NCBI GenBank assembly: GCA_938743325.2
Contig: OW568892.1
Coordinates: 372,001 to 436,000, forward strand
DNA length: 64,000 nt
Direction of reading: 5' to 3'
Origin: Pycnococcus provasolii
Lineage: Eukaryota > Chlorophyta > Pseudoscourfieldiophyceae > Pseudoscourfieldiales > Pycnococcaceae
Shown here: one piece after another, positions 1 to 64,000 of the stretch
How the letters are laid out: each line of letters begins with the position of its first letter
Numbering within the stretch: position 1 is the stretch's first letter
The notes under the pieces: generated by a model
What the model was told of the DNA's origin: nothing
What the model saw: the letters and a program-made list of their open reading frames with translations, nothing else
The model's database searches: none
Program-made: the position numbers and the translations under genes

Positions 1-334
1 TCGTGGAGTTCATGTGCACATGGTGTCTGTCTCCGATAAACTCGTTGTACGCGTGGTTGGCCAGAAGACGCGTGTGCCTGTGCGCGTGCCTGAGGTGTGC
101 GAGGAAGCTTCTCAAAAACTCCTCGCTGTACTGCTGAATAGCTCCTCCTGGGTTGCTTCTCAAGTTCGCCATCGCGCGCAGGTGGGAGGCTGACTCGCAG
201 TGGTTCTGGAAGCCGTTTTCATCGCGGCACTGTTTTTCGCACGCCTGGCAGTACCACCGCAGCTTCTGTAGGCCTTTCGCCTTGATGCCCTTCGCGATAG
301 CCTTGAGACCGCCGACGTCGTTGCCCTTGCCCAT
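1..334 (-). CDS. KIN17: KIN17 DNA/RNA-binding protein, 5' end (partial)
   Basis: Only the first 111 codons lie in the window; the gene runs off the left edge. The ATG is at 332-334 and the frame is open to base 1. The protein begins MGKGNDVGGLKAIAKGIKAK and continues with the family hallmark GLQKLRWYCQ, a C2H2-type finger (C-x2-C, then H and H around residues 25-50) and the downstream block with NEFIGDRHHVHMNST. These match the very conserved N-terminus of KIN17, a nuclear zinc-finger and winged-helix protein linked to DNA damage response, replication and pre-mRNA processing. The winged helix and C-terminal KOW region are outside the window. It is divergent to the PABPN1-like gene, with 322 bp between starts, so the two probably share a promoter region. 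Identification is by recalled family sequence and is strong. Confidence 0.93.
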   Translation of the reverse strand, partial: MGKGNDVGGLKAIAKGIKAKGLQKLRWYCQACEKQCRDENGFQNHCESASHLRAMANLRSNPGGAIQQYSEEFLRSFLAHLRHAHRHTRLLANHAYNEFIGDRHHVHMNST

Positions 335-656
335 CTTGGGAGTCTAAAAGGCTGAAATGGTACCAGTGCGCGCGGGATAGGCGAATAAACAATAATGGGA
401 CGGGACGGGCGAAATGGCAAAATAATGGCAGACAAATGGTCGGGGGTGTGCATGATTCAGTTTAGGGGTTCAAGTTCGAGTTCCTTTAGGGGTTTTGAAG
501 GTTGTTTTTAACTTTTTTTTCCAAGTTCCTGCGAGACTTCCCCCTCTCTCCCTCCCCGGTGGAAAAACGAAAAAAAGGGCGGCTGGTTTTGTTTCATTTC
601 GCACTTTCCGTCTCCCAGGCCTTTCCTAGCCTGTAGTGCATACTACGGTACCAAAT
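335..656. promoter_or_regulatory. Divergent promoter region between KIN17 and PABPN1
   Basis: This 322-bp gap separates two start codons pointing away from each other. It has an AT-richer stretch with A and T runs near 505-530 and a C/T-rich tract near 540-560. No TATA box or other factor site can be named with confidence. Confidence 0.5.
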
Positions 657-1479
657 ATGGCGACCGAAGAGGAGGAGGAGGAGTACGGCGGCGACGTCCC
701 AGACCTCGACGAAGAACTCGACGCAGACGAAGGCGACGAAGACGACGACGCGGGGGAAGACCTCGAGGAAATGAAGAAAAAACTCGCGGAAATGGAAGAG
801 GAGGCTGCGAAACTCAGAGAAATGTCTGCCAAGGTGGAGCGGGACATGGCAGGGGCAGGAGGGGCGGCGGCGGCGGCGGCGGAAGGTGCGGACGGCGCGG
901 CGGGAGCGGGTGCTCCCGCGCCGCCCACGCAGGAGGAACGCGAGGCGGCGGACGCACGCAGCGTCTACATCGGGAACGTCGACTACGCCACCACGCCGGA
1001 GGAACTGCAGGTGCACTTCGCGGAGTGCGGAACTGTCGACCGAGTCACCATTCAAACGGACAGGTGCGTTGTTTCGCTTTTATCTTGTTCTTATATGCTC
1101 AATCAGCCGCAGTGATTTACTTTGCTGACACTAACGGAACGAATCATAAATACGTAGGCAGGGAAACAGCAAAGGATTCGCTTACCTCCAGTTTGTCGAG
1201 CCGGAGGCTGTGGAGAGCGCAACCCTCCTGAACGAGAGCGAGCTCCGCGCTCGTAAGCTGAAGGTGACGCCTAAGCGCACGAACGTACCCGGCGTTCACC
1301 GCGGCGGCGTGCAAAAGGGCGGTCGCGGTCGCGGTCGCGGGCGAGGTCGGTTCGGTGCCTACGGCGGCATGGGCGGCATGGTGATGGTCCCCGTGAGTTT
1401 CTTCGGCGGGCGTGGGCGCGGGCGCGGGCGCGGGCGTGGGCGTGGCGGCGGCGGCGGCGGCGGCGGCGGTGAGTCGTGA
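657..1479 (+). CDS. PABPN1: Nuclear poly(A)-binding protein 2 / PABPN1-like
   Basis: Proposed CDS join(657..1063,1158..1479), 242 aa. Residues 1-45 are acidic, residues about 40-70 form a short coiled coil ([17 protein letters not shown]), then an Ala/Gly linker, then one RRM with RNP2-like VYIGNVDY and, after the intron, RNP1-like KGFAYLQFV. The tail is RGG/Gly-rich. This order is that of PABPN1/Pab2, the nuclear protein that stimulates poly(A) polymerase and controls tail length. The 94-bp intron has donor GTGCGT, a branch-like ACTAAC and acceptor TAG at 1155-1157; this acceptor keeps the RRM frame (…[12 protein letters not shown]). Translation could be opened upstream from a GTG at 636, but the ATG at 657 starts the acidic segment and is preferred. 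The exact acceptor is an inference. Confidence 0.88.
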
Positions 1480-1642
1480 CGAGTGTAACACCACGCGTGC
1501 ACCCTGTTGGCGTAAAGACACCACCATCCTCCTCCTTGGACATGACCGCTGATCTCGAACCCCGAACTCCCCGGGGAGACTTTTTCCGAGGCGGCGCCGT
1601 TCCCGTTCCCCTTGGAGGACATCGTCCGATAGAGGTGCGAGA

Positions 1643-3844
1643 ATGGCGGACTCGTCGGACTCGGACAGCGACTCTGGACAATTGCCTGACGTGCTCAGAC
1701 GGAGACCAAGCTCGGAAGAAGAGGAGGACTCGGCGGAAGAAGAGTCTGCGGAAGAAGAGTCTGCGGAAGAAGAATCAGCGGACGAAGATGAGGACGACGA
1801 CGACGAAGAAGAAGAGGACGACGACGACGACGACGACGACGACGGAGGTGACGACGACGACTTGAACTACAACAGGCGTTCGTCGGGGCGCAACACGACA
1901 CCGGCGGCGTCGCCGCGCACGACGTCGAGGTCGCAGGCGGCTGCAGCGGCTGCAGCAGCGGCTGCGCAGAAGAACGCAGGAGCGGGTGCAGGTCGGCGAC
2001 GGGCAGTCACAGGAGACAAGTCCATACCGGGCAGCAGGAGAGGAGGGGCGGCGCCGGCGCCGGCGCCAGCTACTGCCGCGAATCAGCAGGCGCAGAAGAA
2101 GGGTGGAGGAGCTGTGGAGAGAAAGTCATCAAACGCAACCACGCCGAGGGGCACGGGTGCAGCAGGGGGTGGACGGCGTGCTGGCAACTTCGTTCCGGCA
2201 ACAGACGACGCCAACTCGATACTGGAGCCGGGTGTCACGTTCGTGCGCTGGCGCGAAAGCAAGGAGAGCCTCGACAAAGGGAAGGTGCGCGCGACGATCA
2301 TTGGGTACCACATGATTGATACAAATGGCGAGGAGCACCTCGCGGCAACCGGAGAGGCGAGCGTGCAGGGCGACACGCACTACACATACGAGACCACCGA
2401 GGCGTTCAGTACCGCGTATGGCAAGCTCGTGGCGCATAATCGCAAGGAGGTATTCGCATATCTGGAAAATGCGATGCGGCAGGCGGGAAGCGCCGATGTG
2501 CCTGGCACGCCGGTGACCACAACGCCGCGTGGCAGGTCGAGCAAGGCGAATGCTGACGTGAGATACGTGAGCTACAAACTCGATCGATCGCATGCAGCAA
2601 ACGGAAGTCAAAGCGTGCGCGTGATCCTCGTCGACACCGCGGGAAGGTGCACACACGTTCTTCAGGGCGCTTCGTCAAGCGCTACGGCGTCCATCGTCTT
2701 TCGCAAGGTGGATGGGTGCCCGATCGCGGCAACATTTTCCGACGGAGCAGATCTTGCGGCAACGCGGGTATGGCTGAAAGAAATTCTGTCGGGTGCACGA
2801 AACGCGCCGCCAAGCTCGCCCAAGCCGCCCGCGGCACCACCCTCGGCGGGTCGGGGGGGTGCCACAGCAGGCGCGGCTCCGGGTAGTCCGCGATCAACGG
2901 GCAAGCGCAAGACTGGCGGTGCCGGTGCGGCACCTCCGGCGCCGACGCCAAGCCCGAAGCGTGCGAAGAGTGATGCGGGCGCCGGCGGCCCGAAAGGGCG
3001 GCAGCATGGGAGTGCTGCGGCGGCACCCGGCGCCCCTCGTTCTGGAGGCGCGGGCATGGCAGGTGGTGGCACTTCGACGGCAGTTGGCACCGGGACCGGA
3101 CGAGGAGGAGCGGGCGCAGGTTCAGGTTCACGTCGTGGTGTGACTGCGCAGAGTCCGGCGGCGGCCGCCGCGGTGGCTGCGGCAACCGCTGAGCGCGAGG
3201 CTGTGCAGCAGGCGGCGGCGTGCGCACTTGGCCTTCAGCAGAGCATGGCTTGGATGCGCGAGTCTCCCGAGGAGATGGAGATGGTCATGTGGCGGCAGCA
3301 CATGGCGCACGTGCGCGCCCTTTGCGAGGCATCGAAGGGAACTCCCGAGGATGCGGCAAGGCTTGTTTATGCTCTTCGGCAGCTACGCGCTCTGCGGTGC
3401 ACAATCACCACGCTGCGAGCGACGGGTGCCGTATCGGTGATGGCGGCGCTATGTGCGCACGCCTCGGCACCGGTGGCGGACCTGGCTCGCGACCTCGTCG
3501 CGCGATGGCGAGGGGAGGCGGTTGCGCATATCACGCAGCTGTTCCGCTCGCCCGCAGCTCCCGCGTCGTGGCTCGCGCAGCGCCGTGCGGACAACGCTGC
3601 GATCTACCAGCCTCTCGGGTTTGGCGGTGCCGCGGCGGCGGACGGTGGTGGTGGTGGTGGAGGTCGATCGCGCGGGGGAGGCTCGCCTGCGGGTGGTCGC
3701 GGTGGACGTCGCCGCTCCCTCGGTGGTGCTGGAGAGGCGCCCGTCGTGGTACCCGGTAAGGGTCGCAAGCTCTGCGCGAGCTGTGGCACGCCCATTGGTT
3801 CGCCTACTCGCGTTTGTCCACACTGCCAAAATACAATCAAGTAG
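1643..3844 (+). CDS. TFIIS N-terminal (LW) domain protein with acidic N-terminus and C-terminal zinc ribbon
   Basis: Intronless, 733 aa. Residues 1-75 are a run of Asp/Glu with Ser (SAEEE repeats), then a basic low-complexity stretch. Residues about 190-280 and 300-385 look like two related folded segments (FVRWRESKESLDKGKVRATIIG…, then RYVSYKLDRS…VRVILVDTAG) of a kind I do not recognise. Residues about 545-630 form a helical bundle with LVYALRQLRALRCT and LARDLVARWR, the pattern of the TFIIS N-terminal/LW domain used by elongation and Mediator-associated proteins to bind disordered partners. The end carries a CxxC…CxxC ribbon (CASCGTP…CPHC). A nuclear role in transcription is likely by domain content, but I cannot assign an orthologue. 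The gene follows PABPN1 on the same strand after 163 bp. Confidence 0.7.
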   Translation: MADSSDSDSDSGQLPDVLRRRPSSEEEEDSAEEESAEEESAEEESADEDEDDDDEEEEDDDDDDDDDGGDDDDLNYNRRSSGRNTTPAASPRTTSRSQAAAAAAAAAAQKNAGAGAGRRRAVTGDKSIPGSRRGGAAPAPAPATAANQQAQKKGGGAVERKSSNATTPRGTGAAGGGRRAGNFVPATDDANSILEPGVTFVRWRESKESLDKGKVRATIIGYHMIDTNGEEHLAATGEASVQGDTHYTYETTEAFSTAYGKLVAHNRKEVFAYLENAMRQAGSADVPGTPVTTTPRGRSSKANADVRYVSYKLDRSHAANGSQSVRVILVDTAGRCTHVLQGASSSATASIVFRKVDGCPIAATFSDGADLAATRVWLKEILSGARNAPPSSPKPPAAPPSAGRGGATAGAAPGSPRSTGKRKTGGAGAAPPAPTPSPKRAKSDAGAGGPKGRQHGSAAAAPGAPRSGGAGMAGGGTSTAVGTGTGRGGAGAGSGSRRGVTAQSPAAAAAVAAATAEREAVQQAAACALGLQQSMAWMRESPEEMEMVMWRQHMAHVRALCEASKGTPEDAARLVYALRQLRALRCTITTLRATGAVSVMAALCAHASAPVADLARDLVARWRGEAVAHITQLFRSPAAPASWLAQRRADNAAIYQPLGFGGAAAADGGGGGGGRSRGGGSPAGGRGGRRRSLGGAGEAPVVVPGKGRKLCASCGTPIGSPTRVCPHCQNTIK

Positions 3845-4263
3845 TAGTAAAACATTTTTTGTGAAGAATGAAAATTCGTGAACTACTACTATGCAATCAA
3901 TAATTAATGCATTGATTGATTGTGTGTTTATTTTTTGTTTTTCATTCAACAAGGGGGTGGGGTCGGCCCCTCGCTTCTTCTGTTCTTCACCGAATCACCG
4001 GCGGCGTTTTTTAAGTCGTTGGCGAGCACGTAATTAATATGCAGTATGGTTTCGAGCTTCGTCAGAAACCTCCCCTTCCCCCCCCGTCCCCCCCGAGCAG
4101 GCGAAGCAGGCACGGCTAGCTCATTCTTCCTTTTGCCCCCCTGGCGGTGGCGCGCGCGCGTATTGTTGTGGCGTGCTCGCTCGCCGCGCGCGCTGAGGTT
4201 GACTTATTTTTGTTGCGTGTGTGCTGCTGTGTCTTCGCATCCTAGTGTCGTGAACACTTCACT
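3845..4263. other. Intergenic region, no gene seen
   Basis: Between the TFIIS-domain gene and the next short ORF. The first 100 bases are AT-rich with TGATTGATTG repeats around 3896-3925, suitable for a 3' UTR/polyadenylation region. The rest is C-rich then Cys/Val-coding-like noise with no convincing reading frame. Confidence 0.5.
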
Positions 4264-4635
4264 ATGTTCCGTTCTATTTTAGAGGGTGCGTTTGACGCTC
4301 CTCCGGAACAACAGGAGACGGGCGCAGCCGAAGCACACACGCCTGCTGCTGCTCAGCAGCAACAACGGAGACGACGCCCACGACGTGCGACGTACTCCTC
4401 GGTCGCGGCGTTCGTACCGCCAACAGCCTTCTCGTTTGCCGCCTCGCTAACCCAGCAGGAGAACAATGCCGTCGACGTTTCGTCGTGGCTTTCGTGCGCG
4501 CGACTAGCTGCTTCGCAGCTAGCCCCGCAGATACGTGCCTCCGGTTCCGCGGTGGCGGTGTGCCAGCTTGACCGTGACATGGCGGCAACGCTTACTATTA
4601 CGGGTAACCCTAACCCTAATACTGGTAATGGTTAA
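4264..4635 (+). pseudogene. Short ORF of unknown function that ends in telomere-like repeats (possible broken gene)
   Basis: 123 codons from an ATG at 4264. The first 115 residues (MFRSILEGAFDAPPE…, poly-Gln, basic patch RRRRPRR, then SSVAAFVPPTAFSFAASL…) have the composition of local genes. The last residues (TGNPNPNTGNG) are encoded by degenerate CCCTAA repeats, after which base composition falls sharply. This suggests that the 3' part of a gene was lost and replaced by telomere-like sequence. I do not recognise the protein. It could instead be an intact small gene or a first exon spliced at the GTAACC within the repeat. Confidence 0.35.
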
Positions 4636-4640
4636 CCCTA
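4603..4640. repeat. Interstitial telomere-like repeat (CCCTAA type)
   Basis: Two CCCTAA units in GGTAACCCTAACCCTAA followed 15 bp later by a degenerate GGTTAACCCTA. The same hexamer occurs in the two inverted-repeat arms and near 58.7 kb. It sits exactly where the preceding ORF loses coding character. Confidence 0.6.
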
Positions 4641-5052
4641 CCTTTTTCTTTTTCTTTTTCTTGGTTTCTACTTCTTTTGGTTTCTGGATCCACTCTTGGA
4701 CGGAGTCTCTACCGTCCTGCGACTGGACCACTCAAACATACTTTCTTTTGGTTTTATGGTTGGACAAGATCTTTATTGCTATCTTTGTTGATAAGGTCTT
4801 GGAGAATCTCTTTTTGCTTTGGTTATATTTTCTCGTTATTGAATGCAAGGGTGAGTGGATCACGTGATTGTCTCTTAGATCACGTGATTTTCTTCATGGT
4901 TATATTTTATGGTTATATGTTGCGAGGCATGGATTTCACATGCATGTCGACATTCTCCATTCGACCGTTCCTCTCCCTACGGAATAACTGATTGATAGGA
5001 AAACCGTCTTGACCTACTGTGACGTAGTCCTGGATGCCATGGATCCCGTAAA
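4641..5052. other. AT-rich unassigned segment with duplicated GATCACGTGATT
   Basis: About 410 bp with lower GC than its flanks and T-rich tracts. It contains two copies of the palindromic GATCACGTGATT about 21 bp apart (near 4858 and 4879), each with a CACGTG E-box core. No coding frame is convincing. It lies between the truncated ORF and the outer edge of the left inverted arm. Confidence 0.4.
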
Positions 5053-5176
5053 TGTTGTTGTTGATATTGTTGCAGTCGGCGTCGTCGTTTGCCGTGCTGT
5101 TGCTGCGCTTGTTGGGCGAGGCGTTTTCAGCTTCAGAAGGTTCGCCGTGTGGAGGAGGAGCCGCGAGAGAAGACAT
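5053..5176 (-). pseudogene. Truncated 5' copy of the BIG BROTHER-like RING gene
   Basis: Reading from an ATG at 5174-5176 on the minus strand gives MSSLAAPPPHGEPSEAENAS and then the Asn-rich stretch, the same as the start of the intact gene at 12102 except for one substitution (Asn to Ser). Identity ends at 5053 inside the AAC repeat, and the frame then runs into unrelated sequence. It lacks the RING domain and cannot make the functional protein. Confidence 0.88.
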
Positions 5177-5545
5177 GAGTGAGTTGACCAAATGCCGACG
5201 AGTGAGTTGTGAAATGCCGACGATGTGTGTGGAGCGGGGTTGTGAAAGGAGCGGGGGGTGGGGGACCTGGTGGTAGGGGGTGCAAGGTCTTCGTCGTAGG
5301 GAAAAGTCAACAACGTACGTGGATTTGTACGGGAAGGAAGCACCGGCCTAGAAAAAGAAGACAAGCCAAGGGAGGGGCCCCGGACCAGGGGCAGGGGCTT
5401 GCCACATTTTTGCCACAGGAGGAGCTTGCAAGCTTAAGCAAGTTTGGCTGTTGGGGAGATAGTTGAGGAGCAGAGGCTTCAGAACGAAGTCCTACATGTG
5501 CTGTGTGCATGGGGATACCGGTTCATCGACGTGTTCACGTAAACC

Positions 5546-5673
5546 TACAGGAGGTCTCGAGTTCGAATCTCGGCTCAGCCCCGTTCTTCGAAAATACGCC
5601 GCAACAGCGGCAAGCTTTTTTAAGTCCAACCTCGTCAGGCTGTGTGGTCTAGTGGCATGATTCCTGTTTTGGG
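5546..5673 (+). tRNA. Circularly permuted tRNA-Pro(UGG), left copy
   Basis: The 3' half (5546-5580, nucleotides 38-72) precedes the 5' half (5638-5673, nucleotides 1-37), with 57 bp between. Joined in functional order they give: acceptor GGCTGTG/CTCAGCC (6 of 7 pairs, T-T at 6:67), D arm GTCT…ATGA with G18G19, anticodon stem CCTGT/ACAGG (5 of 5), loop TTTGGGT with anticodon TGG, variable loop AGGTC, T stem TCGAG/CTCGG and T loop TTCGAAT. Invariant T8, A14, G15-C48, G18G19 and TTC are present. Leader and trailer can pair: AACC (5542-5545) with GGTT (5674-5677), then GTTC with GAAC further out, giving a bulge-helix-bulge-like site at the 37/38 junction. A 9-T run at 5692-5700 fits a Pol III terminator. 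Permuted nuclear tRNAs are known from red and prasinophyte algae. Maturation is inferred. Confidence 0.88.
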
Positions 5674-5691
5674 GGTTAGGAACCACACACA

Positions 5692-5700
5692 TTTTTTTTT
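5692..5700 (+). terminator. Pol III-type T-run after permuted tRNA-Pro
   Basis: Nine consecutive T residues start 19 bp after the last nucleotide of the 5' half, the expected place for termination of a permuted pre-tRNA transcript. The inverted copy has nine A residues at 11599-11607. Confidence 0.7.
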
Positions 5701-6175
5701 GCACCGCGTCGCCGCGTCGCTACACGTTGCACTACACGCCGCGTCGTCGTCGCATGCGGGTACCACACAATCGTCGTCGCCGCTCCCGGGGCTCCTAAAA
5801 GGCCTTTTCGCTCGGGGGCCGGGGCGGCGCCGCGGCGGGGGGCGAGGGGGGGAGCGGGGGATGTAAAAAACCAAGTTTTCTCCCGGGTGAAACTTGGATT
5901 TTTTAGATATGATCCCCCGAACGAACCGGTCACGCACTCACACAACCTACCCCCGCCCATACATACCACTACAATACTACTACTACTACGTAGCGATCCT
6001 CTTTCTCGTGTGCTGCCGTGCTGCGATGAACTCAGACTCAACTCTCAAGTCGGTCAACGCAAGTAAGTGTGGAAGCACACACAGCAGGTAAGCTCGCGGC
6101 GACGAAGAGATATAGTGGCGAGGCCGCGGGAGCAAATTTGTCTGCGTTGGCTGCGCTCCCTACTTATTGTCAAGT

Positions 6176-6196
6176 CCCTAACCCTAACCCTAACCC
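6176..6196. repeat. Interstitial telomere-like array in left arm
   Basis: Three and a half perfect CCCTAA units, 112 bp upstream of the receptor start codon. It is present in the mirror position of the right arm, so it predates the inverted duplication or was copied with it. Confidence 0.85.
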
Positions 6197-6307
6197 GATG
6201 CAAGACAAATACTTCCTACTTCGTCCCGAATGACCACCTCAACTTGGCCACCTCTGCAATTTCCCCATCACCACAACCAGCGCCCTCACTGACATACGGG
6301 ACCGGCC

Positions 6308-9300
6308 ATGGGGTGTGCGGCGTCGACGGCGGCGGAGCAAGTACACGGCGCGGCGTCGACGTCAACATCAACGGCGCGCAAGGAAGAACTCTGGCCGACG
6401 ACGGTGCTGCCAGTCAAGCCAACGAGGCAAGACGTCGTTGGTGTGAAGATTCAGGCCGAACATGCGTCCGAGTCGCCCGTAGGCCGCGCGGTGTCGCTCG
6501 CATGGCTTGCACAGTTTGTTGAGGCGCACGCCGGAACGACGCAAAGCTGGGACGTCGTCAAGGAGTTCATGGCTGAGGAGGATGGTGGTGGGAAAGATAC
6601 GAGCTTGATCGTGACGTCTGACAACGTAGAGATGCACCGCGATAAGCGACGCGCGGCTGAAAAAACAAAAAGTGGCAAGCCGGTTCCGGTGGAGTACCGC
6701 GACATCCCGTTCGAGCAGATGTACACGACGGACGTCGTCGAGTGCTTCGTGCGTTCGCTGGCACGCAAAAAGCACATGAGCTACGCTCAGGCGAAGGACC
6801 TTCCTGTGGGCGCGCCGACGTACTTCATTTCGCACGCGTGGGGAAGCCTTTTCGTTGACCTCGTGGAGAGCGTGAAAGGGGCACTTGCGGGCGCTGCTCA
6901 AAACGATACGTACGTGTGGCTTGACATTTTCGCCATCAACCAGGATGATACGGGCGGAGTATTCTCGGCCATGCACGAGCTAGACGACGGCCGCACGCTC
7001 GCTGGTACGATTGCGACGTCGCGCGCAACGCTCGTTGTGCTGGATAAAGATCGCGTCATCCCGCTGACGAGGTTGTGGTGCCTGTACGAGATCGGGTCGA
7101 CACCACCGCAGAAGCTGCAGCTCGTCACGCACGGCTTCTCGGAAAAGGACGTGTCGCAGCACATTCGCAACATCGATGCGGAGACGGCGCTGTGCTTTTC
7201 GCCCGCGGACAAGGAGATGATTCACGGCGAAATCACGGGCAAATTTAAGTTTGAGAGTCTGAAGCACTTCACGGAGGAGCTTAAGCTGCGTTTCATGCTC
7301 CGTCCAATGAGCTACGAGTCGGATTTGCAGGCGTTGCGAGAACGTGGACAGAGCAACGAGTACCAGTTGGAGGATCTGCGTGCACATGTGACGTCGACCG
7401 GTGGACGTCTTGCATGCGTTGTTGGCGGACCAGGCGAGGGCAAGTCGAGTGTGGCTGCAGCGGCCCTCGACATGGTTCACGCGGCTCACTTCTGCAAGCG
7501 TGCGGACGTCAGGCGCCAGGATGTGCTTGAAATGGTGAGGTCGCTTAGCTTTCAGCTTGGTCAACGCTTCGACGTCGTTCGCGAATGCCTGATTGATCTG
7601 GAGGAAGACATCGCGGCAAAGGCGCTCGTCGACCCGGATGTTGCGGTGAACGCGCTTTTGGTGAATCCGCTGAAAAAGCTTGCTAAAATTCAAAAGCATG
7701 CGGTGATTTTGTTGGATGCACTCGACGAGGCGGACGATGACCGGCACATTTCCAATGCTGCAGTCGGGTTGCTTCGGCATCTCGCTCGTGATGTGCGCTT
7801 GAGTGTTTCTGTGCTTGTGACGACGCGCCCAGATGCGGATGGTGACTATCCTCGTCGACGCGTGCTGGAGCACGATTGGGAGGGTGGCATGCGCGTGATG
7901 GAGCCTGCACATGTTCTTGGGCCTGCCCCGGTGGAAGTGGAACAGGAGGAGAGTCGCCTTCCAGGACCCTGGGAAGAGGCGATGCGCAACATGCAGAGCA
8001 TCAAGGTGTACCAGATTGTTGCTCGTAAGTTTGTCAAGCGATACGGCACAAACTTGGAGCCACCTGCGGATATTGATGCCGCGTATAAGCTTTGGTTTGA
8101 TCGCGCAGCGAAGGATGACGTGGAAGTTCGTAGGCTGATTGACATTGTGCTAGCTTCGCGCGAACCTCTCTCGTCGGCGCATGTTGATAGATTGCGTTTG
8201 CGAGAGACGTGCGAGCGCCTACCTGGTTGGGGACTGCTATTTGAAGAGCGCGATCACCTGCTGCAGACGTTGCACTTGTCGTTGCGTGAGTTTTTGGGAG
8301 ACACGAAGCGATCAGGCGAGCACGCAGCAGACGTGTTTCGTGGACATCATGAGCTGGCGCGATCTTGCCTGGACGTTCTGAAACGTGGCGACGACGAGAA
8401 GGGGCCGGCTGTGGCGTATTCCTTGCGACATGCACACGTGCACTTGACTGATGCGGTTGAGAAGATGCTGCATGGTGGTGATGAGACGTTGACGACAAAT
8501 GTCGTGAAGGAGTGGTCTGATGCGTTCATGGTGGAGCGTCAAATGGAGGCGTCGATGATTCCTGAGGGATACAAGGCGTCACGTTGGTGCGCGACAGAGT
8601 TTGCGGGTCTGTGGTTGAAGCGTCAGATGGATGCAGGTCGAAGAGGCGTGCTCGTGGTGGAATTGCTGCGCCTCGAAAAGGCGCTTTTGGAAGCGAAGAA
8701 AAAGTTGGCGAATGATGCTACTGGGTTGGTGGCGACCGTGGAATCGTTGCATGCTTTTGTTCGCGTACTTCGGTGGGGAGTTGGGACGTATTCGCAGGCT
8801 GGATTGATTGCAGCGAATGTGCCGTGTACGAGTGTATGGTATCAGAGTCCAGGACAGTCGGTATTGACATATTGTACGCCGAGCCTTTGCATGCCTGCTC
8901 GTGTGGATATTGATGCGACGATTCTCAACAACATGAGAGGCCATACTGATTATGTGACTTCCGCATCGTATTCCGCGGATGGTACGCGCATCGTCTCCGC
9001 GAGCGATGACAAGACCGTTCGCGTCTGGGACGCGACGACCGGCGCGTGCATATCTGTGCTGGAAGGCCATTCTCGTGATGTGACTTCCACCTCGTATTCC
9101 GCGGATGGGACGCGCATTGTCTCCGCGAGCGATGACAAGACCGTTCGCGTGTGGGACGCGACGACCGGCGCGTGCATATCTGTGCTGGAAGGCCATTCTT
9201 CTGCGGTGAGATCCGCATCGTATTCCGCGGATGGTACGCGCATCGTCTCCGCGAGCGGTGACGATACCATTCGCATGTGGGACGCGACGACCGGCGCGTG

Positions 9301-10699
9301 TCTATCTGTGCTGGAAGGCCATTCTTCTGCGGTGCTTTCCGCATCGTATTCCGCAGATGGTACGCGCATCGTCTCCGCGAGCAGGGACAAGACCGTTCGC
9401 ATGTGGGACGCGACGACCGGCGCGTGCATATCCGTGTTGGAAGGCCATTCTGATTATGTGAGATCCGCCTCGTATTCCGCGGATGGTACGCGCATCGTCT
9501 CCGCGAGCGATGACAAGACCGTTCGCGTCTGGGACGCGACGACCGGCGCGTGTTTATCTGTGCTGGAAGGCCATTCTTCTGCGGTGAGATCCGCATCGTA
9601 TTCCGCGGATGGGACGTGCATCGTCTCCGCGAGCGATGACAACACCGTTCGCGTGTGGGACGCGACGACCGGCGCGTGCATATCTGTGCTGGAAGGCCAT
9701 TCTTTTTATGTGACTTCCGCCTCGTATTCCGCGGATGGTACGCGCATCGTCTCAGCGAGCTGGGACAAGACCGTTCGCATCTGGGACGCGACGACCGGCG
9801 CGTGCATATCTGTGCTGGAAGGCCATTCTCGTGATGTGACTTCCGCATCGTATTCCGCGGATGGGACGCGCATTGTCTCCGCGAGCGATGACAGTACCGT
9901 TCGCGTTTGGGACGCGACGACCGGCGCGTGTATATCAGTGCTGAGGGGCCATTCTTATGATGTGTCATCCGCATCGTATTCCGCGGATGGGACGCGCATC
10001 GTCTCCGCGAGCTTTGACAAGACCGTTCGCATGTGGGACGCGACGACCGGCGCGTGTGTATCTGTGCTGGAAGGCCATTCGATTTGGGTGACATCCGCAT
10101 CGTATTCCGCGGATGGGACGCGCATCGTCTCCGCGAGCGAGGACACGAGCGTTCGCATCTGGGACGCGACGACCGGCGCGTGTGTATCTGTGCTGAAAGG
10201 CCATTCCAGTATGGTGACATCCGCATCGTATTCCGCGGATGGGACGCGCATCGTCTCCGCGAGCGAGGACAAGACCGTACGCGTGTGGGACGCGACGACT
10301 GGCGCGTGTTTATCTGTGCTGGAAGGCCATTCTTCTGCGGTGAGATCCGCATCGTATTCCGCGGATGGGACGCGCATCATCTCCGCGAGCAGGGACACGA
10401 GCGTTCGCATCTGGGACGCGACGACCGGCGCGTGTGTATCTGTGCTGGAAGGCCATTCTGGTCCGGTGTCATCCGCATCGTATTCCGCGGATGGTACGCG
10501 CATCGTCTCCGCGAGCTTCGACAATACCGTTCGCATCTGGGACGCGACGACCGGCGCGTGCATATCTGTGCTGGAAGGCCATTCTTCTGCGGTGCGTTCC
10601 GCCTCGTATTCCGCGGATGGGACGCGCATCGTCTCCGCGAGCTTGGACAAGACCATTCGCGTTTGGGACGCTGAGACATATGTCATCGAAGTAACATAA
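6308..10699 (+). CDS. NACHT-WD40 receptor-like protein with N-terminal HAW-motif domain
   Basis: Intronless, 1463 aa. It starts MGCAAS, a good N-myristoylation plus palmitoylation signal, so membrane attachment is likely. Residues about 110-330 hold a domain with YFISHAWGSLF, VWLDIFAINQ and a WCLYEI block; its beta-strand/Asp pattern recalls TIR-like folds but the family is not certain. Residues about 360-500 are a NACHT-type STAND ATPase with Walker A GGPGEGKSS (about 373) and Walker B VILLDALDEAD (about 467). Residues 500-870 are helical. Residues about 876-1463 are 14 WD40 repeats of exactly 42 aa. STAND proteins of this layout act as signal-sensing switches in innate immunity or allorecognition (fungal HET-D/HET-E, animal and bacterial NLR-like proteins); that role is inferred. 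The first 86 codons and the promoter are duplicated in inverted orientation just beyond the 3' end. Confidence 0.88.
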   Translation: MGCAASTAAEQVHGAASTSTSTARKEELWPTTVLPVKPTRQDVVGVKIQAEHASESPVGRAVSLAWLAQFVEAHAGTTQSWDVVKEFMAEEDGGGKDTSLIVTSDNVEMHRDKRRAAEKTKSGKPVPVEYRDIPFEQMYTTDVVECFVRSLARKKHMSYAQAKDLPVGAPTYFISHAWGSLFVDLVESVKGALAGAAQNDTYVWLDIFAINQDDTGGVFSAMHELDDGRTLAGTIATSRATLVVLDKDRVIPLTRLWCLYEIGSTPPQKLQLVTHGFSEKDVSQHIRNIDAETALCFSPADKEMIHGEITGKFKFESLKHFTEELKLRFMLRPMSYESDLQALRERGQSNEYQLEDLRAHVTSTGGRLACVVGGPGEGKSSVAAAALDMVHAAHFCKRADVRRQDVLEMVRSLSFQLGQRFDVVRECLIDLEEDIAAKALVDPDVAVNALLVNPLKKLAKIQKHAVILLDALDEADDDRHISNAAVGLLRHLARDVRLSVSVLVTTRPDADGDYPRRRVLEHDWEGGMRVMEPAHVLGPAPVEVEQEESRLPGPWEEAMRNMQSIKVYQIVARKFVKRYGTNLEPPADIDAAYKLWFDRAAKDDVEVRRLIDIVLASREPLSSAHVDRLRLRETCERLPGWGLLFEERDHLLQTLHLSLREFLGDTKRSGEHAADVFRGHHELARSCLDVLKRGDDEKGPAVAYSLRHAHVHLTDAVEKMLHGGDETLTTNVVKEWSDAFMVERQMEASMIPEGYKASRWCATEFAGLWLKRQMDAGRRGVLVVELLRLEKALLEAKKKLANDATGLVATVESLHAFVRVLRWGVGTYSQAGLIAANVPCTSVWYQSPGQSVLTYCTPSLCMPARVDIDATILNNMRGHTDYVTSASYSADGTRIVSASDDKTVRVWDATTGACISVLEGHSRDVTSTSYSADGTRIVSASDDKTVRVWDATTGACISVLEGHSSAVRSASYSADGTRIVSASGDDTIRMWDATTGACLSVLEGHSSAVLSASYSADGTRIVSASRDKTVRMWDATTGACISVLEGHSDYVRSASYSADGTRIVSASDDKTVRVWDATTGACLSVLEGHSSAVRSASYSADGTCIVSASDDNTVRVWDATTGACISVLEGHSFYVTSASYSADGTRIVSASWDKTVRIWDATTGACISVLEGHSRDVTSASYSADGTRIVSASDDSTVRVWDATTGACISVLRGHSYDVSSASYSADGTRIVSASFDKTVRMWDATTGACVSVLEGHSIWVTSASYSADGTRIVSASEDTSVRIWDATTGACVSVLKGHSSMVTSASYSADGTRIVSASEDKTVRVWDATTGACLSVLEGHSSAVRSASYSADGTRIISASRDTSVRIWDATTGACVSVLEGHSGPVSSASYSADGTRIVSASFDNTVRIWDATTGACISVLEGHSSAVRSASYSADGTRIVSASLDKTIRVWDAETYVIEVT
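8935..10680 (+). repeat. Coding minisatellite: 14 WD40 units of 126 bp
   Basis: Each 126-bp unit encodes 42 aa around the core SASYSADGTRIVSAS…WDATTGAC. Units are nearly identical at the DNA level, even at synonymous sites. Variation is concentrated at the two residues after GHS (for example SA, RD, DY, FY, YD, IW, SM, GP), the residue before SASYS (T, R, L, S), the residue after VSAS (D, G, R, W, F, E, L) and the residue before WD (V, M, I). The last unit ends WDAETYVIEVT. This is the pattern of concerted evolution with retained diversity at putative ligand-facing positions. Confidence 0.95.
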
Positions 10700-10734
10700 C
10701 GTAACCTCCATTGGTATATAATAAAAGGACGAGA

Positions 10735-10991
10735 TCCTTGACGACGTCCCAGCTTTGCGTCGTTCCGGCGTGCGCCTCAACAAACTGTGCAAGCCATGCG
10801 AGCGACACCGCGCGGCCTACGGGCGACTCGGACGCATGTTCGGCCTGAATCTTCACACCAACGACGTCTTGCCTCGTTGGCTTGACTGGCAGCACCGTCG
10901 TCGGCCAGAGTTCTTCCTTGCGCGCCGATGATGTTGACGTCGACGCCGCGCCGTGTACTTGCTCCGCCGCCGTCGACGCCGCACACCCCAT
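10735..10991 (-). pseudogene. Truncated 5' copy of the receptor gene
   Basis: From the ATG at 10989-10991 on the minus strand the first 86 codons repeat the receptor N-terminus with one amino-acid difference (Thr to Ser at residue 22). Identity ends at 10735; the frame runs on to a stop at 10683 after unrelated residues (LVLLLYTNGGYVMLLR), giving a 102-residue ORF that lacks the HAW core, NACHT and WD40. It is convergent with the intact gene and overlaps its last 17 bp. Confidence 0.9.
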
Positions 10992-11102
10992 GGCCGGTCC
11001 CGTATGTCAGTGAGGGCGCTGGTTGTGGTGATGGGGAAAATGCAGAGGTGGCCAAGTTGAGGTGGTCATTCGGGACAAAGTAGGAAGTATTTGTCTTGCA
11101 TC

Positions 11103-11123
11103 GGGTTAGGGTTAGGGTTAGGG
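11103..11123. repeat. Interstitial telomere-like array in right arm
   Basis: Perfect GGGTTA units, the mirror of the array at 6176-6196. Confidence 0.85.
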
Positions 11124-11625
11124 ACTTGACAATAAGTAGGGAGCGCAGCCAACGCAGACAAATTTGCTCCCGCGGCCTCGCCACTATATCTCTTCGTCGC
11201 CGCGAGCTTACCTGCTGTGTGTGCTTCCACACTTACTTGCGTTGACCGACTTGAGAGTTGAGTCTGAGTTCATCGCAGCACGGCAGCACACGAGAAAGAG
11301 GATCGCTACGTAGTAGTAGTAGTATTGTAGTGGTATGTATGGGCGGGGGTAGGTTGTGTGAGTGCGTGACCGGTTCGTTCGGGGGATCATATCTAAAAAA
11401 TCCAAGTTTCACCCGGGAGAAAACTTGGTTTTTTACATCCCCCGCTCCCCCCCTCGCCCCCCGCCGCGGCGCCGCCCCGGCCCCCGAGCGAAAAGGCCTT
11501 TTAGGAGCCCCGGGAGCGGCGACGACGATTGTGTGGTACCCGCATGCGACGACGACGCGGCGTGTAGTGCAACGTGTAGCGACGCGGCGACGCGGTGCAA
11601 AAAAAAATGTGTGTGGTTCCTAACC

Positions 11626-11753
11626 CCCAAAACAGGAATCATGCCACTAGACCACACAGCCTGACGAGGTTGGACTTAAAAAAGCTTGCCGCTGTTGCGG
11701 CGTATTTTCGAAGAACGGGGCTGAGCCGAGATTCGAACTCGAGACCTCCTGTA
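11626..11753 (-). tRNA. Circularly permuted tRNA-Pro(UGG), right copy
   Basis: Identical in sequence to the left copy and in the opposite orientation. On the minus strand the 3' half is 11753-11719 and the 5' half is 11661-11626. Leader, trailer and the T-run (A-run at 11599-11607 on the plus strand) are also conserved. Both copies look equally intact, so at this locus the gene dose is two. Confidence 0.88.
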
Positions 11754-12101
11754 GGTTTACGTGAACACGTCGATGAACCGGTATCCCCATGCACACAGCA
11801 CATGTAGGACTTCGTTCTGAAGCCTCTGCTCCTCAACTATCTCCCCAACAGCCAAACTTGCTTAAGCTTGCAAGCTCCTCCTGTGGCAAAAATGTGGCAA
11901 GCCCCTGCCCCTGGTCCGGGGCCCCTCCCTTGGCTTGTCTTCTTTTTCTAGGCCGGTGCTTCCTTCCCGTACAAATCCACGTACGTTGTTGACTTTTCCC
12001 TACGACGAAGACCTTGCACCCCCCACCAGGTCCCCCCACCCCCCGCTCCACATCGTCGGCATTTCACAACGAACGTACCACTCGGCTTGGTCAACTCACT
12101 C

Positions 12102-12938
12102 ATGTCTTCTCTCGCGGCTCCTCCTCCACACGGCGAACCTTCTGAAGCTGAAAACGCCTCGCCCAACAAGCGCAGCAACAACACGGCAAACGACGACGCC
12201 GACTGCAACAATATCAACAACAACAACAACAACAACAACAGCAGCAGCGTCGTGAATCATGTCACATCAGGCATTCACCCGGCGCCAAACTCGGAGGACG
12301 GGGACCTGGCGCTCGCGCGGCTTCTCCAGCAGCAAGAGCGTGCCATGCTCATGATGTACGCGAACCCGGAAGATGAGTCAGAAGATGACGAAGATGTGGA
12401 CCCAAACGACGACGTGGCGCTCGCGAGGCGGCTGCAACGCGAGGAGGAGCGCGAGCAGCGAGCACGTCTTCTGGCACTGGCTGGTGTTGCTCCTCCAAGA
12501 GCTCAGCAGCAGCAGCAGCAGCAGCAGGAGCACTTGGGGGGTCAAGAAGACGCGGAGGGGGAGGAGGAGGAGGAGGAGGAGGAGGAAGAAGATGCGTTCC
12601 AGAGCGACGACGACGTCAATACGGACGGCATGTCATACGAGCAGCTGCTTGCCATTGGCGAGGCGAACGGCGCTGTGTCGAAGGGTGCATCCGCAAAGTC
12701 TCTCGTCTCCGTCTTGACGACGTGCAGACTGTGCGACGTTCCGGGCGCACGTGTTGACGAGCAGTGCAGCGTGTGCCGCGACGAGTTTGCCGACATGTGC
12801 TGCGAGGTGACGGTCTTGCCTTGCAAGCACTACTTCCACGGCGAGTGCATCACGCCTTGGCTGCAGGTGAATCGCGCGTGCCCGCTGTGCTTCCAGGACG
12901 TCGTCGCGGCCTCGACTGCCACCGACAACGACAGGTGA
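12102..12938 (+). CDS. BIG BROTHER-like RING-H2 E3 ubiquitin ligase
   Basis: 278 aa, intronless. The ATG at 12102 is the first in frame. Residues 1-60 are low complexity with poly-Asn and poly-Ser, residues 65-125 hold two LALARLLQQQ/VALARRLQREE helical motifs, followed by poly-Gln and poly-Glu. Residues about 180-205 contain MSYEQLLAIGEANGAVSKG, the signature that precedes the RING in plant BIG BROTHER-type E3s. The RING-H2 follows: CSVC-x-DEF…VLPCKHYFHGECITPWLQ…CPLC. It should transfer ubiquitin from an E2 to substrates; the substrates are unknown. Its first 41 codons and its upstream region form the outer end of the right inverted arm. Confidence 0.88.
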   Translation: MSSLAAPPPHGEPSEAENASPNKRSNNTANDDADCNNINNNNNNNNSSSVVNHVTSGIHPAPNSEDGDLALARLLQQQERAMLMMYANPEDESEDDEDVDPNDDVALARRLQREEEREQRARLLALAGVAPPRAQQQQQQQQEHLGGQEDAEGEEEEEEEEEEDAFQSDDDVNTDGMSYEQLLAIGEANGAVSKGASAKSLVSVLTTCRLCDVPGARVDEQCSVCRDEFADMCCEVTVLPCKHYFHGECITPWLQVNRACPLCFQDVVAASTATDNDR

Positions 12939-13111
12939 CAGTGGTGTACTCGTATTTGACGTGACAAAGTTAGTTTGTTGCACGCCCAGGTTCGCCATCG
13001 GCCCCCCGCCTTCCGCCCCTTCTTCGGGGTTTCCGCCCCCCCGGCTGCCCGGGGAGCCCGGCCGTTCCCCGTTCCCTCCCCCTTTTCGCCTGCGCTTCAC
13101 ATTCAAACAAC

Positions 13112-13672
13112 ATGGACGGCGGCGACGTGTCGTACGCCTCTCTGGTGCCGTACTTGTTCATGTTCGCAATAGTCGCGCTGCTGCTCGGCATACTCATGTT
13201 CGCGCTCATCACACTCAGCGACCTCGAGTCGGACCTCGTGAACCCGCACGACTGCGCGGTTAGGCTCAACTCGCTCCTGCTTCCCGAGATCGTCTTGCAG
13301 TCCATGCTGTGCACGTTCTTCATGGTCACGCTCAGCGTGACGGGTACCGTAACCAACTTGCCGTTGCTCGTGTACAACCTGCGAATGTTTTTCTCTGGAA
13401 AAATGGAACTCGACGTGACGGAAATCTTTAAGCAGCTTCCTGGGGAGAAGAGACAGCGCATGGTCAAGGTAAGTTACAGTCGCACCCCCTCTGTTCTCGA
13501 ACCTTAAACTGACGAACATTCCCTCACCTTTCAGCTCGTGATGTACATGGTCGCTTTCGTCATTGTCGTGTTCCACCTCGCGGAGGTGGCTCTCACCGCC
13601 GTCGCCAAAGAGCACGGCAAAGACGCCGTGCACCATATCGTTAAGGAGGCGGTGAGCTCTCATGTTGTCTGA
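13112..13672 (+). CDS. Cornichon family ER cargo receptor
   Basis: Proposed CDS join(13112..13468,13535..13672), 164 aa. The exon 1 product has two hydrophobic segments (about residues 10-35 and 55-80) with the cornichon motifs SDLESDLVNPHDCAVRLN and LPLLVYNLRMF, and a cytosolic TEIFKQLPGEKRQRMVK. Exon 2 adds LVMYMVAFVIVVFHLAEVAL, the last membrane segment. Cornichon/Erv14 proteins sort transmembrane cargo into COPII vesicles. The 66-bp intron has donor GTAAGT and acceptor CAG. The C-terminal tail after the last helix is somewhat longer than usual; a GTGAGC in it could be an unused donor. The gene is convergent with TMEM50, with 51 bp between stops. Confidence 0.92.
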
Positions 13673-13723
13673 AGTAGTAGTAGTAGTCGTATTTTTATAT
13701 CTTTGTAAAACACTTTTTACTTC

Positions 13724-14455
13724 TTACCAGTACATTCCGCTGTCGCCGTTCATGCCGCCACCCCTTGTTGCCCACATGAAGAGGCCTGCAGCGAGGATGA
13801 ACGCGCACTGCAGAACACCCGCGATGCCTGGCCACGGGTAAGGTTTATCCGCGTAGTCAGCGACGAGCATCCACACGCTCCCCACGAGCGCGCTAAAGCT
13901 CACCAGATAGCTGACGAAAAGCCAAACGCGCGCACGGAACGAGTCGCTCGGGTCTGTGTCGAAGCCACCGCGGCCTGTCGTGTCGTGTTATGTGTTGTGT
14001 GTTGTGTGTTGTGTGTTGTGAGTGTTCGTCGTCTCAACAGTCGTAAAAACAGCAGGAAGCAGAGGCGGCACGCACTCATAATCGCCTCTCTTCTCACCGC
14101 CTGCATCATGAGCATGGCGAGTGTCGCCACACATCCTGGTAGGTAGTGTTCCGGTGGCACGTCTCCCGCCTCTTTTGGCCTCGTCGCCACCGCGTCAATC
14201 CAGAACCACCAGCCTGTTTACATTTTCAAAGGGATGCCGTCGTTGTTGTGGTGAGGTAAGTTTCAGCCTATATTTGTGCCTTCCCTTCTTTCTTTCCATC
14301 GTACCTGCACCAAACAGCGCGCCGCTGAGTACTGGCCCGTACGAGGGTCCGAGTTCCTCCAAGCAACGGCCGCACCTGTTTTGTTTTTTGTTTTGTTTTG
14401 TTTTGTTTTGTTTTGTGTTTTGTTTGTGTCGTGCTGTGAGTGCGTGCTTTGCCAT
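13724..14455 (-). CDS. TMEM50-like four-helix membrane protein
   Basis: Three exons inferred by matching the family: complement(join(13724..13974,14076..14213,14305..14455)), 179 aa. Pieces in order are RCGRCLEELGP, SGALFGAGWWFWIDAV, EHYLPGCVATLAMLMMQAV, and ARVWLFVSYLVSFSALVGSVW with a last helix near PWPGIAGVLQCAF; these follow TMEM50A/B closely. Introns of 91 and 101 bp have donors GTACGA and GTGCGT. Function of TMEM50 is poorly known; it is an endomembrane protein. The start is uncertain: the ATG at 14455 gives an odd N-terminus (KQNTKQNKTKQ) coded by an AAACA microsatellite. Alternatively this repeat is intron and the true first exon lies upstream, spliced at the AACAG just before the RCGRC block. 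Confidence 0.8.
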
Positions 14456-14990
14456 TCTTCTGAATCTGTCTATGACTGGTACTGTGCGGCACGTACACGA
14501 ATGCGCCCGTCATTGCGTGTTCAGTTTGTGCGTTCGTCTGACCACTCGCACTCGCAGTTGCCTCTTCGCCGACACAGGTGCGAGGTGACAGGTGCGTCTC
14601 CGTGCGAATTTGCCGAGTCGAGTCAGCCTACGAACCTCGACCCGAGAGGGGACGGAGGAGGTCAACAGAGGAGGCGAGGAGTTTGACTGATTGACGTCAT
14701 GCTCGTGGAGGTAAGGTACGCTCATCGGCCCCCCCTGGTTCGCCCAACTGCCCCCCCTGGTTCGCCCACCGCCTCCCCCAGTGCCCAGTGCCCAGTGGTG
14801 CGACGAGACCGGTGCCCGGTGCCCGGTGGATGTCCCTCCCTCCCTCGCCGAGGAAGTAGTCTATGTACTGCGTCGCCGTTGGGGGACCCCCCGCCCGGGG
14901 CCTTAGGAGAAGGCGCCCCCTCAACTCCACTCCCTTTTCATCACCTCGTAGCGCCTAATTCCCACGGGTCACTCCCGCCCCTATCTATCT
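14456..14990. other. Intergenic region, divergent promoters
   Basis: Between TMEM50 (minus) and the coiled-coil gene (plus). It contains two close copies of CCCCCCTGGTTCGCCCA (near 14728-14765), duplicated GTGCCC motifs near 14780-14825, and a C-rich stretch with GGGGGACCCCCC. A missing first exon of TMEM50 could lie here. Confidence 0.45.
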
Positions 14991-17060
14991 ATGGCGGACA
15001 CGGCTGCAGCACCTCCTCCCCAACCAATTAAAAAAATCTTGGTCGCGTACGAGGCCACCGTGCCACTGCCGGTACAGGACGCACAACCAACAAAAGATGC
15101 CGTCAAAAAGTCACCAAGAACGCCGCTGCGGTCTCCTCGTCTGGTTCCAACCGCGCGCTTCCTGGCGAAGAACAACGACGGGAGCTTAAGCAACAGCACC
15201 AGCAACAACAAAGGCGCAAGGAAGGCGGCGAACATTCTCAAGTTGCCGCCGGCGATAAAGCACATCAAGGCGTCCGTCACGTCAGCCAAAAACCCAAGGA
15301 AGACGAGGCAGCAGCCGCGCAGTGTTGCCAAGCTCGTGAAGATTCCATCCAACCACGGATACCTCAACCACCCCAACCATGTCAACTTGCTAGCTGAAGG
15401 AGGAGGTCACGGTGACGACGAAGACGAAGACGAAGTCGAGCAAACAGACCTGCAGCTTGATGCCATGCGTGCCGTCTTCGACATGCACACGCAACTTGAC
15501 ACCTACCACACCATCGTCGCGGACAAAAAGGCACAGCTAAGCCAGCTGGAAAACGAATTGCACGACGCCGTGTCACTGACGGTAGAAGACTTTTCCACGG
15601 AAGACGTCTGGCCACCGATACACGTCGACTCCGACGCGATTGAACGCGAGACCGTCAGGGCGCGGAACAACCTTCTCGACGCCGGTGACATGCAGCAAAC
15701 GCTTCAGCTGATGCTCAAGCGAGAAACGCAAATAAACATCGACGTGAGACGTCGCGAGATGAGCATCCGCGAAAGCTTGGCGCAGGCGCAGGAGGATAGG
15801 TCAAAGTTGCAGCTGCAGCTCGCGGAGGCGTTCGCTTCGCAGCACAACGCAGAGCACGACGTCGACATGTTCAAGCGAAAGAGCGCAATCTCCAAACGGT
15901 TCAACGCCAAGGCTTTGTCAGAAGCAAGGAAGGAGGCGCACCGTCTCGAGCAGAAGAACAAAGCTGACGAGGCGGCGCGCATCGAGCGCAAGAAATTGCG
16001 CATGGAGCGTCAGCGCAAGCTCATGGATAAGAAGAGCGAGCTGGCGACGAAGGACGCGTCGTTTATCGTCGCGGACGAATTCAATCACACCGAGATGGGA
16101 AAGTCGATGAGCGCGTGGGCGTACGAGCAGCTGCGCACGAGAAAGATAGACTCGCCGGAGGAGCTGTACCGGCGATTCATGGAGACGAAGGATGTTGCGA
16201 GCGGCAAAGAAGGCGGGCTTGCAGTCGAGAGCGACTTGCGTGAAAAGCAGCTACGGGAAGTAGAGGAGGAAGAAGCGGCGCTGATGGCGGAGCTGCGCGA
16301 GCTGCGATCCACCGGCGGATTCAACTTCAGCAAAGGACGCGCCGAGTTCATGCATCTCACGGAACGCCTCGATGAGCGTGCAGATGTGGTGCGACGTGTC
16401 CGCGACAGGGAGTCGACGATCGCACACCGAGCGCAGGCCATTGTCGATGGCGTGAGTTCGGTGATTGGCCGCGTGCAGACCGTCTGCCCGAGCGTGAATG
16501 CCACGGATGATGACAAGCCTGCCGACGAGACCACAGACCAACCACCTTCCGAAGAAGCGCCGGCAGCTGACGTCGTCTCGGCGACGCCTCGTACGCTTCC
16601 GTACCTCGACAACGCGTATCTGTCGCTTGAGGCGCTCGTGCAGGCGGTCGATGCACTGGAGGCGCTCGTGGGAGTCTCCACGATCAAAGAGGTGCCCGAC
16701 AAGTTGTTGGGGAAAAACTCGCCTGAAAGCGAGCGAGCTTCCGACAGCTCGAGCTCCTCCCCAACGATGGACGCACGGCCGCCGTCGACGACTCGTCCCA
16801 GCCAGATGTCCTTGAAAAAGCGTCTCTTCACGCAAAAGAGCATCAAGGCAGGGATCGACCGTGTGCAAGCGATTGCGACAAATAATCGTGTGTTGAAAGT
16901 GAGAGATAATGGCGTTCTTGCCACGGACGTCGAGTATTGGGATCGCATCTTGCAGCAGGACACGGATTTCAACCCAGCCAAGGAGGACGACGAAGCTCCT
17001 GGAGAAGACGACGCCGGCGAAGAATCGGTCACGGTCACGCGCAAGATGGCGCACTTGTAA
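14991..17060 (+). CDS. Coiled-coil protein, possibly outer dynein arm docking-like
   Basis: 689 aa, intronless, ATG just after a CTAT repeat. Residues 1-125 are basic and low complexity; residues about 140-470 are almost continuous heptad-like helix (LSQLENELHDAV, QTLQLMLKRETQINIDVRRREMSIRESL, KALSEARKEAHRLEQKNK). Residues 360-470 include SPEELYRRFMETKDV and a FNFSKGRAEFMHLTERL block. The C-terminus is acidic. The spacing and the RRREMSIRE segment are reminiscent of CCDC63/114/151-type outer dynein arm docking proteins, but I am not certain; a motility or centriolar role would imply a flagellate stage. No operon-like relation to neighbours. Confidence 0.55.
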   Translation: MADTAAAPPPQPIKKILVAYEATVPLPVQDAQPTKDAVKKSPRTPLRSPRLVPTARFLAKNNDGSLSNSTSNNKGARKAANILKLPPAIKHIKASVTSAKNPRKTRQQPRSVAKLVKIPSNHGYLNHPNHVNLLAEGGGHGDDEDEDEVEQTDLQLDAMRAVFDMHTQLDTYHTIVADKKAQLSQLENELHDAVSLTVEDFSTEDVWPPIHVDSDAIERETVRARNNLLDAGDMQQTLQLMLKRETQINIDVRRREMSIRESLAQAQEDRSKLQLQLAEAFASQHNAEHDVDMFKRKSAISKRFNAKALSEARKEAHRLEQKNKADEAARIERKKLRMERQRKLMDKKSELATKDASFIVADEFNHTEMGKSMSAWAYEQLRTRKIDSPEELYRRFMETKDVASGKEGGLAVESDLREKQLREVEEEEAALMAELRELRSTGGFNFSKGRAEFMHLTERLDERADVVRRVRDRESTIAHRAQAIVDGVSSVIGRVQTVCPSVNATDDDKPADETTDQPPSEEAPAADVVSATPRTLPYLDNAYLSLEALVQAVDALEALVGVSTIKEVPDKLLGKNSPESERASDSSSSSPTMDARPPSTTRPSQMSLKKRLFTQKSIKAGIDRVQAIATNNRVLKVRDNGVLATDVEYWDRILQQDTDFNPAKEDDEAPGEDDAGEESVTVTRKMAHL

Positions 17061-17616
17061 ATTATTTTTTTATAACCTTCAAGGTAATCCTCGGCTGGCT
17101 GCTGCGCGTTGTTGTTGTCGCGCGTATCCCTCCCTGTACAGCACCGCGCGATTCTTGACTAAGCACCGGAGCCCGCCCACCACGGTTGTTCGTCGCAATT
17201 GCTTGAACACGGTCGTACACGACTTTACGACGACGGAATTGCAGACGACGACGCCAACTTTGACTTCGGATCCCCTTGCGTGACGAGCGAGTGTCGTCGT
17301 GTGACTCGTGTCGAGGCTTCTTTGCCCTTGGCAAGCAAGACGAATGCTCTCCGGACGCTTCGCTGTGCAGTATCTTCGTGAGCGTGGTGGGGTTGCGGTA
17401 GTGAGTGGCAAGTTTATCCTATGTGGAAACCATGTCAACCCGGTATTCCGGTAATAATAATGTCACGAGCGGGATCCCAAAACTCCAAAGTTCCCCAAAC
17501 CAAAATCACATGGGTAACGTAAATGGTTCCAGAGCGGTTCCCCAGTCCTCCCTCCGGTCCCCGCCAAATCGTCCCGTCGCGCGCCGTCGCCGCCACAGTC
17601 AGCCTCTGCCGCTTCC
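17061..17616. other. Intergenic region with a short inverted copy of upstream coding sequence
   Basis: About 41 bp near 17184-17224 is a degenerate reverse complement of 16856-16892 in the preceding CDS (both can encode DRVQAIATNNR on opposite strands). Upstream of the next gene there is GGGATCCC at 17471 and CCCC/AAACC motifs like those seen upstream of other genes here. No independent gene is seen. Confidence 0.45.
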
Positions 17617-19890
17617 ATGTTCCGTGGTCGCGCTCCCGCCTCCAAGGCGCGCCAGCGCCCGGCCTGGGCGGCGGAGCACCTGCTCGACGACGACGAAGAA
17701 GACGGACAACCTACCAGCACCGCGCTCAACGCCAGGCGGGCTGGGGGTCGGAGTGCGTTAGGGAAAGCTCGGGCGATGTCGTCCATGATGACAGTGACGG
17801 AGGATGATGTGGTACCTGACAACCCGAGGTCACTTGCTGGTGTAGGAGGCAAAGTAGGAGACGACAACGACGACGACGAGGACATGAAACTCCTACGCAA
17901 GCATAAAAGACGCATCGCGAAAAGAAGGACTATGGGACACGATGATGACATGATGGACGCACGCAACGTTGACGACGTGCTGCACGTCAACGCTGCCAGC
18001 AACAACCACAGTGCCGGAATCAGCTACTCGAAGGAAGCCTTGGCCGAGCTGAGGAAAAATACGTATGCCCTCGGGACGGCGCCTCCGCCGACGAACGCGC
18101 AAGAAGAAGACGACGGCGACTTGGAAGACAACAACAACATACCGTCATCCAAAGAGATCGAAGAGGCTAGGCGACGGCGGCAGCAACTTCGCAACGGTGC
18201 CGCCGCGCGTGACCAAGAAACCACGCGAGCTTTTCACGCGATGGAGGTGGACGAGGACGAGGACGAACGGTGGGCATCGATGATGGCGGCACGTGGTGGC
18301 GCTATGCCAGGCGGAAACGACGAAATCGCCGAAGCCTTGCGCGCGGGAGCAGCGAGTCTAGCAGCCTCCCGCGCCGAGTCGCTCGACGCGAATGCCTGTA
18401 TCGACAGCGCGAAACGGCACGAGGAGGAAATTGCGGGGCTTGCGGAAGATGCGCTTGCACGCTTTCACAACGCGCAGGGGCGCGTGCAAAGCTTGCGGGA
18501 GGAGGAGCGCGCGAGCGAGGCGCAGGCAGAGGCGGCGGCTCGGAAGTACGACGCCGCTCAGGCTTTTCAACAGCTGGTCAGCGACCTTGCCGGGATGCTG
18601 GATGTCAAGGCACCGGAGGCGGCTCGCGCCCTCGAAACGGCTGTCTCGCGGTGCGAAGTACAGTGGAGTAAAATGACACAGTCGCGAGCGCAGGACGCCG
18701 CCGAGGAAAACGAGCTGCTTCGCGCGGCGATGGAGGCGGCACAAGGCAAGCAGGAAGAGGCTCTGGAGAGCGAGGAGGAAGCATTCGTAAGCACGCCGCA
18801 GCCGGGTGACATTGACGAATTTGGACGGGACGCAGGTCGGGAGCGGCGAAATGCACGGATGGAGGCGAGAAGGGCGTTCGTCGAGTCTCTCGATGACACG
18901 TGCGGCAACGCCGTGGATGCGATTGGCTTTCTGCTTCATCCAGCACCTCATGTTGAGGACGAACTTGGCGAGATGGATGCGGAGGCTTTGCAAATGTCAG
19001 CATCCTCCAACCTCTTCCAAGACGCCGCGGACGAGCTGGCATCTGCCGCGGCGCTGGCAGTCGCTCTCGGCTTGGCGCGCGATGAGGATCGCGCGAGCTG
19101 GCGTGCCGCCATGGTTCCGTTTGCACTACCCGAGGCATTCGCGCCATTCGTGCAGGCGGATGTCGCTCGCTGGCACATTCTCCACGCGCCCGTCTCGAAG
19201 AGCCGCGACGGCGGCGACGATAGCAGCCAAAAGTACTCGAGCATAGATGCGATGCCCTGGCACGAGGCGCTCTTCTCATTCGACGAGGGCTCCGATGACA
19301 CCGGGTCCAATGACGAACTCGTCCCGCGCCTGGTCGCATCGCATGTGCTGCCCATCCTTCGACGTGCTCTTGCGTCATTCGACGCGACGCTTCCATCCGC
19401 GGACATGATGGCTACGTCGCTTGCCGACGCCGTTGGCGAGGTTTCGATATACGTGAGCGACGATGATGGCGCCGCTCTGGTTCAAATTGCTGAGCAGCGC
19501 CTTACGGATGCTTGCCAAAGGCTCGGTGGCGCGGTGCAATGCTATTCCGTCACGCCAGGCGCGATTTCTTGGCCGCCGTGCAGCCGATGGTCGAGATCAA
19601 CGACAGAGTGGCTGCGACGTCGCGTGAGCGCTCACGTTCACGTTTTTCGTGCAATCCTAGCCTTCCTGCGAATTCACCCGTCGAATGGTCTGCGTACTGC
19701 TTTGCTGGACTCCTGTTTGGTTGGTAAACTAGCTCCACTGCTTCGTCAGAGCTCAAGGCTATACGGCTGCGAGTTAAACGTGGAAGTGCTGCTTTCCGCC
19801 CTCTTCGACGGGTCCTCTGATGCCACGGGCGAAGATGCCGTAGCGAGCGTTCGCGAGGAGGCGAGGAGGCGACTTCGTACACTACTGTAA
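17617..19890 (+). CDS. GCFC/PAXBP1/ILP1-family nuclear protein
   Basis: 757 aa, intronless. Recognisable blocks are an acidic-basic N-terminus (MFRGRAPASKARQRPAW), ISYSKEALAELRKNTYAL, PSSKEIEEARRRRQQLR, ERWASMMAARGG, and a long helical region with RRNARMEARRAFVESLD. The C-terminal half (about 560-757) is helical as in the GCF C-terminal domain. Animal PAXBP1/GCFC2 and plant ILP1 take part in pre-mRNA splicing (lariat-intron/NTR-type complexes) and were earlier described as transcriptional regulators. The protein is a little shorter than animal homologues. The start at 17617 gives the conserved N-terminal FRGR motif. Confidence 0.85.
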   Translation: MFRGRAPASKARQRPAWAAEHLLDDDEEDGQPTSTALNARRAGGRSALGKARAMSSMMTVTEDDVVPDNPRSLAGVGGKVGDDNDDDEDMKLLRKHKRRIAKRRTMGHDDDMMDARNVDDVLHVNAASNNHSAGISYSKEALAELRKNTYALGTAPPPTNAQEEDDGDLEDNNNIPSSKEIEEARRRRQQLRNGAAARDQETTRAFHAMEVDEDEDERWASMMAARGGAMPGGNDEIAEALRAGAASLAASRAESLDANACIDSAKRHEEEIAGLAEDALARFHNAQGRVQSLREEERASEAQAEAAARKYDAAQAFQQLVSDLAGMLDVKAPEAARALETAVSRCEVQWSKMTQSRAQDAAEENELLRAAMEAAQGKQEEALESEEEAFVSTPQPGDIDEFGRDAGRERRNARMEARRAFVESLDDTCGNAVDAIGFLLHPAPHVEDELGEMDAEALQMSASSNLFQDAADELASAAALAVALGLARDEDRASWRAAMVPFALPEAFAPFVQADVARWHILHAPVSKSRDGGDDSSQKYSSIDAMPWHEALFSFDEGSDDTGSNDELVPRLVASHVLPILRRALASFDATLPSADMMATSLADAVGEVSIYVSDDDGAALVQIAEQRLTDACQRLGGAVQCYSVTPGAISWPPCSRWSRSTTEWLRRRVSAHVHVFRAILAFLRIHPSNGLRTALLDSCLVGKLAPLLRQSSRLYGCELNVEVLLSALFDGSSDATGEDAVASVREEARRRLRTLL

Positions 19891-20025
19891 ACCTAAGACA
19901 GCTCATTCAGTAATGTAATCTAGTGAACTTACTTTCAAAAAAAAAAATGAAACAAAAAAAAATGAATTAAAAATTTTCGAAACAATGTCAAGGGGGAATG
20001 GTAGTACTAGGCATTGACGTAGGAA

Positions 20026-23000
20026 TCAAATACCTTCTGCTTTCACATCCATGTCTTGGGGTTGCCCGTTCATGATCTGGTTGAACAAATCACGCAGCTC
20101 ACTGAGGTCGTCCACCTCTACGCCGACGTAGCGATTCCCTTTCTTGTCCTGCATCGCAACAATTGTGATCAGTGGCTTGCCCTTCTCCTTGGCATCGTCG
20201 TGGCTCATCACGTAGTTGATTTCTTCAACGCCGTTCTGATTCTTGCTGACTCGCGCAGCCTTGCCCCTCAGCTGCTCCAATGTTTCCTTGAGAATTCTAA
20301 GGCACGGAAGTATCGCGCCGAAGACCATATGCATGGTACAGATGCGCGGGTGAATTTGGAAATGAAGGTGATCTCCGTCAAGGAACAATCTGTCTTGGAT
20401 GCCCTCATGCGCAAGAGCTTTCCAATAGTACTGCCATTCGTTCCGAGCATTATTCCACTCGATCGGACTCGCATAGTCTGGCACATGCACGTAGCGATTC
20501 GTGAGATGTCCGTACATCATAGAGCAAGCACGCCATTCATTTGGACGATGGATCACGAGCAGATGCTTGTCAGTCACCGTCTTCGGCTCCTCAATCGCGA
20601 GGACAACGAGGCGATGCGAACCGTGGTGAGTATGTTCTCTCGACGACGGCTTTCGCATCCAGATGCCAGAATTCTTTAAAACAGAAGTGCGCAGATTGTT
20701 CACCTCGTACTTGCGTTTCTCTTTTTGCAGATACACCGTATTCCGTCGACCTCCGAGGCTGTTGTTGGGGTTTTGTGTGTCAAGATCATGAATTTCGCTT
20801 TCCAGCTTCTTGAGATCCTCCTCAGCTATCGCGAGACGCGACCGCATTTCCTTTCGGTGGTTTTGCAGGATTTTCATGGCTGAGTCCCACGAAACTCCCT
20901 CGTCGATCTCGAGGCTCGCCCATTTGGCCAATGCACCGCTTGTTGGGCACTTGTACAGATCACCAGATTCGAGGAGCTTCGTATTGTTTGCCTCGGATTG
21001 GTCCCATGAATCCTCGGAGATTCCGGAGTCGTACGTGCCTGAAGCCTTGGCGTCTGAAACCACTTGGTCAAACAACCCAGAGAAGTGCTGAAAAAGTATC
21101 TTCTGATGTTCTATTTTCAACCCGAGCAGACGGTTTAGGAAGCGCGACACGGTGATGGTCTTCGTGAATTCCCAAGTGAACTCGACAGGATGGGACCTAC
21201 CTTCGCCATCTCGCAAATGACTAAGCTGATCTGGCTTCGGGGCGAATCCAATGACGCGCAAGGCACCCTGAGCAAAGGGTCGGTAGTCAGCAGGTGCGCC
21301 GTCTACCCTGTAGGCTGGATGTTGCGTCCCAGGCAGCGGACCGATTGGTATGTACTGATAGTTGCCTCCGTTCGCTTCGAGAAAGCACTCCTTAAGCATG
21401 CGATGCAGAGCCTCTCTGCCGTAATCGTTGTCCACATCAAAGTCCTTTAGCACGGCTCCTGCATCCGTGGCGTTGCGATCGCCACGCAGAATGGCTCCTA
21501 GGCTTTGCAGGCGAGCTGCCGCAGAGGATGCGAATCGCGTTTCTCCCGCACAAGACGTGAATATGAACGAGTAGATGGGTGCAGTCACTTGGTTCGATCT
21601 GTGGGACCTTCCGAGCTGTTGAATCGTCTTGTCACTGCTCCACGGTAACTCCATCGTAAAGTGTAGACGACGGCGACCACACGATGCATGACGCCGATCG
21701 GCGTGGAGGCTTATTCCGGTACTGGCCGCATCGCTGATGATGGCGTAGTGTTTCTCGTCGCTCATGAAGCGCCCTCGCTCGACGATGTTCACCTTGCTCT
21801 GCGGCACATCCTCGCTCGTGCGTTTGACGTAGTGCAGCTTACCATCCTCCTTGCGAACCCAGTGTCGCGCACGGCCCGTCATTTCTGCTACTTTTTCAGC
21901 GCCACCAAGCAGATCGATGAGGTTGTCAAGCGGATTGGGAGGCAGCTCGAGCAGTGAATCGTCAAGCATCTTCAACATGAGGTTCTGAATTTTCACCAGG
22001 TCCTTGTGTCGCTTCCACCAGCGCCCATCTTTGTCTTGGAAAAGCTCGGGCTCTTCGTCTTCATCGTGCTGAGGTTTTTCCAGTTTTGGCTTCTTCTCCT
22101 TCTTCACTGTCGGAGCGGATGCAGGACCTCGTTTCTTCGCATCACTACCACTTGCTGTGTTGTGCGGCGTCGACGAAGCAGCAGGGGTTTGGGGCTTGGA
22201 GATACGACTTGCCTTCACGGGCTTGGTGGCGTCAAGCAAGTCGTCGTCGTCCGAGTCGCTGCATAAATCCATCGCATTTGCCTGTGGCACAGGACCAGAA
22301 GCAGCAGGAGGAATGTCTGCAGTCGGAGCCGGAGCCGGAGCCGCTGCCGCAGCAGCTGCCGCAGCCGCAGCGAGAGGAGGGCCATCCGCAGCGGGAGCTG
22401 CCGCACCTCCATTGGCGTCATTATTTGTTGCGATATTATTGGCATGATGATTCCCTGCCACATCGTTGCGGTCGCGCAAATCGCGAGCCACAGCCTCGTC
22501 TCGTCGAGCTTGCACGGCACCGGACATATTTTGTATCAGGCTTGTATGCGCAACTGATGCCTCCAGCACCTCCATCTCGCGCTTCACCTGGATTGGAGGC
22601 GGGGGCGGGGGCGCATGTGGCATTGAGCTCGCTCCAGCTCCGGCGGCATCCCCAGCTCCGGCAGCCTGAGCCGGATCGTCGTCGATGTCAATCTCGAAGT
22701 ACTCCCCATTTCGCTTTGCACGTTCCAATCTTTCTTGCTGTCGTTCCTCAAAGCTCAGCTCGCGCACGAGCTCAATGTCCGCGTCGTCGTCGTCGTCGCC
22801 GCCACCACCACCGCCGCCACCACCACCGCCGCCACCACCACCGCCGCCGCCGCCGCCATTCGCATTCGATGCGGCTGGAGCAGCATTCTCAGCACCAGGA
22901 GCAGGTGCTGGCGCACCATTTCGTCGCGCAAGCATAATCTCCTTGGCCTGATGAGCGATTGAGGGCTGAGCCTGCCACTCCTCGACGCACTTGAGGAGCT

Positions 23001-25135
23001 TCGTGTACAAACCATTGAAGCTCACCCAGTCAGGGTTTTGTCCAAGGAACGCAGCCTCCTCCTCATCGATCTCCAAATCATCATCAAGACCGAAGTGATC
23101 GGGGTTCTGGAGATGCACGAGGGTTGGAAAGTGGTTGGCAATTAGATTCCGCAGCATAATTGTCGGCGTGGAAGTGAACTCGTCGTGACCATCCACTTCG
23201 CCTGCAGCATTCGCGGTGACGGCGGCTGACTCGCCAGTTGCTTGCAACCCAATTACCACCGCCATGCCCTTTTTTTCGACAGCCTCGACTGCACGCCGTG
23301 CCAGCTCAGGCACCTTCGCGGAAGCCAAAAGCTGGCGAAAGAAGCGCTGATGTGCACCCCAGTAGGCAGACAATCCATGCGATCGCCTAACACCTTTCGC
23401 TTTTTTTTGAATCCCATCCCAAACACGAAGCAAGAGGTGCCAAAAGTCCGCTGCACGATCGTACATCAAATGAAGCTCGTCGCCTGGCTCAACCTCATCA
23501 AGCCCAAACTCGGCACCTTCGTACGAAAGTGTACGGCAGAGGTACGCGCCAGCCGACTTGAATCCGAGCGCGCACAGCTCAGCAGCTCCAAGACCACTTC
23601 CAATTCTATATGTTTTAAGTTGTGTGTTCAGAATGTTAAGGTTAGCGGCTGTTGTTTATCCGCCACGAAATGGTTGGAGGGTTGACTTACGTATGTATGA
23701 ATTCTCTCATCGTAGGGAAGTTGAATTGACCAACACGGAGCATGTATGCCAGATGGCGTGCTTCCGAAGCACCCGTGGCGCTCACGTATAGTACGTGAGC
23801 ATTAGGCAGCGCTTTTTGCATTGCAACTACGCACTTCGAAGTCAGCGTTGATCCTCCGACGAATCTTCCATCCCCCTTAGGCGACGGTAGCAGGTTCTTC
23901 GCCTTGTGGCATTCGTCGAACACGATGAGCGGTGCTTGATCTTTCGCTCGCTCGAGCCACGAAATCAGTTGTTTCAGCCGACCCTTCGCCGCCGTGCCCT
24001 CCCAGTTGAGCTCTGCGTTCTCAACCTCCTCCTCGCTGTCGTCGTCGTCGTCGTCGTTGTCGTCGTCATCAGCGGCAGCAGCAGCGGCGGGGTTATTTTT
24101 TTTCCTTGGATTTTGCCCCGAGACGAGCAGGCTGTACGTCGCGAAGCAAACGCCGGATGAAATGCCTTTTTGGTCCAGATCACCAGGTGGCAATCGCACG
24201 CCATCTCCCGTGGGAAAGAGTTGGATACAACCCGACTCGTCATCCATCTCCGGCGCACCGATTTCGTTCATGTCTCGTCGCGCATCTACCTTCAGGTCCT
24301 GCGAGACACTGAACCAGAGAACGCGGCGTACGCCTCGGCGCCACAGCTCGAGGATTGTGCCCGCAATCTGTCTCCCCTTGCCAATGCCAGCGCCGTCTCC
24401 GAGAAGAAAGCCAGGTCGTGCACCGTTCTCGTACGGCGACTTGAACCTTTGGCACGCGTAGAGCACGCTCTCCAGCTGGAGTGAAGACAGGCCTCCCGAC
24501 TGCACGACGTCGTCGAGCAAGTGTTTGTTGTATTTGAGCTTGGGTGGCTTGACAGCCGCCATGGACGACGTCTCGACGACGACGTCAGGGTGTGGTTTTC
24601 CCTCGTTGACGTAAGTCGGCTTGTACTTGACATAGCTCGCGCTCATCTTCTTCGGCGACGACGAGGATGGCGGAGTTCCATCCGCATTTGCGTTGTTGTT
24701 CCCAGCCAGAAGCGGCACGACGTCCTTGTCTTGCTCTGGCGTCTTTGGTTGTTCAGACTCCACAGGAACGAGAGCGAGCTGCAGCTGCGCGTTCGCCGCA
24801 TCGCCGTCGCCGTCGCCGTCGCCGTTGTTGTTGTTGTTGTTGTTGTCGTCGTCGTCGTCGTCGTCGAGGATTTCCACGACGTCTTTAGCGTGGTCGTCAG
24901 CGGCTTGAGCATCAGCGCGAGCGGCCTCAGCATGAGCCGGCGGATGTGCGTCGTCACATACCCTTTCTTCATCAGTGCTGGTTTTCTTCTCCACCGTAGA
25001 GAACAAAGACTCGGTCTGCTTCTGCTTCTGCTTCTGCTTCTGAGCAGCCGCGGGAGCAGGAGCAGGAGCAGGAGCAGGAGTAGCAGCAGGAGCAGGAGTA
25101 GCAGCAGGGTCGCGTCTGCGGCGTGTCGCCACCAT
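20026..25135 (-). CDS. Strawberry notch (SBNO) family SF2 helicase-like protein
   Basis: Two exons inferred: complement(join(20026..23605,23691..25135)), 1674 aa. Residues 1-190 are low complexity (Pro-Ala, Gln-Lys, Asp/Asn runs). The helicase N-lobe follows: GDGAGIGKGRQIAGTILE (Walker A, about 248), VLWFSVSQDL, DECHKAKNL (DEAH-like box, about 407), and LYVSATGASE. After the 85-bp intron (donor GTAAGT, branch-like GCTAAC, acceptor TAG) the frame restores GLGAAELCALGFKSAGAYLCRTLSYEGAEF, which matches the SBNO block after the N-lobe. Residues near 1130-1180 hold the C-lobe LPWSSDKTIQQLGRSHRSNQ. A poly-Gly/Asp linker of about 500 residues interrupts the lobes. SBNO proteins are nuclear co-regulators; plant homologues act in stress recovery. 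The splice junction is an inference but keeps frame and homology. Confidence 0.92.
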
Positions 25136-25630
25136 ACCTGCCTGAGACCACCAGCCGCAGCGCAGGAGGGAAATTGAAAGGGCACGCGCGCGGGACCGGA
25201 CGTTCGAAAAGGCAAAGCAGGCGCACGCCTTTTGGATCCACCAATGAAGAAAGAGGGGTTTGGGGATCCGTGTGTGGAAGAGTCGGGAAAAACGAACATG
25301 GAGCCAGAACTCTCGAAACGATTCGCGGGCTTCTCGCAGAACAGGCTTGCGGGTGCGGGCAGCAGGAAGGTTCTGAGGGACAGCCCGCGAGGAGCAGCGA
25401 GAAGAAGGGGCACACGGGCGGCACCTGCCGAGACGGCTAAGTCGCTAAGGCCGACGGTCTCGCCGAAGAGACAGGTGTGGAGTATTGCTACTGAGTGAGT
25501 GCGACGACCCCAAGGTGTAGGACAGCAGGACATCGCGGCTGAGGTGGGCGACTTGACGAGGGCTGATGCATAAAAGTCGCCATTACATCTCATAGCGTGC
25601 GACGAGTATCGAATCCTGAAAACTATCCGC
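25136..25630. other. Intergenic region upstream of SBNO
   Basis: 495 bp between the SBNO start and the stop of the next minus-strand gene. It holds GGGGTTTGGGGATCC at 25255-25269, one of several G4-ATCC motifs near gene starts here. Long antisense frames across it are not supported by composition. Confidence 0.5.
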
Positions 25631-27934
25631 TCATTGCGAAGGTTTAATATTATTCGATTTTCGACGAGGTGCTTGTTCAGCCTCGACACGCATCGTCGCA
25701 GAACGTTGCATTGCCATATCAATGCTCCCGCTCCCTCCCCGTTCCAAAACCCCATCTTTAATGACTTTAATGTCACTGCCAGTTTGATCTGTTGGTTCAC
25801 GCTTCTTTTTAGACCGATTCTTCCATCTATCGTATCTGTTCAAGAGATATGTCGATAATCCGTGTGTGGCGAAATCCAACCCAAGTATGATAAATGCCTT
25901 AAGGGGCTTCCAGTCCCAGTCCCAGATCCAGTCCCTCCATGTCTTCGCAACGCCCCGCCGAGCGCCAATCTCGGCGACATCGTGCGCATATTCTTTTGAA
26001 AACTTCGCACCTTCATTGACGTTGATCTCTTTCTCAATTTTCTTTAGCCGTTCGAGCTCGTCCTTGCCGTGTGCACTTTCCTTGTCTGTGCCTCTCTCGT
26101 TGAAATTAAAATCCATGACGTGTAGGCTGTTGAAAATGCGCAAGATGACGCCGAAGGCGAAGTATCCCACGATGATAAATCCCACCCAGTCTGGCCATAT
26201 GTAAGCGAAGATCGATGCGTCCATGCACAAGCACCCGGTTATGTCTCCACCACTTCTCTGCCGATGCTTGGTCAAATAGCCTCCGCCGTTGCATTTTCCC
26301 TCGGGGGAAAACTCATTCGCATCGCATCGATTCCAATAACGCCAATAATATTGAAGAATTGTGAACGCGACGGAGAGGCACAGCACGAGCAGAACGCGAA
26401 GCTTGTCTTCTTCGTAGGTTGTGCGAAGCTTTGCCTTTGGGTGAATATCAGGCTGGTACGTGAACACGGCGATCATAATCGAGCCAAAGAAGCCCATCCT
26501 CTGGTCAATCGATTCTACGGGTATCCAAAGTCCAAGATATGCCATAGCTGTGAACAGGAAGAACGGCGCGACGGATTGGAGACGAACCGTAACGTCAACC
26601 TCCCTCCGAGCCATCAGCAGCAGCTTGGAATTGTACACGTATCGCAAGTGTGCTTTTTCAGTCCGGACGTCCACTTGCTTCCGATTCATCTTGCCAAAGT
26701 GAAAGCGGCTGATGACAATGGACCATCTACCCGGGTGGCTGAACTCCTCATCCTTCTCGATGATAGTTTTCACGTGCGGATTCTGAACGATGAGCACGCG
26801 CATCTTCGGATCGCGAGCTTCTGCTGTACGGCTGCGCACGGTGATCCCTGTTGTTTCATGTGTCAGGTTAGTGATTGTTGGCTGATGCGCGATGGCCGGT
26901 TGGCAGGCAGACACGTACACAACTCTTGCATGTCCATCGGGAATCTTCTCAAGTCCGTGTTGTACTTGAAGGTGACGATGGCGATGACACGGCGGCTGAA
27001 CATCGCCCGCTTGACGTCTTGCAACTCCTTCAATTGCTCTGGCGTCAGGACCTTTTCCAGTGTCGTATGTCCATCTTCTGGCTTAGGCGCGTCGATAGAA
27101 ACGTCGTCCTCAGCAGGCGCAATAGAAACGTCGTCCTCAGCAGGCGCATCTTCGTGTATGCGATTCCAGTCGTAGTCCAACTCTTCTCCCTCCTTACCGT
27201 CCTTCTTGCACTTCCGGTCCTTGTAGCACCAATCCTCTTTGGCCTGGTAATCAGCGTCGTACTGGTCCCACTCGTTTACGTCGCTCTCTACACTGATCAG
27301 GTTGGGGAAGAAGAGGTTCCTGTTTTGTGTTTTAGGTGAGACAGGTGTGGCGATGAAGACACGACTGGTTCATGGCAAATACTACGTACGGATCCCAAAT
27401 TGGCCTCGGCTTATTTTCTTCCGGCTTATGTTTCACCATGTATTCTGCTTTGGTTGTAGTAGTCTTGTTGTAGTCTTTGACACCGAGAAGGCCCCAAATG
27501 TCACCCTTGCGTTTGTAGCTCTTTTCAGTTTCATCATAGGTAGCCGCCCCGGTGAATTCAGCAAGCTTGTTGGCGCGCGCGGCATCCCAGCACGCCTCGA
27601 AATACAGCTTGACTTTGAACGTGTTTGCGTTTGAGATATCCATGATGTCCAGAACCTGTATCGTTAATCGTGCGTGGTTAGACGGCTGTACATTCTTCTT
27701 GGGAAAAGGTTCTACGCTATCCGCCCGCTCACTTACGTTGAGTCGAATGAAGACGGGCACGACTGGCATTTTGCCCTTCAGTGGTAGTTCCTTCGTTCTA
27801 GGTAGTTCGTTCGTGCTAGTTCCTGCGTTCGTGCTATGCGCTTCCAGGGTGTCGAGGGTAGCGTCTTCGTTGTTGGACTCGGGCCCGACGCCATCGCCGC
27901 CACCACTCAGCTCCGGGTATATTTGCGAGGACAT
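25631..27934 (-). CDS. Pentameric ligand-gated ion channel (Cys-loop receptor superfamily)
   Basis: Three exons inferred: complement(join(25631..26847,26919..27319,27363..27934)), 729 aa. The extracellular-type domain has ARLTIQVLDIMDIS, FKVKLYFEACWDD-like and PIWDPYVVFAMN blocks and the hallmark RRFPMDMQELWITVRS at about residue 315. Membrane segments: M1 near 415-433 (SVAPFFLFTAMAYLGLW), M2 near 440-457 (DQRMGFFGSIMIAVFTYQ), M3 near 473-495, M4 near 555-577 (WVGFIIVGYFAFGVIL). No clear signal peptide is seen and the Cys-loop cysteines are absent, as in many prokaryotic and protist members. A charged C-terminal tail of about 150 residues is unusual. The second intron has a CACTAAC branch site; the first is only 43 bp. 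Ligand and ion are unknown. A 27-bp tandem repeat codes APAEDDVSI twice. Confidence 0.8.
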
Positions 27935-28441
27935 GTCTGCGAGGCAGGTCGGCGAGTACGTGCCGGGAGAGGTTCTCGCACCGGGCGATTCGGCGGGGGA
28001 CTGAGATACTTTACTTCAAAGGGCACGACGGCGGACCAACACCTCACTTGCAAGTTCGCGGCCGTTGCAATCAGACGGTGATGGAGGTGATCAAGAGACC
28101 GGTGGATGATGGATCCCATTCCGCATCGGCCTTGCAGAACCATGCTGTGCTGCCCCCCTTTACATCCCAAGGGTTTGCAAATGCCGTATTTCCCGCACGT
28201 GCTTTTGTTTGCTGTACCGGGCAGCCGGGTACAGAACCCTGTTTTCCCAGGCGCTGCTCAACTCGAGAGACAACGAAGTACAGTAAGTACGGATCATCGG
28301 CAACGAGTTTGCGATTTTAACGACCTCTCGTGGACTCCCAAACCCCGAATAATTCCGCCCCCCTCCCCTCTTCCTCCTCCTGTTATTAACGGCACCGCTC
28401 TCCGGGTCCCCCTTCCCTCTCCCAATCAGTCCTCGCACGCC
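27935..28441. promoter_or_regulatory. Divergent promoter region between the channel and coiled-coil EF-hand genes
   Basis: 507 bp between two outward-facing starts. It contains CAAACCCCGAATAATTCC near 28339, a motif repeated upstream of the mTERF gene. The plus-strand frame is open here from 28106, but composition and the Kozak-like context favour translation from 28442. Confidence 0.5.
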
Positions 28442-31400
28442 ATGGCGAACACGCCCGTGGCGACGCCCGTGATGGGCACGCATAAGCTGCCACCCGTCAC
28501 CACTGGTCGACTCGCCAGTGAGTCGTCGATGACGCCCATGCAGCTGCCGGTCTCGTACTCCGCACAACCCGTCGCGCTGACACGACCGAGGCTCGGAGGG
28601 GCAGGAGCAGGGACTGGACTTGCACACCAGCACGGGTTCCCGCCGCGCGCGCCATCAGCGCCGCCGTACCTCGGATACCCCGAAGACTCTGTCGCGTCCG
28701 CGCTCGGCGCGCAGGTCGCAGCGTGGCCGCACGGTGCGGCGTCCATTGGACGCGGAAAGGCGGGGGCACAGGCAACACCAGCCTCGGCGAAGGTGGGCGA
28801 AGGGGCGGCGTATCTATGGGCGACGCGCAGTGAAACGTCCGCGGCGTTCCACGGGGCCACCTTAAGAGGGTTAGGGACGCCCACGACGGTGTCAAGCGGG
28901 CCGCTCTTGCCGTCGTTCACGCCAAAGGGGGGCGAAATGGTGGAAATCGCGTCGACTGGAACGCACAGGCTTGGCACAACGACGGCATGGCAAGACGCAA
29001 CTCCCGCCGGCGCGATTACTATCGACGCGGCGGGCGTGAACCTCTCGAGAGCTTGGCAAGAACTCAGCCTTGCGTCCATGGCTGCGTACGCGGGAACTCT
29101 TGCGCACGAGATGTCTGGCGAAATTGTCAGCCACGAGCAGAAAGCTCTCGCACCTGAGACGCTCAAGCAGCATCACCATCTCTCCGAAACGGACGTCGTT
29201 CGCCTTTACCGAGCGCTGCGTGTCTACACGCTCGGTTTTCACGAGACGGTGCTCGACATTGCCAACGTGGCGAAACACAGAGCACCGTTGCTGCAGAGTG
29301 TCTGGAAACTCTTCGTCTCGCTCTGGAACTCCGCGCTCAACGTGCACTTCGACACTGACGTGCTGCACGTGGCGCAGGAGCGCGACCACGCGCTCGAAAT
29401 CTCAGCGCAGGTGCAGAGCGAGCTAGATGAGAAGATGAAGGAGTGCCTACACCTCCGCGATGCCCTTGAAAAACTCACAAAGCAGCTACTCGCGCACGTG
29501 GAGGCGAAGCGCGTGCAGGAGGAAACCATATCGCACCTTGAGGGGCAGGTCGGAGAGGCGCGCGCGCAGATTGAAACGGAGCGCGCCGCGACAGCGGAGC
29601 AAATCTCGATGCGCGAGGCGACGGAGAAGCGCCTCGCCGACGCGCAGCTTGAGCTGCAGAAGACGCTGGAAACGATGAGACTGCTGGAGAAAAAGGCTCA
29701 GCAAGCTGAGACGGATCGCCAGGCTAGTGCGGCTCTTCTGCAAGAGGCCCAGGAGCATGTCGAGTACCTCAAAGAGCAGCTCGTGGAAGGGCAAGGCAAT
29801 CTAGGTTTGGCTCGCAAGGAGGCATTCGAGTACCGCGCGAAATACAACGAGGAGGCGAGACTCCGGAAAATTGCCGAGGAGGAAAATAGCGAACTGCGCA
29901 AAGCTAATCTACTACTTTCAGGATCGGTGCAGAAATTACGCACGGATAAAATGCAGCTCGAGAGGAAGGTGGAGGCATTAGAGAAGATGATCGCCGAGCT
30001 TGCGAAGGAGCTTGACAGTGTTCGGGAACAGATGAACGTCATTGAGAAGGAGTTGGAGGTAGAGCGTGCACGAAGCGCTGATCTCGAGTCGAAACTTGAG
30101 GCGGAGACAGAACTACGCAAACAGCGAGAACGTGAACTTGCCGATGCGAACGAAAATATAGCGCGTCTGGAGGCTGAGCTAGAAAAAGAGCGCAGCGCGT
30201 CGACCGTTCTGCGCGGTCAGCTTGAACGTAAACGAGAAAAGAAAAAGGCATACAAAGCGCAACTCATTGAGGAGTGGAGATTACACGCGCAGTTGAAAGA
30301 GGACTATTCAACGCTTGACGGAGACATGAACATGGTGCTCAACATGCATGCAACGCGAATGGCAAAGGTGGGCAACATCGTCAACAAACTTTCGTCACAT
30401 ATGGGCGCTTCGCTGGATATGCAGCTTAAGGCTCAGAAAAACTTGTTGGAAGCTGAGCGCAAGCGTGGCCAGGGAAATCCCGAACGAATTCGACGTTACC
30501 AGACACAAATTGATGAAGCCGGCACGCGAAACACGAATCTCAACTCTGCAATTGATGAAATGCTAAAGCCACTCGAAGGTATGATGAAGCGCCCTAGCTC
30601 AGTGCCAATTAGACCCGACTCTGCTGGAACGGCTGACAATGAAGAGAAGACTGGCAGCGTCCTTTTAAATAAAACGCGGTCTCGCAAGTCAGCAGTGGCT
30701 CAAGAACTTGCGGAAAAGAATGCCAACCTTGCCGACGAAGGTCGCGATGAGGCGCTTCAAGATGATACCATCAATGCCCTTGACAGCGCAATAGAAGCAA
30801 TGTTCGATTCATCAAACATTTTGAAGGAGGAGGCAGAGCACACAAATGAACTTGCGGACCGTGCTCGCCAAGCGATGGAGGATAGCTACAAGGCATACGC
30901 TAGAGCACAGGAAAAGATTCACAGCTTGGAGGGGATCAAGATGGAGATGATGCAGCGTGTAGCTGAGCTTGAAGGCGGTGCAAAACAATACATAGAGCAA
31001 ATTGCAAATCTGAAGGCATCGCTGGAGGAGAAAGACAACCAGATTAAGGAGCTTGAGGAGAAGCTGGCAAAGACTCAGGCTGATCTCGAAGAGGCGCTGA
31101 TGATTATTGAGGAAAGGAACCAGGAGATTGTTGACTTGAAGAAGCGAATCGAGGAGCTCGAAGAAGAGCTTGCCGACATTAAGCGACAGCGTGACGCATT
31201 AGACTCGAAGGCGAATGGGGCTGCCGAGAAGCTTGCCGCGCTGACCTTTAAGTTTGGGATGGAGCGCCAAGCAAAGGAGGAGGAACGTAAAGCTAAAGAG
31301 CTACTGACTGGCGAGGTGGCAAGTCTGAAAGCAAAGCTCGCTCAGGCGCTTGCATCATCGAAGTGGCGCGACGCCCTCAGCTCGTCGATCCAGGATAAGA

Positions 31401-34400
31401 TGAAGAGCGATGCCCTAAAAAGAGAGGACGAGGATGCGATGAAAATTGAAGCACTCGAGAAACAGCTGAAGGAGGCATTGGACCTACTCGCGGAACGCGA
31501 AGGCGAGTTGGAGCAGCTTCGCCTTAGGGTTGAGCAACTCACTGCTCAGGCAAGCGACAGTACTACTATAATCGAGGGGCTCGAACGTGAAAGAGATGGC
31601 CTGAAAAGGTGGATTGGGGATGTGTCGAGCACGCTTCGTCGCCATGCGACAATGAATAATGAGCACGGCGAAACGTTGGAGCAGGACAGCAAAACGGTTC
31701 TTGATTCACAGGCGATGGTTTCGTCGGAGGTGCTAAAAACGTTCGAAGAAGGCGAAGTCTTGCACGAAGACAGCGAGCTATTAAAGTCGGTCGCAAACGA
31801 ATGGACACGAGAGGTTGAGACTTCGGCATCGGAGGAAAGTGTTGATGCTAGCGAAGGAGAGCAGGATGCGCCCAAGAACGATGCAGAGGGTGCTGCTGAT
31901 GGAGAGCAAAATGCCGACCTAGTTGCGCCGAACCAAGCAATCGAAGAATTTGAGCGTGCTTCCAAGCGGATGTCGCGTGGTCTGAAACGTGCACGCGGCA
32001 TTACGCTGATTGTTGCGGACGGTTCGAAGGTTGGTACGAAGGTTATCAGTGAGCTCATCGAGCGGCTGAAGAAAGCATTCGAAGCGTACCGCTTGCTTGA
32101 GGAGGAGAGAGGGAAAAATGCTGAGTGCGAGAAGCGTATCGCCGAGCTCGAAATGCAGCTTCTGAATGAGCAAAATGCATTGAAGCTCAGCGAGGAGGAA
32201 AAACGCGATGTGCAAGACGAGTTAGAACGTCTGCGACTGGCTTTTGGCCAGGGTGCTGAGACAATTTCGCAGCTCGAGAAGAACCTCAAGTTAATGAATC
32301 AGCGCAATCGGGCAGCCATGAAGTGCATAGAAGGAATGGAGAATCTCTTTGAAACAAAGGTCCTAAACAGAGCTGCGGAGCTCGAGGGGCTTTTCGAAAA
32401 GTTCCTCGCCATGATTGACAATCATAGCGACAGTGCTGAGAAGATGAAAAATAATTTGGACGAGCTCGACGTGGGCACCACGAATCATTTTGACAGCACA
32501 TCGAACCATGTGAAAGAAATATACACGGCAGGGCGCCATCTTGTTGGGGAGATCCACAAGTTGCAACGCGTGCGTGAAATGCTGGAAGCGGATGTGAAGA
32601 GGCTTGAAAATGACATTGATGGACTAACCAAAGACACCAAGGGAGCGAAGGAGATCATGGCTGAGATGAACGCGCGTATCCGTGAGCTCGAGGCTCAGCT
32701 CGAGAAATTGCAATTAGAAATGGAGAATGCGATTGCCACACGAGATGACGCCATTGCAGAGCGGGACGAAACGATAAGTCAGATGGAGGCCAAAATTGCA
32801 GCGCTTCAGGCAGCTCTGGACGAAAAGATTGCCGAATATGAGGAAGCGCAGAAGGAGGCACAGAAGGTTATCGCCACGAAGGATGCCCACATCAGCGAAT
32901 TACAGCGCGACATTAGCGAGCGCGACGCGACCATTGCAGATTTACATGCCCAGGTAGAGGATCTCACCCTCAAGCTGAAGCTTCTCCAGGACAGGTATGA
33001 CAATGACCTTAGAGGAGCACAGGATTCCCTACAGGTTATTCACGAGCTCGAAGCACGTATCGAGAAGCTTGAGATGGAGAAGTTGGATACAGCAAGGCAT
33101 CACGAAAAAGAGCTTGCCGAGCTTCGCGCCGCACACGAGCAGGAGTTGGCCAAGCGTGACGACGAAATGGCCGCATTGCGAGAGAGTCACAAGGCGGAGG
33201 TTGCGGAATTGAACGCCAAGCATGAGTCGGAGGTTGCGGAATTGAACGCCAAGCATAAGTCGGAGGTTGACGCACTTCAACAAAAGATCGACGAGTTGTC
33301 GACGAACGTTCGCGATCTTAAGGAAGAATTGGGCATTCGCACCGCGGAGCTGTCGAAAACACAGGTGGAGCTCGCCAAGGCGCTGTCTGAGATTGAGAGA
33401 TTGAAGAAGGCAGTTGCAGATCTGGAGAAGCAGCTTGCTGATCTGCGTGCACAGCTTGAGCGCGAGCGCGAGGAGGCTGCAAAGGCAATGGAGGATGCAC
33501 TCGAGGCGTGGAATAAGGAGAGGGAGATGCTGCAAGAGGAGATGGAACGACTCAGGGATCAGCTCAAGCAGCGTCAGACAACTTTGAAAAACCGCTGGAC
33601 AGGAACAATCATTCGAATGGATGCCAACTACCTCTCAATGGACGATGAGCGGGACATCAAGGTGTCGTATGGACTTGACACACTTGAGCTGCTAATATCG
33701 CAGATCTATCATGAAAAGATACTTGCGGACATCGCCGACGATCACGACAATGATTCGACGAGGCAGTTTTTGGACGAGTTCGTGTTGGATTACATGACTT
33801 TCAAATTCGGCGTGCGTGTTGTGGCTGAGCGTCACCTCGCTTCTCTGTTCGAAGCCATTGAGCATTACGCCGGGGAGAGTGTCAAGGTGCGCATGTTTGG
33901 GTCGCTCTGCGGCCACCCAAAATGCCCGGCGGTAGAGCCGCACGCCATTCACACGCACCTCTACTTCCTCGCTCATGCATGGCGACGTGGAATTCCGGAG
34001 TCTGAGTTTAGCAAGGCACGCACCCTCGTTGACTTCGAGGACCTTTCACTGGCTTTGAGCGAGACTCTGGCAGAGTTCGCGGAACCAAAGCTTATGGAAA
34101 GCACCATACATAATCTTCTCTTACTGCAAGTCCCGAGTGAAGATGGTTCTGGCGCCGTCGTGGACTTGGATCTCGCAGCGCAGGTCATTCTCGACCTATG
34201 GAATGACATGTACACAGAGTACACGAAAACGGTTCGCCAACGGTTCATGGACGCGGATGAAAATAACGACGGCGTGCTGACATTTGCTGAATTTCAGCGC
34301 GTGGTCACCATGCTTCGCCCACAAACGAAGGAACGCGAGGCGAAAGTTCTGTTCCGCCTTGCTCAGCGCCGTTGCGCCAACGGAAACACGATCGACTTCG

Positions 34401-34858
34401 ACGCATTCGCAACGCTCGCGCTGGACTCAATTCTCGCATTTCTGCCCGTACGCGAGCCGCCGATTGTGAGAGGTCGCGAAAACTACGTTGAGAAGCGTCT
34501 CTTGGAGGATTCGTGGACGGCATTCATGCCGGTCGTTAATAACACGATCGAGCACCTAGCCGAAGAGGATGAGAAGAGGAACATCCGACTTGCGATGGAT
34601 AGTATTAACGGGCACCTTGCGGATGGAACAGGGTTCCATGTGCGCTTCGCAGGTGCGGGTGCAGAGGAGCTTGCGGGTGGCCAGAAGCACGGCGAAACTC
34701 CAGCAGGTCGTGTCGGTTCTCCGGCTTGGGTAATGTACCGTCGCTGTCTTCTCCTGCACTACGTGCATCGCGAGCGCATTGTGGTGAAAATGAACGAGCA
34801 ACGTCGTGCTACCGATGGCAGCTCAGCATTTTCGACGAAGTTTCACGACTGGAGCTGA
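28442..34858 (+). CDS. Giant coiled-coil protein with C-terminal EF-hand
   Basis: Intronless, 2138 aa from the ATG at 28442 (GCCATGGCG context); an in-frame ATG at 28106 would add 112 residues of UTR-like sequence. Residues 1-210 are Pro/Ala/Gly-rich; about 210-330 are a small globular helical region; about 330-1715 are nearly continuous coiled coil broken by a few Ser/Asp linkers. Two 33-bp tandem copies near 33199-33264 code EVAELNAKHES. Residues about 1740-2138 are globular, including FLDEFVLDYMTFKFGVRVVAERHL and one clear EF-hand, DADENNDGVLTFAEF (about 1935). Such proteins are usually scaffolds of the centrosome, flagellum or Golgi with a calcium switch; I cannot name an orthologue. It is divergent to the channel gene. 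Confidence 0.75.
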   Translation: MANTPVATPVMGTHKLPPVTTGRLASESSMTPMQLPVSYSAQPVALTRPRLGGAGAGTGLAHQHGFPPRAPSAPPYLGYPEDSVASALGAQVAAWPHGAASIGRGKAGAQATPASAKVGEGAAYLWATRSETSAAFHGATLRGLGTPTTVSSGPLLPSFTPKGGEMVEIASTGTHRLGTTTAWQDATPAGAITIDAAGVNLSRAWQELSLASMAAYAGTLAHEMSGEIVSHEQKALAPETLKQHHHLSETDVVRLYRALRVYTLGFHETVLDIANVAKHRAPLLQSVWKLFVSLWNSALNVHFDTDVLHVAQERDHALEISAQVQSELDEKMKECLHLRDALEKLTKQLLAHVEAKRVQEETISHLEGQVGEARAQIETERAATAEQISMREATEKRLADAQLELQKTLETMRLLEKKAQQAETDRQASAALLQEAQEHVEYLKEQLVEGQGNLGLARKEAFEYRAKYNEEARLRKIAEEENSELRKANLLLSGSVQKLRTDKMQLERKVEALEKMIAELAKELDSVREQMNVIEKELEVERARSADLESKLEAETELRKQRERELADANENIARLEAELEKERSASTVLRGQLERKREKKKAYKAQLIEEWRLHAQLKEDYSTLDGDMNMVLNMHATRMAKVGNIVNKLSSHMGASLDMQLKAQKNLLEAERKRGQGNPERIRRYQTQIDEAGTRNTNLNSAIDEMLKPLEGMMKRPSSVPIRPDSAGTADNEEKTGSVLLNKTRSRKSAVAQELAEKNANLADEGRDEALQDDTINALDSAIEAMFDSSNILKEEAEHTNELADRARQAMEDSYKAYARAQEKIHSLEGIKMEMMQRVAELEGGAKQYIEQIANLKASLEEKDNQIKELEEKLAKTQADLEEALMIIEERNQEIVDLKKRIEELEEELADIKRQRDALDSKANGAAEKLAALTFKFGMERQAKEEERKAKELLTGEVASLKAKLAQALASSKWRDALSSSIQDKMKSDALKREDEDAMKIEALEKQLKEALDLLAEREGELEQLRLRVEQLTAQASDSTTIIEGLERERDGLKRWIGDVSSTLRRHATMNNEHGETLEQDSKTVLDSQAMVSSEVLKTFEEGEVLHEDSELLKSVANEWTREVETSASEESVDASEGEQDAPKNDAEGAADGEQNADLVAPNQAIEEFERASKRMSRGLKRARGITLIVADGSKVGTKVISELIERLKKAFEAYRLLEEERGKNAECEKRIAELEMQLLNEQNALKLSEEEKRDVQDELERLRLAFGQGAETISQLEKNLKLMNQRNRAAMKCIEGMENLFETKVLNRAAELEGLFEKFLAMIDNHSDSAEKMKNNLDELDVGTTNHFDSTSNHVKEIYTAGRHLVGEIHKLQRVREMLEADVKRLENDIDGLTKDTKGAKEIMAEMNARIRELEAQLEKLQLEMENAIATRDDAIAERDETISQMEAKIAALQAALDEKIAEYEEAQKEAQKVIATKDAHISELQRDISERDATIADLHAQVEDLTLKLKLLQDRYDNDLRGAQDSLQVIHELEARIEKLEMEKLDTARHHEKELAELRAAHEQELAKRDDEMAALRESHKAEVAELNAKHESEVAELNAKHKSEVDALQQKIDELSTNVRDLKEELGIRTAELSKTQVELAKALSEIERLKKAVADLEKQLADLRAQLEREREEAAKAMEDALEAWNKEREMLQEEMERLRDQLKQRQTTLKNRWTGTIIRMDANYLSMDDERDIKVSYGLDTLELLISQIYHEKILADIADDHDNDSTRQFLDEFVLDYMTFKFGVRVVAERHLASLFEAIEHYAGESVKVRMFGSLCGHPKCPAVEPHAIHTHLYFLAHAWRRGIPESEFSKARTLVDFEDLSLALSETLAEFAEPKLMESTIHNLLLLQVPSEDGSGAVVDLDLAAQVILDLWNDMYTEYTKTVRQRFMDADENNDGVLTFAEFQRVVTMLRPQTKEREAKVLFRLAQRRCANGNTIDFDAFATLALDSILAFLPVREPPIVRGRENYVEKRLLEDSWTAFMPVVNNTIEHLAEEDEKRNIRLAMDSINGHLADGTGFHVRFAGAGAEELAGGQKHGETPAGRVGSPAWVMYRRCLLLHYVHRERIVVKMNEQRRATDGSSAFSTKFHDWS

Positions 34859-35014
34859 TGTAGATGTGATTGTTGGAGCACAAAATTTGTAGTCTAATAA
34901 AGTATTAATCTTTTTTTTTTCCGTTCATTTCGTGAATAGTGTGAATGTGAAACCACTTGACAAAGGAAAGGTGTTTTTTTTACACAACAACCTGATACAT
35001 AAGAGCTGTTTCTT

Positions 35015-36241
35015 TTACAATTGGGCGTCCTTAGCCGACAAGGGCACGTAGGCCACCCTCGCACCCATGAACGTACGAAGGGGCATGGGCAAAGCCGACG
35101 AGCTCGCTTCGAGCGCGCGCATGATGTCGTCAAATTCAGCGGCGGAAGGTAGCCTTAGCAAGACGACGTCGGTGCCAGCATCTGATGCCGTCTGTTCTTC
35201 ATGTCGCCCCTCTTCCACCTTGAACGACACGCGAAGGCAAGGATGCAAGTCTGCGTTTACCCAAGCTTGGCCGAGCACCGTGAGGTGCACACGCGGATGC
35301 ATGTCGAAGTCGCCGAGCTGCACGACGACAAACTGGCATGTGCCTCGCGTGCGATGTGCTGCCGCAACATCCGCGGCGAGTGCTGTAAGTGCAGTGTGCC
35401 GCTGCATTCGACCGTCGGCGTCTGCAATTCGGTGCTTGAAGAGAGAAGCGCAGCCAGTTGAAGGCAGCGTCACTCCCACAACCGTACCGCAGGTTCGGCA
35501 CGCACAGGGCACGACGGCGTCGTCTTCACCATCTTTCTTTGGCGTCACAGCCACATTTGCATCTTCGAGGCGTGTCACACAGACTGACGGTCCAACGAGC
35601 ACTTCACCGGCAGCGGGCGCCATGGCAGTGCCCGCCTCCTCTATCGTGTGCAAACCGGCGTCACCGCAGCACCCGGCGCAGTGCCAAGTGAGCGCATCTT
35701 CGGACCACAGCGGTGATGACGGCAAAGCGCGCACGCCACGGACATGTTCCACAAGGGCGGACTCGCACTTGCGGCACACAAGGTTAGGCGTGTGTTGCAG
35801 AGCCTCGATGTCGTCGCTGTCGTCGACAACGTGTGGCGTCACACCACTCGTCTTCGTCTTTTCCAGGAACTTCATCACCACCTCCACGTGACTGTCACGT
35901 CGTCGCACACTCCACGCCGCCGTGCCGAGCACATGATCCTGCGCGAGCCGTAAAGGCACGCTGACTGTCACATGTCCCGCGTCGAGCGTGTCCTTTCTTG
36001 CCTTGCCTGCGATGGCGATGAGCGCCGCGGCGCGCACGTCGACGACCGTGATTGTCAAGGTGGGCGCGTCCTCGGCGTTGTCGTCCAAGACGGTGACAGC
36101 GGCGTCGAGCTCGCACGTTTGGTTTTGGTCCGACGACCACGCGTAGAGCCGTGCGATGCGCACGAGTGGCAGCGCCTCGACGAAGTACTCGATCATGAAG
36201 ACTCCTCCAGGTGCCCAAGACGCGCGAACGACGGCATGCAC
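35015..36241 (-). CDS. UBE3D-like (HECT-like E2-binding) protein
   Basis: 408 aa, intronless. The features that place it are paired cysteine motifs (VCRKCESAL; CRTCGTVVG), the block RALPSSPLWSEDALTWHCAGCCG, which matches the LPS-x-W…W-C-C pattern of UBE3D, and a C-terminal LRTFMGARVAYVPL. UBE3D proteins bind E2 enzymes (UbcH10/UBE2C type) and have been described as E3-like; the fold is not a true HECT domain. The cysteines probably bind zinc. The start could be the ATG at 36241 or the one 15 codons downstream (MIEYFVEALPLVRIARL). It is divergent to the next gene, 368 bp apart. Confidence 0.7.
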   Translation of the reverse strand: MHAVVRASWAPGGVFMIEYFVEALPLVRIARLYAWSSDQNQTCELDAAVTVLDDNAEDAPTLTITVVDVRAAALIAIAGKARKDTLDAGHVTVSVPLRLAQDHVLGTAAWSVRRRDSHVEVVMKFLEKTKTSGVTPHVVDDSDDIEALQHTPNLVCRKCESALVEHVRGVRALPSSPLWSEDALTWHCAGCCGDAGLHTIEEAGTAMAPAAGEVLVGPSVCVTRLEDANVAVTPKKDGEDDAVVPCACRTCGTVVGVTLPSTGCASLFKHRIADADGRMQRHTALTALAADVAAAHRTRGTCQFVVVQLGDFDMHPRVHLTVLGQAWVNADLHPCLRVSFKVEEGRHEEQTASDAGTDVVLLRLPSAAEFDDIMRALEASSSALPMPLRTFMGARVAYVPLSAKDAQL

Positions 36242-36609
36242 GACGACGAACTATCGTAATATGAGGAGCGGCGGCTGTGATCGGGAAAGAGTTGGAAGAG
36301 TTTTGTTTGGGTAAACCTGGATAGTTACAGAAATCCGGGAGACGAAAAGAAAAGGTTTTGTTTGGGGGTTGGGAATCCCCAAACCCGACCACCACGACAA
36401 CGACAAAGCCGGCCACGACCACCACGACAACGTGCACCACCGAATTCATTTTTCAAGTAGTTTTTGAACTTGAACTTGCCCCTCCCTCACCTCCCTCCCT
36501 CCCTCTTTTTCGTTCCAGCTGTCAGTCCCTTCTGACGACGCCCTCCCCCCTCCTCCCTCCTCCGCCTCCTCGTCGTCGTCATCGCACACACTCTCCAACG
36601 CACTCAACC
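36242..36609. promoter_or_regulatory. Divergent promoter region with GGGAATCCCC motif
   Basis: Contains GGGGGTTGGGAATCCCCAAACCC near 36364-36386 (a near-palindromic G-AATC-C element), a CCACGACAACG microrepeat, then a long C/T-rich tract directly before the start codon at 36610. Confidence 0.45.
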
Positions 36610-37497
36610 ATGGTGAAGCTCGCTCGACCTGACGACTACTTCGACCTATTCGACGACGAGTTTCAAGACTTCTGCCAAACCAACAAGGCGGTCTCGCCAG
36701 GCATTCTACGATCGCAAGTGCGCAAGTTCCTCGAAGCCACGGGGGCGACCGCGACGTCGTTCCAGGAAGTCATCGGCGTGAACTCCAACTCGTACGGGAA
36801 GTTCATGCGCAACGAGTACAAAGATAACTGGAATGCTGTGATGAATGGGACTTACGACAAGGCGCGGTACTTCTTCTTCAGGGAGAAGAAACTTGGGAAA
36901 AAGTCCATGGCGAACATGTACAAGAACGGTGGTGGCGCCGCGGCACCTGCACCTGCTCCTGCAGCCCCTCCCCCGCCCCCGACGGGTGCCATGGGCGCGC
37001 CTCCGCCTCCGCCTCCGCCAGGGTCAGCCGCACCTCCAGCGCCGCCCGCTCCAGCCGCAGGTGCCGGTGCTGGCGCGAGACCGCCTCTCCCAGACGTGTC
37101 CGCCGTGGAGCTCGATGACGAGAACGTGTACCTGACGCCAAAGGAAGTGCGCGCAGCCATCACCGCTCTTGGCAAGAAGTACAAGTTCACTCACCAGCAA
37201 CTTGTGGACGCCTTCGGATGTACGTGTGCAGGGAATGCGGTAGGCAGGTTCATGAGCAAGAGCGGTGACTTCGGTGGAGGCGAGATGGACATGTACAGGC
37301 CGGCTACGCTCTTCTTCGAGAAGCTGCGCGTGCACGAAGGCAAGCCGAAGAGCAAGAAGCGCAAGGCGCTCGAGGAGGAGGCTCAGGGCCGGAAGGACAA
37401 GAAACCTTTTCTCGGTCTTGATCCCAACAAGAAGTACTGGGTCATGCCCGACACCGTGGCGATGAAGGATTCGCTCGGCCGCTTCCGCCTGTGGTGA
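36610..37497 (+). CDS. Tandem helical-domain (DUF7726-like) nuclear protein with Pro-rich linker
   Basis: 295 aa from ATG 36610 (ACCATGG). Two similar helical units are visible: residues about 30-105 (SPGILRSQVRKFLEATGATATSFQEVIGV…YGKFM…YFFFREKKL) and about 175-255 (LTPKEVRAAITALGKKYKFTHQQLVDAFGC…VGRFM…TLFFEKLRVHEGK). Each begins with a segment that looks like a helix-turn-helix and ends in basic residues. They are joined by a 55-residue Pro/Ala/Gly linker. The layout is like fungal and algal DUF7726 proteins that are thought to bind DNA; function is unknown. The C-terminus (KKPFLGLDPNKKYWVMPD) appears folded. The frame is open further upstream through C-rich 5' UTR, but that is not supported. 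Confidence 0.7.
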   Translation: MVKLARPDDYFDLFDDEFQDFCQTNKAVSPGILRSQVRKFLEATGATATSFQEVIGVNSNSYGKFMRNEYKDNWNAVMNGTYDKARYFFFREKKLGKKSMANMYKNGGGAAAPAPAPAAPPPPPTGAMGAPPPPPPPGSAAPPAPPAPAAGAGAGARPPLPDVSAVELDDENVYLTPKEVRAAITALGKKYKFTHQQLVDAFGCTCAGNAVGRFMSKSGDFGGGEMDMYRPATLFFEKLRVHEGKPKSKKRKALEEEAQGRKDKKPFLGLDPNKKYWVMPDTVAMKDSLGRFRLW

Positions 37498-37804
37498 GCA
37501 AAGCACTCAAACTACTCAATTTGTTGTTTGTCGAGAAGAGAGAAAGAGAGAGAATGGATAACTTTTTTTTTAAATTTTTAAACAACAATGGTAAAACCAG
37601 CACTGCATGAATTGACGACAAAAGGATGACTCGCCACCAACTACAAAAACAAATCTGCAAATTGACGCACATCAATTGATTGTAAAAAAAATGCGAGACT
37701 CACTTACAGATTCTATGTCCACATATTATTTATTCCGCAACATTTCGCCGGATCACCGTATCGTTGTTTGGGTTTGTGTGCAACATTGTACGCGACGACG
37801 GTGA
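37498..37804. other. Convergent 3' intergenic region, AT-rich
   Basis: 307 bp between two stop codons. It has a GAGAAAGAGAGAGA run near 37534, A/T tracts and no reading frame; it probably holds both polyadenylation regions. Confidence 0.6.
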
Positions 37805-40800
37805 TCACGCACGCCTCCACCTCCGCCCAGGCACGAATGCGAAGCGCAGGCTCAAGTACAGCAAGAGCGACAAAAAGATCGTGTGCAGCCACAGCGCTGT
37901 CGAGTGACGAAGCACACTGCTCTTGCGATCGACGCCTACCACGCTAAGGAAGGTGTTACCCTGCACACCCTCGATCGATGTCCAAGTACCAGCCATTTCG
38001 ACGTCAAGACGAAAGTTCATCTGATTATCTTTCAACTCGTTCAGCAAAAACGAACTAAACGTCTGGTAGAACGGACTGAGCTGTCGCAGTGCAAGCGTGA
38101 TGGGCGGCATCGATGCGGGGTTGACGAGGAAACCGCCAAACAGCACCATGAAAAGAATCACAATTGCCAGCACGACAATTGCAACTCCCATGCTCGGCGA
38201 GAGCGTTGCCACCAACATAGCCAAGATTCCCATGTTCGTAGTGTACAGTGCTCCAATTCCAATGAATACGAAGAATGACTGTGTGGACGCCCTTAATCCC
38301 ATGAGCGGATAGAAGATCGAACCGTAGATTATTGTAGGAATCACTCGCAGCAGAAGGCTGTCGGCAAGCACACGCGCGAGTAGCAACGAATATACGGGAA
38401 AGTCCAGATTCAGCAAGCCCGTTTGGTCGCGATAGCGGCTCTCGAACGTAGGGTCGATCGCACTCATTCCAGCAAATCCCCAGAGGCTGGCGAAAAAGAA
38501 GAACGCGCCCATTCTGTTGATGACGCCAGGCAGTGTGGCGGGGACGTCGAAATACACGAGTCCAAGCATCACGCCAAGTGCTGCGGCAGCAACAAGGTGC
38601 GTAGCAAACAGAGCGGGTCGACGGAGCACGGATCGGAACTCGCGTACGATGAGATGCCAGAGCGACACGGATAAGACGGGCCGACGCAACGCGGGCGGTG
38701 GTGGTTCCCACTCAAGCACATCCTCTGCGGCAGCAGCATTGTCGCCGTTGTCGTGAACCGGCGCTACTGCTTTTGCCGCTGCTGCTGCACGAGCATTCTG
38801 GCGTTTCGCAGCCGCACGCAGCGAAGCATGCGACAAACTCACGAGCACGTCTGCCGGTGACGCCTGCGTGACCGCCGCAGCCTTCTTCTCGATGTGTATC
38901 TTCCTCCTAGTCTCCTCAACAATCGCAGCACTTTCAGGCGGTGGTGCCGTGGCTATCGCCTGCCCAACAAGCGACGCGACGATGCCTCGAGGCGTTGTTG
39001 CCGCAGAAATCACCTCGCAGCTCGCGCGACAATCGTCGCCAGCCTCGGGCCGATGCATTGCCTCCTCCACTTCCTGCTCCTCCTCAGCTTCTGGACACAC
39101 GTCAAGATCACCAACATCTGCATCTCCAGCCATGCCAGCCCTCACAACGTCCAGAAGAACGCTTTCCCTTGGTGTGCCAGTCCACGCAATGCGACCCTCT
39201 GCCACAACGAACACCCTTTGAAATTCGTCGAAGAGCGCGCTGCTTGGCTGGTGAATGGTCAACGCGACGATACGCCGCTGCTGAGATGTGCACCATATGC
39301 TCTCTCCCTCCGAGTAGCGGCGAAGACAGGAAACCACATCCATTGCGCTCAAGGCATCGAGTCCACTCGTCGGCTCATCGGCAAGTACGATGCTCGGCTC
39401 AGCTGCGAGCTGACATGCGAGCACCGTCTTTCGCCTCTCTCCACCAGACAGGTTGGAGTCCGCTCCCATACCAGATCCAACACGGCGCATCCACGCAGCG
39501 CGCTTTAGGCCAACGTCGTCAAGAACAGCGTCAGCAACGAATGATGCACGGCTGCGTGTCAGGTGCGGGGATCGCAGGGAGACGTACAGGTGCACGTTCT
39601 CGCGTGCCGACAGGAATGGGCACAGCAGCGCATCTGTCTGCTCCATGAAAACGAGGTGCGTGAGGTAGCGCGAGCGTGACCACCAACTCAGTCTGCACGA
39701 CGACGACGTGCTTGAGTCTGAGCTCAGCGTGCTCGTGCCGGAATCTCGGCGTGCGGGTAGTGTCCACTCGCTGCGCTTTGACTTCGACGCGAATGGCCAA
39801 CTGCGTTGCGTTGTCGTCTCCATGCCGCCAACATTCTCTTCCTCCTCCTCCTCGTTGTTGTAGTTGTTGTTATTGTTGTTGTCGTTGTCATCATAATCAA
39901 CGTCGTCGTCGTCGTCGTCTGTGTCAGACGCATACCCGTCACACTCGCGACCAAGCACCAACTTTCCATCTACATACACGGCTCCCGTGATCTCGACGCC
40001 CATCGGCATTGGCGCCTGTGCAATGGCACGAAGCATCGTCGACTTTCCAGCACCACTTTGTCCAAGGATGGCGGTAAGCTCTCCGCTGATGAGGTTGCCA
40101 CTCACACCCTCCAGGATCGTGGAGAGGTTCCTCGCTTTCTTCGAGCTCTTCGACAACTCTTCACCTCGCGCCGTGTTTGGCGGCGAATCTGTCGCGGGTG
40201 GTGCTGTAGCACAGCAGATGCTCTTTGGTCCCATGCGTCGGCACGCATCAAGGCCAAATGCGGGTGACGCGGACACCGATATATTCCGGAATTCGAGTAA
40301 GTCAACGGGTGGCGATGAAATGACGATTTTTCGCGAAGAAGGTGCTGCTGCTGTCGCCTGCATCGCCGCGAAAGACGGTTCAGTTACCGCCACGCACTCT
40401 GCGTCAGGTTCGTCGTTTCCGTTCGTCGATGCCGACTGCGTCAGATCCACCATCATCACGTTCGCTTCTGCCGATTCCTTCTCGTCGACTTGCTGAAGGC
40501 AACGACGCCGAGCAAGATTCACGCGTATTGAGCTGAAAACGGCTCGGCATATCGTCAGCAGAAATGCAATCGCAAGGCTAGTGACGAGGAGTTGCGCGGC
40601 GATCTTGTCCGTGTATCCGAGCGGAAAGGCATCTGGTATCTTCGATGATGCACCACCTCCCATCATTCCCCCGGCGGAGCTTGCGGCTCGTGCTGCCGCT
40701 GCCTCGACCGCGGCATCATCTTGCGGCGTAGAAGCCGAGCGTGTCGTGAGAGGACCCACTTCTTCAAGGCTTTCGCCGTTCTCCGGCGCTGGCGCGACGT

Positions 40801-41455
40801 CGTTGTCTGCGCATTTCGCCATGCACATCTCGACGTCGTTGTTCTCGGCTGCCACTTGGTTGAGGTCCCACACCTGCAGGACACAGGCTGGCGGGAATAC
40901 GCCCTTGAACGGGTTCGATTCCTTGCACGTGGAGAAGACGTTGAGGAGGTTCATGAGGGACATGCCCTTCTCGGAGAGCAAGCCTGGAAGTACCTCCATC
41001 ACGCACGCGCTGATTTCGCTGTCCAGCGGGTTTTTAGGCTTCCAGTCGATGGTGTACGGGTCGATGCCCGCCTCTGCGAAAGGTTTCCACAGATCGCAGA
41101 GGCAGTCGTGGCAGTCGAACAGTTCGTTTCTTTGATCGCACACGTTCTGCGGCGCGATTCCCTTCCACGCCGTCGTCGCGTAGACGTCATTGGCAGAAAC
41201 GCGGCACGCGTGGGATTGTTCTCCTCCCGCCGCTTCTATAGAAGAGGACTTCTGCAGGTCGGGTGTAGAGTCATTAGTGGCATTGAGCGCAGCATCACCC
41301 TGAAGGTTCGCAGCAGCATGTTGAGATTGCTGCGCGCGAAGCAGGAATGCGCTCACGCCGTTCCCGGACGCGCCGAGTGCCAACAGCAGGAGCAGGAGCA
41401 GGGGGAGTGTGTTATGATTGCCAGCAGCCGAGGCAGCACGCCGTCCGTCACGCAT
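37805..41455 (-). CDS. ABCG-type half transporter with secretory N-terminal domain
   Basis: 1216 aa from the ATG at 41455; upstream in-frame codons to 41833 are repeat-derived and rejected. Residues about 17-35 are a signal peptide (TLPLLLLLLLALGASG). Residues 40-270 are a Cys-rich extracytosolic domain (CDQRNELFDCHDCLCDLW…CVMEVLPGLL). A membrane helix (LLVTSLAIAFLLTICRAVF) precedes the ABC domain: Walker A GQSGAGKST (about 468), signature LSGGERRKT (about 675), Walker B VLADEPTSGLD, and H-loop TIHQPSSA. The ABC2 membrane domain covers about 920-1210 with six helices. Cargo is unknown. A 60-residue Asp/Asn-rich insertion sits between Walker A and the signature. The domain order (secreted Cys-rich, TM, NBD, TMD) is typical of oomycete/algal and some plant ABCG proteins (like AtABCG24/28). 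Confidence 0.9.
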   Translation of the reverse strand: MRDGRRAASAAGNHNTLPLLLLLLLALGASGNGVSAFLLRAQQSQHAAANLQGDAALNATNDSTPDLQKSSSIEAAGGEQSHACRVSANDVYATTAWKGIAPQNVCDQRNELFDCHDCLCDLWKPFAEAGIDPYTIDWKPKNPLDSEISACVMEVLPGLLSEKGMSLMNLLNVFSTCKESNPFKGVFPPACVLQVWDLNQVAAENNDVEMCMAKCADNDVAPAPENGESLEEVGPLTTRSASTPQDDAAVEAAAARAASSAGGMMGGGASSKIPDAFPLGYTDKIAAQLLVTSLAIAFLLTICRAVFSSIRVNLARRRCLQQVDEKESAEANVMMVDLTQSASTNGNDEPDAECVAVTEPSFAAMQATAAAPSSRKIVISSPPVDLLEFRNISVSASPAFGLDACRRMGPKSICCATAPPATDSPPNTARGEELSKSSKKARNLSTILEGVSGNLISGELTAILGQSGAGKSTMLRAIAQAPMPMGVEITGAVYVDGKLVLGRECDGYASDTDDDDDDVDYDDNDNNNNNNYNNEEEEEENVGGMETTTQRSWPFASKSKRSEWTLPARRDSGTSTLSSDSSTSSSCRLSWWSRSRYLTHLVFMEQTDALLCPFLSARENVHLYVSLRSPHLTRSRASFVADAVLDDVGLKRAAWMRRVGSGMGADSNLSGGERRKTVLACQLAAEPSIVLADEPTSGLDALSAMDVVSCLRRYSEGESIWCTSQQRRIVALTIHQPSSALFDEFQRVFVVAEGRIAWTGTPRESVLLDVVRAGMAGDADVGDLDVCPEAEEEQEVEEAMHRPEAGDDCRASCEVISAATTPRGIVASLVGQAIATAPPPESAAIVEETRRKIHIEKKAAAVTQASPADVLVSLSHASLRAAAKRQNARAAAAAKAVAPVHDNGDNAAAAEDVLEWEPPPPALRRPVLSVSLWHLIVREFRSVLRRPALFATHLVAAAALGVMLGLVYFDVPATLPGVINRMGAFFFFASLWGFAGMSAIDPTFESRYRDQTGLLNLDFPVYSLLLARVLADSLLLRVIPTIIYGSIFYPLMGLRASTQSFFVFIGIGALYTTNMGILAMLVATLSPSMGVAIVVLAIVILFMVLFGGFLVNPASMPPITLALRQLSPFYQTFSSFLLNELKDNQMNFRLDVEMAGTWTSIEGVQGNTFLSVVGVDRKSSVLRHSTALWLHTIFLSLLLYLSLRFAFVPGRRWRRA

Positions 41456-42028
41456 CGCACCCCGTCGTGCTCCACCGCGTGCGCGACGACGCACAAGAAT
41501 AGTAATTGTAGGACTGAAGGGGTGGTCAGAATTAGGTCGAGTTTCCGGGTCGCGTTTTCTTTTGTTTTGACGACTTAAAAGGCAGAATTGAACAGCCGGG
41601 GCATTATCATCCCAACAACCTGTTCCCATCGATCGAGCCGCGCCAAGCGACAGTCCCGACTGAAAGTCCCGACTTCCCACCCTGGGGAAGTCGAGGGGAA
41701 TTTGGGGAATTCGACCGTCGAGGGAATTTGAGGGAATTCGACCGTCAGGGGGAATTTGGGCAACGGTCACCCCTATTCCCCGACCCCGACAACCCTTGGC
41801 GTCCACGAAACATGGGGAACCCCGAATTCCCAAGTCCTGAGTTTAGGTCGGGACAAAGTCGATTGACTGCCCAAAGCCGTGTCACACATTTTGCATGGAA
41901 AATAGGTCTTAACAAAGTTTGTTTTACAACCGAAACATTCTATACATACAGCAAATACAACGAAGCTCATTTCACTGTGCGCGTGGCGGTGGCGGGTGCA
42001 CTCATCCATCACCGTCGTCGTCGTCACT
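41456..42028. other. Intergenic region with tandem GGGAATT repeats
   Basis: Upstream of ABCG and downstream of the SET gene. It holds the 27-bp tandem array at 41691-41766, CCCGACT duplications at 41651-41676 and AACCCCGAATTCCC at 41818. No gene is seen. Confidence 0.55.
41691..41766. repeat. 27-bp tandem repeat, 2.8 copies
   Basis: Units of the form TCGAGGGAATTTGAGGGAATTCGACCG at 41691-41717, 41718-41744 and a partial third to 41766. It lies about 240-310 bp upstream of the ABCG start and carries repeated GGGAATT motifs, so it may be regulatory or simply a local minisatellite. Confidence 0.8.
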
Positions 42029-43759
42029 CTACCACACCCAACCTCGGCACTTCTCGGAGCCGCACGCGCACCGCTCCACCTTGCGCATCTGGCTCACCTT
42101 TCGGCCGGGACAGTAGTCGATCGACAGCTCGCTACCCTTGGCGATATCCACCCTCGCGAAGAACCCAACGCGAGGGATCGTCGACACCACGGTGCTCGCT
42201 TCGATCGCCGCGGGCATCTCCAGCGTTGTCATGTTAGGCTCGCAGCAGTGGTTGAACATGCGCCCCACGTTCCCAAACAGCGTCGGGTCGATCGTCAGCG
42301 TGTCATTCGGATTTGCGCTCGCTCCCGCAGGCACGTCGTGGAGGTAGAACAGGCCAAAGTGCGTGTAGTTCTTCTCACGCTTTCGCGCGAGGTCGTTCGA
42401 CAGAAGCTCGCCGACGTACTCGACGATGAACGAGCCTTTCGGGATGTCCTCTCCGGCAAAGACGCCGTACCCGCGCGAGCCCGTGGGGCGAATCAAAATC
42501 GGCCTTGGGACCGCACCCGTGTGCACCTGCCACGTCGGACATCTCTCTCTCATCGCTTGCGTGATGGTCACCTTGCTCGCGGCGGAGCTCTTCCCCTTGC
42601 TCGACTTCTTCGCCGCAGACTCCTCCTTCGCGACGGCGCAGACGGACTTGGCAATCCCGCGGCATGCACACTTCGGCGCGAAGATGCGCGGCTCAATCTC
42701 GTACTTCGCTCCACCCTCGTCCGGTGCGTCAGCTTCAGACGAGCGGTTCTTCTTGGAGTCCACCAACTTTCCCTTCGAATCAACCTTGAAGAGGCAGTTG
42801 CGTGCGTCGCCGCGCAGCACGCGCTCTGCGCTGTACTGAAATCCAAGGTGGTTGGGATGGATGCCAAGCCCGCTCACGTTCGTCTGCCACTTGATCCACT
42901 CCTTGTCCGCCTCGTCGTCCAAGTTCACGACAGCCTGCTTAGCTTTGGCTGGTTTCTGATCCTCCTCCGTTTCCGGTAAGCACCCGCTGCACGCCGTCTT
43001 CATGCAGTACAGAAGCTGCTTCGATGGCCCGTGACGCGCCTTGTGTACAGCCGCGCCGTCAGCCTTGTATCCCTGTCTTGCGAGCGGTCCAGCGGCGTGG
43101 AACATGCCGTGCGACACTTCATTGAGCGTGGAGATTTCGACGTGGTGCGAGCCACCCTTGTACGTGAAGAGCGGCTTGGTTCCCACGGGCGACAGTCTTT
43201 TGGATGCTGGAGCAAGCCATCGCACGCACACGGTTTTGTTGGTTCGGTTGATGCTGGTGACGCGCCCGTACCACGGGTTCTTCGGGTCGCCGCTGTTGAC
43301 GTGCACCCAGTCTTGAATGCGTATGTCCGTTGCCTGTATGCCGTTGGGATCGTCGATGTCGATGCCGTTGTCGTTGTCGTTCGGTTCGTCGTCGTCGTCG
43401 TCGTGTTCGTCGTCCTGCGACACGTTGCCAGCTGCTGCCGCCCGTTTTGCGGCGGACTGTTCTGCGACGGACACGCATACGTTCTTCCGCTTTCCGGTGT
43501 AGAAGCCTCCTTTTCGCACGACGACGTTCGCCTGCGCCTTGGTTGTTGTGTTGACGTTGATCGTTCTCCCGTTCGTGTGGAATCCCGACTCGACTGCGGT
43601 TCGGAACGTTCCTTTCCACGACGGCGGTAGGAGACTCGTTGCTTCGTGCCTCCTCCTGTAGTTCTTGATAGCTTCTGCGGCCCCTCCCGGTTCCTTCTCG
43701 AGTAGCTTGGATGCCTTCTGCAACAGCACGTGCGAGGGGCCGGAGTGGTGCGACGACAT
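42029..43759 (-). CDS. SET-domain lysine methyltransferase with post-SET
   Basis: 576 aa from the ATG at 43759. Residues about 170-225 (DIRIQDWVHVNSGDPKNPWYGRV…VCVRWLAP) look like a Tudor/BAH-type chromatin reader strand set. The catalytic SET domain is about 425-560: RGYGVFAGEDIPKGSFIVEYVGELL, the cofactor/knot motif FNHCCEPNM (about 505) and the ELSIDYCPG segment. A post-SET CxCx4C zinc site (CACGSEKC) closes the protein. It should methylate histone or other lysines using S-adenosylmethionine; the specific target cannot be told. In-frame codons upstream of 43759 are purine-poor leader sequence and were not used. Confidence 0.88.
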   Translation of the reverse strand: MSSHHSGPSHVLLQKASKLLEKEPGGAAEAIKNYRRRHEATSLLPPSWKGTFRTAVESGFHTNGRTINVNTTTKAQANVVVRKGGFYTGKRKNVCVSVAEQSAAKRAAAAGNVSQDDEHDDDDDEPNDNDNGIDIDDPNGIQATDIRIQDWVHVNSGDPKNPWYGRVTSINRTNKTVCVRWLAPASKRLSPVGTKPLFTYKGGSHHVEISTLNEVSHGMFHAAGPLARQGYKADGAAVHKARHGPSKQLLYCMKTACSGCLPETEEDQKPAKAKQAVVNLDDEADKEWIKWQTNVSGLGIHPNHLGFQYSAERVLRGDARNCLFKVDSKGKLVDSKKNRSSEADAPDEGGAKYEIEPRIFAPKCACRGIAKSVCAVAKEESAAKKSSKGKSSAASKVTITQAMRERCPTWQVHTGAVPRPILIRPTGSRGYGVFAGEDIPKGSFIVEYVGELLSNDLARKREKNYTHFGLFYLHDVPAGASANPNDTLTIDPTLFGNVGRMFNHCCEPNMTTLEMPAAIEASTVVSTIPRVGFFARVDIAKGSELSIDYCPGRKVSQMRKVERCACGSEKCRGWVW

Positions 43760-44585
43760 GACAACCCGACGTTGACGGGAGCGACACGCGCTCGGGTTGA
43801 TGGAAGGGGGAAGGAAGGGGAAGGGGAAGGGGAGGAAGGGATCGGGAATTCGGGGAATTGGAATTGCACCTGGACCATGGGGGAATTCCCTGAAGAGAGA
43901 GGTGGGATCGAGCAAATCTATGGTACACCATCAACGAAACTTCTCCGTCTCATCGGGTGAGAGAAAGACGAGGGTTTCTCGCTGGTGCGTGCTCTATGCG
44001 TGCTCTACAACACCTCTCTACAACTGCCCATCAATCTCTAGTCTATCAACGAGGTGAGAGAACGCACGCACACAACCAGCGCCATTCCTTTTTGCCTGTT
44101 TATCTGGTTCTGCGGCAAGGAGAGGGCATAGACTACCCGGGTAGGATTCGAACCGAGCTTCGTTTCCTTTTCCATAACAAAAAGAAAACCGGAGAGCGGA
44201 CGATGGAAAACGTTCTCTATAATGAAAAAAATACCATCAACCTATGCCGGTCTGAGTTCAATTCCCTTTTCACGTGACATAAACAACATGCGATGCGCAA
44301 GCCGCAATGCATTGGCCACGATCGTTCTTTACGACAAGTTTCGATCGACGTCCGTGGTGGAAGTCCCGGCCTCCGGTGCCCGTTTCCTACGATAGAACGA
44401 ATCCCCTTCCTTCCCCTGAATGGCGAACTACCCTAAAGGTACCAACGGCCTCCTGCTTGTGAGCTTGCGGCGCCGAAACGCACCTCCTTCCCCCTTCTTC
44501 CCCCTCCTCCCCCTTCTCAACCTTCCCGAACAGCCGAAGTCTGGCCGTCCGACGCCAAGCCACTTTGCTCGCAAGTGGCGCTGAG
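43760..44585. other. Divergent intergenic region, contains a tRNA-like element
   Basis: 826 bp between the SET gene and the TerD-domain gene. It has AGGGGAAGG repeats at 43805-43840 and CGGGAATTCGGGGAATT at 43852. The tRNA-like element at 44125-44248 is the only structured feature. The last 150 bp are C/T-rich (CCCCTCCTCCCCCTTC). Confidence 0.5.
44125..44248 (-). other. tRNA-like element with perfect B box (function doubtful)
   Basis: On the minus strand the element starts GGCATAG and ends CTATGCC, a perfect 7-bp acceptor-like helix, and contains a consensus Pol III B box (GGTTCGAATCC) near the 3' end and an A-box-like TAGGTTGATGG at the 5' end. However, the T stem pairs poorly, 14 nt rather than 5 separate the T loop from the acceptor strand, a 7-T run follows the A box, and no anticodon arm can be placed. 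It may be a degenerate tRNA, a SINE-like relic or chance. Confidence 0.3.
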
Positions 44586-47500
44586 ATGGACGTTCTGGAG
44601 GTGCCACCACACGTCGTGGTGGGCCTCGTGAGGCGCGGCGAAGAGCCAGAGGTAGAGGCAATGGAAGTGGATGCTACTGTCGACAACACGTGGCTCTGGG
44701 GTCAAGTGCTGTCGGTTGTCCTCGCACAGTGCACCAACGCTAGTGGGCGAACCACCTTGGTGTACGATGCCATGGGGAAGCGTCCAGGGATCGCCTCGGT
44801 TGCGTGCACCTGTAGGGCTGGTCGCGAGGCGGCGCGCGCCGCCGGTCCCTTGTGGCTAGCTACGGTCGACTGCCGCCTCGCAGCCCCAGCCCCCGCCGGC
44901 ATCAACTTCGCCGCGCTCGCGGAGTGGATCTCTCGCGAGAGAGGAGAGCGGGACAAACTCTACAGCGCAGGAGGCGCTGTCGTTGGCACGCGCAGCAAAA
45001 TCGCCCCGACCCGCGTACTGGTCTGCGAGACGGCCGAGGGATCCGCCGTGCAATGGGTGCAGTGGCTGCGCGAACGACTCGAGGTTGGCCGCGCCCCGGC
45101 GGACGAGGACGAGGCCGAGACCAAGGTTCTCGTCGGCGGTGCACTCAGCGCCTTCTCAGCCAAGAGGGTCGAGGCCGAGGCTGAGGCGCCGTCACTTGGT
45201 TCTGCCGCTGCTGCCACGCCACGCACCGATCCGACCGCCGCCGACGCGACCTTGCTCCTGCAGGCACTGACGGGCGGCGGTGGCGCGGACGAGCCGATGG
45301 GAGAGGCTGCGGGGAAGCGCCCAGCCGCCAAGCGGGCAAGCCCCGCGTTGCTCGGCTGCGCAGTCGCCCACGCTGTGCATCAATCCATCCCCAGCGATGA
45401 CGCCGCGCGGGCAATAGCCGGCGTGGGTGGGGAACTGACGGCGCTGAGCACCGCCGCAGCGGCGGCGCTCAGCTCCCCCGACGCCGCACTGGCCGCCGCG
45501 CTGACCTACGGCGGTGCCGTTAGCGCCCGTCTCGCAGCCACCGGGTCGCGGGCGAAGCTTCCGAAGCGGGCGAGCATGCCCCGCGTGCTGCGGAGGGCAG
45601 TGGCGGCGGCGCTCGGGGCGCAGCCCTGGCATCGGCTCGCAGCGCTCCTCGGGCCGAGCAAGCGCGGGGTCGCCAAATCGGTGCTGCTGGGCGCGCACGC
45701 CGGGGAGCTACTCAAAGGCGTCTCTGGGGACGCAGCGAGAGGACGCCTCGCGCTTCTCTTGCTGCTCCTGCGGGGGGCCAAGTACCCGGTTTCGCCGTTG
45801 GAATGGGCCAAAGCGGAGCCATGGGGACTGGCGCGGGGCGCGCTCCGTGCTGCCGTGGCCTCGGGCGAGTACGGGCTGGCCGAGGGGCAGGAGGTGTGGG
45901 CGCGGGACGAGTGGCACAGCGCCGCCGCGCGCGTAAGGCTTAAGCCGCCGGTGCCGGCGGCGGGCGACGCGATGGTGCGCGCGGTGCTCTGCCAGCTCGG
46001 CAACAATCCAGCCGCGTGGGAAGTCATCGTCTCGGGCGGGCTCACCGCTCGCCAGGTGCTGACCAACGCCAGATCCCTCGCCGCCATGGCCGTGCCCGGC
46101 GCCCAGGTGGCGGCGCACGCCGCCCTTGCCCGCGCCCCTCCCGGCTGCCCCGGCGCCCCCGCTCCCGAGGACCTGCTCGCCGTGGCGTGGCGTCTCCGCG
46201 AGGAGTTCTCACCTGCAGGCACCGGTGCCGATCTCGAGCGCACCCGCGCCGCCGCCGCCGAGACCGCCGCTGAGGCGCTCGCCGAGGCGCGGAGCTTGCG
46301 GGAGCAGCTGGTTGGGAAAGGTGACGTCGACTCGCTCGTGCGGGCTGGGGCACGCCCGTCCCAGCCAGCTACGGGGACGCGGCGCAAGAGGGCCGTGCAG
46401 GACGCGGCGTTATGGAAGAAGCCCAGAACAGAGCGGCGGGGAAAAGAGGTGGAAGAGCTGGCGGCGGCGCGCACGGAGCTGGAGACCGGCGAGGAGTCGC
46501 CTGCGCTCGTGGGCGCAGTGGTGGCGGCGCTGGAACGGAGTGCGGGGGGAGTCGGCGAGGCGGGGCCGGAGGCGTGGCGGGCGCGCGGCCTGAGCTGGGT
46601 CACGGGGGAGATTCGCACGTTCAAAGACGCCCACGGGCAGGCGGTGCAGCGGGGCGGTGGGCGGTGGGTGGCAGAGGGCGCGGCGGCGGCCGCGGCGGCC
46701 ATCGCGCGCGCGTTCTCTGAGCGCGCTGCCGCCGAGTTTGCCGCGGAGGGGGCGGCGGCGCGGGCGGGCCCAGGGCACGGGCGGCCGGTCACCACAGCAG
46801 TCCTTGCCACCCGCGAGCTCACCGCCAACGCCCCACGCGCCGGCGCCCCTCCCCGCGCGCCTGCTGGATTCGCCGGCGCGGCCCTCCTCTGGCAGGGGGA
46901 GCAGGTGCGCCTCGGCACCCTCCGCGCCGCCGCCGCCGCCTCCGCCGCCGGGGAGGGGTCGGGCGAAGCCGATGGCGCAGATGGCCAGGAGGAGACGTTG
47001 CTGGCCGGCATCTACTGGTGCGAGCACCCCAAGGGGACGAAGGAGTACGAAGCTCACGATGGGAGTCTCGACCTCGACCTCTCCGTGTCGCTGTACGACC
47101 AGGCGTGGGAGCACGTTGCCTCGTGCTCCTACCAGCAAACAGAGATTCCGGGGGCGAAGCACTCGGGGGACTTAACGGAGGCGCCGTTCCCCGAGGGGGC
47201 GCGGGAGGAGGTGGCGGTGGATCTAGGGGCACTGCGGCGGGGGCACCCGTCGGCGGCGCACATCGTGCTCCTGTGCCAGAGCTACACGGGGGCACGCCTC
47301 GGCACCTTCAAGGACGCAGTGGTGTACGTCGCCTCCTCGGGCGGCGCCGCAGGCAGCGGCCGCCGCGACCTCTGTGCCCTCAGCATCGCTGGCGGCGCGG
47401 GCGGCGGCATAGCCGCCGGCGTCGTGTCGTTCGCCCCCTGGCGCGACGACCCCGTGTTCCGCCCAGACGGGCAGCCCAAATTCGCGGAGCGCGGCGAGCG

Positions 47501-48182
47501 AGAAGCCGCGGAGGCGGAGGCGCTGCTCGAGGGATCCCGCGAGGCTGTCTTCACCGCCTTGGACGTGGAGCTGCCGGGGTACATGGTGGAATCCTCCGCG
47601 GACAGGGGCATCGCCGAGCGCTGCCGCCCGGCGATGGACCCAGGGCCACGCGGGGCGAGCCTCCCCCTGTCGGCCGCCGCCTGCATGTCCGCGGCGGCGC
47701 TCGCGGGCGCCAGCGGGGTGCACGTCGTCGGGGGCAGGGAGGCGCAGGTGGTGCTACCCTCGGAGGAGGGGGAGGAAAGGGAGGAGGAGAAGGAGGAGGA
47801 GGAGGAGGCGGCGGGCGCGGCGACGGAGGACGTGTGGCGGCGGGCGAGCGCGGCGGCGGCAGAGCTCGCGCAGCCGGAGCCGCGCGGGGCGGAGGGAGAG
47901 CGCCCGGCGCTGTCGCGGCTGCTCCCGGCGCCGCCGATGACCGGCGATGGGATCCTCGTGCTGTACACCGCGCTTGCGGACGAGGCGGCGGCGGCGGAGG
48001 AGGCGGCGGCTGCCGGGTGGCGCGACGTTGTGGTGGTGAGGATGATGGCCGACGGCGCCGACCGCGTGGAGCGCCGCGGTGGCGGCGGGGCGGGCGCCCC
48101 GCACCTGCTCGTACACGCCGCTGGCCGCACCGGCCTCACCCCACTCGTCGGCAAAGCCCTCCGCATGCTGCTCAACGACTAA
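44586..48182 (+). CDS. Very GC-rich protein with TerD-like domain and possible F-box
   Basis: 1198 aa from the ATG at 44586, intronless. Base composition is markedly GC-richer than neighbours, with most third positions G or C. Residues about 60-105 (GIASVACTCRAGREAARAAGPLWL) look like the core of an F-box. Residues about 330-520 are helical (…GLTARQVLTNARSLAAM) and faintly recall a TROVE-like region. Residues about 810-930 resemble a TerD/CABP domain: GSLDLDLSVSLYDQAWEHV, acidic GDLTEAPFPEG, VAVDLGAL and LGTFKDAVVYVA, the strand order that binds calcium in tellurite-resistance/stress proteins. The C-terminal 80 residues (DGILVLYTALADEAAAA…) look like an isolated alpha/beta unit. Each domain call is by eye only. 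Function is unknown. Confidence 0.5.
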   Translation: MDVLEVPPHVVVGLVRRGEEPEVEAMEVDATVDNTWLWGQVLSVVLAQCTNASGRTTLVYDAMGKRPGIASVACTCRAGREAARAAGPLWLATVDCRLAAPAPAGINFAALAEWISRERGERDKLYSAGGAVVGTRSKIAPTRVLVCETAEGSAVQWVQWLRERLEVGRAPADEDEAETKVLVGGALSAFSAKRVEAEAEAPSLGSAAAATPRTDPTAADATLLLQALTGGGGADEPMGEAAGKRPAAKRASPALLGCAVAHAVHQSIPSDDAARAIAGVGGELTALSTAAAAALSSPDAALAAALTYGGAVSARLAATGSRAKLPKRASMPRVLRRAVAAALGAQPWHRLAALLGPSKRGVAKSVLLGAHAGELLKGVSGDAARGRLALLLLLLRGAKYPVSPLEWAKAEPWGLARGALRAAVASGEYGLAEGQEVWARDEWHSAAARVRLKPPVPAAGDAMVRAVLCQLGNNPAAWEVIVSGGLTARQVLTNARSLAAMAVPGAQVAAHAALARAPPGCPGAPAPEDLLAVAWRLREEFSPAGTGADLERTRAAAAETAAEALAEARSLREQLVGKGDVDSLVRAGARPSQPATGTRRKRAVQDAALWKKPRTERRGKEVEELAAARTELETGEESPALVGAVVAALERSAGGVGEAGPEAWRARGLSWVTGEIRTFKDAHGQAVQRGGGRWVAEGAAAAAAAIARAFSERAAAEFAAEGAAARAGPGHGRPVTTAVLATRELTANAPRAGAPPRAPAGFAGAALLWQGEQVRLGTLRAAAAASAAGEGSGEADGADGQEETLLAGIYWCEHPKGTKEYEAHDGSLDLDLSVSLYDQAWEHVASCSYQQTEIPGAKHSGDLTEAPFPEGAREEVAVDLGALRRGHPSAAHIVLLCQSYTGARLGTFKDAVVYVASSGGAAGSGRRDLCALSIAGGAGGGIAAGVVSFAPWRDDPVFRPDGQPKFAERGEREAAEAEALLEGSREAVFTALDVELPGYMVESSADRGIAERCRPAMDPGPRGASLPLSAAACMSAAALAGASGVHVVGGREAQVVLPSEEGEEREEEKEEEEEAAGAATEDVWRRASAAAAELAQPEPRGAEGERPALSRLLPAPPMTGDGILVLYTALADEAAAAEEAAAAGWRDVVVVRMMADGADRVERRGGGGAGAPHLLVHAAGRTGLTPLVGKALRMLLND

Positions 48183-48750
48183 GTTCGTTCGTTCCGTAAT
48201 TAAGTGTACTTTACTTCGTCCAACGTGTCGTGCATTCGCACCTTTCACACTCAACGTTAGTTATTGGCGCTGGTGATTGCGAAGCACGAACGAGTTGTTT
48301 GGTACATATGCGTGCGGTGTATATGGGAGCGCGAGAAGTAGGAATACTGACAAGCCGACCACCTCAGAGGTCAAAGGGGAAAAAATGTCACATTAGCCGT
48401 CAGTCCGTCACGGGTGCCACTCCCAGATAAAAACTTTCCCTCCTTCCTTTAACTCTCCGTTCACACCTGGATCCCCTAGAAGTGCTTCTCCTCGGTCATG
48501 TAGTATTTCTTGGGGGATCCGTCGTAGGGTAGGTGCACGCCCCACTAGGAAGTACCCCCCCTGCGCCTCTCTCCCGGCTCTCCCGTCCCCTCGTCCTCCT
48601 CGTAGGTTTTCTCGCCCCTCCTCCCTCCCTCCATTTCCAACCAAGAAACACACGCGTGCTCCGCCAAACACGCCTACTCGGTTCACGCGCGACGGTGTTG
48701 AGTCTCCTCGGCGCACGCATAAGCAAGCGCGTGCACTCCAGACACACAAT
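48183..48750. other. Intergenic region upstream of cullin
   Basis: Includes CACCTGGATCCCC at 48465 and TTGGGGGATCCGTCG at 48511, further examples of the GGATCC motif near gene starts, and a C/T-rich tract at 48590-48640. No gene is seen. Confidence 0.5.
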
Positions 48751-51389
48751 ATGCACGACCACAGGCCCATAGGTGCGTACTCCTGCCTTTCTCTGCGCTT
48801 TGCTTCTCGTGTTTTGCGCGTTTTCGTCTATTGGTTTTGATACGCCGCGTTTCCTTCTCGGCCTGTCGTGCTCCCTGATGGGGACTTCGTTGATTGGGGG
48901 ATGCGTTGTTCATCAACCATATCAATGTCAAGATACGGCGTATCGTATGCGCGACGTGACGCATACGACTTTTATGCGCGGCGACGATATGAGGGCACAT
49001 AGTGACAGCCTTGAGTTGAGTTGAGATGCAGCAGCAACACTCACCATCACACTTCAACCCACTTATACTTCAAACAGAGCTCGAGGAGGGATGGGATACC
49101 ATGGCGAAGGGTATCACCAAGCTCAAGAACCTACTCGAAGGATTGCCAGAAACGCAGTTCACGCCCGAAGAGTACATGCGACTCTACACGACGATTTACA
49201 ACATGTGCACGCAGAAGCCACCTCACGACTACTCCGCTCACCTATACGAAAGGTACCGCGAGAGCTTCAACGTGTACCTCTCCACGCAGGTGATGCCCGC
49301 GCTGCGCAACCTGCGTGACGAGCACATGCTGCACGAGCTCGTCAAGAGGTGGGACAACCACAAGATCATGGTACGCTGGCTGAGTCGCTTCTTCAACTAC
49401 CTCGACCGATATTACATCACGCGACACGGACTCAACGACCTCAACGACGTCGGGAGGCTGTGCTTCAAGGAGCTCGTGTACGCCGAGTTGAAGCGGCCCG
49501 TGAAGGACGCCATCCTAAGCCTCATCGAGAAGGAACGCGACGGCGAGACGGTGAACTACAGCCTGCTCAAGAAGGTGCTCACCATCTTCGTCGAAATCGG
49601 CATGAACAGCCTCGAGGCGTACGAGACGGACTTCGAGGCGGCACTTCTCTCGACGACTTCGGTGTACTATCGCAAGAAGGCGTCGGCGTGGATCGAGCAG
49701 GACTCGTGTCCCGAGTACATGATCAAGGCTGAGAAGGCACTGCTAGAGGAGAGCGAGCGCGTGACGCGATACCTGCACCCGTCGTCGGAGAGCAAGCTGC
49801 TGAAGGCTGCGGAGACGGAGCTTCTCGCAACGCACGAGTCGGCTCTGCTGTCGAAGGAGTCGTCAGGCGTTTCGTCGCTGCTCGTTCAGGACAAGGAGGA
49901 GGATCTCAGCCGCATGTACCGCCTCTTCAAGCGCGTACCCGGCGGCCTCACGCCCGTTGCGGAGGCGTTCCGAAAGCATGTCGAGGAGGAGGGCATGGGA
50001 CTCGTGCGATCATCCGAGGGTGCCGCGGCAGGCGCGAGCGGCGATCGTGCAGGATCTGGCGGCGCCGCCGGATCGTCCACACCCGCGCCGACGGCGAGCC
50101 GCGAGAGCCAGGATCTGCAGTTTGTCAAGGACGTCGTCGTGCTCCACGACAAGTTCTACGCGTACGTGCAGAAGTGCTTCGAGAACGCCAGCCTGTTTCA
50201 CAAGAGCCTGAAGGAGGCGTTTGAATCTTTCATCAACAAGGGAGTCGCCGGATCGAGCAGCGCCGAGCTGCTTGCAGGATTCTGCGACACGCTGCTGAAG
50301 AAGGGCGGTGCGGCGGCGACGTCCGCCGCAGGTGCCGGCGGCGAGAAGCTGAGCGACGAGCTCGTTGAGGAGCGCCTCGAGAAGGCGGTGAAGCTGCTCG
50401 CGTACGTGAGCGACAAGGACCTGTTCGCGGAATTTTACCGCAAGAAGCTGGCGAGGCGGCTGCTGCATGACAAGAGCGCCTCGGACGACCACGAGCGCAT
50501 CGTGCTCGCGAAGCTGAAGCAGCAGTGCGGTGCACAGTTCACCTCCAAAATGGAGGGAATGGTGACGGATCTGCAGCTGGCTCGCGAGCAGCAGTCGAAG
50601 TTTGACCAGCATCTCGACAACCTGCGAAACTCGTCGTCGAGCAACTTGCCGTCGCTGGACCTCAACGTCACCGTGCTCACGACGGGCTTCTGGCCGTCGT
50701 ACAAGTTCATGGAGCTAAACCTTCCCGAGGAGATGGAGAAGTGCGTGAGCGTTTTCAAGCAGTACTACGAGCAGAAGACGAAGCACCGCAAGCTCACATG
50801 GATCTACGCGCTGGGCACGTGCCATTTGACTGGCCGCTTCCAGGCAAAGTCGATCGAGCTGATTGTCAGTACATTCCAGGCGGCTGCGCTGCTGCTCTTC
50901 AACCGAGCGGACAGCCTGACATTTGAGCAGGTGCAGGAGCAGCTGAACCTCCCGGAGGAGGATGTGATGCGATGCCTGCATTCTCTGAGCTGCGCAAAGT
51001 ACAAGATCCTCCTCAAAAGCGCTGGGGAGGGGCAACCTGATGGCAGCCCGAAGATGATCGCAAAGACGGACGTCTTTACGTACAACCACGCCTTCACCGA
51101 TAAGATGCGCCGCATCAAGGTGCCGCTGCCTCCCGTGGACGAGAAGCGCCGCGTACTTGAGGATGTAGACAAGGATCGCCGCTACGCGATTGACGCTGCC
51201 GTGGTGCGCGTGATGAAGAGCCGCAAGGTGCTGCAGCACTCGCAGCTCGTCGTTGAGGTGGTGGCGCAGCTGCAGCGCAGCTTTAAGCCAGATTTCCGCA
51301 TCATCAAAAAGCGCATCGAGGACTTGATTGCACGCGAGTACCTGGAGCGTGATAAGGACAACGCGAACCTCTTCAGATATCTTGCATAG
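48751..51389 (+). CDS. CUL1: Cullin 1 (SCF ubiquitin ligase scaffold)
   Basis: Proposed CDS join(48751..48772,49078..51389), 777 aa. The short first exon codes MHDHRPIE; with the second exon it gives [20 protein letters not shown], which fits the plant CUL1 N-terminus, whereas the ATG at 49026 would give an unrelated start. The N-terminal cullin repeats ([33 protein letters not shown]) contact SKP1; the cullin-homology domain starts near 480 ([19 protein letters not shown]) and binds RBX1. The neddylation lysine is in VVRVMKSRK near the C-terminus, followed by the winged helix ending NLFRYLA. Residues about 310-350 carry a Gly/Ala/Ser insertion. The 305-bp intron (donor GTGCGT, acceptor CAG) is the longest seen here. 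Confidence 0.93.
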
Positions 51390-51673
51390 GCGGATACTAT
51401 TTTTTTTCTCTGAGGTGGAACAAGAGTGAAAAGCTGTGGCGGTTTTGTTGCAGCGCGGTGCGAGGTGGCCTTTTTTTTGAAATCGCGCGCGAGATGATGA
51501 TGACGACGACGACGATATGGTGAGTGAGAGGAAGAAGACTGATATTACGAATAGAGAGACAGAGAGACAGAGAGACAGAGAGAGAGAGTAAAGAGAAAAA
51601 AAAATCGGAATTACAACGAGAAAATCGGAATCATCATCATAAGAAGAAGCAACTGTCATTTTGACCTTAACCT
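51390..51673. other. Convergent intergenic region with AGACAG repeats
   Basis: 284 bp between two stop codons, with an (AGAGACAG)n purine run at 51552-51592, GACGAC repeats and two copies of AAAATCGGAAT near 51600-51630. No coding frame. Confidence 0.6.
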
Positions 51674-52765
51674 TCAACGTTCTCCATCGTCGTCGTCGTT
51701 GTTGTCTCGCACTCCTGTTGGACTTTTCATGACGCACTCGACGACACCTCCACACTCCATTTCGGTTGCATCTTTCCGTTCGCTGTGACGTCCACTCTGG
51801 CACGCGGACATCGCATGGAAGTGCTCCAATTCGTCGTCACGCACGAGCTCAAAGACGTCGAAGAGCGACGACACCTTGCGCTTCCCCTTGGTGGGCTCCG
51901 CCTCGTAGACGAATTCGCCGTTTTCCGCCTCGTAGTACTCGACGGCGGTTGGCGTTGGAGGCTTTTGCTTCAGCGACGTTTCGTTCTCGCGCAGGAAGTT
52001 GTCGTACGTCTCGTACGCGTGTCGTTCGACGAGCGCGTTGAAGTGGTAAGCCACCGCGGGCCTGACGAGGTAGAGCACGCACGTGTACGCGAAGTACATG
52101 ACGGCGGCGTGCTGCGCAGCCCACCTGTCGACATATCTGGACGACCCTCCGAGTTCCTCCATGATTCGTAGGTGGTGCGCCTCGTTGTAGCTCTGGTCGA
52201 AGTGCAGTTTCAGCAGTTCCTTCTGACGCCACAGCCCGAACGTCTCGTAGAGGTGAAGCACGCTTAGGTATGCAAAGTACGGCACGCGAGCGACCGTTTC
52301 AAGTGCGTAGAACCGAGCGAATGGCCTCCCTTCGAAGATCTTGTTGACTGCGGTGACAGCGACGTGCACGACCACTTCGTTGTACTTCTGCTCGAATGCC
52401 GTGATGTTTGTGCTGTTAGGGCGATCCTCCTCCATCATGGGGTTGTCGTCGTCGTCGATGATCGCCCCCGAGTCTTCATCGAGTGACGACGAGGATGCGG
52501 CGTTCATCATGGACGGCGTGCGTTTCGAAGATCTGCAAAGGAACGAGTGCTTCGAATGGAGGAGCTTCGAGGAGGAGGAGCTGCTGCGTTGACTGGCTGA
52601 ACCGAAACATGCCGACGAATTAAGACAGTGAGAACGAAACTGAGAAGAGAAAGAGGAGTTGCGATCAAGACAAGAACGAGAGGGACGTTGTGTTCGTGAA
52701 AGGGAGGCACGAGGAGCCAAAGGGACCCATGCGCGTGGCATGCGAGTGTGAGGTGCGACGGGCAT
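51674..52765 (-). CDS. PTOX: Plastid terminal oxidase (alternative oxidase family)
   Basis: 363 aa if started at 52765; 52741 is also possible. Residues 1-80 are Ser/Arg-rich and poor in acidic residues, as in a chloroplast transit peptide. The mature protein holds the di-iron ligand motifs in order: FYALETVARVPYF (Glu), YNEAHHLRIMEELGG (Glu, His), VERHAYETYDNF (Glu) and RDDELEHFHAM (Glu, His). This is the plastoquinol oxidase (IMMUTANS) form rather than mitochondrial AOX, judging by YFAYLSVLHLYETFG and the EYYEAENGEFVYE insertion. It oxidises plastoquinol with reduction of oxygen to water, in carotenoid synthesis and chlororespiration. It is the clearest evidence that the organism has a plastid. 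It is convergent with CUL1. Confidence 0.92.
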   Translation of the reverse strand: MPVAPHTRMPRAWVPLAPRASLSRTQRPSRSCLDRNSSFSSQFRSHCLNSSACFGSASQRSSSSSSKLLHSKHSFLCRSSKRTPSMMNAASSSSLDEDSGAIIDDDDNPMMEEDRPNSTNITAFEQKYNEVVVHVAVTAVNKIFEGRPFARFYALETVARVPYFAYLSVLHLYETFGLWRQKELLKLHFDQSYNEAHHLRIMEELGGSSRYVDRWAAQHAAVMYFAYTCVLYLVRPAVAYHFNALVERHAYETYDNFLRENETSLKQKPPTPTAVEYYEAENGEFVYEAEPTKGKRKVSSLFDVFELVRDDELEHFHAMSACQSGRHSERKDATEMECGGVVECVMKSPTGVRDNNDDDDGER

Positions 52766-53490
52766 GTGTGCGAGTGCGAGGGAGGTAAAAAGCGACCGCG
52801 TCAGGGGGGGGAGGAGGTGACTGGGACAAAAAGGGGCAAAAAGGGGGCACATGCTGGCCCAAAATATCCAAAAGTGCAAATTACCCAAGTCGGCAGATTA
52901 GGTCCGCCAACTCCTGAAACCTCTGAATACAACTCCTGCCGTGGAGTCCAAAGGGAACTGGAAACGAAACCCAGGCGCAGCATTCTCAATGAGGGATCCC
53001 CAACCCCAAACCTCGGACAAATTCCAAGGAAATACATAGCCAAGGAAAGGAAGGGGAAGGCCCGCCGCCTCAAACTACCCGGGTACCCCCGTGGCCGCCA
53101 CGCCCTAGTTGTACAAATAACGACAAACACGTGTGTGTCAGTGTGTGTGTGACTGTGTGTGTGTACGGCATAGGCACTCGTACAAAAGTAGGTTTGTTGT
53201 GTTGAGAGAATACTAACCACTTGTTACTTTCGAGGACGCCTTAAGTTCGTGTAGTCAAAACCACACACGGAAACTTAAACTCACCCACGAGAAACAACAA
53301 ACAGATAGCACCCCACTCCCACGAGATACGCCACTCCGCGCAAACTCCCCTCCTCGCAAAAGGAAAAGGAGTCCGGCGCGCCCACAGCGATTCATGAAAG
53401 TAGTTCGAGTTCGAGAAGCGGTGGTGAAAAAAACGCCAGCCACGCACGCCTCGCCGCCTCGCAACGGCTTCAGAAGGTCCACAAAAGTCA
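52766..53490. other. Intergenic region between eL20 stop and PTOX start
   Basis: Contains GGGATCCCCAACCCCAAACC at 52992, a (TGTGTG)n run at 53131-53165, and no convincing gene. The GT-rich run has the mirrored context of a possible 3' UTR for eL20. Confidence 0.5.
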
Positions 53491-54018
53491 TCACAGGTTC
53501 ACCGACGGGCGCACAGCCTTGAACGTCGTCTTGAACGACTTGTTCGTAGGGCGAATGTGCTTGTTCCCGTCAGGGAACTTCACCTCGTCGTTGTGGAACA
53601 TCGTCACGTTCTCACGCCTGCACTGGTGGTTCTCAAGGACGTGCGTCTTGATGATCTGGATCTCAGGCATGCGCACGCGGTGGCGGCTCGCCATCTCCTG
53701 GTACAGCTGCTCCACGGCGCCGTTCAGGGTAACATCGCGGTACTCCTTGTACCCGTTCGTATAGCCCGTGCGAGTCAGATAGCGAATCCAAATTCCGTAG
53801 TTCTTCGTCGTCGTGCTGTCAGTCTCGTGAATCTCGTTGCACGACACGATCTGGCCGTTGGCGCGCTTCACCTTCTTAATCTTTGAGATGAAGTAGAAGA
53901 ACTTGGACCTCGCTCGCACAGCGTCCGTCGCCCACAGCTTCATACGGTAGAGCTTTGGGCTCGGCTCACGCTCCGTCGGCACGTGACGTCCGATCACCTG
54001 GAATTGCTTGAACTGCAT
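53491..54018 (-). CDS. RPL18A: Large ribosomal subunit protein eL20 (RPL18A)
   Basis: 175 aa from the ATG at 54018, intronless. The sequence MQFKQFQVIGRHVPTEREP, LYRMKLWATDAVRARSKF, NYGIWIRYLTRTGYTNGYKE and the C-terminal FPDGNKHIRPTNKSFKTTF are the invariant eL20 blocks, and length is as usual for the family. It sits in the 60S subunit near the 5S rRNP and helicase-facing surface. The frame continues open upstream to 54327, but that sequence is not ribosomal. Promoter elements would lie in 54019-54300. Confidence 0.96.
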   Translation of the reverse strand: MQFKQFQVIGRHVPTEREPSPKLYRMKLWATDAVRARSKFFYFISKIKKVKRANGQIVSCNEIHETDSTTTKNYGIWIRYLTRTGYTNGYKEYRDVTLNGAVEQLYQEMASRHRVRMPEIQIIKTHVLENHQCRRENVTMFHNDEVKFPDGNKHIRPTNKSFKTTFKAVRPSVNL

Positions 54019-55130
54019 TTTGTTATTTTTTAGGTTTGGGGAAGGAAGGCGTTGGTGTTGCGTGTTAGTGACAAATGTCTGAGCATTGCAGTGGTTGGTG
54101 CTCCTTGTATGCGAGCGTTGTTCGCGTGTGACGTACCCTGTACTTTCCCGGCATATTTGTGTCCCACACCTGCTCTGTTTGTTATTTATCCCTACAAAAA
54201 AAGTAGTATAGCCGCCGCTGAGACTGCTAGCTACTGAAGACTGCTGCACCAAAGAACGAGCTCGGAGTCTTTTTTGAGTGTACGAGCCAAGCAGAGACTG
54301 TAAATCGCACTGCAAGGCACTCGACAAAGCGTCACCGCCACCAGTAAGAGCAGTGAGGTCGTCTGAACAGCCCCGACACTACACGGACAGTTGTCGTTCA
54401 CCTCCGGCGCGGAAGTTCGCAATGGCGTGCAAAGTTGAAGAGGAGGGGAGGGGGAAGGGGAGGACCCCCACAAACTACCCACAAGACGACAACGACCCAA
54501 AGGGAGGCGGCTGGCGTACCCGTGGACTTGCAGGGGGTACCGGTTCCTTCTCCCTGTGGAATCAATCACACTTAGGGGTGGGAGGGGATCCGTCGTTGCC
54601 TTATTAGGGAAGAGATGCTCTCACTCAAATTCTTCCCACCTAGGAAGCAGGGGGAGGATACCGGCACCAGGTGGGGGGATCCTTTTTCGGTTGGGGGGAG
54701 GGATCCTTTTTTTGATTTTTATAAACCTATGGAGTGTTTATTTCCCCCTCTTTTTGGGATCCGTCCTTGAGTGGTGTAGGGAACGTCTATGGGGGAAGCT
54801 TCCCCTTCGTTTGCACTTCGTTTGAAAGGGATGCCAGGAAGCTCCTTCTCCTTGGTCTGGAAACCTAGTCTGGACTCTGGAACCCCGAAACTCAAACCCC
54901 GAATAATCATCGATCGCACCTTCTCCTTTTTAGTCCTTTTTGCTTTTGGAGTTCGGTGAATAATTTACCTCCTTTCATGGCGTCGTGACCCGCACGCATC
55001 GCACGCCTCACTTTGTGCTTCGTCTTTGTGCGCGCCACACCTGCTCTTAGCACGCCGTCGGACACGCAACCTGGGGGGCTGCGTTCACTCACCGCACCGC
55101 ACCACACCACACTACACCACATCGTCCACC
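54019..55130. other. Divergent intergenic region between eL20 and mTERF, repeat-rich
   Basis: 1.1 kb with no gene. It holds four GGATCC-containing motifs between 54585 and 54765, two copies of ACCCCGAAA/T (54881, 54894), and the pair CAAACCCCGAATAATC. Short tracts of G and T alternate. It is the largest gene-free stretch outside 60.3-61.3 kb. Confidence 0.5.
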
Positions 55131-56954
55131 ATGGAGTGCTCTCGTCTCCATACGCAGCACACGCACCGACGACATGGAGTGCACTCCTTCCGACTCTCTC
55201 AACGTCGTCATGTCGTCATGTCATCGTCATCGTCATCATCATCACAACAAAAACAATCACCACCACCGCTACAGCCATCCTACCGCTTCGACAACACGCA
55301 GCCGCTCACAAACCACCCGCACTACTGGACTCACGTCGTCGCGCTCACACTAACGTTGCACATAAATCCCACGGAGGCGGAAGCTGTATTAAACGCGTCG
55401 TTCGGCTCGAAGCAGTTCAGAACGGCACGGTCGAACAAGGCTTACCCAATCGCGTGCAGCGTGCGCGACCCATTTGAGTACTGTGAACCGTCTCACGCAG
55501 CACGCGAAGTCGTCAAAGCTCTGTCTGACCGTAACGACGACGGCGGCGACGGCGGCGGCGACGACGACGACGACAGATCAAATGACTCCTTCTTCACCAC
55601 CTCCACCTTTTCCACCATCACCACCTCCTCGTCCACCTCCAACAATGAAACCGCCACCACCAAATTCGCTATGCAAGCAATCAAGAGCTACCCGAGCTTG
55701 CTCGCAAGAAAACCGCACGACATACGTGCGACGTCCCTGTACCTCACGAACACCGTACACATGACCGCATCTCAGCTTCGTAGGCGACCATCCTTACTCG
55801 GGTACTCTGTTGAAACACTCGTGGCGCGCGCGCAGAACCTTGCGGCGGCATTAGACGTACCAATGCCCACGAATATACGCGAGAGGAACTTCTCGCTCTC
55901 AAACTACAACGGCAATGATCCGCTAAGAACAGCAGCAGCAGCAACAACAACAACCAACGACGCGATGACCATGGCACGCCTCGCCGCCGCGGGATTGATG
56001 GAATTTGCTGACGAACGTGTCGCACAAAGGCTCGCATTCCTGGAATCGAACATGGACATGTTGCCAGACGATGCAAGACGTGTCGTCTGTCGAGTGCCGT
56101 CGATCGTCGGAAGTGCTGAGGACACACTCACTGCACGCATAGCATTCCTGCGCGACGAACTTCTTGGAGATGGCGACGAAGAGCCGTCAGCCGCACTCCG
56201 TGCGATGGTGCTTCGCATGCCGTCTATCCTCACGTACTCCGTCGACCGTAACCTTCGTCCCAAAATAGCGTTCGCGGTCAACGAGCTGGGATATACGCAG
56301 TCGGCACTCGCCAACGAGCTTCTCGCATTTCCCGCCTTTCTCAGCTACAGCCTAGACAAACGTCTGCGTCCACGTGCCGAGAGGATGAAGGCTGCCAACG
56401 TCGTTCTGCGCAGTCATCACGACGACGGCGTGAAGCTCGCGTGCTGGAGCAACAAGACGGACGATGTGTTCAACTACTGGCTTCGCAAGTACACAGTTGG
56501 TGACGACGACGACGACAACAACGACGACGGCGGCGGCGATGACGACAGAGCCAAAGGCATGCCCGGAGAGCCGCCGTTCGAGTATGACGGCGTCATGACG
56601 CTTTACCGCGCACTGCATCGAGTTCACAACATCGCGGCAAGTGCGAGTTTGGCCACCGACGTTGGTCCTTGCATGCGCGCTTGCATGCAGGAAATCTTGG
56701 ACTTGCATGCCGCCGCGATGCGAATGCCATTGAAACTCGAGCTGGCGGGCGGCAAGCTCGTGCTATCTGCGGGCGAACGCTTTCAAGAATCTGCCATCGA
56801 GGACGACTGGTCAACGTTTTGGGACATACGCGGTCCCATGAGTTTCCAGCCCGCGGTTCGCCTGTGTGGTGCAAAGGCTTTGGCACGCGTCAAGGCGAGC
56901 ACGGGGAAGGCGGAGGAGGAGGCTTGGAACAAGGCGAGGAACTGTAAAACATAG
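55131..56954 (+). CDS. mTERF-domain protein (organellar gene expression)
   Basis: 607 aa from ATG 55131 (CCACCATGG). The N-terminus is Ser/His/Arg-rich and could target an organelle. Residues 90-190 include an Asp/Gly and Thr/Ser low-complexity insert. From about 200 there are MTERF-type helical repeats: AIKSYPSLLARKPHDIRATSLYL, SQLRRRPSLLGYSVETLVARAQNL, ARRVVCRVPSIVGSAEDTLTARIAFLRDEL, ALRAMVLRMPSILTYSVDRNLRPKIAFAVNEL, and ELLAFPAFLSYSLDKRLRPRAERM. The repeated P-S-I/L-x-Y-S motif is diagnostic. These proteins bind plastid or mitochondrial nucleic acid and affect transcription termination, splicing or ribosome assembly. The C-terminal 170 residues are not repeat-like. Convergent with bestrophin, 76 bp apart. 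Confidence 0.9.
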   Translation: MECSRLHTQHTHRRHGVHSFRLSQRRHVVMSSSSSSSSQQKQSPPPLQPSYRFDNTQPLTNHPHYWTHVVALTLTLHINPTEAEAVLNASFGSKQFRTARSNKAYPIACSVRDPFEYCEPSHAAREVVKALSDRNDDGGDGGGDDDDDRSNDSFFTTSTFSTITTSSSTSNNETATTKFAMQAIKSYPSLLARKPHDIRATSLYLTNTVHMTASQLRRRPSLLGYSVETLVARAQNLAAALDVPMPTNIRERNFSLSNYNGNDPLRTAAAATTTTNDAMTMARLAAAGLMEFADERVAQRLAFLESNMDMLPDDARRVVCRVPSIVGSAEDTLTARIAFLRDELLGDGDEEPSAALRAMVLRMPSILTYSVDRNLRPKIAFAVNELGYTQSALANELLAFPAFLSYSLDKRLRPRAERMKAANVVLRSHHDDGVKLACWSNKTDDVFNYWLRKYTVGDDDDDNNDDGGGDDDRAKGMPGEPPFEYDGVMTLYRALHRVHNIAASASLATDVGPCMRACMQEILDLHAAAMRMPLKLELAGGKLVLSAGERFQESAIEDDWSTFWDIRGPMSFQPAVRLCGAKALARVKASTGKAEEEAWNKARNCKT

Positions 56955-57030
56955 TACTAATATGGGGATGATTTTTTCATTCAAATTCTTGTTACAAGAG
57001 CAGGATGGGAAAATTATTCCTAAGCTAAGG

Positions 57031-58362
57031 TTAGTCGATCGATCCTGACACGTCCACGCCCCGTTCCTCGAGAAGGCGAGCGACATCAAGTCTCAGGTCG
57101 GCCCACAGCGCGAGTAGCGGGATATATCCTTGGAAAGGATTGTCCATGACGGATGCAATCTCGTCGATCGCCATCAGCGCATAGCTGACGACGCAAGTTG
57201 CGGGTATGGTAACCCAGCCAAGCTTGTTGACGAACACGAAGGGAAGAGTGAAGCACCATATCGTGAGAAACCGTATGGCGTGAAAGTTGAATTCCAGCGG
57301 TGTGGGAGTGCGCGCAATGACCTCGCACTCGCTTGCCGCACGCAGCATTCGTGCGACGTTATTGTCGAGTTCGATCGCCTGGTATTCGGTCAACCCGGTG
57401 TCACCCTTGCGATACACTTGCGAGATGACCTGTCCCGCGATGTCAGCCGTCGCGGTGACAGGATTGCAGTCGTCCTGCAGAGCCTCCTCGATGGTGTCGA
57501 GCTCGACGCCATCCTGCACGAACGGCGCCAAGCTCGCGCGCAGCTTGAACGTCTTGGTGACTGCGAGCTGAGCCTCCGAGGCGGCGACGATGGAGATCAT
57601 GGCGCCTACGATGCGCTTCGCGTCGTGCGTGGCGGTTGCGCTTCTGTCGGTGTCGCACCACGTGAGAGCGCGCCGGCATCCGTCGTAGCACTCTCGCAGC
57701 AATTCGGAGAACTTCGTCCTAGCCGCCCAGAACCTTTCGTATGCATTTGTTGTTCTCGCGACGAGCATGAGTCCGAGTGCGACAGAGCACAGCTGGTGAG
57801 CGATGATGTCAATGCCCAGCTGCACGCCAAGCTTGAGCGCGACGAAGCACACGACGCCAGAGAAGGCGGTTGTGTACATCACGACGTACTTCGTGGCGTC
57901 GAGAACGCGGCTTGAGATGACGCTTCGCAGTGCTCGCAGCCACATGACGGAGAACGGAACGCGCACGGGTCTTTCTCCCGAGCGGTGGTAATATCCTCTC
58001 CACATGCGTTCGTCTTTCTCATTCTCTTCCGTGCTGTAGTGCAGCATTTCGCCGGCAATACGTCGTTTCTTGTTCCTTTTTTTCTTTTCCTCCGAGTCCG
58101 TCTCCTTCTCCTTCTCCTTTGACGTTTCCTTCTCCTTTTCTTTCGCACTCGAGGAGGATTCTGAGGAGGAGGAGGTTGGCCCTGTGACGTCCACCACGTC
58201 GTCCGAGGACGACGACGACGTCGACGTCACAGAGGACGCGCTCCTTCGCGAAGACGTGCGGCCCACCAAACCAAAGGCACCACCACCCACACGAGACGCC
58301 GACGCCGACGCCGACGCCGACGACGAAGGGCTCAGCCATGTCCGGGATGCATTCTTATTCAT
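57031..58362 (-). CDS. Bestrophin-family anion channel (plastid VCCN-like)
   Basis: 443 aa from the ATG at 58362; an in-frame ATG at 58521 would add 53 residues. Residues 1-110 are Ser/Ala-rich then Glu/Lys-rich (possible plastid transit sequence). The channel part has VPFSVMWLRALRSVI, VVMYTTAFSGVVCFV, HQLCSVALGLMLVARTTNAYERFWAARTKF, and later TPTPLEFNFHAIRFLTIWCFTLPF, GWVTIPATCVVSYALMAIDEIA and NPFQGYIPLLAL. This agrees with the bestrophin/UPF0187 fold, in plants the voltage-dependent thylakoid chloride channel that adjusts photosynthetic proton motive force. Plastid location is inferred from family and the N-terminus. It is followed downstream (58711) by a telomere-like array near its 5' side. 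Confidence 0.85.
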   Translation of the reverse strand: MNKNASRTWLSPSSSASASASASRVGGGAFGLVGRTSSRRSASSVTSTSSSSSDDVVDVTGPTSSSSESSSSAKEKEKETSKEKEKETDSEEKKKRNKKRRIAGEMLHYSTEENEKDERMWRGYYHRSGERPVRVPFSVMWLRALRSVISSRVLDATKYVVMYTTAFSGVVCFVALKLGVQLGIDIIAHQLCSVALGLMLVARTTNAYERFWAARTKFSELLRECYDGCRRALTWCDTDRSATATHDAKRIVGAMISIVAASEAQLAVTKTFKLRASLAPFVQDGVELDTIEEALQDDCNPVTATADIAGQVISQVYRKGDTGLTEYQAIELDNNVARMLRAASECEVIARTPTPLEFNFHAIRFLTIWCFTLPFVFVNKLGWVTIPATCVVSYALMAIDEIASVMDNPFQGYIPLLALWADLRLDVARLLEERGVDVSGSID

Positions 58363-58942
58363 CCGAGCATCCGCATACGTTGTCAGATATGAGCCGGAGA
58401 TATGAGCCGAAGCTGAGGTTACCCTAACCGGTATGAAAGAGTGGGCAGCATGAGCACGAGAAGAAGGGAAAGTGCGAGGAGAGTGCCATGAGGTACTCTG
58501 ACGTGCGAGCATGCCACACACCGAGCAATGAATGACACGACACTGAGCACGACAAACGCGGTAAAGGCAAAAAAAACAAGACGTGGTAGGCGGGAGGAGG
58601 CGTGTGTGTCCCCACCACGTGGTCCCGTGGCAGTGGATTCTCTGCGATGGATTCTCTGAGGGGAAGGAAGCACTGGGGCCGGGAGCTCCGGAGATGAGTA
58701 GGACGCGCTGCCTAACCCTAACCCTAACCCTAAGGGATCCCGAAGGTTAGGAGGAGCAGCACCTGAAATCACGTTGCACTACATTGTGATATCCATAGTT
58801 CTTATACATCCATATCATGCACAACTTCGTCAAGAGTTCTACAGTATTTCTTTTTTTTTAATTAAAAAAACTTTAGTAGAGTTACAAAACAACCAGGGGC
58901 CGTGGGCCCCAGCCTGAAGCATACGTGTGTATCTTGTTCTTT
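58363..58942. other. Intergenic region with telomere-like array
   Basis: Between the bestrophin start and the stop of the next minus-strand gene. It contains the CCCTAA array at 58711, followed directly by AGGGATCCCGAAGG, and A/T-rich sequence with T8/A7 runs near 58850-58870 that probably holds the 3' end of the carrier gene. Confidence 0.6.
58711..58733. repeat. Interstitial telomere-like array
   Basis: CCTAACCCTAACCCTAACCCTAAG, at least three perfect CCCTAA units. It is in the same orientation on the plus strand as the left-arm array. Confidence 0.85.
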
Positions 58943-60250
58943 TCAGAGCCAGCTGCGCGCTGATCTCGCAGGACCTGCCGTTCCTCCTCCCCTGTGAGGA
59001 AGAAGGCCTCTCCTGCCTATTCTTCCGCACATTCGACCGCCGTGCCGTGCGGGTGAGTGACGACGATGGCGCTGAACAACACCAGCTTCGATGGAACCGC
59101 CGCGCTGGCCACCACCACTTTCCATCTCCTTCGACGGCGCCGATGCCGCCGGCTCGAGCGCGGGGAGCACCGCAGAAACAGGAACCGCGAGCTGGGGCGA
59201 CGCCGGATCGAAGGACTCCTCCGTCTCCACCGCCATCGGCAGAACCACCGCGGGAGGCTTGGCAGCCTCCAGGAATCCGGGAAGGCCGTGCGCGAGAACG
59301 CTGCAACCAAGCACCGCGCCAACCATCGGCGTGAGGTGCTGCGGGATCACCGCGAACAGCACGACGATCGCCAAGCTCGCAACGTTGGTCATGTTCACCG
59401 CGAGAGAAACGAGGCTGACATTTCTCTTCTCCGCAGCCGCGGCGTAGTCGATGTAAACAGCCGGTACGGGGCACGCGAGCACCACCTGAAGCACCAGCGG
59501 GGCTGGGTAGGGAAGCGGCAGAGTGGCGGCGAGCACCGCGCCAACGAGCAGGCCAATTCCGTAGCGCAGCGTCAGCACGGCATTCAGCGCAGCCGCCTGG
59601 CGCGGCTGCGCCGTAATCTCGAAGAGAACGCCCAGTGCCACGAGAATGAGCGGCGCATTCGCCTTGGCGACGGGTGCAAGGGTTGTGGTCACCACCAGTG
59701 GAAGCGACACCTGCATGGCGTGCAACAGAAGGCTGACATAAACCGCCACGAGAGGTGGGAATGTGGCGATCCGCCGGATCAGCTTGCCAGGTTTCATGCC
59801 GTCTGAGCGCGCGGAGAAGAACACCACGTAGCTCATCACGAACGTCACCAAGCAGTTGGCAACGTCAATGGCAATGGACGAACGCAGCGCCTCTTGGCCC
59901 CACAGCGCGGCCACGAACGGGTGCGCGAAGTTCGCGACGTTCCAGCCGAGCAGCATGGCCACCATCGCCGCCCGAGACGACGGCCTCCAGTTTCGGAAAG
60001 CGAAGAAGCCGCCCACAAGCATGCAAATGTTGTATATGAAAGCAACGCCGGCAAGCTGCGCACCTACAGTCAAGTCAGTGGCAGCGTTGAACTCAAGAAG
60101 AAGGCTTGCGGGTAGCGTGACGAAGATGGCTCCACGAAGTGCGGCACGAGCGTGGATAGGCTGCCATATGCTCAGACGGCGCATGAGCACGCCGACGAGC
60201 ACATATGAGATGGACACCGCCAACTTGGTGAGCGGTTGAAGGTCGATCAT
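58943..60250 (-). CDS. PIN-like / auxin efflux carrier family membrane transporter
   Basis: 435 aa, ATG at 60250, intronless. About ten hydrophobic segments in two five-helix bundles can be seen: LAVSISYVLVGVLMRRLSI, AIFVTLPASLLLEF, LAGVAFIYNICMLVGGFF, AMLLGWNVANFAHPFVAALWG, CLVTFVMSYVVFF, then after a loop LVAVYVSLLLHAM, ANAPLILVALGVLFE, YGIGLLVGAVLAATLPL, VLQVVLACPVPAVYIDY and LAIVVLFAVIP. The G-N-x-A-x-F-x-H-P and P-A motifs fit the AEC (PF03547) superfamily crossover regions. Substrate is unknown; many algal members are PILS-like or organic-anion carriers. The C-terminal 90 residues are soluble and Arg/Gly-rich. Confidence 0.75.
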   Translation of the reverse strand: MIDLQPLTKLAVSISYVLVGVLMRRLSIWQPIHARAALRGAIFVTLPASLLLEFNAATDLTVGAQLAGVAFIYNICMLVGGFFAFRNWRPSSRAAMVAMLLGWNVANFAHPFVAALWGQEALRSSIAIDVANCLVTFVMSYVVFFSARSDGMKPGKLIRRIATFPPLVAVYVSLLLHAMQVSLPLVVTTTLAPVAKANAPLILVALGVLFEITAQPRQAAALNAVLTLRYGIGLLVGAVLAATLPLPYPAPLVLQVVLACPVPAVYIDYAAAAEKRNVSLVSLAVNMTNVASLAIVVLFAVIPQHLTPMVGAVLGCSVLAHGLPGFLEAAKPPAVVLPMAVETEESFDPASPQLAVPVSAVLPALEPAASAPSKEMESGGGQRGGSIEAGVVQRHRRHSPARHGGRMCGRIGRRGLLPHRGGGTAGPARSARSWL

Positions 60251-60268
60251 GACGTTGGTGTAGTCGAT

Positions 60269-60311
<43 letters not shown>

Positions 60312-61281
60312 CTATATTATGTATGTATTTGTAGTCGTATAGTCGATGTAGTAGTAGCTGGTAGGTAAGTAGGTAGTAGGTTTTTTTTTTTTTGGAACGT
60401 GCGTGCGTTGCAGTGTGGAACGAGAAGGTATGAGCGGTGTCCAAAGACTTTTGTTTGTTTTGTTTGTATTCTTCGCCTCTCTTCTCAGGTATTCTCTCTC
60501 GTCGAGACAAAAAGCAAACAAAACGAGGCAAAAGAGGCACTTCTCAGCGCAACATCTGCCCACAAGCCCTCCTTCCCTTGCAGTGCACCCTACCGTCTTT
60601 GTGTAGTAGGCAGCAGCTGTGTCGTGTAGTCCTCCAGTGTCTCCATGAACCACACCTCACCTCACCTCACCAAACTGTTCCCCACCGTTTTTCTTTGTTG
60701 CTCCTTTATGTTGTCTTTTTTTTTCTTTTTGGGCAAACGCGACTTCCGTCAACCCCACCCTCCTCACTATAGAACCTTGCGAACGAACTCACCAGCAACT
60801 ACTCACAAATCAAGTGAAAGTTGTGCCAAATGTCGCACACACACACAAAATGAAATCGGTGCGAGCACTTGGAATCTGAACGAAACGTTTCGAGAATTTC
60901 TTCCCTGAGTGAACTGCTGCAGCAGCAAACCGAATTCAATTTAATTTCAAATGCAAGTGAACCGCACAAGCTAGTGAAGTGTCATGCACACACACACACA
61001 CACACGCACACACGCCAGCAAGTAACTCCACAAAGTCTTCGAAGACTCGGATCCACAAACAAAGTGCGAAATGAAAAGGGTGAATGAGAATGACGCGTCA
61101 AAACAAAAAAACGAGGCAAAGCAGGCCCGGCGTGTCCTACCCGAATACTAAAAATGAAAAAAAGATGGAAAGTGCTCCCCCGAACAGCCGAAGAAATGAA
61201 AAAAAATTGTAAAACTAAAATCCGCAAAAACCAAATCTCGGTTTTAAATTCCCGTTGGTTTTGGGGTGGTATTACATTTTA
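60251..61281. other. Gene-poor AT-rich region with microsatellites
   Basis: Contains a (TAG)n/(GTA)n run at about 60267-60311, T11 at 60381, two TCACC repeats near 60655-60670, a (CA)n run at about 60988-61015 and A-rich sequence to 61240. No gene is seen. It ends at the TA target duplication of the transposon. Confidence 0.6.
60267..60311. repeat. (TAG)n trinucleotide microsatellite
   Basis: About 14 tandem GTA/TAG units directly upstream of the PIN-like carrier start codon (17 bp away). Length polymorphism here could affect that promoter. Confidence 0.9.
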
Positions 61282-61386
61282 ATAGTATCCTGGAAAGAAC
61301 TGCTCGCCCACCCGATAACTTCACCGTTTCGGGGTTGTTTTGGACGCCGTTTGTTCTCCACGGAACCTATGTTAGGCCTCATTTGG
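61282..61386 (+). repeat. Left terminal inverted repeat of the transposon
   Basis: 105 bp, exact reverse complement of 63446-63550. Confidence 0.95.
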
Positions 61387-61398
61387 TTACAACAATTA

Positions 61399-63194
61399 TC
61401 AGTCACCGTACAACACTACGTCGTCGCCAGACGCAACCTCGGCGGCCTGGGCGAGCGAGGCTAGATCAGACCTCCCCCTTGATCGGGTGAAAATAGAGGG
61501 ACCGGCCCGATTCCCTGTCTGCCCGGGACCCTTTCCTTCAGAGTCCCCATCAGACTGATCCGACTCAGTCTCAGACTCCAGCAGTTCCGCCCATTCGACT
61601 TTCCGCTTCCCCTTCGAATCTGGCAGTGGCGGCGGCGGCGGTGGCACACCTGGAGGTGGCGGCAGTGGCGGCGGTGGCACAGCTTGTTCAGATGGCAACG
61701 GTGGTGGCGGAGGCACATCGCCAGCTGGAGGTGGCGGTGGTGGCACAGTGCGCGGCATGCTTTCCTCAGGTACGTCGTCCCGAAGACCCTCCCACCGCGA
61801 GGGGAAGTCGTGTTCCCACGCACGTTCTGGATCCCACGTCCACCTCTGTGCCTTTGGTGTTTTTTTGCGGTCTGCGATTGCCTTTTGCGCGTGCGCGTTC
61901 TTTTCCCACACCTTCTTTGCCGCCAAACTGAACTGACGCCACCGATAAAATCCAGGGAACGGGTTTTTTTTTCCCTGGTCGTTCGTGTCGCAGATTGCGG
62001 CTTTGAAAGCCGCAACGGCTTCGGCAAAGTCTGCCGGGCCTGGCACGACGTGCCCCCACGACGTCGTTCGTGGCGTCTCTGAAAACCACTTCGTCTCAAC
62101 GAAGCGCTGGATCAAGCCGTTCGCCGGCTCGATGGGGTCGAACAGATAGCCTTTCACTGGCAGGTGCGCGTACCCGAGGCCATTATCCCGCGAAAACGAC
62201 GTCTTCACCTTTCGGTTGAAGTGCTGCTTGTCCGGGTAGTGCTTCGTGCCGGACGTGCCTAGCCGGTCCACGAGCAGGAGTACGCGTTGTTTTGTTTCAT
62301 CGGCGATTTTCTTGAGCCTCGTCACGAGTGCCTCGCCACCAAAGGACGGGCAGGCATCATCCGTGGCCTGATTTTTCAACATGAAGTCCACGTACTTGTC
62401 GTCGTTGACGGCGGTTTTGTAAAGGAAAGCTTTAAGAATGCGGTGTTGCTCTCCCACACACATGATCGCGGAATGCTTTGTCGTACGGTACGCCGCGTCT
62501 GCGTGCAATGTTGTCCCTCTCCTCGTCCTGCCGTGCGTCGGCCACCACGGAACAGCGATAGGAAACTCATCCAAGTAGAAGATAAGGACGTCGCCATTCG
62601 ACTTGCGCCACTTCACAAAACCCTCGACGTACCCGAGGTGCATGTCGAACACGCGAACGTGGTTTTTTTCTAGTGTTGTTCCGTCCGTCTGCTTGATCAC
62701 AAACGGAGGTGTGCAGTACACGTACAAATAGTTGTACAGAGTTCGCCTAGACAAGTCGGGAAAGGCGTTGTCCTTCGCTTGCGCCATAGGCACAAGCTTA
62801 ACATCAGGAATGTACGGAGCACCGTCCGCAACTTCCAACAACAACTTCTCTTGCTCCACCGTCAGGATCCTCTCACGGCCATCTTCACCGAAGGACGTGC
62901 GGATGCGCAGGGCGCCACCATCTTGTTCTTGTTGGAGAATGCCCCGAACTGTTGTGCGTGGAAGACCAACCTTATCTGAAAGTTCTCGTTGATTTAACTC
63001 TGGGTTACTCTTCCTTTCTTGAACAACCTTTGTAACCATCCACAATGGCGTCGGCGCGTTCAAGCGCGATCCAGCATCCACTTTTTCAAGCGGTGCTCGC
63101 TTAGGATCGCGCGATAGCCGGTTCATGACTTTGACGCACGCATGGCGTAAGTCCCAGTAAGACTGAGCAGGACCTGGCAACTTGTTTTCTTCGC

Positions 63195-63225
<31 letters not shown>

Positions 63226-63237
63226 TGCTGATGCCAT
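61399..63237 (-). CDS. Tc1/IS630-type DDE transposase with proline-rich C-terminus
   Basis: 612 aa from the ATG at 63237; an ATG at 63390 would add 51 residues. Residues 1-15 are poly-Gly. Residues about 75-100 form a helix-turn-helix (NQRELSDKVGLPRTTVRGIL) for terminal repeat binding. The RNase-H-like core has LIFYLDEFPIAVPWWP…TRRGTTLHA (first Asp about 221), VLLLVDRLGTSGTKHYPD (second Asp about 323) and LFDPIEPANGLIQRFVE (third acidic residue about 368, equivalent to the NPIE motif of IS630/Tc1). Residues about 485-545 are four runs of polyproline (PPPPPPLP-like), unusual for this family. The end is acidic and Gly-rich. It should catalyse cut-and-paste at TA. Confidence 0.88.
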
Positions 63238-63445
63238 TGTGAGAAATGGAGAAAGAGATGGCGGGAGTTTGGACCAAAGTTTGTTCCTGTCGTACAGGTC
63301 GGGGGATCCTGGATGGTCGGAAATTCTAGGTCGGGGCCCCGGGAAACAGTGGGCCTTCCCACTATGGAGATGCGCTCCTGTGCGATTCAATCAACACGCC
63401 ACTGTGAGCAACCGTCTCTCAAAACGAGGGATACTGCTACACAGG

Positions 63446-63550
63446 CCAAATGAGGCCTAACATAGGTTCCGTGGAGAACAAACGGCGTCCAAAACAACCC
63501 CGAAACGGTGAAGTTATCGGGTGGGCGAGCAGTTCTTTCCAGGATACTAT
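63446..63550 (-). repeat. Right terminal inverted repeat of the transposon
   Basis: 105 bp, exact reverse complement of 61282-61386, followed by the TA target duplication. Confidence 0.95.
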
Positions 63551-63552
63551 TA

Positions 63553-64000
63553 TGCGGTCGGGCAGTCCGCGGCCTATATCGTACCCGGTAGTGGTGCCGC
63601 CATTTGCTTTTCCTTTTTGCATCCATGTTTTCAGTTTGGCACGCCTTCTTGCGTGCACTTCTTACTTGCCTCTCTTCTTCTTTGAAAAATAGGCGGCGCA
63701 GGGACATATCTCCGCCTCGCCGCCTCCTTACCCTACCTTTTTATTCAGCGGGACTGTCTCGGACCTCCCATTTCGCCGCCGTCGGACTCCGGGACCACGC
63801 CTGATGCTTTGAGAGGGGGGTGGGCCGTGGGTGTCTCCTTCTTCTCTCATTTGTATTCCGGAACGAACGAACGAACGTCCGGAATGCGTTCACGCGTCTC
63901 GCGCTGCTTGCAACATGCAACAACTTTGGTCCTCTCTCACTCCCCCACCTTTCGCTTCGCATTTGCAAAGGGTGGTCAACCGTTTGACCAAACTCTACCA
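63553..64000. other. Unassigned right edge
   Basis: No convincing reading frame. A TTCCGGAACGAACGAACGAACGTCCGGAA segment near 63855-63880 forms a short hairpin with a GAAC tandem. It could be promoter sequence of a gene beyond the window. Confidence 0.4.

Follow-up and report, generated by a model that had tools for sequence, protein, structure and literature searches.

The window analysed here is a stretch of 64 kb (C32:372001-436000) from a genome that was searched over 32.3 Mb in 46 contigs. It contains at 5546-5673 a circularly permuted nuclear tRNA-Pro(UGG) gene of type II, with its junction between nucleotides 37 and 38. The original prediction, made from the sequence of the window, had placed such a gene at exactly these coordinates, with the 3' half upstream of the 5' half, and both points were confirmed. 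The order on one strand is 3' half, 56-nt spacer, 5' half and a run of nine T residues (Table 1). When the two halves are re-ordered, the acceptor stem has 6 of 7 pairs (U6-U67 is a mismatch), the D stem has 3 of 4 pairs, one G-U among them, and the T stem has 5 of 5, again with one G-U. The anticodon stem, which is closed across the permutation point, has 5 of 5 pairs. The junction lies inside the anticodon loop (UUUGGG/U), and the loop UUUGGGU is completed only by joining nucleotide 37 to nucleotide 38. The near-perfect cloverleaf with five anticodon-stem pairs, a standard proline loop, a five-base variable loop (AGGUC) and the main tertiary residues (U8, A14, the GG of the D loop and U33) was thus recovered as described earlier. 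The T loop is UUCGAAU, and C73 is present.

Table 1. Features of the tRNA-Pro(UGG) locus and of its second copy, in positions of the window
Feature	Position	Strand	Evidence
3' half of tRNA-Pro(UGG), nt 38-73	5546-5581	+	model match, ARAGORN, cloverleaf
Intervening sequence, 56 nt, from nt 73 to nt 1; contains a T6 run	5582-5637	+	
5' half of tRNA-Pro(UGG), nt 1-37, anticodon UGG	5638-5673	+	model match, ARAGORN, cloverleaf
T9 run followed by GC, probable RNA polymerase III terminator	5692-5700	+	
Leader nt -3 (A), pairs with tRNA nt 32 (U, 5668); anticodon-intron pair	5543	+	
GGGGATACCGGTTC, promoter-like element 5' of the 3' half	5511-5524	+	exact match
Second permuted gene copy, identical; 3' half 11753-11718, 5' half 11661-11626	11626-11753	-	
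GGGGATACCGGTTC belonging to the second copy	11775-11788	-	exact match
Inverted repeat, left arm, carries the tRNA gene	5271-6564	.	100% complementary over 1294 nt
Inverted repeat, right arm	10735-12028	.	100% complementary over 1294 nt

It had been expected that an ordinary tRNA scan would miss the halves, and this proved to be the case. ARAGORN called nothing on the 64-kb window in native order and so missed tRNA-Pro, and Rfam at gathering scores found nothing in the window. The re-ordered 72-mer was called tRNA-Pro(tgg) by ARAGORN. A search of the genome with the gene returned its own locus and the inverted copy only. The energy of the precursor is ordinary in comparison to shuffled sequences (z 0.13), and the cloverleaf makes up just a part of the best predicted structure. 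Two covariance models were used to score the gene. A permuted-cloverleaf model (R1, 14 seeds) gave 54.9 bits, a value which is partly circular because the tRNA-Pro gene is among its seeds. The seeds of the other model (R2) were 13 tRNAs of the same genome, namely 11 organellar ones and, after excision of the introns, the nuclear Tyr and Trp; this set has no member that is permuted in the genome, and the tRNA-Pro gene was left out. R2 gave 40.9 bits (E 6e-12 in 64 kb) both for the gene and for its minus-strand copy, and the next-best match in the window had an E-value of 0.2. A score at background, which had been named as an argument against the gene, was therefore not observed. Over 33 loci R2 listed 34 matches, 17 of them with an E-value below 1e-5; one of these 17 is an unpermuted Tyr gene which is itself a seed of R2, and one is the locus L082. 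As the unpermuted Tyr gene reaches 28.9 bits, R2 scores up to about 28.9 bits are no proof of permutation. Genes broken up by extra introns get low R2 scores.

The flanks of the halves had also been predicted to pair as in a bulge-helix-bulge (BHB) splice site. The junction is indeed flanked by AACC/GGTT, but the energies of the leader-trailer duplexes over 23 permuted genes did not support such a helix. Comparison of own with mismatched pairs gave p 0.71 at 12 nt, 0.26 at 18 nt and 0.18 at 24 nt, with Pro ranking 2nd of the 23 genes at 18 nt. A leader-trailer helix as a general splice signal was rejected, since at none of the three lengths was it above the mismatched controls. The eukaryotic endonuclease is known to use an anticodon-intron (A-I) pair, in which the partner of nucleotide 32 is the third base counted back from the 3' splice site. 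The A-I pair is named in a figure legend of PMC4090602. With the leader treated as the 3' end of an intron and leaders permuted among genes, nucleotide 32 and leader nucleotide -3 were found to be Watson-Crick paired in 18 of the 23 permuted genes, Pro included (permutation p 0.0003, for a cell picked on biological grounds, but after the leaders had been inspected), and in 19 when G-U is counted (p 0.002). Some genes have C-G at this place, others U-A. Among all loop-by-leader cells the top count was 20, at 33/-3, which involves the invariant U33, and the family-wise p was 1.0. In the case of Pro, U32/A-3 extends to a pairing of 32-35 with -3 to -6, with three Watson-Crick pairs and a last G-U. 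By eye, the 37/38 introns of the five unpermuted genes showed a Watson-Crick 32/-3 pair in Met and Gly, G-U in Leu and none in Tyr and Trp. As flank evidence the anticodon-intron pair thus seems to hold up better than the leader-trailer helix. Joining of the halves by spliceosomal back-splicing was considered and dismissed, because leaders in general lack a terminal AG and trailers an initial GT.

The upstream motifs counted were GGGGATACCGGTTC and TGTCAC. With up to 1 mismatch, GGGGATACCGGTTC occurs at 230 sites in the genome as against 4 for the reversed control. Some tRNA genes have it upstream, but it also occurs at many sites elsewhere, and 18 of 20 sampled sites are without a visible tRNA, which argues against a tRNA-specific promoter. 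It is perhaps a core promoter element. A second promoter-like motif was looked for in the tRNA-Pro spacer and none was found. The T6 run inside the spacer might end transcription by RNA polymerase III (Pol III) early.

By analogy with the pathway of Cyanidioschyzon we infer how pre-tRNA-Pro would be transcribed, cut, circularized and trimmed. Pol III would transcribe the gene up to the T9 run from an upstream promoter, which is expected because permutation has reversed the order of the internal A and B boxes. The precursor would form a cloverleaf with its acceptor end closed by the spacer and its anticodon loop open. With the mature fold and the 32/-3 pair as guides, the tRNA-splicing endonuclease would then cut before nucleotide 38 and after nucleotide 37, and a ligase could join 37 to 38 to give a circle. 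RNase P and RNase Z would excise the spacer, and CCA would be added afterwards.

The genome-wide tRNA family search, in which 63 of 587 candidates were scored, gave 27 matches above the cut-off. Only 3 of these are nuclear, Tyr on C11 and a Trp pair on C3, whose introns measure 60 and 64 nt; no conventional nuclear tRNA-Pro, the presence of which had been raised as an objection to the permuted gene, was listed among the matches. Further loci came from A-box/B-box motif searches, the promoter-like motif and the introner search; those from the motif search with 175 matches and from the GGGGATACCGGTTC search were taken among the matches listed. In most cases the motifs by themselves were no more frequent than the reversed controls (175 vs 225, 79 vs 65, 20 vs 11 and 17 vs 20), and hence each locus was accepted only when a whole tRNA could be assembled. 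A-box patterns of the Asp/Glu/His type (3 vs 3 in the reversed control) and of initiator-Met (27 vs 28) gave no excess.

From these loci 28 tRNA genes were assembled by hand, 23 permuted and 5 unpermuted, in a list that is incomplete. The permuted ones are Pro(UGG), Met-like (CAU), Val(AAC), Val(CAC), Thr(UGU), Thr(CGU), Arg(CCU), Arg(UCU), Lys(UUU), Glu(UUC), Glu(CUC), Ala(UGC), Ala(CGC), Cys(GCA), Ser(UGA), Ser(GCU), Ser(CGA), Ser(AGA), Leu(UAG), Leu(CAA), Ile(UAU), Tyr(GUA) and Phe(GAA), and the unpermuted ones are Tyr(GUA), Trp(CCA), Leu(CAG), Met(CAU) and Gly(GCC). Permuted nuclear tRNAs had been called rare in the original prediction and known mainly from red and prasinophyte algae; the host is apparently a prasinophyte, as this would have it, but in its own genome permutation is common, with 23 of the 28 assembled genes. 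ARAGORN agrees with the assigned anticodon in 27 of the 28 genes (22 of the 23 permuted), the gene it missed being Ile(UAU), which has a long D loop. The 37/38 junction was assumed for all 23 permuted genes. Modelled in this way, the permuted Met-like gene (L044, C9:7799 region) gets U37 and the permuted Tyr (L066, C26) gets C37; non-purines at 37 are abnormal, so these two junctions may be wrong. Both have unpermuted counterparts, Met(CAU) on C23 (L085) and Tyr(GUA) on C11 (L040). Spacers measure 5-74 nt in all 23 genes. A run of T7-T12 begins within 39 nt past the 5' half in 20 of the 23, and runs of at least 6 T were absent from the 60 nt examined for the permuted Met and Tyr genes and from the 19 nt examined for Arg(UCU).

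L069, L070 and L082 are likely permuted tRNAs with GT-AG introns and were left out of the 28. L069 (C7:591400-592600) is likely Ala(AGC) with several GT-AG introns, and the 3' strand of its anticodon stem seems to hold a small hairpin insert. In Val(AAC), Val(CAC) and Ala(CGC) (L046, L047 and L068) the T loop starts with AUCGA in place of UUCGA. The loci L055, L064, L065, L081, L083, L086, L087, L088 and L109 were judged by eye not to be tRNA; L064 resembles 18S rDNA.

A feature that goes beyond the original prediction is the presence of GT-AG introns in 14 of the 28 tRNA genes (11 of the 23 permuted and 3 of the 5 unpermuted), in which the tRNA is complete once GT...AG segments are removed. 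There are 23 such segments, of 69-80 nt. They start with GTAAGT (10), GTACGT (6) or variants of these, and they end in CAG (17) or TAG (6); the GT and AG ends themselves are universal by construction, because the borders were hand-placed at GT and AG. In 14 of the 23, CTRAY stands 10-50 nt before the 3' end, whereas 500 shuffles gave 5.5 on average and 13 at most. Intron positions, determined by eye, include 6/7, 8/9, 23/24, 28/29, 29/30, 31/32, 47/48, 61/62, 62/63, 63/64 and 64/65. The tRNA-Phe(GAA) gene is permuted and carries four GT-AG introns. Loci with one to four of them are L067 (C15:143300-144700), L066 (C26), L068 (C16), L080 (C34), L106 (C37), L122 (C7), L072 (C23), L073 (C7) and L085 (C23). 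The placement of the borders was also examined blindly, in seven single-intron permuted genes with their outer ends fixed and 138-333 candidate cuts each, on cloverleaf features alone. The GT-AG cut came out on top in 2 and tied with a one-base slide in 5, thus in 7 of 7 genes, and GT-AG cuts make up 0.3-1.5% of the candidates.

Some of these introns are related to each other. Those of Ala(CGC) at 64/65, Ser(AGA) at 29/30, Arg(UCU) at 28/29 and Ile(UAU) at 6/7 are 83-96% alike. Search of the genome with one member of this family gave 28 matches, of which 21 span all 75 bases; five of the 28 lie in four tRNA genes, one of which is present in two copies. From the other 23 copies 18 were fetched for a frame test. 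On removal of the intron, 16 of these 18 non-tRNA copies have an open frame of at least 87 codons across the join (with a second frame nearly as long in 5 of the 16 and the border set by the script inexact in 2), and the remaining two have 54 and 62 codons. Pfam was applied to 10 of the 16 joined peptides and a domain spans the join in 8, with two giving no match. The spanning domains are dynein (four), the U5-snRNA-binding domain of Prp8, methionine sulfoxide reductase, an FAD-binding domain and a beta-lactamase fold, the last below the cut-off. As frames and Pfam domains cross the joins, one intron family is common to protein and tRNA genes. The intron shared by Phe and Tyr (L067:554-628) was tried as a further large family and has only 4 matches in the genome, all of them at these two tRNA loci or in the inverted copies of the two.

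The GT-AG introns of the tRNA genes look like spliceosomal introns of a mobile, introner-like kind. Since permuted tRNA genes also carry GT-AG introns of the family found in protein genes, the maturation of Pol III tRNA precursors appears to depend on the spliceosome as well as on the tRNA-splicing endonuclease, and in the genome-wide system the GT-AG introns would be lost most simply through the action of the spliceosome on Pol III transcripts. It is likely, on the evidence of the assembled genes, that mobile spliceosomal introns have invaded nuclear tRNA genes, mostly permuted ones (11 of 14), and that one and the same Pol III precursor passes through the spliceosome and the tRNA-splicing endonuclease. 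Another enzyme for these introns is conceivable. The tRNA-splicing endonuclease could cut them at ectopic bulge-helix-bulge sites as in Cyanidioschyzon, where according to Soma 2014 tRNA genes often hold up to three introns of 11-69 bp, and the GT and AG borders would then be incidental, the more so as they were placed by hand at GT and AG where possible. This is improbable in view of the blind test, which agrees with GT-AG in seven genes, of the GTAAGT or GTACGT starts in 16 of 23, the lengths of 69-80 nt and the enrichment of CTRAY, and of the fact that members of the same family are introns in coding genes.

For the tRNA-Pro locus itself, the halves could be leftover pieces of neighbouring decayed tRNA-Pro genes and the locus now a pseudogene; duplication with loss of the outer exons is indeed one proposed origin of permuted genes (Soma 2014). 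In such a case the missing halves might be found nearby, but ungapped matching revealed no trace of a 5' half in the upstream kilobase (best 18 of 36) or of a 3' half in the downstream kilobase (best 19 of 36), against a background with mean best 17.9 and maximum 20 over 49 other kilobases. The anticodon and T stems are complete, T9 follows the 5' half, the 32/-3 pair is kept and the same order of halves is seen in 22 other assembled genes, which together make decay very unlikely. A split tRNA, the halves of which are transcribed separately and joined in trans, could find a terminator for its first transcript in the T6 run of the spacer. In split tRNA genes the halves lie at separate loci and have their own promoters and terminators, whereas in tRNA-Pro they are 56 nt apart on the same strand, with T9 after the second half only and no second promoter-like motif in the spacer, and the spacers are 5-74 nt in all 23 assembled genes, so that we regard a split gene as highly improbable. 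Chance or an assembly artefact has hardly any probability left. Although 32 Mb of sequence yields short motifs by chance and an assembly error could create an inverted repeat, the independent model gave E 6e-12 and the outer 139 nt of the repeat arms are 99% alike, not 100%; moreover the assembly, if it is that of PMC11130579, is described there as having 444-fold HiFi coverage and QV 58.2. It is thus very probable that tRNA-Pro(UGG) is a working permuted nuclear gene (type II, 37/38) in two identical copies, that it belongs to a genome-wide system of permuted and GT-AG-intron genes, and that it is processed as proposed above.

Introner elements are known from Micromonas, dinoflagellates and others as multi-copy, similar, short spliceosomal introns at unrelated sites. 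The introns described here are alike in that closely similar short introns occupy unrelated positions, and they differ in that copies also sit in tRNA genes. Apart from rare exceptions, spliceosomal introns are regarded as a property of Pol II genes. In fission yeast the U6 snRNA carries an mRNA-type intron. It resembles the present case as a spliceosomal intron in a Pol III transcript, but U6 is a spliceosomal RNA, whereas here several tRNAs are affected with up to four introns per gene. No report of GT-AG introns in tRNA genes was found in the literature on permuted tRNAs, introners and Pol III splicing; subscription papers were mostly outside the coverage of the search, and the absence is therefore unproven. 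None is reported in the portions of PMC12730881, PMC11782384, PMC7789003 and PMC4494063 available to us, and the main texts of PMC3879977 and PMC8209157 do not mention tRNA.

Permuted tRNA genes were surveyed by Soma 2014, which lists 34 of them in six algae and one archaeon, with a predominance of the 37/38 junction in green algae and known intervening sequences of 1-74 bp; its table contains neither tRNA-Pro nor Pycnococcus. The tRNA-Pro(UGG) gene is a new case of the known type II permuted tRNA genes. Like those of Ostreococcus, Micromonas, Cyanidioschyzon merolae and the Bigelowiella nucleomorph, as far as they are described there, it has the 3' half upstream, a short spacer, the 37/38 junction and a T-run past the 5' half, and CCA is not encoded. 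The present host differs from those systems in belonging to a different prasinophyte lineage and in having at least 23 assembled genes, where Table 1 of Soma 2014 has a maximum of 11 for any one species (C. merolae) and 3-6 for each of the green algae. It also differs in that 11 of the 23 permuted genes hold GT-AG introns, whereas that table sorts its introns according to BHB type. Auxenochlorella was added later to the hosts of permuted tRNAs (PMC12633428); there too permuted nuclear tRNA genes of a green alga came to light after an incomplete tRNAscan-SE set, and GT-AG introns in permuted genes are unmentioned in the portion of that paper available.

The larger finding is, on the sequence data, a system at the level of the genome, in which the tRNA genes found are commonly permuted and in many cases contain introner-like introns. 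Permuted tRNA genes had so far been regarded as oddities of a few algae and one archaeon, and here they make up most of the assembled set. If the proposed system is real, translation itself would depend on the spliceosome, the tRNA set would be largely invisible to ordinary gene finders and introner elements would gain a new kind of target. A spliceosome-dependent tRNA set would show two splicing systems acting on one RNA, and the system offers a direct test of whether the spliceosome acts freely on Pol III transcripts. In such genomes tRNA counts made by standard tools can fail badly.

The two Pro genes lie one in each arm of the inverted repeat, and the arms are separated by 4.2 kb. Pairs of motifs on opposite strands a few kb apart were also seen at tRNA loci on C3, C7 (two), C9, C15, C16, C18, C20, C23, C26, C28 and C34. 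Only two of these besides Pro were aligned as sequence, giving arms of 99.9% identity over 2,042 nt on C3 and 99.5% over 1,185 nt on C9. On C25 only the promoter-like motif is paired, and such pairing proved misleading on C37, where C37:422822, a supposed inverted partner of the Arg(UCU) gene, was found to share the promoter-like motif only. The Pro inverted repeat (region 5271-12225) brackets a gene for a WD40-repeat protein with the N-terminus MGCAAST and a length of about 1,460 aa, the ORF of which runs from about 6308 to 10699. DNA related to the Pro repeat region adjoins Trp on C3 (83%, 656 nt) and Gly on C23 (88%, 209 nt). Telomere-like interstitial (CCCTAA)3 repeats are present in both arms (6176 and 11106), with GATGCAAGAC nearby, and similar telomere-like blocks were seen by eye beside tRNAs on C15 and C23.
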